Positions 1 to 30,564 of a stretch of 30,564 nt of DNA are shown here, piece after piece. Location of the stretch: IMG/VR virus record IMGVR_UViG_3300048011_000188, positions 1-30,564 of that record, one strand, 5' to 3'. This stretch comes from a virus. The notes under the pieces are model-generated. The model made no database searches. It saw only the letters and a program-made list of their open reading frames with translations, and had not been told where the DNA came from. Position 1 is the stretch's first letter, and the number at the start of each line of letters is the position of its first letter. The position numbers and the translations under genes were made by a program.

Positions 1-2
1 CA

Positions 3-392
3 AGTAGTATCGTATATCTATCTAAGAAGAAAGAGAAGGATGGTACTGAGGTGATTGGTAATATCGTTCACTGTAAGAATGCTAAGAGTCGATTGACGAT
101 TGAAAACAAAATGGTTGATGTACGTCTAACCTATAGTAAAGGTTTGGATAGGTACTACGGACTGTTGGACTTGGCATTGAAGTACGGTATCTTCAAGTCT
201 GTCTCTACTCGTATCGAACTACCCGATGGTACAAAGACTTTCGGTAAGACAATCAATAACAATCCAACTAAGTTCTTTACGGAAGATATTATGACACAGT
301 TGAATGAGTGTGCCGATAAAGAGTTCAAGTATGGTAACATGGTTGAAGAAGAAGCAGAAGCAGAATCAGACGATGAAGTTTCAACTGAATAA
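3..392 (+). CDS. uvsX: UvsX-like recombinase, C-terminal part (5' end outside window)
   Basis: C-terminal part of the T4-type RecA-family recombinase, which forms filaments on single-stranded DNA and carries out strand exchange in phage recombination-dependent replication. The frame is open from base 3, so the gene enters from the left. Visible are a [16 protein letters not shown] segment and then [21 protein letters not shown], which I recognise as the end of the UvsX core. The tail is strongly acidic ([11 protein letters not shown]), as is common in recombinases of this family. The ATP-binding Walker motifs would lie upstream and cannot be checked. The gene overlaps the next one by 20 bases, which points to translational coupling. 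Family assignment is by recognition of the C-terminal block and rests on no search. Confidence 0.85.
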
Positions 393-627
393 GAAAGAAG
401 AATGCCTCACTATACTCATGGAAGAGTGTGGTGAGGTTATTCAAGAAGCATCAAAGATTATGCGGTTCGGTAATGATGCATCCAAACTGACTAAGGAACT
501 AGGTGATCTACAGTTTATGATTAACCTAACGGCGAATCACCTTGGTATTGATTCGGTATCAATAGGGGTTCATGCCAACGAAAAGCGTGAGAAACTTAAA
601 AAATATTCTAACTTAATTGATAAGTGA
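373..627 (+). CDS. MazG-like nucleotide pyrophosphohydrolase (84 aa)
   Basis: Small all-alpha NTP pyrophosphohydrolase of the MazG/dUTPase-like superfamily. These enzymes hydrolyse (d)NTPs to NMP and pyrophosphate using Mg2+ held by acidic residues. The signature is visible: EECGE at residues 17-21 (EExxE) and ELGD at 42-45 (ExxD). I start it at 373 ([10 protein letters not shown]); an in-frame ATG at 304 would only add a stretch that overlaps uvsX and shows no family similarity. At 84 residues it is a single minimal domain. Its start lies inside the end of uvsX, so the two are probably co-expressed for nucleotide pool control or replication. MazG-like proteins are frequent in marine T4-like phages. 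The substrate cannot be told from sequence. Confidence 0.8.
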
Positions 628-629
628 TT

Positions 630-652
630 GATTCTATTGAGAATCTTTTTTT
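630..652 (+). terminator. Rho-independent terminator after the uvsX/mazG-like operon
   Basis: A 6-bp perfect stem (GATTCT at 630-635 with AGAATC at 640-645), a 4-base loop ATTG, and a run of seven T at 646-652. It begins three bases after the stop codon of the MazG-like gene and precedes the next promoter, which fits an operon end. Confidence 0.7.
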
Positions 653-672
653 CATTTTTATGCATTTTTCTC

Positions 673-701
673 TTGACTTTGTTCTCATAACATAGTATAG
701 T
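673..701 (+). promoter_or_regulatory. Sigma-70 type promoter (TTGACT-17-TATAGT)
   Basis: The -35 box TTGACT is at 673-678 and the -10 box TATAGT at 696-701, with a 17-base spacer. Each box has one mismatch to consensus. The gene start at 739 lies about 30 bases after the expected transcription start, with an AGAAAGGAAG ribosome binding site just before it. It looks like an early or middle promoter read by host RNA polymerase. Confidence 0.8.
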
Positions 702-738
702 ATATGTATAGTGAGAGTTAAGAGAAAGGAAGATTGCT

Positions 739-1029
739 ATGAATACACGGTTTGAGAAAGAGATGTTCACTTGGGATGGTATGTATCTCATGTACAAGGG
801 TGACTTTGCTGGTGCCCAGATGATGATGGATGTGTGTCCTGATGCCCATCCTAGTTGGGAAGGTAAGTTGAAGCCTGCGTTTGTCGCTCGGTTCAAGTAT
901 CGTAAACCCTACAAGACTTGGATTAACTTTCTTGTCAAGAATGAAATCTTCGTTGAGGATTACATGGACAAGGCATGGAAAACAAGTCCACTAGATGCGA
1001 TGCGTCACTACGGTTATGAAGGAGTTTAA
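739..1029 (+). CDS. Hypothetical early protein (96 aa)
   Basis: First gene behind the strong promoter at 673-701, with a good ribosome binding site (AAAGGAAG, about 724-731). The 96-residue product is soluble, rich in aromatic residues (MFTWDGMYLMY; FVARFKYRKPYKTWINFLV), and shows no signal peptide, membrane segment or catalytic motif that I recognise. The stop at 1027-1029 is two bases before the next ATG, so it is the head of a small operon. By promoter type and position it is probably expressed early, perhaps in host takeover, but that is inference only. Similar small hypothetical proteins are common in marine myoviruses. Confidence 0.75.
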   Translation: MNTRFEKEMFTWDGMYLMYKGDFAGAQMMMDVCPDAHPSWEGKLKPAFVARFKYRKPYKTWINFLVKNEIFVEDYMDKAWKTSPLDAMRHYGYEGV

Positions 1030-1031
1030 TA

Positions 1032-1217
1032 ATGGATTACATTACACAAATACAAAATGAGTATGTTTACTTCACTGATATGTTGAAGTCTATTGAGAAG
1101 ATTAAAAAGAAAACGCCAGGCAATGGTTTTGCAAAAATGAAATGCAAAGAACGTATTGCAGAACTGGAAAAGATTTTCGATGAGATTGACTACGCAGCAC
1201 AGGTAACATACGACTAA
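1032..1217 (+). CDS. Hypothetical small protein (61 aa), probably helical
   Basis: The start follows the preceding stop by two bases and has GAAGGAG at 1018-1024 as ribosome binding site. The 61-residue product is highly charged (IEKIKKKTPG; KMKCKERIAELEKIFDEIDY) and likely forms one or two helices, with heptad-like leucine and isoleucine spacing in the second half. No domain is recognised. Its stop TAA shares a base with the next ATG (TAATG at 1215-1219), which indicates coupled translation. Confidence 0.7.
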   Translation: MDYITQIQNEYVYFTDMLKSIEKIKKKTPGNGFAKMKCKERIAELEKIFDEIDYAAQVTYD

Positions 1218-1444
1218 TGAATATCGAACAGTTCTATAATGCTTGTGCCCAGATGGATTGGTTCTATGACTACTCTGATGACCATTCTGTCTGGACTCGT
1301 GGTAATGATCGTGACAGGGAGTTGCAGCGAATCGCAGAAGGTAATACACATCTGAATAAGATTTACATGGATTTCAGATATGAATACACTTCTGGACGGA
1401 TTGAACGCCCGCAACTATCTGATTACATTGAAGAAATTAATTAA
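1217..1444 (+). CDS. Hypothetical small acidic protein (75 aa)
   Basis: Starts in a TAATG overlap with the preceding gene, so it is the third gene of the same small operon. The 75-residue product has an aromatic/acidic N-terminal block (MDWFYDYSDDHSVW) and a central helix-like part (RELQRIAEGNTHLNKIYMDF). I recall similar blocks in small hypothetical proteins of marine phages, but no function is known to me. The operon ends here; downstream is an AT-rich stretch and a new promoter. Confidence 0.7.
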   Translation: MNIEQFYNACAQMDWFYDYSDDHSVWTRGNDRDRELQRIAEGNTHLNKIYMDFRYEYTSGRIERPQLSDYIEEIN

Positions 1445-1463
1445 AAAAAAATGAAAAAAGTAC

Positions 1464-1491
1464 TTGACATTTGCTGTGGTTTTGTTATAAT
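1464..1491 (+). promoter_or_regulatory. Consensus sigma-70 promoter (TTGACA-16-TATAAT)
   Basis: Both boxes match the bacterial consensus perfectly: TTGACA at 1464-1469 and TATAAT at 1486-1491, with a 16-base spacer. It lies 30 bases before the start of the exported protein gene at 1522. It is the strongest-looking promoter in the window and should be active with host polymerase. Confidence 0.85.
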
Positions 1492-1521
1492 AACAGTATA
1501 GTCAATAAGAGAGGAATAGAT

Positions 1522-1785
1522 ATGAAAAAGATTTTGATTGCGATGATGATGATTGCTGGTGCGACTAACGCCCACGCATTTGAGTTTCAAGTAAACGGTG
1601 ACACTCTTCTTACGGAGATTGTCAAACAAGTTGTACATCAGACTGTCGGTTCGCAGATGGGTGATGACAAACACGTTATCATTAGAACTAACAATGCTGC
1701 TAACCAAGGTAAGTTAAGTCAGTGTTGGACAAGCACTATCTACAACAGTCAAGGTAAAGCAATGCCACAGGTAGTGTGTTACTAA
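1522..1785 (+). CDS. Small exported protein with signal peptide (87 aa)
   Basis: The start at 1522 is chosen over the upstream in-frame ATG at 1471 because it has a ribosome binding site (AGAGAGGA, 1508-1515), begins with a clear signal peptide, and lies downstream of the consensus promoter; 1471 lies between the -35 and -10 boxes. The signal peptide is MKKILIAMMMIAGATNAHA, with an AHA-like signal peptidase I site after residue 19. The mature part of about 68 residues starts FEFQVNGDTL and has two cysteines near the C-terminus (QCW; VVCY), which could form a disulfide in the periplasm. No domain is recognised. The stop overlaps the next start (TAATG). An early phage protein sent to the periplasm could act on the envelope, superinfection or a periplasmic enzyme; this is speculation. 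Confidence 0.75.
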   Translation: MKKILIAMMMIAGATNAHAFEFQVNGDTLLTEIVKQVVHQTVGSQMGDDKHVIIRTNNAANQGKLSQCWTSTIYNSQGKAMPQVVCY

Positions 1786-2087
1786 TGTTTGATTTACTAA
1801 AAGAATATACAGTTTCGGATTATCTTCTTTTCCAAGAGGATAGTTTGAAAGGAAGCGAGTACGGTGGTGAAGTTGAATTTGATAATGGATATGGACTATC
1901 TGTTGTTCGTCACGAATCTTCGTACGGCGGCAAACAGGGTCTATTTGAGGTCATGCTGACTCGTAATGGTAATCCCTACTCGCTTCCACCTATTACTAAT
2001 GAGTATGATACTGTCAAAGGTTTCCTCACAAAAGAACAAGTGAATGAACTCCTAGAAACGGTTTCGGAAATGCCTGCAACAGTTTAA
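1785..2087 (+). CDS. Hypothetical protein (100 aa)
   Basis: I start it at 1785, where ATG shares a base with the preceding stop (TAATG at 1783-1787); an ATG nine bases upstream is possible. The 100-residue product is soluble and contains YGLSVVRHESSYGGKQGLFE followed by a GFLTKEQVNELLETV segment, a pattern I recall from small conserved hypothetical proteins of marine T4-like phages. It may be an alpha/beta domain with a C-terminal helix. Coupled translation with the exported protein suggests they share a transcript from the promoter at 1464-1491. Function unknown. Confidence 0.7.
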   Translation: MFDLLKEYTVSDYLLFQEDSLKGSEYGGEVEFDNGYGLSVVRHESSYGGKQGLFEVMLTRNGNPYSLPPITNEYDTVKGFLTKEQVNELLETVSEMPATV

Positions 2088-2120
2088 TGATAATCATTAC
2101 ATCATAACCGTTCTCAATTC

Positions 2121-2128
2121 TATAAGTA
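2121..2128 (+). promoter_or_regulatory. Possible T4-type late promoter, one mismatch (TATAAGTA)
   Basis: TATAAGTA differs at one base from the late box TATAAATA. It ends 19 bases before the pqqA-like start, within the 17-25 base range of the four exact late boxes in this window. No convincing -35 box lies at the right distance, so host sigma-70 use is less likely. Confidence 0.4.
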
Positions 2129-2147
2129 TATACAAGGAGGCCTTACT

Positions 2148-2222
2148 ATGAAATGGACTACACCTAGTTATACAGAAATGAGATTTGGATTTGAAGTAAC
2201 GATGTACATACTCAACAAATAA
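2148..2222 (+). CDS. pqqA: PqqA-like PQQ precursor peptide (24 aa)
   Basis: A 24-codon gene. It is read from ATG 2148 to TAA 2220-2222, with a perfect Shine-Dalgarno AAGGAGG at 2134-2140 and 7-base spacing. The peptide begins MKWTTP and contains GFEVTMY. PqqA peptides of methylotrophs and other PQQ producers are 20-30 residues, commonly start MKW or MW, and carry the invariant Glu-x-x-x-Tyr pair. That pair is crosslinked by the radical SAM enzyme PqqE (with PqqD) to make the PQQ backbone. Here the pair is E16 and Y20 (EVTMY). No pqqB, C, D, E or F is present in the window, so the peptide is an orphan that would depend on host enzymes. The strong ribosome binding site argues for high expression. 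A chance match is unlikely, given start, length, motif and ribosome binding site together. Confidence 0.85.
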   Translation: MKWTTPSYTEMRFGFEVTMYILNK

Positions 2223-2242
2223 ATTTCTCTCTCTCTCGACTG

Positions 2243-2282
2243 ACCCCTTTACGGTATAAATACTGTAAAGGGGTTTTCTTTT
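2243..2282 (+). terminator. Strong rho-independent terminator after pqqA
   Basis: A perfect 10-bp stem: ACCCCTTTAC at 2243-2252 pairs with GTAAAGGGGT at 2265-2274. It can be extended by a G-T pair and by GTAT/ATAC inside the 12-base loop. The T-rich tail TTTTCTTTT (2274-2282) runs directly into the ATG of the gp5-like gene at 2283. It separates the early small-gene block and pqqA from the late structural genes. A CT-rich stretch (2227-2238) precedes it. Confidence 0.85.
2255..2262 (+). promoter_or_regulatory. T4-type late promoter inside the terminator loop (TATAAATA)
   Basis: An exact match to the T4 late promoter box, which in T4 is recognised by the gp55 sigma factor with the gp45 clamp. 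It sits entirely in the loop of the terminator hairpin and ends 20 bases before the gp5-like ATG, so transcription should start near 2268. It is the first late promoter of the structural region. Confidence 0.75.
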
Positions 2283-3560
2283 ATGGCGAATAATATGTTA
2301 TCTTACTTTATGGGGCGTGATGGTTTCCAATGGTTTATCGGTGTCTGCGAGGACAGAGATGATCCAAAGGCGTTGGGGCGTATTCGTGTGCGGTGCTTTG
2401 GTTATCACACAGAGGACTTGCAAAAGATACCCACACAATCCCTACCTTGGGCGCACGTTATCATGCCACCTACCGCACAGGTTGGTGCATTCCACAATAT
2501 TAAACCAGGCGATTGGGTATTTGGTTTCTGGCGTGATCCAGACTATATGCAAGAACCTGTTATCATGGGCATCATGCCCGGCATCCCTGCCAATGAGGTT
2601 GACGCAACAAAAGGATTCAACGACCCTAACTCACCCGATGCTCCAGACACACAAGATGAGAAGTATAAGAAAGATCCAGACTTTGGGCCTTACCCAATAA
2701 AAGATTTGGTCGGTAAAGCAGATACGTCACGATTGACTTCTGGTTTACTTGATGCTCATCCAGAGATTGAAGCAAGAGACAAAGAGGTTACGGAAGATGT
2801 TCCTACCGCAAACCAGAAAAAGATTTTAGGTGATGCAGACTTCACGGTTGATGTCGCATCCAACTGGACTGACAAGTTAGCAACCAACACAGACTTTACT
2901 GCAACGTCTTGGAAAGAACCAAAGACTACGGATGACTCCATTCGTGGTGAAGATGCCTCAGGTAAAAATCCTGAGACACAAGAAGATAGAGTTCCCCCAT
3001 ACAAAAGACGGAACACGGAGTATCCATACAATCATGTTCTTGAAACAGAGAGCGGACACATACAGGAGTTTGATGATACACCTTTTGCGGAACGTATCTA
3101 TGAGAAGCATAGAAGTGGAACGTACTATGAGATTGACGCTGACGGAAACAAGGTAACACGAGTTGTTGGACAGAACTATCATATTATTGCTGGTAGTAAC
3201 TTTGTAAATATCAAGGGTGACGTAAACCTTACGATTGATTCAAACTGCAAGACTTATATCAAAGGTGATTGGGATATTCAAGTTGACGGCAACAAGACGG
3301 AAGTTGTCAAGAAGAATGTTACGGAAACATATGGAACAGAGAACACAGAACATTCTCATACGGTAAGCGTAACAGGTAAGAGAGCAGAGACAGTAACTAA
3401 TACTGTTACGGAAACATATCAAGATGCAAAGACGGAAGAAGTCACTGGACTTGTTTCCGAAACATATAAAGCAAATCAAACAACAAACATAACAGGTACA
3501 CTGGACTTGGATGCATCCGTAGAAATAGATGCTGACGCTGGTGTAATTAATTTGAACTAG
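2283..3560 (+). CDS. 5: gp5-like baseplate central spike protein, without lysozyme domain (425 aa)
   Basis: Central needle of the contractile tail, which punctures the outer membrane. Residues about 14-100 look like the N-terminal OB-fold of gp5/VgrG proteins (FIGVCEDRDDPKALGRIRVR; IKPGDWVFGFW). Residues about 246-300 match the gp5/VgrG segment leading into the spike (YPYNHVLETESGHIQEFDDT). From about 305 on there are short beta-helix repeats (NIKGDVNLTI; DIQVDGNKTE), with VTETY/VSETY recurring at about 346, 375 and 391. Between the domains lies a 140-residue Asp/Lys/Thr-rich linker in place of the T4 lysozyme domain; no lysozyme motif is seen. The next gene codes the PAAR tip. The only Shine-Dalgarno-like sequence, AAAGGGG (2267-2273), is inside the terminator stem. 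Confidence 0.85.
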   Translation: MANNMLSYFMGRDGFQWFIGVCEDRDDPKALGRIRVRCFGYHTEDLQKIPTQSLPWAHVIMPPTAQVGAFHNIKPGDWVFGFWRDPDYMQEPVIMGIMPGIPANEVDATKGFNDPNSPDAPDTQDEKYKKDPDFGPYPIKDLVGKADTSRLTSGLLDAHPEIEARDKEVTEDVPTANQKKILGDADFTVDVASNWTDKLATNTDFTATSWKEPKTTDDSIRGEDASGKNPETQEDRVPPYKRRNTEYPYNHVLETESGHIQEFDDTPFAERIYEKHRSGTYYEIDADGNKVTRVVGQNYHIIAGSNFVNIKGDVNLTIDSNCKTYIKGDWDIQVDGNKTEVVKKNVTETYGTENTEHSHTVSVTGKRAETVTNTVTETYQDAKTEEVTGLVSETYKANQTTNITGTLDLDASVEIDADAGVINLN

Positions 3561-3568
3561 GAGATGAC

Positions 3569-3868
3569 ATGGGGCAACCAGTAACAAGAGTTGGTTTGGA
3601 TCAGCACGTTGGACACGCAAGTCCTACACCTAATCCATTTCATCAAACACCATACGCAACAGGTTCGTCAAACGTAATAACGAATGGCGCATTGACTACA
3701 AGAATAGGTGACGTTACATCTTGCGGTGATCCAGCAGTTGCTGGTTCTGGTACGGTATTTGTAAATGGTATCCCTGTCCATCGACAGGGTGACGCAACAG
3801 GTGGACACTCAAGTTGGGTGCCGAACCAATCCGCTTCTGGTTCGCCAAACGTATTCGCTGGAGGATAA
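3569..3868 (+). CDS. PAAR-motif spike-tip protein (99 aa)
   Basis: PAAR proteins form a small metal-binding cone that sharpens the tip of the gp5 needle (T4 gp5.4) or of type VI secretion spikes. The features are the start GQPVTRVGLDQHVGH, the central TTRIGDVTSCGDPAVAGSGTVFVNG, and a second half IPVHRQGDATGGHSSW. Several His and one Cys could bind the metal ion. The length of 99 residues is typical for a lone PAAR domain. It follows the spike gene by eight bases with AGGAG at 3559-3563 as ribosome binding site, overlapping the preceding stop. Confidence 0.88.
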   Translation: MGQPVTRVGLDQHVGHASPTPNPFHQTPYATGSSNVITNGALTTRIGDVTSCGDPAVAGSGTVFVNGIPVHRQGDATGGHSSWVPNQSASGSPNVFAGG

Positions 3869-3872
3869 AAAA

Positions 3873-4283
3873 ATGTATGAGTATAGATGCAAGGTAGTTC
3901 ATATCGTAGACGGAGATACCGTTGATGTGGACATCGACTTGGGATTTGGAGTATGGTTGAAGAAGGAGCGTATTCGTATGTTCGGTATCGACACACCAGA
4001 AAGTCGCACAAGAGATTTAGAAGAAAAGAAGTATGGACTTGCTGCAAAGAAGTTCATCACAGAGATGCTGGATGATGAGGGTGGTATTGTTCTTAAAACA
4101 AGAAAGGATGCTGAAGGAAAGTTCGGTCGTATTCTTGGGGAACTATGGAGAACCACAAACTATGCTGACAAGTCAATCAATGATTATATGATTGATAAGC
4201 GTCATGCTGTTGCATATCATGGTCAATCAAAAGAAGATATTCAAGAACAACATATCAAGAACAGAGAGTTCCACAATCTTTAA
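3873..4283 (+). CDS. Thermonuclease (SNase-like) family protein (136 aa)
   Basis: Staphylococcal-nuclease-like fold, a Ca2+-dependent sugar-nonspecific nuclease family. The start at 3873 follows GGAGG (3860-3864) by 8 bases; the longer frame from 3765 would overlap the PAAR gene. Motifs are VVHIVDGDTVDVDIDLGFG (residues 8-26), RIRMFGIDTPES (33-44) with the catalytic-type R35, D40 and E43, and KFGRILGEL (83-91) with R86 at the position of the second catalytic arginine. All key residues are present, so it is probably active. There is no signal peptide. It lies between the PAAR tip and gp25, within the baseplate block, which is odd for a nuclease; it could be packaged in the virion or degrade host DNA late in infection. 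The role is inference. Confidence 0.85.
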   Translation: MYEYRCKVVHIVDGDTVDVDIDLGFGVWLKKERIRMFGIDTPESRTRDLEEKKYGLAAKKFITEMLDDEGGIVLKTRKDAEGKFGRILGELWRTTNYADKSINDYMIDKRHAVAYHGQSKEDIQEQHIKNREFHNL

Positions 4284-4290
4284 CTTTCGT

Positions 4291-4298
4291 TATAAATA
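4291..4298 (+). promoter_or_regulatory. T4-type late promoter (TATAAATA)
   Basis: Exact late box, ending 17 bases before the gp25-like ATG, which has its own GAGGAG ribosome binding site at 4303-4308. It lies between two genes with 32 bases of space. Confidence 0.75.
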
Positions 4299-4315
4299 GA
4301 TTGAGGAGATATTAA

Positions 4316-4759
4316 ATGGCAGCAAACCCTACAGCATATAGAGATGCAGAAGCAACTAATGATTCTGATAGAAGTGCTCAGATATATAAAGATATAAATC
4401 TGAACTTCACCAGACATCCTATTACTGGCGACATTAGTAAGTTATCTAATGTTGAAGCAGTTAAGCGTAGTGTTCGGAATCTTGTAAATACAAATTTCTA
4501 TGAGCGTCCATTTCATCCAGAGATTGGTTCTGATGTAAGAGCAATTCTTTTTGAACCTGTAACATCTTTGGTGGCAGACGTTCTCAAAAGATATGTTGAG
4601 GATGTCATTAATAACTTTGAACCAAGGGCAGAACTTACTGATGTAAAGGTTAATGCTCAGATTGACAGAAACGCATATGAGGTACAGGTAGAATTTTATC
4701 TGGTTAACTCACCTAGTGGTTTGCAAACTGTAGATTTATTTTTAGAAGGTTTGAGATAA
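4316..4759 (+). CDS. 25: gp25-like baseplate wedge protein (147 aa)
   Basis: GPW/gp25 family. In T4, gp25 joins the wedge core and starts sheath polymerisation, and it is homologous to TssE of type VI secretion. The family pattern is visible: DINLNFTRHPITGDI near residue 27, NLVNTNFYERPFHPEIGSDV (56-75), and the conserved EPR motif in NFEPRAEL (about 95-102). At 147 residues it is slightly longer than T4 gp25, with an N-terminal extension. It is directly followed by gp6, the same gene pairing as in other T4-like phages. Confidence 0.9.
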   Translation: MAANPTAYRDAEATNDSDRSAQIYKDINLNFTRHPITGDISKLSNVEAVKRSVRNLVNTNFYERPFHPEIGSDVRAILFEPVTSLVADVLKRYVEDVINNFEPRAELTDVKVNAQIDRNAYEVQVEFYLVNSPSGLQTVDLFLEGLR

Positions 4760-4768
4760 GGAACTAAC

Positions 4769-6604
4769 ATGGCAACAAAACTACAAGTCACAGAGTTGGA
4801 CTTTGATGATATCAAAACCAATCTAAAGACATATATGAAGAATCAATCGGAGTTCTCTGATTATAACTTTGAAGGTTCTGGACTTTCAACACTCATTGAT
4901 GTTCTTGCGTACAACACTCATTACTTGGGTATGAATGCAAACATGGCAATCAACGAAGCATATTTGGATACTGCAACTCTTCGTTCTTCTGTTGTATCTC
5001 ATGCAAAGACTTTGGGTTATACTCCACGTTCTGCTCGTTCACCTATTGCTTACATTGATGTTACAATCAATAACTCAACTCTTACTTCTATCACAGTTGC
5101 CAAAGGAACTAAGTTTACTACACAGATTGATGATACAACATATTCTTTTGTTGTCAACGAAACTCAAACCGTAACGCCAATTAATGGTGTTCTTAGATTT
5201 TCTAATCTTGCTATCTATGAGGGCACACTTGTTACTGCAAAGTATACAGTTGATAATAATAATCTTGAAAAGAAATATATGGTGACTGATGTTCGTGCAG
5301 ACACAACCACACTAAAGGTATCTGTTCAGAACTCAGCGTCTGATGCAACCACACAAGTCTATACTCTTGCAACTGACATCTCTCAGGTGACTGCAACTTC
5401 TAATGTTTACTTCTTACAAGAAGTCGATGACGGAAAGTTTGAGGTTTACTTTGGTGATGACGTAGTGGGCAAGAAAGTAAACGATGGTAACATTGTGATT
5501 CTAGAATACGTTGTCACAAACAAAGGTGCAGCGAATAACGCAAAAGTTTTCTCAGGAACTTCGGTTGGTGGGGAAACAAACATTACTATCGCAACGGTAT
5601 CTGCTGCCGCTGGTGGCGCAGAACCAGAAACTATTCAGTCCATCAAATACAATGCTCCCTTGGACTATGCATCACAAGGTAGAGCAGTTACGACTGATGA
5701 CTACAAGGTTATCATTCCACAAGTTTATGCAGACACGAAAGCAATTCAAGTGTGGGGTGGAGAAGATAACGATCCACCAATCTATGGACAGGTATTCGTT
5801 TCTATCAAAACAACATCAGGGGTAAACCTGACACAAGCACAAAAAGATACAATCGCAACTTCACTGGACAAATACAATGTCGCTTCGGTTCGTCCAACTA
5901 TTGTCGATCCAGAAATCACAAAGATTAAGATGACAACCAACTTTAAGTTTGATGCCAATGTCACTACAAAGACTGCAACAGATTTAGAGACACTTGTTCG
6001 TACAACAGTATCTAACTACAACTCCTCAGACTTAGAAAAGTTTGATGGTGTGTTTAGATTCTCAAAGATGTCTCGCTTGATTGACGGAACAGACCCTTCT
6101 ATTCTTTCAAACATCACAACAATCAAGATGCAGAAAACAATCGTACCTCAACTTAACACGTTGGCAAAATATGAACTGAAGTTTTCTAACGCATTATATA
6201 ATCCTCACAGTGGACATAACTCTGCAATGGGTGGTATTACAAGTTCAACTGGTTTTACTATTGCTGGTGAATCAGGCGAACACTTTATAGATGATGATGG
6301 TGCTGGTAATCTAAGAGCGTATTCTCTTGTTGGTGGAACAACCAGAACATACCTCGGCACAAACATTGGTACTATTGATTATGCAACAGGACTATTGACA
6401 CTAAGTTCAATCAACATTACAGGTTCAACCGAAACTGCTGGTATCACGGTTACAACTACACCAAGTTCAAATGATATTGTTCCAGTTCGGAATCAGTTGC
6501 TAGAGATTGATCTTACAACTCTAAAGATTACTGGTAACAATGATACAATCGAGTCGGGTGGTTCATCTGCTGGAACTGGTTACACAACATCATCCTCTTA
6601 TTAA
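4769..6604 (+). CDS. 6: gp6-like baseplate wedge protein (611 aa)
   Basis: Baseplate J-like protein; T4 gp6 forms the inner ring that links wedges around the hub. The N-terminus ELDFDDIKTNLKTYMKNQSE and then FEGSGLSTLIDVLAYNTHYL (about 35-54) is the hallmark of marine T4-like gp6. VVSHAKTLGYTPRSARSP follows near residue 75. The J-like core includes the DYASQGRAVTTDDYKVIIPQ segment (about 300-320). The length of 611 is close to T4 gp6 (660). The C-terminal 120 residues are low-complexity Ser/Thr/Gly and may be a phage-specific extension. The gene starts nine bases after gp25. Confidence 0.9.
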   Translation: MATKLQVTELDFDDIKTNLKTYMKNQSEFSDYNFEGSGLSTLIDVLAYNTHYLGMNANMAINEAYLDTATLRSSVVSHAKTLGYTPRSARSPIAYIDVTINNSTLTSITVAKGTKFTTQIDDTTYSFVVNETQTVTPINGVLRFSNLAIYEGTLVTAKYTVDNNNLEKKYMVTDVRADTTTLKVSVQNSASDATTQVYTLATDISQVTATSNVYFLQEVDDGKFEVYFGDDVVGKKVNDGNIVILEYVVTNKGAANNAKVFSGTSVGGETNITIATVSAAAGGAEPETIQSIKYNAPLDYASQGRAVTTDDYKVIIPQVYADTKAIQVWGGEDNDPPIYGQVFVSIKTTSGVNLTQAQKDTIATSLDKYNVASVRPTIVDPEITKIKMTTNFKFDANVTTKTATDLETLVRTTVSNYNSSDLEKFDGVFRFSKMSRLIDGTDPSILSNITTIKMQKTIVPQLNTLAKYELKFSNALYNPHSGHNSAMGGITSSTGFTIAGESGEHFIDDDGAGNLRAYSLVGGTTRTYLGTNIGTIDYATGLLTLSSINITGSTETAGITVTTTPSSNDIVPVRNQLLEIDLTTLKITGNNDTIESGGSSAGTGYTTSSSY

Positions 6605-6615
6605 GGTTTTAATAA

Positions 6616-9357
6616 ATGTCTGCACAAGACCCTACATTAAAGAATAAAGTATCGCCGCACATTCAAACTCAACTTCCAGAGTTTGTGCAATCCGATCATC
6701 CTTTATTCTCACTCTTCCTCAAGTACTACTATGAGTTTCTTGAAGCGGGGGAACTTGTTGTTACAGGAACAAACAACTATGTGATTGAAGAAACAATCAC
6801 AAATAACTATGTCCTTGACGAAACTGGCGAGAACATTGTCCTTGAAGATTCTGTTGGCAAGTTTACTGTGGGTGAAACTATTACAGGTGCAACCTCTGGT
6901 GCAACTGCTCGTATTCTTGTTGATGACTTCGATGATAACAAAAGACTATTCATTACATCCCAACAAAGATTTGAAACTGGTGAAACAGTAACAGGCAACT
7001 CTTCTGGTGCAACAACAACCGTTGCATCCTATCGTGCAAACCCTGTACAGAACATTCAACAACTTCTTGCATATGCAGATGTTGACAATACAGTATATGC
7101 TTTCCTTGACAAGTTTAGAGATTCCTTTATGGAGTCTTTACCAAACACTCTTGCAGATGGTATTGCAAAACGTAAACTCATTAAGAACATCAAGGATATG
7201 TACACTGCAAAGGGTACACGAGATGGACACAAGTTGTTCTTCCGTATTCTCTTTGATGAAGAAGCGACACTCATTTATCCAAGAGATAATATGCTTCGTG
7301 TATCTGATGGTGCGTGGAGTACAGATAAAGTTATTCGTATCATTGAAAGTGGTACGTCTGATTTCACCAAAGCGATTGGACAAACACTAACAGGTTCGAC
7401 ATCTGGTGCTACTGCTCTGATTGCAACAGTCATTAAGTTTAGAGAAGGCGCCAATCTTATTGCAGAGATTAACCTTGATGCAAACTCTGTATCAGGAACA
7501 TTCACTGCTGGTGAACTTGTTACCACAACAGACACAACACTTGACTTAGAAATCTCAGGTGTAGTTAAGGGAATACTTATTGGCGGTAATGTTGATCTTG
7601 GTGGTGCTTACTATGAGACAGGAGATGTCACAACAGTAACAGGTGGAGGCGGTAATGATGCTGCAACCGCTCGTGTTGAATCTGCTGGTGCTGGTTCGAT
7701 TGATGAGATTGTTATTGAGAACGCTGGTACTGGTTATACCGCTGGTGAAGAACTTCGTTTTGATTTAACAAACACAGAAGGAACTGATGTTCGTGCAAAG
7801 ATTGCTGTTATTGGTGGTGGATTTCTTTTAGAACAATCAACCTCACCAGATAACATCATCACTGAAGATGGTGACTTGATTGTTACTGATGATGACATTC
7901 AGTATATCAGCAAGGAAACAACAGTCGGTGAACTTGACCATCTTGTCATGGAAGATGGTGGACAGATTGTTATAGAGACTGCAACCTTTGGTAATGCGCC
8001 CGGCAGTAATGCAAATGAACGTGGGCAAATTACAAAGATTGAAATGATTAACAAGGGTAATGGTTTTATAAAACTTCCTCTTGTTCAAGACAGTGCAACA
8101 ACAACTGGTGCTGGTGCAAGTCTTTTTGCTGCATCAACTCAGACACCAATGGTTGGACACGTTTCTGGAATCTCTGTCACAAACTTTGGACTAGATTATA
8201 CATCAACCCCAACAATCACACTCAATAGAAATGTTTTGGTGAAGAATGTATCAGGTTCTTTTGCTGCTGGTGATACGCTTACAAGTCACGATGGAACAGT
8301 TGTAGACTTTGACAATGCAAGAAATATTATTGAAATAAAAACTTCTGTTACCTTTAATCAAGATGATACGATAACATCTATCACTGGTGCAACTGCTACA
8401 GTACATCAATCAACACCAGCAAAAGCATCTTCTAATATTGGAACAGTCGGAACAACTGTTGGGAACTTTGTAAACGATAGAGGTAAAGTCTCTGTTGATA
8501 CTATGCGAGTTCAAGACTCCTACTACTATCAAGACTATTCATATGTTGTTCGTATTGGACAATCAATCAATGAGTGGAGAGAAAGTGTAAGACGTTCTGT
8601 ACACCCTGCTGGTTGGAATGTATTCGGTGAGGTTTCGTTTGCGTCACAGGTTTCTGCAAGAATTCAAAACCCTGCCGCTGGTTCTGTTGGAGACAGTGCA
8701 TCGCCAGATACATTTACACCAGAACTTGCATCTACATTTACTAACTTGTTTACAACAATCTTTGGAAGAAGATTGGGTACACTCACAGATTCTACTAAGA
8801 GGGCGAATGGACATGAAGGTTCATCTTCAATTCTTCCAAACGGTAAGAGAGAAGTTACACTTGAGTCTGTAGTCACTGTTCGCATGGATGGGCCCACTCG
8901 TTTATCAGGTGGGGCGTTTGGATCTACTTTGAATCTGTTACCACAATATGCATTCTCTGTGCCCCCGACAGATACCTCGCAAGAGATACCACATTATCCA
9001 GGCATCTATAGAGTTGCCGAAAATAATCACGACAATCGTGCATACTTTAATATTGACCAGTTTGGACAGTTCCGTATTAATCAAGTATCTGACGGTAGTG
9101 GAAACATTCCTCAGACAGCATTCAGTACTAGAATCAGTGTACCGCCGCCAGGCGAGATACAGATTAGAACAAGTGGTGCTGGTTCAGTAAATGCATTTGA
9201 CAATAACTTTGTGACGTTTGATAACACAACTAATACTTTTGATGAGGAAGTTGATAGTGGAAACACAAGAACTGGAGCGGGTGCAGTATATACATCATTC
9301 GATGAAAATGCAATAACATTCGATTCATCATCAGATAAATTTGATACAGGTAGTTGA
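6616..9357 (+). CDS. Large baseplate structural protein, gp7 position (913 aa)
   Basis: Virion structural protein placed right after gp6, where T4 has gp7 (wedge, about 1030 residues). I cannot confirm homology to gp7 by reading alone. The N-terminus KVSPHIQTQLPEFVQSDHPL and the block ADGIAKRKLIKNIKDMYTAK (181-200) with LFFRILFDEEATLIYPRDN are recurrent in large marine myovirus structural proteins. Between them are repeats of the form GETITGxTSGATA (about 86, 122 and 257), which recur in the 2119-residue protein downstream. The C-terminus has FD repeats (FVTFDNTTNTFDEE; ITFDSSSDKFD). No catalytic motif is seen. Confidence 0.75.
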   Translation: MSAQDPTLKNKVSPHIQTQLPEFVQSDHPLFSLFLKYYYEFLEAGELVVTGTNNYVIEETITNNYVLDETGENIVLEDSVGKFTVGETITGATSGATARILVDDFDDNKRLFITSQQRFETGETVTGNSSGATTTVASYRANPVQNIQQLLAYADVDNTVYAFLDKFRDSFMESLPNTLADGIAKRKLIKNIKDMYTAKGTRDGHKLFFRILFDEEATLIYPRDNMLRVSDGAWSTDKVIRIIESGTSDFTKAIGQTLTGSTSGATALIATVIKFREGANLIAEINLDANSVSGTFTAGELVTTTDTTLDLEISGVVKGILIGGNVDLGGAYYETGDVTTVTGGGGNDAATARVESAGAGSIDEIVIENAGTGYTAGEELRFDLTNTEGTDVRAKIAVIGGGFLLEQSTSPDNIITEDGDLIVTDDDIQYISKETTVGELDHLVMEDGGQIVIETATFGNAPGSNANERGQITKIEMINKGNGFIKLPLVQDSATTTGAGASLFAASTQTPMVGHVSGISVTNFGLDYTSTPTITLNRNVLVKNVSGSFAAGDTLTSHDGTVVDFDNARNIIEIKTSVTFNQDDTITSITGATATVHQSTPAKASSNIGTVGTTVGNFVNDRGKVSVDTMRVQDSYYYQDYSYVVRIGQSINEWRESVRRSVHPAGWNVFGEVSFASQVSARIQNPAAGSVGDSASPDTFTPELASTFTNLFTTIFGRRLGTLTDSTKRANGHEGSSSILPNGKREVTLESVVTVRMDGPTRLSGGAFGSTLNLLPQYAFSVPPTDTSQEIPHYPGIYRVAENNHDNRAYFNIDQFGQFRINQVSDGSGNIPQTAFSTRISVPPPGEIQIRTSGAGSVNAFDNNFVTFDNTTNTFDEEVDSGNTRTGAGAVYTSFDENAITFDSSSDKFDTGS

Positions 9358-9365
9358 TAAAGTCT

Positions 9366-9373
9366 TATAAATA
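9366..9373 (+). promoter_or_regulatory. T4-type late promoter (TATAAATA)
   Basis: Exact late box ending 25 bases before the ATG at 9399, in a 41-base intergenic gap. The AGGAG ribosome binding site at 9387-9391 lies in the leader. It would start the fibre-gene transcript. Confidence 0.75.
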
Positions 9374-9398
9374 AAAGAAAGAATTTAGGAGAAACCGA

Positions 9399-10262
9399 AT
9401 GGCATATCAGGCACTAGGACTTGGAACGAACGCCAACGATGGAACAGGCGATGACCTTCGTACAGGTGGTGATAAAATTAATGACAACATTGTAGAAGTT
9501 TTCGCAAAAATTAATGGAGTTGCAACAAGCGCCATCTCAAACGGAACTGCTCTTACAGCAGATACGGTTGCTCTATTAACTGCAACACAGACAATGACTA
9601 ACAAGACATTGACTACACCCACACTTACATCGCCAGTTATTAATGGTACTGTTGCTTCTGCAACAATCACTGCACTTACTACTGAAGGTATTCAGAATGC
9701 AACTGGTGAACTAGAAATCACCGCTCAAAACCAAGTAGTAGAGATTCAAGGTGGTGGTTCAAACTCAGGTGCAATCACACTGAACTGTGAACAGAATTCA
9801 CACGGACAAAAGATTATCGCACAACCACATAGTGCTGGTGTAACAAACACACTGACACTTCCTGCTGGTGGTAATGGTGAACTTGTAAGTACAGTTGCAA
9901 CTCAAACACTTACTAACAAGACATTGACTGCACCTACTATTACTGGTGCCGGTGCAATCGCTGGTGTGTTCACTGGTAACATCACTGGTAACGTAACTGG
10001 TAATGTGACAGGAAACGTAACTGGTAACGTAACTGGAACAGTTGACGGTGTTGTTGGTGGTAACACTCCTGCCGCAGTTACAGGTACAGCAATTAGTGGA
10101 ACATCCATTACTGTTACTGGTACTGCTAATGCACTGAAAGTAAACACAGTAACAACAACTCAACGTAATGCGTTGACTGCTGCTGTTGGAATGATAGTAT
10201 ACAATAGTACTACAAGTAAAATCGAAGCATACGCTGGTAGTGCTTGGGTTGCATTACATTAA
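9399..10262 (+). CDS. Fibre-like structural protein with NKTLT and GNVT repeats (287 aa)
   Basis: Tail fibre-like protein. The N-terminus (LGLGTNANDGTGDDLRTGGD, then INDNIVEVFAKIN) is a common attachment motif in phage structural proteins. Two copies of an ATQTxTNKTLTxPT repeat (residues 62-75 and 167-180) are typical of trimeric fibres. A run of five GNxT units (about 193-212) is coded by 12-base tandem repeats and is likely an extended shaft. The C-terminal RNALTAAVGMIVYNSTTSKI followed by AYAGSAWV is a small cap module that also appears in the protein at 21712. Adhesin or fibre function is inferred from composition and repeats; no receptor can be named. Confidence 0.7.
   Translation: MAYQALGLGTNANDGTGDDLRTGGDKINDNIVEVFAKINGVATSAISNGTALTADTVALLTATQTMTNKTLTTPTLTSPVINGTVASATITALTTEGIQNATGELEITAQNQVVEIQGGGSNSGAITLNCEQNSHGQKIIAQPHSAGVTNTLTLPAGGNGELVSTVATQTLTNKTLTAPTITGAGAIAGVFTGNITGNVTGNVTGNVTGNVTGTVDGVVGGNTPAAVTGTAISGTSITVTGTANALKVNTVTTTQRNALTAAVGMIVYNSTTSKIEAYAGSAWVALH
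9975..10034 (+). repeat. Five tandem 12-bp repeats coding (G-N-x-T)n
   Basis: Units GGTAACATCACT, GGTAACGTAACT, GGTAATGTGACA, GGAAACGTAACT and GGTAACGTAACT follow each other without gaps inside the fibre gene. Silent differences show that selection keeps the peptide repeat while the bases drift. The tract can change length by slippage or recombination. Confidence 0.85.
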
Positions 10263-10275
10263 GGGATAGATAAGA

Positions 10276-11571
10276 ATGGCGATTGATAAAATTCAAGACA
10301 GGGCGACTAATATCACAACCACAATTGATGGTTTAGATGACGCAACAGTTTCTAATACTGACCCTACTAAAACGACCAATCCATCAAGTGGAGTAGGAAC
10401 TCTTTGGTTAAACTCTACTTCTGGTGAAGTTTATGTTTGTACAAACGCTACAACGAATTCTAATATTTGGAAAAATATTGGTGATGGAAGCGGTGGTTTA
10501 GACTTTCCTGACGCTACTGGAATTACATCTAATCCATCAGACCTCTCTGCAATCACTATTAGTACAACACAGAATATTACATTTACTAATGCCACTGATT
10601 CAAAAGATTCGGTTTTTGATTTTGCAATCACAAATATTTCTAATTCTAATGCTATCACAGGAGTTGCTGCTGTAGGAGATGTTACAGATGTGTCAAGTGC
10701 AACCTTTGCTTTTACAATAGGTTCAACTGGTTCACTAACTAGTACCTTTAATGTACAAGTAACAGACTCCGATGGATATGCTTCAACCAAACAATTTACA
10801 CTAGGTACTGTTGTACCAACATTTTCTGTAAACTATCTATTAGTTGCTGGTGGTGGAGGTGGTGCAGCTGCTGAAGGACAAAATGGTCAAAGTGGCGGCG
10901 CTGGTGCTGGTGGAATGTTAGACAACTTAACAACGACACTTACTCAAGGTGTTCAGTATACTATTACAGTAGGTGGAGGCGGTGCTTCAACTGACAAAAA
11001 CACTGTTGGTAATGATGGTTCAAATACAACACTCACTGGTAGTGGGTTTAGTACACTAACTGCTATTGGTGGAGGTGGCGGCCCAGACTACGGTAGTGAC
11101 GGTCGTAATGGTGGTTCTGGCGCAGGCGGTTCGGAAAATAATCGTGCTGGTGGAACAGGAACATCTGGACAAGGGAATGATGGCGGTGCCGGTGGTCAAT
11201 ACCAAGTTGGTGGTAGCGGCGGCGGTGGCGGCAAGGGTGGTGCTGGACAAGCCTATAACGGTGGAAGGGCTGGTGGTGCTGGTGCAACAAGTGCTATAAC
11301 AGGTGTTGTTCTTGCTCACGGTGGTGACGGTTCACCCCCAAATACTGCCAGGAACGGAACTGCTGGTGGTGCAAACACAGGAAACGGTGCCGATGGTTCT
11401 GGTGCTGGTAGTGGTACTGAAGGTAGTGGCGCAAATGGTGGTTCTGGTGTTGCTGCACTAAAGATATTAACTAGTGAATATACTGGAACAGTATCAGGTT
11501 CGCCTGTAGTGAGTACATCTGGTTCACACACAATAATAAAATATAACAACACAGGAACGTACACAGCGTAG
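10276..11571 (+). CDS. Glycine-rich tail adhesin-like protein (431 aa)
   Basis: Three parts are visible. Residues 1-75 include a cap motif (GVGTLWLNSTSGEVYVC, then IWKNIGDG). Residues about 80-180 form an Ig/cadherin-like domain (SATFAFTIGSTGSLTSTFNV, QVTDSDGYAST). Residues about 186-395 are strongly glycine-rich, starting VNYLLVAGGGGGAAAEG, with QYTITVGGGGAS and many GGxGG runs. Such regions in phages form polyglycine-II helix bundles in distal adhesins, as in gp38 of the T4-like Salmonella phage S16, with variable loops that bind the receptor. A short beta-rich tail (VAALKILTSEYTG) closes it. Host recognition is likely; the exact role is inferred. Confidence 0.7.
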   Translation: MAIDKIQDRATNITTTIDGLDDATVSNTDPTKTTNPSSGVGTLWLNSTSGEVYVCTNATTNSNIWKNIGDGSGGLDFPDATGITSNPSDLSAITISTTQNITFTNATDSKDSVFDFAITNISNSNAITGVAAVGDVTDVSSATFAFTIGSTGSLTSTFNVQVTDSDGYASTKQFTLGTVVPTFSVNYLLVAGGGGGAAAEGQNGQSGGAGAGGMLDNLTTTLTQGVQYTITVGGGGASTDKNTVGNDGSNTTLTGSGFSTLTAIGGGGGPDYGSDGRNGGSGAGGSENNRAGGTGTSGQGNDGGAGGQYQVGGSGGGGGKGGAGQAYNGGRAGGAGATSAITGVVLAHGGDGSPPNTARNGTAGGANTGNGADGSGAGSGTEGSGANGGSGVAALKILTSEYTGTVSGSPVVSTSGSHTIIKYNNTGTYTA

Positions 11572-11583
11572 GAGATATTAGGT

Positions 11584-12018
11584 ATGGCACATTTTGCAAA
11601 ATTAGGTGATGGTAATGTTGTTGAACAGGTTATTGTTGTTAATGACGCTGACGCAGACACAGAAAAGAATGGTATTTCTTTTCTTCATGGGCTGTTTGGA
11701 AATAGTACAACTTGGGTTCAATGTTCTTATAACACCTTTGAAAATAAGTATTGGAATATTAATAGTGATGGAGAAAGAGTGCTTGCATCAGATCAATCAA
11801 AAGCATCTAGGAAAAACTATCCAGCTGTAGGGTGGACATATAGATCATCAATTGATGGATTTATTCCACCAGCGCCATATCCATCATGGATATTGGACGA
11901 AACTGTTGGTAAGTGGAATGCTCCTGTGAGTGCGCCTGACCCAAAAGAGGGCAAGTATTTTAGGTGGAATGAATCGACTCTTTCTTGGACAGAACATACG
12001 GTTGAAGTAACCGAATAA
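11584..12018 (+). CDS. Conserved structural or fibre-associated protein (144 aa)
   Basis: The 144-residue product starts MAHFAKLGDGNVVEQVIVVN and ends with GFIPPAPYPSWILDETVGKW and FRWNESTLSWTEH. I recognise this pattern (AKL...VEQVIVV; PYPSWILxE...W) as a conserved protein of marine T4-like phages, encoded among tail fibre genes and usually left as hypothetical. The C-terminal Trp-rich segment resembles fibre-tip or fibre-assembly proteins. No catalytic residues are seen. It sits 12 bases after the glycine-rich gene with TAGGAG (11570-11575) as ribosome binding site. Confidence 0.7.
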   Translation: MAHFAKLGDGNVVEQVIVVNDADADTEKNGISFLHGLFGNSTTWVQCSYNTFENKYWNINSDGERVLASDQSKASRKNYPAVGWTYRSSIDGFIPPAPYPSWILDETVGKWNAPVSAPDPKEGKYFRWNESTLSWTEHTVEVTE

Positions 12019-12021
12019 ATA
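12014..12021 (+). promoter_or_regulatory. Possible late promoter, one mismatch (AATAAATA)
   Basis: Seven of eight bases match TATAAATA. It overlaps the preceding stop codon and ends 18 bases before the gp8-like start, the same spacing as the exact boxes. The short intergenic region (12019-12039) also has an AGGAAAA ribosome binding site. Confidence 0.3.
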
Positions 12022-12039
12022 AGATTATAGGAAAAAAAC

Positions 12040-13506
12040 ATGGCAGCGATAATTACTGAAAATTTCAGACAACACAATGCAGACCAGTTTATTGAGTCAT
12101 TCTCAGAAGCTGCTGCATCAACATACTATTTGTTCATTGGTAAGAGTACACCTTTTACTAATACAACATCTGGTGGCGATGATAACTCACCTCCGACTCC
12201 AAAGGACGATGTGACTACAGAATTTTATAAATGGGATTCAATGCTCGCTGCCAAATTAATCTCATCTTCTGATGTAGCATATGTTATCCCTCGTAGAAAC
12301 TGGACAAACTCCACAGTATACGATATGTATGAACACGACATTAGTAGTTCAAATCCAACAAGTAGCAGTGCAACAAATCTATACGATTCAACCTTTCACT
12401 TTATGACATCTGAATATAAAGTATATAAAGTGCTTGACAATAATGCTGGAGCAGCATATAGTGGTGCAGAACCAACATCAACATCATCAACTCCTTTTGA
12501 ACTTGGTGGTTATACTCTGCAATATATGTACACACTTTCAACTTCACAAATTCAAAAGTTTGTAACTTCTGATTTCATTCCAGTAACTACTGACAATACT
12601 GTATCTGGTGATGCAGTGGATGGTGCAGTAGATACTGTTCGGACTACTGCTGGTTCTGGTTATACTGATGGAACTTACTATTCACCAATTGATGGTGATG
12701 GTGCAAACGGTATCGTACTAATTAAAGTTGCTGGTGGTGCAATTGTAAAACAAGGTTCTGCTGGAAGTAACGTGTTTGCTGGTGGTACAGGATATACATT
12801 TGGTACTGTTGACTTGAGTAACGTATACTCAAACAATGGATTATCTTCTGCTGCAAATATTGGTTCTGGTTCTGGTGGTGCAGTACAACCAATCATTTCA
12901 CCAAAGGGTGGACATGGTAAAAATGCAATCACAGAACTTGGTGGACACTTTGTAATGATGAACTCCAAGTTGGAACAGGCAGAGGGTGACGATGTAACAG
13001 TCGCAAACGATTTTAGAGAAGTTGGTATCGTTAAAGATCCTTTCAATTTTGGAACAACAACAATTTCATCTGCATCTACTCGTAGACAATCATATGCAAT
13101 AAAGATGGCGTCTGCTCCTTCATCTCCTTATGAGATTGATGAGAAGATTACTCAATCAACAACTGGTGCTGTCGGTAAGGTTGTAGAGTGGGATGCAACA
13201 AGAAACATTCTTTACTATCATCAAGAACAATATGCGAACTATGGTATCGCTGCAAACGGAAATGTAATTGCATTCACTGGTGCAAACACTGTCACAGGTG
13301 CTTCATCTAATGCTGCAGCAACACCGTCTGCAACTTCATCTGAAAACGTAACACTTGCTGGTGGAACAACTCTGACATTTTCATCTGGATATGCAAATCC
13401 AGAATTACAACCAAACAGTGGAAAGATTCTTTACATTGAAAACAGACGCCCGATTTCTCGTGCATCTGACCAAACAGAAGATATCAAAATCGTAGTGGAA
13501 TTCTAA
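12040..13506 (+). CDS. 8: gp8-like baseplate wedge protein (488 aa)
   Basis: T4 gp8 forms dimers in the wedge next to gp7. The family pattern is visible: MAAIITENFRQHNADQFIES, YYLFIGKSTPF (residues about 30-40), NSPPTPKDD, YVIPRRNW (about 81-88), and then YDSTFHFMTSEYKVYKVLDNN (113-134), all known from gp8 proteins of marine T4-like phages. At 488 residues it is longer than T4 gp8 (334). The extra length is Ser/Gly/Thr-rich material after residue 190, including a VxTxxxGSGYTDGTYY module shared by large marine phage structural proteins. The C-terminal ILYIENRRPISR segment is also conserved in this family. Confidence 0.88.
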   Translation: MAAIITENFRQHNADQFIESFSEAAASTYYLFIGKSTPFTNTTSGGDDNSPPTPKDDVTTEFYKWDSMLAAKLISSSDVAYVIPRRNWTNSTVYDMYEHDISSSNPTSSSATNLYDSTFHFMTSEYKVYKVLDNNAGAAYSGAEPTSTSSTPFELGGYTLQYMYTLSTSQIQKFVTSDFIPVTTDNTVSGDAVDGAVDTVRTTAGSGYTDGTYYSPIDGDGANGIVLIKVAGGAIVKQGSAGSNVFAGGTGYTFGTVDLSNVYSNNGLSSAANIGSGSGGAVQPIISPKGGHGKNAITELGGHFVMMNSKLEQAEGDDVTVANDFREVGIVKDPFNFGTTTISSASTRRQSYAIKMASAPSSPYEIDEKITQSTTGAVGKVVEWDATRNILYYHQEQYANYGIAANGNVIAFTGANTVTGASSNAAATPSATSSENVTLAGGTTLTFSSGYANPELQPNSGKILYIENRRPISRASDQTEDIKIVVEF

Positions 13507-13509
13507 AAA

Positions 13510-16500
13510 ATGGAAAAAACCAATCTCAATGTGTCACCATACTATGATGACTTTGCAGAGAGCAAAGACTTTCATAGGGTTCTCTTTCGTCCAGGCTTTG
13601 CCGTACAAGCAAGAGAACTAACCCAACTTCAGTCTATTCTTCAAAACCAAGTAGAGAAACATGGACGCCATGTTTTCAAAGAAGGTACAGTGGTTATCCC
13701 TGGCGCCGTTGGTTTTACTGATGAGTTCTATGCTGTCAAGTTAGATTCGACACTGAGTGGTGCAGACATCTCATCTCAAATCCAAGACTATGTTGGAAAG
13801 AGAATCACTGGTACAACCAGTGGTGTCGTTGCAGAGGTAATCAAAGCTGACGCTGCAACAACTGATGATCCTATTACACTTTATGTAAAGTATATTAGAA
13901 CTGGTACGAATAATGTTACTACCGTTTTTGCAAACGGTGAAAGAATTTCTGCAAATGGAACAGTTGGTTCGTTTGGTTCTGGTGTAGACTCTGCACAACT
14001 GAATGCTACAAACGCAACTGCAATTGGTTCTGCTGCAAATATTGAAGAGGGTGTTTACTTTATTCGTGGACACTTCGTAAGAGTTGCTGAACAAAGAATT
14101 GTACTAGACAAATATACCAACACACCATCTTATCGTGTTGGACTTACAATTACGGAGTCTCTTGAAACACCAGAAGAAGATAGTTCTCTTTTGGATAATG
14201 CACAAGGAACTTCTAACGTAAACGCAAAGGGCGCTCACAGACTCAAGTTCACATTAACACTTTCCAAACTTTCCCTTACATCTACTGAAGATGATAACTT
14301 TGTAGAACTTATTCGTGTAGATCAAGGTGTGCTTCAAGTAAAGGCAAGAAACACAGAGTATTCTGTACTAGGTGAAACTCTTGCAAGAAGAACACATGAC
14401 GAATCTGGTGATTATACTGTTCGTGACTTTCAGTTTGATATTCGTGAGGCAGCAGACGATGGACTTAACAATGGTATCTATCCTCTAAACGCAACAACTG
14501 ATGACGGTGGTACTGCAACCGATGACTTGATGTCAATACAAGTATCGCCTGGCAAAGCATATGTTCGTGGATACGAAATTGAAACTATTGCACCAAGATA
14601 TATTGATATTCCTAAACCTAGAACTTTTGAAAACTACAATGGTTCTATTACTCCTGTTGAGGTTGGTAACTTTGTACAGGTAGATAAGGTTCATGGTGCG
14701 CCTGAACTTTCACCACAGATTGCTGGTGAGATTGTAGAACCATACAGACTTGTATCTTTAAGAGATACAAAGACTGCAACTCGTGGAACACCTGCTGGTG
14801 CTCACATTGGTTTCGCTCGTGCTCGTGCATTTGAACACTCTGAAGGTAGTACTGGTAGTGGTGTTCCTCTAACGGCATCTGGTTCTCTTACAACTTCAAA
14901 GTATAAACTATATATCTTCGACATTCGTATGTTCACAGACCTCACAATGTCTGCTGCTCCTTCTGCTCTCGTAACAGGTGCAAAGATTACTGGTGTCAAC
15001 TCTGGTGCATATGGTTATGTAACTTCTGCTTCAAGTTCAACTAAGATTGCACTTGGTTCTGTTGTGGGAACATTTACTCCTGGCGAGAAAATCACTTCAA
15101 CATCTTCAGCAGAAACAGACAAGATTGTTGAGAATAGTTCTAATGCAGATATTACTATTAGTGCAATAACATCTCATGCATTTGATGCTGTTAAACAAAT
15201 CTCAATGGACGATCCCGATACAGGTGACGCAGACTTTACAGCAGATACAATTCTAAATTCAAATGTATCACTTACTGGACTTGTAACATATGGTGGTTCG
15301 GGCACAGTAATCAACGGTTTCCAAACTGACTTTACTAACGAACTTCGTGTTGGTGATATTGTCGCTTTCCCTTCAGGCTCTGCTGGTGCCTTGGAAGAAA
15401 GAAAGGTTACAGCGGTAACAAACTCAACCACAATTTCAATTTCTGCTACTCTAAGTAATGGTATCACTTCAGTTTCTGCTACTAGAAAACGTGTGACAAT
15501 CACAGATCAAAACAGAAATATTCTTCTTCGTAAACTTCAGAAGAATGGAATCAAAACTCTCAAGACAGAGGGTAATGGTGGAATTTCAGATTCATCTGTT
15601 ATTATCAGAAGGTCATTTGCTGGTACTTCAAACAGTTCTGGTGTTGTGACTTTCAGTGCTAGTTCTAACGAAACATTCAATGCAGTATCAAATACTGACT
15701 TTGTTCTTATGGTTTCAGATGCTGGTTCTGGTTCTGGTGCTAATGGTGACATCATCAATCTAAATGGTAGTGGAGTTACTCTTAGTGGATTTGGTACAAA
15801 TGCTATTTCAATTACTGCTGCTAGTATTTTGGGTAACGGTGCAAAGGTAAGACTTATTGCAACAATCACAAGAACGATTGTCAACGAGAAATCAAAAACA
15901 AGAAATAGAATGCATCAAGTTCTGGTAGATAACAGTGCTGTTGCTAACTACGGACAGTCAGCAATCCATAAAGATATTTCACTTGGTGTCGCTGATGTTC
16001 ATAAATTATATGCAGTATTCGACTCAGAAGATGCAAGTGCAAACCCAACACTTCCACAGTGGACAGTTACAGGTGCAAGTGGTTCATTCACAAAAGGTGA
16101 ATTGATTACTGGTGGAACTACTGGTGCAATTGCTCGTGTGATTAATCCTATCTCACCTGTAACTTTCATTCCAGTAAATGCTATCGCATTCTCTGCTGGA
16201 GAAACCATTACTGGTGCAGAAAGTTCAGCAACTGCTACACTAGATACATTCACTGCTGGTTCTCGTGACGTAACAAATGACTTTGTTATGGATACTGGAC
16301 AAAGAGATAACTTCTATGATATTGGTAGACTAGTTCGCAAAGCATCTGCTATTGCTCCAACTGGTAGACTTCTTATTGTATTCGATTACTTCGATCACGG
16401 TTCTGGTGACTTCTTTACTGTTGACTCTTACAGTTCAATTAACTATAAAGATATTCCAATCTATACCGCTACTCGTGTTGATCCAGAGGTTGCAGAACCT

Positions 16501-19500
16501 ACTGGTGAATATGACTTGCGTGATGCTGTTGACTTCAGACCAAGAGTTGCGAATATAGCAACTAACACTCAGACTATTCAGAACCAGACAACTCATAAGA
16601 TTAATGGTATGTCATTTAACTTTGAATCACGTTCCTTCTCTGGAACTGGTGCTTCAACGATTGATATTCCAAAAGACAACTCTAACTTTGCTTATGACTT
16701 CGACTTCTATGTTGGACGTATTGACTCTCTATTCATTACTGCACAAGGTAAGTTTAAGGTAGTAAGTGGTACGCCATCTGAAGATCCGATTGAACCAAAA
16801 CCTCTAGACAATGCAATGCATCTCTGCAAGATTAATATGAATCCATTTATTCTTGATATCAATGATGCAGATTTTACACGGATTAATAATCGTAGATATA
16901 CAATGCGTGATATTGGTAAACTTGAAAACCGTATCAACAATATTGAATACTATACTGCTCTATCTCTTTTGGAGAAAGAAGCACAAGGTATCGAAATCCA
17001 AGACGCTAATGGACTTAACAGATTTAAGTCTGGTATCATTGTCGATAACTTCAAAGGACACGCAACTGGTGATGTTAAACATCCAGACTATCGTGCTGCA
17101 ATTGATATGCAGGCGGGTGAGTTGCGTCCAAAGTATTTTATGAAAGGTGTATCTCTTATTGAGGAGAACACTACAGATTCAGAAAGAACAAACGACCAGT
17201 ATCAAAGAACTGGTGATGTTATCACGCTTCCTTATACACACAAAACTACTGCTTCCCAACCATATGCAACCAGAGTTGAAAACCTCAACCCTGTATTGAA
17301 CTTTGCTTGGACAGGTGTTTGTGTACTATCACCATCTGGTGATGAGTGGTTTGAAGTAGAAAAAGCACCAGATATTATTATTAATAGAGAAGGTAACTTC
17401 GATAGTGTTGTAGCACAGAACAGAAATGCTATTGGTACTATTTGGGGTGCATGGCAATCACAGTGGGGTGGTACTATTATCTCTAGAACAGAAACCTTTA
17501 GGGAGGCCTCATGGGCTCGTGCTAGAGCGACAGTTCCTTTCAGACCTGTTATTAGAAGAACCACACTTACATCATCTGATGGTGGGCCTCTTGTAAGACA
17601 GGGTATAAGCACTCAAGTCATTCCACAGATTGATATGGAATCACAGGGTAACAGAGTTATATCTCGTGCGCTCATTCCTTTCATTCGTGCAAGAAATGTT
17701 ACCTTTACTGTCACTGGTATGAAACCTTTGACTAAAGTTTATCCATTCTTTGATAAGACTTTGGTTACTGCATATGTTACTCCAACTGGTGGTTCACTTG
17801 GTGGCAATTTGGTAACATCTGCTGCTGGTTCTGTTTCGGGAATCTTTTCTATCCCTAATCCAAACACAAGAGGTAATCCACAGTTTAGAACTGGTGATAG
17901 ATTATTCAGACTAACTTCTTCTGCAACAAATCAACAGACACCAGAACCAGAAACATTTGCACAGGCAATATATTCTGCAACTGGTATTCTTACTACAACA
18001 CAAGAGACATTTATTGCAACAAGAAACGCAAGAGTTGAAGTAAGGAATGTTGAAGAAACTGCAAACCCTGCTATTCGTGATGAAATAGTTGGTTGGTGGG
18101 ATCCGCTCGCTCAATCGTTTATGCCTCAGGCAGACGGTGGTGAGTTCATTACTAAAGTAGACGCTTTCTTCTCACAAAAGGATGAGGACTTACCAGTTAC
18201 TTGTCAGATTAGAGAAATGCAAAATGGATACCCAACCACAAAGGTTCTTCCATTTGGTTCTGTAACATTTGAACCATCACAGGTTAGTGTCTCTCAAGAT
18301 GCTTCTGTTCCGACAACATTTACATTCAGTGAACCTGTCTATGTGAAGAACGGAGTGGAATATTGTATTGTTCTACAAACAGATTCAAACAAATACCTTG
18401 CATGGATTTCACGAATGGGTGAAGTGGATGTCGGCGGTTCTCGTTTGGTTTCAGAACAACCATACCTTGGTGTTCTTTTCAAATCACAGAACAATACTAC
18501 TTGGACTGCATATGACTTTGAGGACTTGAAGTTTAATCTTTATCGTGCTCAGTTTGATACATCCAAGACTGCAACGATTACTTTGAACAATGATGTTCTG
18601 CCTGTAAAAACTCTTGATCCAAATCCGATTAGAACAATCACTGGACAAACTTTTGTTAAGGTTACACATCGTGACCATCATATGTATGATATAGATAACA
18701 ATGTTACAATCGCTGGGGTTTCCTCTGGTATTGGTTCAACACTGAACGGTGCTCTTGCTCAAGGACACACTACTAGTCTAAGTCTCACATCTTCTTCTGG
18801 ATGGCCTTCTTCGGGTACAGTCCATGTGAAGATTGGTAGTGAGGTAATATCAGGTACAATCTCAGGAACAACAATATCTTCTCTTACTCGTGGAGTAGAG
18901 GGTACAGATTCTGCTCACTCAAGTGGTGCTACAGTTGAGTTGTATCAACTTAATGGTATTCCTTTGACACAGATTAATAAAACTCATAGTGCAATTGCAA
19001 ACATTGGAATTGACTCGTACACTATTGCAACAACTGCTGCTGGTGGTAACTCGCCAGGAACAGGTGGTGGTTCTTCGGTAACTGCAACAGAGAATGCTTC
19101 AATGGACGTTGTACAACCTTTTGTTCCAACAATCGAGTTTCCAGATACCTCTCTAACTGCAAAGGTAAGAACTACAAGTGGTACTTCACCAAGTGGTTCT
19201 CAGAACTCATTTACAAAACAAACTCTATCACAGGCAAGAAGTATTCCTGTAGAAGATCATTACTACTTTGATAATCCACAGATTGTATGTTCTCAGGTAA
19301 ACGAGACAAACGAACTTGCCGGTGCAAAATCACTTAACCTTATTTACACTATGACAAGTCTAAAAGACAACCTGTCACCTGTAGTTGACTTGGATAGAAA
19401 ATCTATCGTTGCGATTGCAAACAGATTGGACAACATCGATCAGGCATCTGATTTGGGTGTTACTGCTCTGCAAGGAGATTATGTCAACCCGACTGATCCA

Positions 19501-19869
19501 GACGGTGACAACAATGAGGTTATCTATTGTACTCGTAAGGTTACACTTAAAACGCCTGCTAACTCTATCAAGGTATACTTGGATGCAGTCAAGTTTGACA
19601 CTGCTGAAATCCAAGTTATGTATAAGATACTTCGTTCTGACGATGCATCTGACTTTGATGAGATTGGTTGGAGATACTTTAACACTAACGGTCTACCAGA
19701 CACAACAGTAAACTCTTCTGTTGACCTTTATGATTTTGTTGAGAGACAATATACTGTCGATGGACTTGAAGAATTTATTTCCTTTGCAATCAAGATTAGA
19801 ATGCAAGGAACAAATAGTTCTGAAGTTCCTCGTGTCAAAGACCTCAGAGCAATTGCATTGGCGACATAA
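13510..19869 (+). CDS. Very large DUF4815-type baseplate/tail structural protein (2119 aa)
   Basis: The largest gene of the window. The N-terminus (NVSPYYDDFAESKDFHRVLF, RPGFAVQARELTQLQSILQN) is the DUF4815 signature, found in virion proteins of cyanophages and other marine myoviruses. It is likely a peripheral wedge or fibre-attachment protein around the gp10 position of T4. Repeated GxxITGxxSGAxA modules occur at nt about 13798, 14980, 16096 and 16198. A helical section with RRYTMRDIGKLENRINNIEY lies at about residue 1127. The C-terminal block includes DHYYFDNPQIVCSQVNET and LSPVVDLDRKS (about 1916-1960). No Shine-Dalgarno is clear before 13510, so translation is probably coupled to gp8, whose stop is three bases upstream. 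Confidence 0.8.
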   Translation: MEKTNLNVSPYYDDFAESKDFHRVLFRPGFAVQARELTQLQSILQNQVEKHGRHVFKEGTVVIPGAVGFTDEFYAVKLDSTLSGADISSQIQDYVGKRITGTTSGVVAEVIKADAATTDDPITLYVKYIRTGTNNVTTVFANGERISANGTVGSFGSGVDSAQLNATNATAIGSAANIEEGVYFIRGHFVRVAEQRIVLDKYTNTPSYRVGLTITESLETPEEDSSLLDNAQGTSNVNAKGAHRLKFTLTLSKLSLTSTEDDNFVELIRVDQGVLQVKARNTEYSVLGETLARRTHDESGDYTVRDFQFDIREAADDGLNNGIYPLNATTDDGGTATDDLMSIQVSPGKAYVRGYEIETIAPRYIDIPKPRTFENYNGSITPVEVGNFVQVDKVHGAPELSPQIAGEIVEPYRLVSLRDTKTATRGTPAGAHIGFARARAFEHSEGSTGSGVPLTASGSLTTSKYKLYIFDIRMFTDLTMSAAPSALVTGAKITGVNSGAYGYVTSASSSTKIALGSVVGTFTPGEKITSTSSAETDKIVENSSNADITISAITSHAFDAVKQISMDDPDTGDADFTADTILNSNVSLTGLVTYGGSGTVINGFQTDFTNELRVGDIVAFPSGSAGALEERKVTAVTNSTTISISATLSNGITSVSATRKRVTITDQNRNILLRKLQKNGIKTLKTEGNGGISDSSVIIRRSFAGTSNSSGVVTFSASSNETFNAVSNTDFVLMVSDAGSGSGANGDIINLNGSGVTLSGFGTNAISITAASILGNGAKVRLIATITRTIVNEKSKTRNRMHQVLVDNSAVANYGQSAIHKDISLGVADVHKLYAVFDSEDASANPTLPQWTVTGASGSFTKGELITGGTTGAIARVINPISPVTFIPVNAIAFSAGETITGAESSATATLDTFTAGSRDVTNDFVMDTGQRDNFYDIGRLVRKASAIAPTGRLLIVFDYFDHGSGDFFTVDSYSSINYKDIPIYTATRVDPEVAEPTGEYDLRDAVDFRPRVANIATNTQTIQNQTTHKINGMSFNFESRSFSGTGASTIDIPKDNSNFAYDFDFYVGRIDSLFITAQGKFKVVSGTPSEDPIEPKPLDNAMHLCKINMNPFILDINDADFTRINNRRYTMRDIGKLENRINNIEYYTALSLLEKEAQGIEIQDANGLNRFKSGIIVDNFKGHATGDVKHPDYRAAIDMQAGELRPKYFMKGVSLIEENTTDSERTNDQYQRTGDVITLPYTHKTTASQPYATRVENLNPVLNFAWTGVCVLSPSGDEWFEVEKAPDIIINREGNFDSVVAQNRNAIGTIWGAWQSQWGGTIISRTETFREASWARARATVPFRPVIRRTTLTSSDGGPLVRQGISTQVIPQIDMESQGNRVISRALIPFIRARNVTFTVTGMKPLTKVYPFFDKTLVTAYVTPTGGSLGGNLVTSAAGSVSGIFSIPNPNTRGNPQFRTGDRLFRLTSSATNQQTPEPETFAQAIYSATGILTTTQETFIATRNARVEVRNVEETANPAIRDEIVGWWDPLAQSFMPQADGGEFITKVDAFFSQKDEDLPVTCQIREMQNGYPTTKVLPFGSVTFEPSQVSVSQDASVPTTFTFSEPVYVKNGVEYCIVLQTDSNKYLAWISRMGEVDVGGSRLVSEQPYLGVLFKSQNNTTWTAYDFEDLKFNLYRAQFDTSKTATITLNNDVLPVKTLDPNPIRTITGQTFVKVTHRDHHMYDIDNNVTIAGVSSGIGSTLNGALAQGHTTSLSLTSSSGWPSSGTVHVKIGSEVISGTISGTTISSLTRGVEGTDSAHSSGATVELYQLNGIPLTQINKTHSAIANIGIDSYTIATTAAGGNSPGTGGGSSVTATENASMDVVQPFVPTIEFPDTSLTAKVRTTSGTSPSGSQNSFTKQTLSQARSIPVEDHYYFDNPQIVCSQVNETNELAGAKSLNLIYTMTSLKDNLSPVVDLDRKSIVAIANRLDNIDQASDLGVTALQGDYVNPTDPDGDNNEVIYCTRKVTLKTPANSIKVYLDAVKFDTAEIQVMYKILRSDDASDFDEIGWRYFNTNGLPDTTVNSSVDLYDFVERQYTVDGLEEFISFAIKIRMQGTNSSEVPRVKDLRAIALAT

Positions 19870-19870
19870 C

Positions 19871-20098
19871 ATGGCAGATTATATTCCAGTAGAAGAACAT
19901 AATAACTTGGCAAGAGATACACATTCTCGTGCGATTGTCAACACGGACTTGTCTGCTTATCAAGCAGCAGTTGCCCGCTCTCGTGTTGCACAAAAGAATA
20001 AAGATGAACTACGAGATGCAGTAAGAGACATAAATAACTTAAAGAGTGAAATGCATGAAATCAAAGACCTTTTATTGCAAATGATGGATAGAAAATAA
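19871..20098 (+). CDS. Small coiled-coil structural-region protein (75 aa)
   Basis: I start it at 19871, one base after the stop of the DUF4815 gene; the longer frame from 19721 lies inside that gene. The 75-residue product begins MADYIPVEEHNNLARDTHSR and ends with a likely coiled coil (LRDAVRDINNLKSEMHEIKD, then LLLQMMDRK). Similar small proteins lie among the structural genes of marine T4-like phages, where their function is not known to me. The stop overlaps the next start (TAATG, 20096-20100). Confidence 0.75.
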   Translation: MADYIPVEEHNNLARDTHSRAIVNTDLSAYQAAVARSRVAQKNKDELRDAVRDINNLKSEMHEIKDLLLQMMDRK

Positions 20099-20508
20099 TG
20101 GCAGATCGTAACGCACCAGCAAGTTTTACCTTTGAAGAGTGGAGAGTTGAGTTCAATCAACTGGCAACTGATGTCGGTGATATTGCAAATCTTCCTTCAA
20201 CTGTAAATGGTAATAATGTCACAGATGTTATTGAAGCAATTAAAGAATTGGAAAATGGACTTAGTTCTGTTCTCTTTCCAACTGTAATTGACTTTGATGA
20301 TTCTACTGGCGTGAACAGTGAACGAATCAAATTCGGCCTCCATGACGATTTACAGATATACCATGACGGAACAAATTCAATAATTAATCATACAGGCACA
20401 GGTGGACTACAGATAACTTCTGACTCTACAACTCTTACAATGCCAGTTTCAAGTGGTGTGATTGCTACTGAAGGATTTGGTATTGCTCTTGCGGTTGCGC
20501 TCGGGTAA
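20098..20508 (+). CDS. Short tail-fibre-like protein (136 aa), ends in ALAVALG
   Basis: The N-terminus NAPASFTFEEWRVEFNQLA, then TDVGDI, followed by the beta-rich KFGLHDDLQIYHDGTNSIIN pattern is frequent in phage fibre and virion proteins. The C-terminus IALAVALG closely matches ALAIALG at the end of the protein at 23236-23868, and the following gene of each is also paralogous, so this is cassette copy 1. Translation is coupled to the preceding gene. It is probably a fibre attachment or short fibre subunit; the exact role is unknown. Confidence 0.7.
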   Translation: MADRNAPASFTFEEWRVEFNQLATDVGDIANLPSTVNGNNVTDVIEAIKELENGLSSVLFPTVIDFDDSTGVNSERIKFGLHDDLQIYHDGTNSIINHTGTGGLQITSDSTTLTMPVSSGVIATEGFGIALAVALG

Positions 20509-20512
20509 TCAT

Positions 20513-20520
20513 TATAAATA
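20513..20520 (+). promoter_or_regulatory. T4-type late promoter (TATAAATA)
   Basis: Exact late box, ending 24 bases before the ATG at 20545, in the 36-base gap after the ALAVALG gene. It would drive the downstream fibre block. An AAAGGAAG ribosome binding site lies between box and start. Confidence 0.75.
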
Positions 20521-20544
20521 GATTAAACAAAGGAAGATAAAAGA

Positions 20545-20889
20545 ATGGCAAACAATTTTAAGAATGCATTTGCAACGAGTGTGAGTACCAACTCTAGTTC
20601 TCCTACAGATGTATATACTTCAAACAATGGATCTGCCTGTAACTCAATTCTTATCGAACTTGATATTGCAAACACAGGAACTTCTGCTGTTCAAGTAACA
20701 GTTCTTGTAAGAGACAGTAGTGCCAATGCAGCATTTCATATTATTAAAAATGCACCTATCCCTGTTGGTTCAGCACTTAAAGTGGTATCAGGACAAAAGG
20801 TTGTGTTAAACGGTAATGACAAAATTCAAGTGTACGCCTCTGCGGCAACTGTGGATGTGGTTGCATCAATTCTACAAGATGTAACATAA
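20545..20889 (+). CDS. Small beta-rich virion protein, paralogue 1 (114 aa)
   Basis: The product starts MANNFKNAFATSV and has a sequence of short beta strands (SILIELDIANTGTSAVQVTV; LKVVSGQKVVLNGNDKIQVY). It is paralogous to the protein at 23883-24218 (MANTFKNAATANV; TLETLAGQKYILEAGDILKV), matching over its whole length. It may be a jelly-roll or beta-sandwich decoration or fibre-tip protein. No signal peptide or catalytic motif is seen. The late promoter at 20513 lies directly upstream. Confidence 0.75.
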   Translation: MANNFKNAFATSVSTNSSSPTDVYTSNNGSACNSILIELDIANTGTSAVQVTVLVRDSSANAAFHIIKNAPIPVGSALKVVSGQKVVLNGNDKIQVYASAATVDVVASILQDVT

Positions 20890-20899
20890 GGGGTAGGTA

Positions 20900-21712
20900 A
20901 TGACTGATTCATATATTGGTATCAATGCACCAAACAGAATATCTGCTGCATTTCAGAAAGAAGATTTTCTTGGTTCTGATTTAAGCACTATTACTATTAG
21001 TGGTACTGCATACACAAACGCATATGCGTTGGATACAGATGTTGATGGTTCAAATACCGAAAACCTTCATGTGGTTCTGGATAATGTGGTTCAAGAACCA
21101 GACGTTGCTTATTTAATTCACGAGAACGCATCTTCCCAACCAAGAATTCTTCAGTTCACAAGTGCGGTTGCTTCATCAGCATCTATCTATGTAATTCACA
21201 GAGGTACTGGTTCAACATCAATGAAACCGCCTACAGGTTCAGTTGGTGCAGATGAACTTGCATCGAATCTAAAGTCATTCACCACAGACATATTTGCTGG
21301 TAACGGTTCAGCAACAGCATTCACTTTGACAGAAACACCGCCAAACGCAAACTCAGTTATGGTTTTCGTAGATGGTATTTTGCAGAAGGCAACAACTAAC
21401 TATGCTATCTCAGGAACAACCCTGACATTCACATCTGCTCCAGATAACGGTGCAGAGATAGAAGCAAAACACATGGGCATTCGTGGAGTTATCCGTAGAG
21501 GCCCAGATTACGTTTACGACTCATTTACTGGTGATGGTTCAGACACTACATTTACTCTAAGTAATGGTGGTGTTCCAACAAATAGTGCTTTTGTATTTTA
21601 CAATGGTATAGCACTTAAACCTTCAACAGACTATGCTATAAGTGGTTCTGTTTTAACAACAACTTTTGCACCAGTTAATGGTTCAGAAATTATGGTGAGG
21701 TATCAACTCTAA
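20900..21712 (+). CDS. Tail-fibre-like protein of three repeated beta modules (270 aa)
   Basis: The product consists of repeats of one module. The pattern is a Gly/Ser-Thr start (FAGNGSATAFTL; FTGDGSDTTFTL), then VFVDG or VVLDN, a YAISGT strand and a hydrophobic TSAPDNGAEI or FAPVNGSEI end. Three copies lie at residues about 21-95, 130-193 and 205-270. The same module is the N-terminal part of the proteins at 23236, 24230 and 26625. The gene is the third in cassette copy 1. Its TAA overlaps the next ATG (TAATG, 21710-21714). Probably a fibre shaft or adaptor. Confidence 0.7.
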   Translation: MTDSYIGINAPNRISAAFQKEDFLGSDLSTITISGTAYTNAYALDTDVDGSNTENLHVVLDNVVQEPDVAYLIHENASSQPRILQFTSAVASSASIYVIHRGTGSTSMKPPTGSVGADELASNLKSFTTDIFAGNGSATAFTLTETPPNANSVMVFVDGILQKATTNYAISGTTLTFTSAPDNGAEIEAKHMGIRGVIRRGPDYVYDSFTGDGSDTTFTLSNGGVPTNSAFVFYNGIALKPSTDYAISGSVLTTTFAPVNGSEIMVRYQL

Positions 21713-23205
21713 TGTCAAGTAATTCAAAATTAATCGCTGAAACCCAATTGGGTGGACACTCAGATCAAACTGGTGCATTGGATATTCCTGCTGGAACAAC
21801 TGCACAAAGACCATCAAGTCCTTCTTCTGGATATATCAGAATGAATACTACTCTCAACAAAATGGAGATGTATAATGGTTCTGCATGGGTAGGTGTAGGT
21901 GGTTCTGAATTAAGATTATATGCAGTGACCCCAACAACTGCTGCTGTAGCAAACACTTCCTTGAGTATTACTGGTGAAGGGTTTGTTAGTGGTGCAACTG
22001 TTCATTTTGTATCTGCCGCAACTGGTACTTCTACCGTTGCAGCAAGTGTTTCTTTTGTAAGTGCAACCAAATTAACTGTAACTACACCAACACTCGCAGT
22101 CGCTGGAGAACCTTGGTCAATCAAGGTAACAAATCCAGATGGTACAATTGCTGCAATGGAATCTATTCTAGACGCTGGTGGAACTCCAACATGGAGTACT
22201 GCTGCTGGTCAGGTTGGTGCTACTACTATGCAAACAGCCGCTTTTAGTACAACAGTTGCTGCGTCTGATCCAGATGGTACTGCTATTGTTTATTCGGAAA
22301 GTGGAACGGATGTTCTAACTGGAAGTGGTTCAGGTAAACTTGGATTTGCAATTAACTCAAGTACAGGTGCAATCACTGGAACAATGCCTTCATTGTCAAG
22401 TGACACAACATTTAACTTTACACTTGGTGCATCAGATGGAACAAACTTAACAACAAGAAATTTTAATATTGTTGGTCAGTCTGCAACACCAACAGTCAAC
22501 TATATCTATGGTGGTGTAGTCTCTTGTGTATACAATGGTACAGGACATGGTAGCGCTCATGCTTCATATGCTGGACAAACAGTTCCTTATGGTATTTACA
22601 ATGGCGACCAAACAAATGGTTATCGTAACAATGGATCTACAAACTACAGTAATACTGATAGGGCAGCATATAACAGTGGATATTCTGGTGGACATGACGG
22701 CGCACACACTCAAGGCACTAGTGAAATCTTTACTGCACAGGGTGCTCAAGATGGTCGATACTACTACCGATGTGGTGGTTCAGCTCAAACTGGTGTTGGT
22801 ATTTCTGTTGGTTGGTATTGGGGAAGAATGTATGTTCCGGCAGACCACGATAGAATAAGAGTAGAATTTTATGCACATAGTTATGCATCAAACAACCAAA
22901 CTTCTGGTGGTGACATTTATTTCGGGATGCATACAACTGTTTCACGATATGACTATGGATTTAGCGGTACAGATAATACTTCTAACGCTTCACCAGCAAG
23001 TGGTAGTTTAGCAAGATTAGGCGGAGGTGGTAGTTATGGTGGAAAGGCTACTGGAACAAGACAGTTTGATGCAAATATAAGTGCGTCTGTTATAAATGGC
23101 ACAAATCATCAATTTACTACATACTGTTCTGGTGGACAATACTCCAACAGTTATAATGAGTTATACAGAGTTGCAACTTATAATTCTGTTATAGGTCTTG
23201 CATAA
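21712..23205 (+). CDS. Tail-fibre adhesin with IPT/TIG-like and Ig-like domains (497 aa)
   Basis: The N-terminal cap GTTAQRPSSPSSGYIRMN, then MYNGSAWV (residues 29-60), is shared with the incomplete protein at 28642. Residues about 68-150 resemble an IPT/TIG Ig-like domain (LSITGEGFVSGATVHFV; WSIKVTNPDG). Residues about 155-256 resemble a putative-Ig He_PIG domain (FAINSSTGAITGTMPSLSSD; TFNFTLGASDG). The tip from about 265 to the end is rich in Gly, Tyr, His and Asn (YSGGHDGAHTQGTSE) and has no recognisable fold; it is the likely receptor-binding part. The start is coupled to the previous gene. Confidence 0.7.
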   Translation: MSSNSKLIAETQLGGHSDQTGALDIPAGTTAQRPSSPSSGYIRMNTTLNKMEMYNGSAWVGVGGSELRLYAVTPTTAAVANTSLSITGEGFVSGATVHFVSAATGTSTVAASVSFVSATKLTVTTPTLAVAGEPWSIKVTNPDGTIAAMESILDAGGTPTWSTAAGQVGATTMQTAAFSTTVAASDPDGTAIVYSESGTDVLTGSGSGKLGFAINSSTGAITGTMPSLSSDTTFNFTLGASDGTNLTTRNFNIVGQSATPTVNYIYGGVVSCVYNGTGHGSAHASYAGQTVPYGIYNGDQTNGYRNNGSTNYSNTDRAAYNSGYSGGHDGAHTQGTSEIFTAQGAQDGRYYYRCGGSAQTGVGISVGWYWGRMYVPADHDRIRVEFYAHSYASNNQTSGGDIYFGMHTTVSRYDYGFSGTDNTSNASPASGSLARLGGGGSYGGKATGTRQFDANISASVINGTNHQFTTYCSGGQYSNSYNELYRVATYNSVIGLA

Positions 23206-23208
23206 ATA
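23201..23208 (+). promoter_or_regulatory. Possible late promoter, one mismatch (CATAAATA)
   Basis: Seven of eight bases match TATAAATA. It overlaps the stop of the adhesin gene and ends 27 bases before the next ATG at 23236. Weak evidence on its own, but it sits at the start of cassette copy 2. Confidence 0.35.
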
Positions 23209-23235
23209 GATATGAAAAACAAAGGTAGAAACTAA

Positions 23236-23868
23236 ATGGCATATATAGGAGCATCACCAACCTACGGTGTATTTGATAGACAAGTTTTGGCGGGTGATGG
23301 TACAACCACATCTTACAATCTTGATCATATGGCAGTGCCAACTTCTTTGTTGGTTGTACTGGATGGTGTCGTTCAAGAACCAGAACACTCATATTCAACG
23401 AATCTTACTGCTGGACAACCAAAGATTACATTTTCAGAAGCACCAGATGCTGGTGGTAGAATCTCTATTGTCTATCTTGGTAATGAGGTTCTTACTGCAA
23501 CTTCTGCTACTTCATCCACACACATAGATGAGTTTAATGGTGATGGTTCTGATACTACATTTACGTTGACAAGAGCTCCTGCTGCAAATAATGCTCATAA
23601 CTTTGCTGTATTTGTAGACAATGTGTATCAGAGATATGGTTCTTCATATGCATACACAGTTGTTGGTGCCGTATTAACATTTACTTCTGCTCCACCAGCT
23701 GGAACAAATAACATTCAATGTATTCAATTAAATGGAGTGAACACACTAAATACTGTTGCAGATGGAGCAATATTAACTGCTAAGATTGCAGACGGTAATG
23801 TCACAAAGGCAAAACTAAACTTTGACCCAGAAGATGATGCAACAGCACTGGCAATTGCTTTAGGATAA
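23236..23868 (+). CDS. Tail-fibre-like protein ending in ALAIALG (210 aa)
   Basis: The start MAYIGASPTYGVFDRQVLAG is related to MPYLGSTP (24230) and MPFIGQSP (26625). Two beta modules follow (residues about 15-85 and 97-170: FNGDGSDTTFTLTRAP; AVLTFTSAPPAG). A short AKIADGNVTKAKL shaft segment (about 182-195) and the C-terminus DDATALAIALG complete it. The last seven residues match the protein at 20098 almost exactly. It is the first gene of cassette copy 2, followed by paralogues of the genes at 20545 and 20900 in the same order. Confidence 0.7.
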   Translation: MAYIGASPTYGVFDRQVLAGDGTTTSYNLDHMAVPTSLLVVLDGVVQEPEHSYSTNLTAGQPKITFSEAPDAGGRISIVYLGNEVLTATSATSSTHIDEFNGDGSDTTFTLTRAPAANNAHNFAVFVDNVYQRYGSSYAYTVVGAVLTFTSAPPAGTNNIQCIQLNGVNTLNTVADGAILTAKIADGNVTKAKLNFDPEDDATALAIALG

Positions 23869-23882
23869 TATAGGAAAAAAAC

Positions 23883-24218
23883 ATGGCGAACACATTCAAA
23901 AATGCAGCAACAGCAAACGTATCCAATAGTTCATATGCAACTTTGTATACTTGTCCTGCTAATACACAGACTGTTGTTCTTGGACTTGCAATTGCAAACA
24001 AGACAACTAATGCTGTAACAGTACAAGTTCAGTTTACAGATACTTCTGCTTCTAATGCAACATTTCAACTTTTAGAAAATGTAAGTATCCCAGCGAGTAC
24101 TACATTGGAAACACTCGCTGGACAAAAATATATTTTAGAGGCAGGAGACATCCTCAAAGTCAAAGCAGGAACTGGTTCTGCTATTGATGTAGTAATGGGT
24201 CTAATGGAAAAAGCATAA
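23883..24218 (+). CDS. Small beta-rich virion protein, paralogue 2 (111 aa)
   Basis: Paralogue of the protein at 20545-20889, aligning end to end: MANTFKNAATANV at the start, VLGLAIANKTTNAVTVQVQF in the middle, and LAGQKYILEAGDILKVKAG near the end. The short leader ATAGGAAAAAAACATGGC is identical to the leader of the gp8-like gene at 12040. Role unknown; probably a virion or fibre component. Confidence 0.75.
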   Translation: MANTFKNAATANVSNSSYATLYTCPANTQTVVLGLAIANKTTNAVTVQVQFTDTSASNATFQLLENVSIPASTTLETLAGQKYILEAGDILKVKAGTGSAIDVVMGLMEKA

Positions 24219-24229
24219 GGGAGTAAACT

Positions 24230-25066
24230 ATGCCATATCTTGGAAGTACACCAAATGCTAGTTTTTCTACAAGGACTAAACAAGATTTTACAGCAAACGG
24301 TAGTACAACAGCGTTCACATTAAGTAGTGCAGTTGCTTCTGCAAACGATATTGAAGTATTCGTAGGTAATGTTCGCCAAGAACCTACAGATGCTTATACC
24401 GTTAATGGAACAACTCTTACAATGTCAGAAGCGCCTGAAACTGGATTAAACTTCTATGTCGTATTCAAAGGACTAGAAGAGAACTCAGTCGTTCCTGCTG
24501 ACAATACTATCAGTTCTGCAAAGATTGCCAGTGGTGCAGTTACAAATGCAAAGATTGCTTCTGGTATTAGTTCATCAAAACTTACTGGTGCATTACCAGC
24601 AATTAGTGGTGCTGCATTGACAGGTATTAATGCAGTTGCTGGAACTGGAGCATTTGCTGCTGGGTGTAGTGGATCTACATGGACAACTGCTAATGACGCC
24701 GCAATAATTCCTTTTAACTCTGATTCAGGTGGTGATAGATTTGATACAGATAATCTTTATAACACTACCACCTATAAATATGCCGCCCCTGCCACTGGTG
24801 TTTATTTATTTTGGTATGCCTGTTATACTGGAAACTCCGCAACTGTTAACGGTTTTTCATTTTTGAAAAATACTGCAAAAGTACAATTTCAACAAGCCGG
24901 TACTCGTATGTTTACTTGGCTCAATGGCTCAAATGATGACCATATTCAAAATGGAATGATTGTGATACCACTGTCAAGTGGAGATACTATGGCAATATGT
25001 GCTGCTTATAGTACTACTGATTTTTATACTGGACATTCTCAATGGGGAGGTTGCCGTTTGGCATAA
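24230..25066 (+). CDS. Tail fibre with C1q-like tip (278 aa)
   Basis: Residues 1-85 are the common beta module (MPYLGSTPNASF; IEVFVGNVRQEPTDAYTVNG). Residues about 91-132 are a shaft or trimerisation segment (ISSAKIASGAVTNAKIASG, SSKLTGALP), nearly shared with the protein at 26625. Residues about 140-278 look like a C1q/TNF-type jelly roll: FDTDNLYNTTTYKYAAPATG, VYLFWYACY, MIVIPLSSGDTMAICAAY and the final WGGCRL. C1q-like trimeric tips occur in phage fibres and bind surface polymers. An internal TATAAATA at 24773 is taken as chance. The gene is followed by a small fibre-associated gene. Confidence 0.72.
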   Translation: MPYLGSTPNASFSTRTKQDFTANGSTTAFTLSSAVASANDIEVFVGNVRQEPTDAYTVNGTTLTMSEAPETGLNFYVVFKGLEENSVVPADNTISSAKIASGAVTNAKIASGISSSKLTGALPAISGAALTGINAVAGTGAFAAGCSGSTWTTANDAAIIPFNSDSGGDRFDTDNLYNTTTYKYAAPATGVYLFWYACYTGNSATVNGFSFLKNTAKVQFQQAGTRMFTWLNGSNDDHIQNGMIVIPLSSGDTMAICAAYSTTDFYTGHSQWGGCRLA

Positions 25067-25072
25067 GATAAT

Positions 25073-25354
25073 ATGAAACTTAATAATTTTTTAGACATGA
25101 CAGAATGGAAAGAATATGATAGTTCAGTTTGGAGAGAACTAGTTTCTCGTTTCGGTCAATCTGATTACGATGATGAAACAAAAAGAACTAAAAATATTGC
25201 AATATTAAAATCAGAATGGGATGCTAAACAGTATCAAAGAGATAGAGCAAATGAATACCCATCTATAGAAGAACAACTTGACGATTTGTACCATAACGGT
25301 ATTGATGGTTGGAAATCAACTATTAAAGCTGTTAAAGACAAAAATCCGAAATAA
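25073..25354 (+). CDS. Tail-fibre-associated protein, XkdW-like C-terminus (93 aa)
   Basis: A small acidic/basic protein. The C-terminal segment YQRDRANEYPSIEEQLDDLY (residues 55-74), followed by GIDGWKSTIKAVKDK, matches a short motif common in phage tail-fibre assembly proteins and in XkdW-like proteins. These usually sit right behind a fibre gene and may help its folding or attachment. It starts six bases after the C1q-like fibre gene, with little Shine-Dalgarno, so translation is probably coupled. The chaperone role is inferred from motif and position. Confidence 0.65.
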   Translation: MKLNNFLDMTEWKEYDSSVWRELVSRFGQSDYDDETKRTKNIAILKSEWDAKQYQRDRANEYPSIEEQLDDLYHNGIDGWKSTIKAVKDKNPK

Positions 25355-25364
25355 GGAAACGCAG

Positions 25365-26405
25365 ATGCCATTAAGTAAAATACAAGCAATTAACGGACAA
25401 GTTACACCAAATCTTGGTCGTAGAAATATGATTATCAATGGCGGTGTGCAAGTATCTCAGAGAGGCAGTGTGAATGGTATTGCGATGAGTGGTGCTACTA
25501 ATGTTTATACCGCCGCAGATATGTGGGCAATTGGACGAGCCAATGTGGGCGACACTGGAACATTAGATACCAGCGTTACTGGTGGGGTTTTGCGAGTTGA
25601 TGTTGCAACAGCAGATACATCATTGACTTCTGGTTCTGCTACTTCTATACGGCAAATTATTGAAGCACAAAATTGTGTTCATGCATCTGGACAAACCGTG
25701 ACTTTAAGTTTTAAGTTCAAAACGAATAAAACAGGAACATATGGTGTTTATTTGTATGGATTTGATGCCGCAAGTTATGGAACTCCTCAAAGTATTACGG
25801 TAAGTGCTGCTGACACATTAACATCATATACACTAACATTCACTGCGCCATCTAGTATTGCAAGAGATACTGGTCAAGGTATTGGTGTCAATATTACACT
25901 TGCAGCCGATTCCACTAGAGAAGGGGCTTGGTATCCAACTGGAGAAACACAAGTAAACTTTATGGATGCTGGGGCAAACTATTGCGAATTATCAGAAGTT
26001 CAGTTAGAAGTTGGCGACACAGCTACAGATTTTGAACACCGCTCCTTTGGAGAAGAACTTTCGCTTTGTGAACGATATTTTCAAACTTATTCAAACAGAG
26101 TTTGGCAAGGAACTAATGAACACGCAGCCAATTATTTTATGTACTTTGATGGAGTTTTTAGACAGAAAATGAGAGCTGCTCCAACTGCTACTATTGTTGG
26201 TACTGTAACACTTGCTAGACCACAAGTTGCTGTGACTCAAAGACCAACCCACATTCAAGGGTTATCAGATGAAGGTTTTACAAAAGCGGGATGGGCAACT
26301 AGTGGAACGTATGGTGGACAACTAGGATCTCATGGTGATGCATACTATAGAATGGCAGTCGGTGCTGGGCCTGCAAACCAACTTCAATTCAGTGCTGAAC
26401 TTTAA
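25365..26405 (+). CDS. Tail fibre with carbohydrate-binding-like domain, paralogue 1 (346 aa)
   Basis: The start at 25365 is chosen because it follows AAGGA (25353-25357) and begins MPLSKIQAINGQVTPNLGRR; the longer frame from 25278 overlaps the preceding gene. The motifs NMIINGGVQVSQRGS and TAADMWAIGR near the N-terminus are typical of a widespread phage fibre domain. A carbohydrate-binding-module-like beta sandwich follows (TVTLSFKFKTNKTGTYGVYL). Then comes the conserved ELSEVQLEVGDTATDFEHRS and EELSLCERYF segment (about 205-240). The protein at 27460-28437 has the same architecture. A 58-codon gene follows directly. Surface-glycan binding is the likely role. Confidence 0.7.
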   Translation: MPLSKIQAINGQVTPNLGRRNMIINGGVQVSQRGSVNGIAMSGATNVYTAADMWAIGRANVGDTGTLDTSVTGGVLRVDVATADTSLTSGSATSIRQIIEAQNCVHASGQTVTLSFKFKTNKTGTYGVYLYGFDAASYGTPQSITVSAADTLTSYTLTFTAPSSIARDTGQGIGVNITLAADSTREGAWYPTGETQVNFMDAGANYCELSEVQLEVGDTATDFEHRSFGEELSLCERYFQTYSNRVWQGTNEHAANYFMYFDGVFRQKMRAAPTATIVGTVTLARPQVAVTQRPTHIQGLSDEGFTKAGWATSGTYGGQLGSHGDAYYRMAVGAGPANQLQFSAEL

Positions 26406-26417
26406 GGGAGATATGTT

Positions 26418-26594
26418 ATGACAATAATTACAGATGCACAGTATCTAAAAAATTCAGATGAAGAAAATGAGACTGTTTTTTGTAAAATTGATGGTAAGGA
26501 ATGTAGTGTTCCTATGGATACTGCAAATTCAGATTATGCAGAAATTCTAAAACAGGTTGCCGATGGTGACTTGACTATTGCAGATGCAGACTAA
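26418..26594 (+). CDS. Small fibre-associated protein, paralogue 1 (58 aa)
   Basis: A 58-codon gene starting 12 bases after the fibre gene, with AAGGGAG (26404-26410) seven bases before ATG 26418. The product begins MTIITDAQYLK and ends VPMDTANSDYAEILKQVADG, then DLTIADAD. Its paralogue at 28440-28616 has the same length, the same VPMDxxNxxYAEI block and an identical TIADAD end. The VPxDxxNxxYxxI...ADAD pattern resembles the ends of phage tail-fibre assembly proteins. Two cysteines are present here but not in the paralogue. Probably a fibre chaperone or cap; inference. Confidence 0.75.
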   Translation: MTIITDAQYLKNSDEENETVFCKIDGKECSVPMDTANSDYAEILKQVADGDLTIADAD

Positions 26595-26624
26595 ATAGTA
26601 TGAACAAGATTAGGAAACAATAAT

Positions 26625-27458
26625 ATGCCATTTATAGGACAATCACCATTAACAGGTGCGTATCATGTACTTGATGCAATTACCGCTTCTGGTACTGCAA
26701 CATATAACTTGCAGTTGAATAGTGGTGCGTTTTCTCCTGCTACTGCAAATCAATTAATGGTTTCACTCAACGGTGTTATTCAGAAGGCCGGCAGTTCTTT
26801 TACTGTATCAGGTTCAACGATTACATTTTCAAGTGCATTAACATCTTCAGATTCAATTGACTTTATTGTTGCATTGGGTGACGTTCTTAATGTTGGAACA
26901 CCAACTGATGGAACGGTGAGTACTGCAAAGATTGCCAATAGTGCAGTGACAGATGCAAAGATTGCTGGTATGTCGGCATCAAAACTTACTGGTGCAATGC
27001 CTGCCCTTGATGGTTCTGCACTAACTGGTGCTGGTACTGTTAAACATATGCAATTTGCAAATATTGCTGGAGATAGTGGTCAATCCACAACCTCTCTTTC
27101 GTATGTTGCAACACCAGTTACAATTACAGTTGCAGCTGCTGATGTTGCTAAATGTACAAGACTTGTTGTCCAGCACGCTGGTTCAACAAGAACTGATAGA
27201 AATACTCATGCACACCAACAAAGAAGATTCCAAAGAACTGCACCTTCAGCTGTAAACTTTGATGACTATATTCTTGGTTCTGTTGCTGGTGGTTCAGAGT
27301 CACTTGATAATGTTAGCATGACTATAGTTGATGCCAATTTAGGAACTGGTGACCATACATACACAGTCTATGTTAGAAAAGCATCTGGTAATAATGTTTA
27401 TGCTAATAATGTTTACACACAATATAGACCATCAACAATAGTAGTATGGGGATTCTAA
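26625..27458 (+). CDS. Tail-fibre-like protein with shared shaft and unique tip (277 aa)
   Basis: Residues 1-85 are the beta module (MPFIGQSPLTGAYHV; LMVSLNGVIQKAGSSFTVSG). Residues about 92-134 are the shaft segment VSTAKIANSAVTDAKIAG, SASKLTGAMP, closely similar to that in the C1q-like fibre at 24230. The remaining 145 residues form a different beta-rich tip (TITVAAADVAKCTRLVVQHA; DHTYTVYVRKASGNNVY) with no fold that I recognise. It shows how a conserved base and shaft carries exchangeable tips. The gene ends two bases before the next ATG (TAATATG). Confidence 0.7.
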   Translation: MPFIGQSPLTGAYHVLDAITASGTATYNLQLNSGAFSPATANQLMVSLNGVIQKAGSSFTVSGSTITFSSALTSSDSIDFIVALGDVLNVGTPTDGTVSTAKIANSAVTDAKIAGMSASKLTGAMPALDGSALTGAGTVKHMQFANIAGDSGQSTTSLSYVATPVTITVAAADVAKCTRLVVQHAGSTRTDRNTHAHQQRRFQRTAPSAVNFDDYILGSVAGGSESLDNVSMTIVDANLGTGDHTYTVYVRKASGNNVYANNVYTQYRPSTIVVWGF

Positions 27459-27459
27459 T

Positions 27460-28437
27460 ATGAGTTTAATTAAAGTAAAAGCAAGAGGACAGTCTGCTGA
27501 TTTTGAAACAGAAATTGGTGGCACAACCAAGAATATCATTATCAATGGTGCCATGTCTGTAAATCAAAGGGTTGCTACGTCAGGGATTACATCAGGATAC
27601 TTTGTTGATAGATTTCAATTGTCTGGTTGTAGTGCCTCTGCTGTGATAACAAGTAGTACCCCAACTGAATTTCCAACTGCTATAACTGTAAGTGCTACAT
27701 CAGGCAATCCAATAATTTTACAAAAAATTGAAAGTAAAAACACAAAACATTTGTCGGGCAAGGTTGTTACAGCAAGTTTTTATGCTAAGAATATATCTAA
27801 TGCTACAACTTTATATACAAGTTTACAATATGCTGGAAGTGCAGATAGCTTTGGTTCAACTACAACAATATCAGAACAAAACTTAGGAAATCTTACAAAT
27901 GATTGGGTTAGATACTCAGCCTCGTGGACTGTACCAGCTGGAGGGTTGAATGGTCTTTCATTAAACATTTTATGTGCTGGGTCAAGTACATTTACTATGG
28001 GTGTTACAGGAGTTCAATTGGAAGTTGGCAGTTCAGCTACGGATTTTGAACATCTCCCATTTGCAGAAGAACTGCGACTCTGTCAACGCTATTTTTGTAA
28101 AAGTGCTCCTTACTCATTTCTACCAGACCACAATTACGATCCAGATAGCGTTGTTGTACTAGTTGATATGGCAAATGGTTTAATGAGAAGTTCGAGAATT
28201 TACTTCCCAGTAAAAATGAGAGCAACTCCTACTATTACTCAACTCAGGGCTGGTACTGGTTTTGCTAGTTCCAATGGTCAGTGGGCTTGGTATCAATCAG
28301 GCACTTGGATATTTTACGCATTTAATTCTGGCAACGCTAATGAAGATGGTTTTTGTGCCCACGGTAGTGTGAGTGGTGCCGGAGATGGAAACGCTTACTG
28401 GACTCATGCAGCCTGGAAAGCAGAAGCGGAGTTATAA
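27460..28437 (+). CDS. Tail fibre with carbohydrate-binding-like domain, paralogue 2 (325 aa)
   Basis: Paralogue of the protein at 25365-26405. Shared features are TTKNIIINGAMSVNQRVA near residue 24 and YFVDRFQLSG, then a beta sandwich (KVVTASFYAKNISNATTLYT; DWVRYSASWTVPAG), and the GVQLEVGSSATDFEHLPFAE, ELRLCQRYF segment (about 187-215). The C-terminal tip differs from that of the paralogue. The gene is followed two bases later by the second 58-codon gene, repeating the fibre plus small-protein arrangement. Likely a receptor-binding protein. Confidence 0.7.
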   Translation: MSLIKVKARGQSADFETEIGGTTKNIIINGAMSVNQRVATSGITSGYFVDRFQLSGCSASAVITSSTPTEFPTAITVSATSGNPIILQKIESKNTKHLSGKVVTASFYAKNISNATTLYTSLQYAGSADSFGSTTTISEQNLGNLTNDWVRYSASWTVPAGGLNGLSLNILCAGSSTFTMGVTGVQLEVGSSATDFEHLPFAEELRLCQRYFCKSAPYSFLPDHNYDPDSVVVLVDMANGLMRSSRIYFPVKMRATPTITQLRAGTGFASSNGQWAWYQSGTWIFYAFNSGNANEDGFCAHGSVSGAGDGNAYWTHAAWKAEAEL

Positions 28438-28439
28438 AA

Positions 28440-28616
28440 ATGAAATTTACGGATGCAAAATATATTAAAGACGTTCTTTATGATAAAGTTGATACAATTA
28501 GTGTAACATTTGAAAATGAAGTAATTCATGTTCCTATGGATGAAAATAATATACACTATGCAGAAATTATGAAACAAGTTAAAGCAAAAACTTTGACAAT
28601 TGCAGATGCAGACTAA
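28440..28616 (+). CDS. Small fibre-associated protein, paralogue 2 (58 aa)
   Basis: A 58-codon gene starting two bases after the fibre stop. The product begins MKFTDAKYIKD and ends VPMDENNIHYAEIMKQVKAK, then TLTIADAD. It is the same length as the protein at 26418-26594 and matches it most in the C-terminal half. The last codons and following bases (TTGCAGATGCAGACTAAATA) are identical in both copies, so the pair arose by duplication or is kept alike by recombination. No clear Shine-Dalgarno is seen, so coupling to the fibre gene is likely. Confidence 0.75.
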   Translation: MKFTDAKYIKDVLYDKVDTISVTFENEVIHVPMDENNIHYAEIMKQVKAKTLTIADAD

Positions 28617-28641
28617 ATAAAAAGAAACAGGACAGACACAA

Positions 28642-30564
28642 ATGGCAATTTCAAGAATCAAAACAGACGGTATTCAAGATGATGCAGTAACCTCTCCAAA
28701 GATTGCTGATAATCCTGATTTCGATGGTCAGTTTATTCGTGTACCCCACGGTACTACTGCACAACGTCCTGGCAGTCCTGCTGCTGGATACATGAGATTT
28801 AACACTACAGTAGGAACATTAGAACAGTGGAATACTGTAACCAATTCTTGGCAGGCAATTGACAGTCCGCCTATTATCACTTCTCTTGCATATGCTGGTT
28901 CTATAACTGGTGCTGATCCTGCTGGTGGGGAAACAATAACTCTTACAGGAACAAACTTTAAGGCGGGCGCTTCGGTGACTATCGGTGGAACTACTGCACC
29001 TTCTGTTTCTGTTGTTAGTTCGACTAGTATTACATTCACAACCCCAGCAAAAACTGCTGCAGACTATGATGTTAAGATAACAAATGCAAATGGACTTTCT
29101 GCAACACTAACGAATGGTATTTCCTATAATGGTGTACCAGCATTTTCAACTGCTGCTGGTAATCTAGGGTCTATTCCAGAAGATCTTGCAATGTCAACAA
29201 TTACTATTGTTGCCTCAGAACCAGACGGTGGAACGCTTGCGTTTTCTGTAACTTCTGGTGCATTACCTACTGGCGTTTCTTTGGGTTCTGCAAATGGACA
29301 ACTTACTGGAACACCAAATACAAATGTAGTTAGTGATACAACCTTTAACTTTACTGTTACTGCGACCGATGATGAGAACCAAACGAATGCTCGAGCATTT
29401 AATCTCATTGTTCTTCGTCCTGTTTATGCCGTGAATGTTGCAAAATCTGTAAGGTTTGATTCTGACAGAAGCGCTATGTTACAACGCACACCTTCGTCAG
29501 ATTCCAACCGTAAGACTTTGACTTGGAGTGGGTGGGTTAAGCGCTCAAAGTTAGGTGCTTTTCAAAATTTATTTACCGCTGAAGGTGATGGTGGTGGTGA
29601 AAGTGCGGCAATTAGATTTGACAGCAGTGACCGATTAGATGTTATATTTCTTACAGATGGGTCTGACAGTGTTACTGGAAGGCTTATTACTAATGCTAAA
29701 TTTAGGGATGTGACTGCATGGCTTCATATAGTTTATGCACAAGATACTACATCTAGTACTGCTGGAAATAGAATGAGATTATATGTTAATGGTGATGAAA
29801 TAACCAGTTTTGCAACTGATACAAATCCAACACAAAACCATGATGGTCAATTTAATGCTGCAGTAATTCATCGTTTAGGTGCCGAATCACACGCTGGTAA
29901 TCAAGAATTTAATGGTTATATGGCAGATGTTCATTTAATTGATGGGCAACAACTTGCTCCGACAAGTTTTGCAGAAACATTTAATGGAGTATGGGCGCCA
30001 AAAACATTCTCTGGTTCATACGGCACAAACGGATTCAAACTTGCATTCGGAACTGCTAATGCAATAGGTGATGATACTAGTGGAAATACAAATGATTGGT
30101 TTGCATCAGGATTTGCATATGGTTCTATTACTAGTAGTGCTGGATTATATACTTCTTCTGGTAGGATAGAAAATCTTTTTGATGGTGACATAACTACACG
30201 TGCCAATGTTACAGCGTCAACTAATAATTTTATTCAGTGGACTGCGCCAACACCTATAAATTATACAACTAGTGTTGAAGTACACGTTTATGCAGCAAAC
30301 GGTTATAATATTACCAATTACGCTTCCCTTAATGGTGGAAGTGAAACGACTTTCGTTGGTGGCGGCGCTAACTTTAATGACCTTGCATGGATTACTCTTA
30401 GTTCTTCGTCCGGCACACTGAATTCTATAAAAATTCGTTTGGCTAGAAGTGGCTCAAATTCTCAGGTTGCTTGGACTGCTATTAGAGTGGATGGAAATAT
30501 ACTAACCGGCAGTAGTTACTTAGGCCCAAATATTGACCAAGTACCAGATTCGCCCACGAATAAC
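28642..30564 (+). CDS. Large tail-fibre adhesin, 3' end outside window (641+ aa)
   Basis: Open from ATG 28642 to the end of the window with no stop. The N-terminal SRIKTDGIQDDAVTSPKIAD and the cap GTTAQRPGSPAAGYMRFN (residues 38-55) are shared with the protein at 21712. Residues about 78-160 resemble an IPT/TIG domain (TLTGTNFKAGASVTIGG; YDVKITNANG). Residues about 165-258 resemble He_PIG (GVSLGSANGQLTGTPNTN). Residues about 265-450 resemble a LamG/concanavalin-like jelly roll (TLTWSGWVKRSKLGAFQNLF; RMRLYVNGDE; MADVHLIDGQQL). Further beta-rich sequence runs off the end. The domain order parallels that of the 21712 gene, with an added sugar-binding-type domain. Confidence 0.72.
   Translation, partial: MAISRIKTDGIQDDAVTSPKIADNPDFDGQFIRVPHGTTAQRPGSPAAGYMRFNTTVGTLEQWNTVTNSWQAIDSPPIITSLAYAGSITGADPAGGETITLTGTNFKAGASVTIGGTTAPSVSVVSSTSITFTTPAKTAADYDVKITNANGLSATLTNGISYNGVPAFSTAAGNLGSIPEDLAMSTITIVASEPDGGTLAFSVTSGALPTGVSLGSANGQLTGTPNTNVVSDTTFNFTVTATDDENQTNARAFNLIVLRPVYAVNVAKSVRFDSDRSAMLQRTPSSDSNRKTLTWSGWVKRSKLGAFQNLFTAEGDGGGESAAIRFDSSDRLDVIFLTDGSDSVTGRLITNAKFRDVTAWLHIVYAQDTTSSTAGNRMRLYVNGDEITSFATDTNPTQNHDGQFNAAVIHRLGAESHAGNQEFNGYMADVHLIDGQQLAPTSFAETFNGVWAPKTFSGSYGTNGFKLAFGTANAIGDDTSGNTNDWFASGFAYGSITSSAGLYTSSGRIENLFDGDITTRANVTASTNNFIQWTAPTPINYTTSVEVHVYAANGYNITNYASLNGGSETTFVGGGANFNDLAWITLSSSSGTLNSIKIRLARSGSNSQVAWTAIRVDGNILTGSSYLGPNIDQVPDSPTNN

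Follow-up and report, generated by a model that had tools for sequence, protein, structure and literature searches.

A solitary pqqA gene in a T4-like phage fragment may feed PQQ synthesis in methylotrophic hosts

Why would a virus encode the consumed peptide precursor of the cofactor PQQ without any of the enzymes that convert it? The window, meaning the whole stretch of DNA analysed, is an entire virus record of 30,564 bp and itself a genome fragment. Within it, a 24-codon (75 bp) open reading frame (2148..2222, +) runs from an ATG at 2148 to a TAA stop at 2220-2222 and encodes a 24-aa PqqA, the PQQ precursor peptide MKWTTPSYTEMRFGFEVTMYILNK, in which E16 and Y20 form a Glu-x-x-x-Tyr pair within a G-x-E-[VI]-T-x-Y core. 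The Pfam PqqA model PF08042 matched this frame at 42.7 bits in a genome search and 44.7 bits in a protein scan (cut-off 21.1 bits), and the NCBIfam model TIGR02107 at 47.4 bits (E 1.2e-12; cut-off 20 bits). As measures of sequence similarity, these scores far exceed chance, and a length of 24 aa with its own start and ribosome binding site (RBS) lies within the PqqA norm of about 22-29 aa; PHROGs returned no family for the peptide. The first-pass annotation had described a 24-codon frame with E16, Y20 and a perfect AAGGAGG, all of which we recovered from the sequence, and had proposed a comparison with PqqA profiles, in which both models now score above cut-off. Of the interval it gave for the gene, 2134-2222, the end stands and the start does not, since 2134 is the first base of AAGGAGG and the ATG lies at 2148.

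Sequence comparison places the window, a genome fragment, among the T4-like phages (Kyanoviridae, Melnitz group). Small phage ORFs lie 5' of pqqA together with a MazG-like gene, and on its 3' side we observed a gp5-like baseplate hub/OB domain protein (2283..3560, +), a PAAR protein, a Staphylococcal-nuclease-like protein and the baseplate wedge proteins gp25 (4316..4759, +; a T4-like context) and gp6 (4769..6604, +), so that virus genes flank pqqA on both sides, as expected for a phage auxiliary metabolic gene. The closest GenBank relative is the OM43 phage Melnitz, followed by the pelagiphages Mosig and HTVC008M; gp6 is 73% identical to that of Melnitz and 53% to that of Mosig, and DNA matches to Melnitz cover 44% of 20 kb. 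Melnitz (MZ577095, PMC9004378) is likewise T4-like and carries an unannotated pqqA at the equivalent site just 5' of gp5, preceded by an identical 21-nt promoter/RBS element; it differs in that a tRNA-Leu separates its pqqA from gp5 and in that its peptide is 71% identical. The annotation of Melnitz places an antisense ORF (14967-15062) over the real pqqA.

We then considered the signals around the gene. A Shine-Dalgarno AAGGAGG (2134..2140, +) stands 7 nt from the ATG and closes the shared element, CTATAAGTATATACAAGGAGG (2120..2140, +), whose upstream part resembles a T4 late promoter. Because CTATAAGTATATACAAGGAGG is shared with Melnitz and the T4 late promoter core TATAAATA is in excess in the window (5 occurrences versus 1.0 expected), it is plausible that this element acts as a late-type promoter for pqqA. 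An intrinsic terminator with a 15 bp stem follows the gene (2242..2275, +; -23.1 kcal/mol, z -7.1), and within its hairpin a copy of TATAAATA (2255..2262, +) is a putative late-type promoter of gp5. The same hairpin is found in relatives without pqqA, and therefore the terminator predates the pqqA cassette. Elsewhere in the region, a perfect sigma-70 promoter (TTGACA-16-TATAAT) precedes a small secreted-looking protein, MKKILIAMMMIAGATNAHAFEF, at 1464-1785, and a perfect palindrome at 2085-2099, TAATGATAATCATTA, lies at the upstream cassette edge and looks like a partial Fur box, with similar palindromes in one further contig (L352) and in Melnitz. As a general feature of pqqA this Fur-box-like palindrome was rejected, being present in 4/127 viral loci.

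The cassette is labile. About 141 bp of the window (2087..2227, +) are missing from two related contigs, L356 and L348, which hold about 8 bp there and conserve both cassette flanks; L356 lacks window bases 2087-2227 with flanks 88-91% identical. A closely matched pair makes the same point, in which a 174-bp stretch in the pqqA-bearing L362 faces 14 bp in the pqqA-less L361, the two contigs being 99.0% identical across 5,154 bp on the downstream side and 98.3% identical across 664 bp on the upstream side. Among the T4-like relatives each pqqA found sits just 5' of gp5, 8/50 related contigs carry the gene, and several contigs with 87-99% identical flanks have none at this site, so it is not common to all close relatives; these pqqA-less relatives are contig fragments, and their absence applies to the gp5-adjacent site, with pqqA possible elsewhere in the genome. 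Because closely related phage contigs manage without pqqA at the site, we consider the gene non-essential.

It is also solitary. Neighbouring pqqB-E genes, usual for pqqA and not defining, are absent here: tblastn with PqqB, PqqC, PqqD and PqqE found none in the window, and neither the PqqE profile nor the PQQ dehydrogenase profile matched there, bearing out the earlier statement that the window holds no other pqq gene. The PqqB, C, D and E queries likewise found nothing in 127 viral pqqA loci, which span 1.18 Mb in addition to the window; in bacterial control loci the same queries hit 73, 62, 47 and 44 of 119. PqqE reached its cut-off in none of 44 virus records. A weak PqqE match in G025 (27.7 bits against a cut-off of 381) proved to be a different radical SAM protein. 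A full-length PQQ-dependent methanol/ethanol dehydrogenase (608 bits) was observed in 1/49 records, the pqqA-bearing 72-kb virus contig L506 (IMGVR_UViG_3300025120_009955), where it lies at 7989-9863; this contig also encodes proteins of phage families beside the dehydrogenase.

To gauge how far the gene extends among viruses, we searched 50,697 phage records and obtained 12 matches, 10 of them true phages: four Melnitz genomes, P19250A, Venkman, MEP301, MEP401, MEP402 and one spring podovirus. The named hosts are Methylophilales in 9/9 records, the tenth being the environmental podovirus from a spring, and pqqA is thus confined to methylotroph phages among isolates. The other two matches, both labelled Acinetobacter phages, were set aside as one mislabelled assembly; the one examined (L003, CAKLQF020000010.1, deposited as Acinetobacter phage MD-2021a) is in fact part of a bacterial chromosome and holds pqqABCDE together with mod and ent genes. 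The chromosomal pqqABCDE stretch of L003 was used as a control. Among T4-like relatives, the whole genomes of the SAR11 phages Mosig and HTVC008M and of cyanophage Syn1 contained no pqqA. In IMG/VR, at least 120 contigs carry pqqA in an open frame that is PqqA-like by eye; the search of viruses that the first-pass annotation had recommended thus returned both isolates and environmental contigs. Within the regions compared, Melnitz had no detectable proteins in common with the other pqqA-bearing isolates, which in turn had 0 to 8 ORFs in common with each other, and given this limited sharing we conclude that pqqA entered several phage types.

Viral pqqA is under purifying selection. The 115 distinct alleles collapse to 52 peptides, with pN/pS of 0.20 overall and 0.30 outside the search motif. 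Conservation of Glu and Tyr in our first viral set was circular, as the search motif contained both residues, and we therefore repeated the search with a motif ending before Glu; both residues were kept in 119/119 complete viral copies, and the residues between them vary (V/I, M/L). The expectation that related phages would keep E16 and Y20 is consequently borne out in part, in that all gene-bearing relatives keep them, and fails for the several relatives without the ORF at the site.

We next asked which hosts these peptides resemble. The viral C-terminus EVTMYVMNK gave 8 matches among 399 genomes of one order, six of them genomes of 1.3-1.4 Mb. In the matched family, 149 of 150 genomes have pqqA, with 1-12 copies in those that possess it and a mean of 4.2, and 140 of 150 have PqqE; a PQQ alcohol dehydrogenase scored above cut-off in 36/41, and hexulose-phosphate synthase was detected in 21/21. 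Methylophilaceae are described as having 3-12 pqqA copies and one pqqBCDE set (PMC4109929), and because the traits fit that description we infer that the matched family is Methylophilaceae. The PQQ pathway, whose absence from the host the first-pass annotation had named as a ground for refutation, is represented by PqqE in most genomes of the presumed host family. Viral peptides equal a host-family peptide in 42/127 cases and a peptide of other sampled bacteria in 0/127, an inexact contrast given that the two bacterial samples were drawn with different patterns. A genome pattern requiring Ile after Tyr misses the presumed host family. The window peptide itself is 2 changes from that of a non-Methylophilaceae Burkholderiales MAG versus 4 from the sampled host family. 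The host of the window phage is most likely a methylotroph, probably of the Methylophilales, judging from Melnitz. The families of G001 and G058 were rejected as the host family, having no viral-type C-terminus. In L194, L257 and the G001 family, a second bacterial family, pqqA occurs in pairs whose members lie on opposite strands with about 5 kb between them.

From these observations we favor, at a probability of roughly 0.7, a real and selected pqqA cassette by which a T4-like methylotroph phage feeds host PQQ synthesis and keeps methanol dehydrogenase loaded. One PqqA is spent for each PQQ made, and the pathway enzymes are reused. Because the peptide is consumed and the enzymes are not, a phage that damps host expression would need the substrate gene alone. 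PqqA is the PQQ precursor and carries a crosslink (PMC9851590); in the proposed sequence, phage PqqA would be made during infection, host PqqE and PqqD would crosslink it at E16-Y20, and host PqqF/G, PqqB and PqqC would trim the crosslinked peptide and complete PQQ. The 75 bp could then suffice to sustain PQQ flow after host gene expression falls, and the PQQ would load the XoxF/MxaF methanol dehydrogenase, supplying energy and formaldehyde for phage production. Expression, timing, processing and the effect on PQQ and burst in infection are all inferred, and PQQ shortage during infection is assumed, in hosts that already hold several pqqA copies; the use of phage PqqA by host enzymes fits all observations. 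A methylotroph fermentation strain has five pqqA copies, three of them apart from operons, and one detached copy is among its two most expressed (PMC9851590), which argues that solitary pqqA is in use in bacteria. The initial proposal of a genuine, partnerless phage PqqA holds up, and the known hosts of pqqA-bearing phages depend on PQQ methanol dehydrogenases. More broadly, the wide occurrence of solitary pqqA in viruses of methylotrophs suggests that viruses top up PQQ during infection.

Other readings account for parts of these data. A frame this short could resemble PqqA by chance, but the family match (E 3e-12 in the genome search) and the conserved position in Melnitz and other T4-like contigs rule this out. 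The gene might instead be a passenger, one of many dispersed host pqqA copies picked up and lost by chance without benefit, as its multiple copies in hosts and its presence/absence polymorphism at a single site would allow; we regard this as unlikely given a pN/pS of 0.30, an identical RBS in the window and Melnitz, the occurrence of pqqA in unrelated phage types and the fact that other pqq genes are never brought along.

If the peptide is selected, its effect could also run against the host pathway. The first-pass annotation had offered a decoy as one option, in which phage peptide occupies PqqD and PqqE, host PQQ falls and host alcohol oxidation is shut off, and a substrate made alone by the phage from a strong RBS would suit such a role. 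Viral PqqA nevertheless looks like a working substrate, since all 119 complete viral copies keep both crosslinked residues, a third of the peptides are identical to host peptides and one phage contig combines pqqA with its own PQQ dehydrogenase; we therefore disfavor the decoy as highly improbable. Released PQQ might alternatively block a PQQ-binding outer-membrane receptor and so exclude superinfection, and in E. coli PQQ does prevent infection by a phage that exploits PqqU, the PQQ importer (PMC12124388); methylophages show no sign of such receptor use, however, and a host able to synthesize PQQ has no need to take it up, leaving this explanation very unlikely. A wider claim, that solitary pqqA is a repeatedly acquired signature accessory gene of methylotroph phages at large and PQQ a contested resource, possibly also a receptor shield against rivals, is tentative and on balance doubtful.

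The preferred reading, provision of substrate to host PQQ synthesis, has parallels. Cyanophage psbA is a case in which the phage provides the fastest-turnover component of a host energy system. By analogy, pqqA may supply a fast-turnover part of methanol oxidation, with the difference that psbA encodes a protein subunit and pqqA a consumed cofactor precursor. As a kind of phage gene pqqA is not novel: in 2020 the presumed methylotroph phage VP_266 from Lake Baikal was reported to encode PqqA along with methanol dehydrogenase, and its PqqA was interpreted as an auxiliary metabolic gene (PMC7678222). L506 resembles VP_266 in having a PQQ methanol/ethanol dehydrogenase beside pqqA, whereas the 30.6-kb window has no PQQ enzyme and its pqqA sits in a T4-like Melnitz-group phage. 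Viral genes from reservoir sediment include pqqA, pqqE and pqqD (PMC13188868). The dispersed pqqA copies of Methylophilaceae belong to the same peptide family, are also solitary and serve as precursor for one enzyme set (PMC4109929), and a third of viral peptides equal those of this presumed host family; the viral copy differs in lying on a phage, among phage genes and under phage-type signals. By term searches we found no mention of phage pqqA in the Melnitz or MEP401/402 papers, the latter with an auxiliary gene list lacking pqqA, and reports in subscription journals are possible; the breadth of viral pqqA, its solitary state and its presence in already sequenced isolates appear to be new.

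The gene is mostly unannotated in the cultured isolates Melnitz, Venkman, MEP301, MEP401/402 and P19250A, and its role is therefore testable at once. Gene callers overlook accessory genes for modified peptides, and a phage may provide a RiPP-type cofactor pathway with its consumed substrate and nothing else. In coastal seas, OM43-type methylotrophs connect methanol from algae to CO2, and a 75-bp phage gene may sustain their methanol oxidation during infection.
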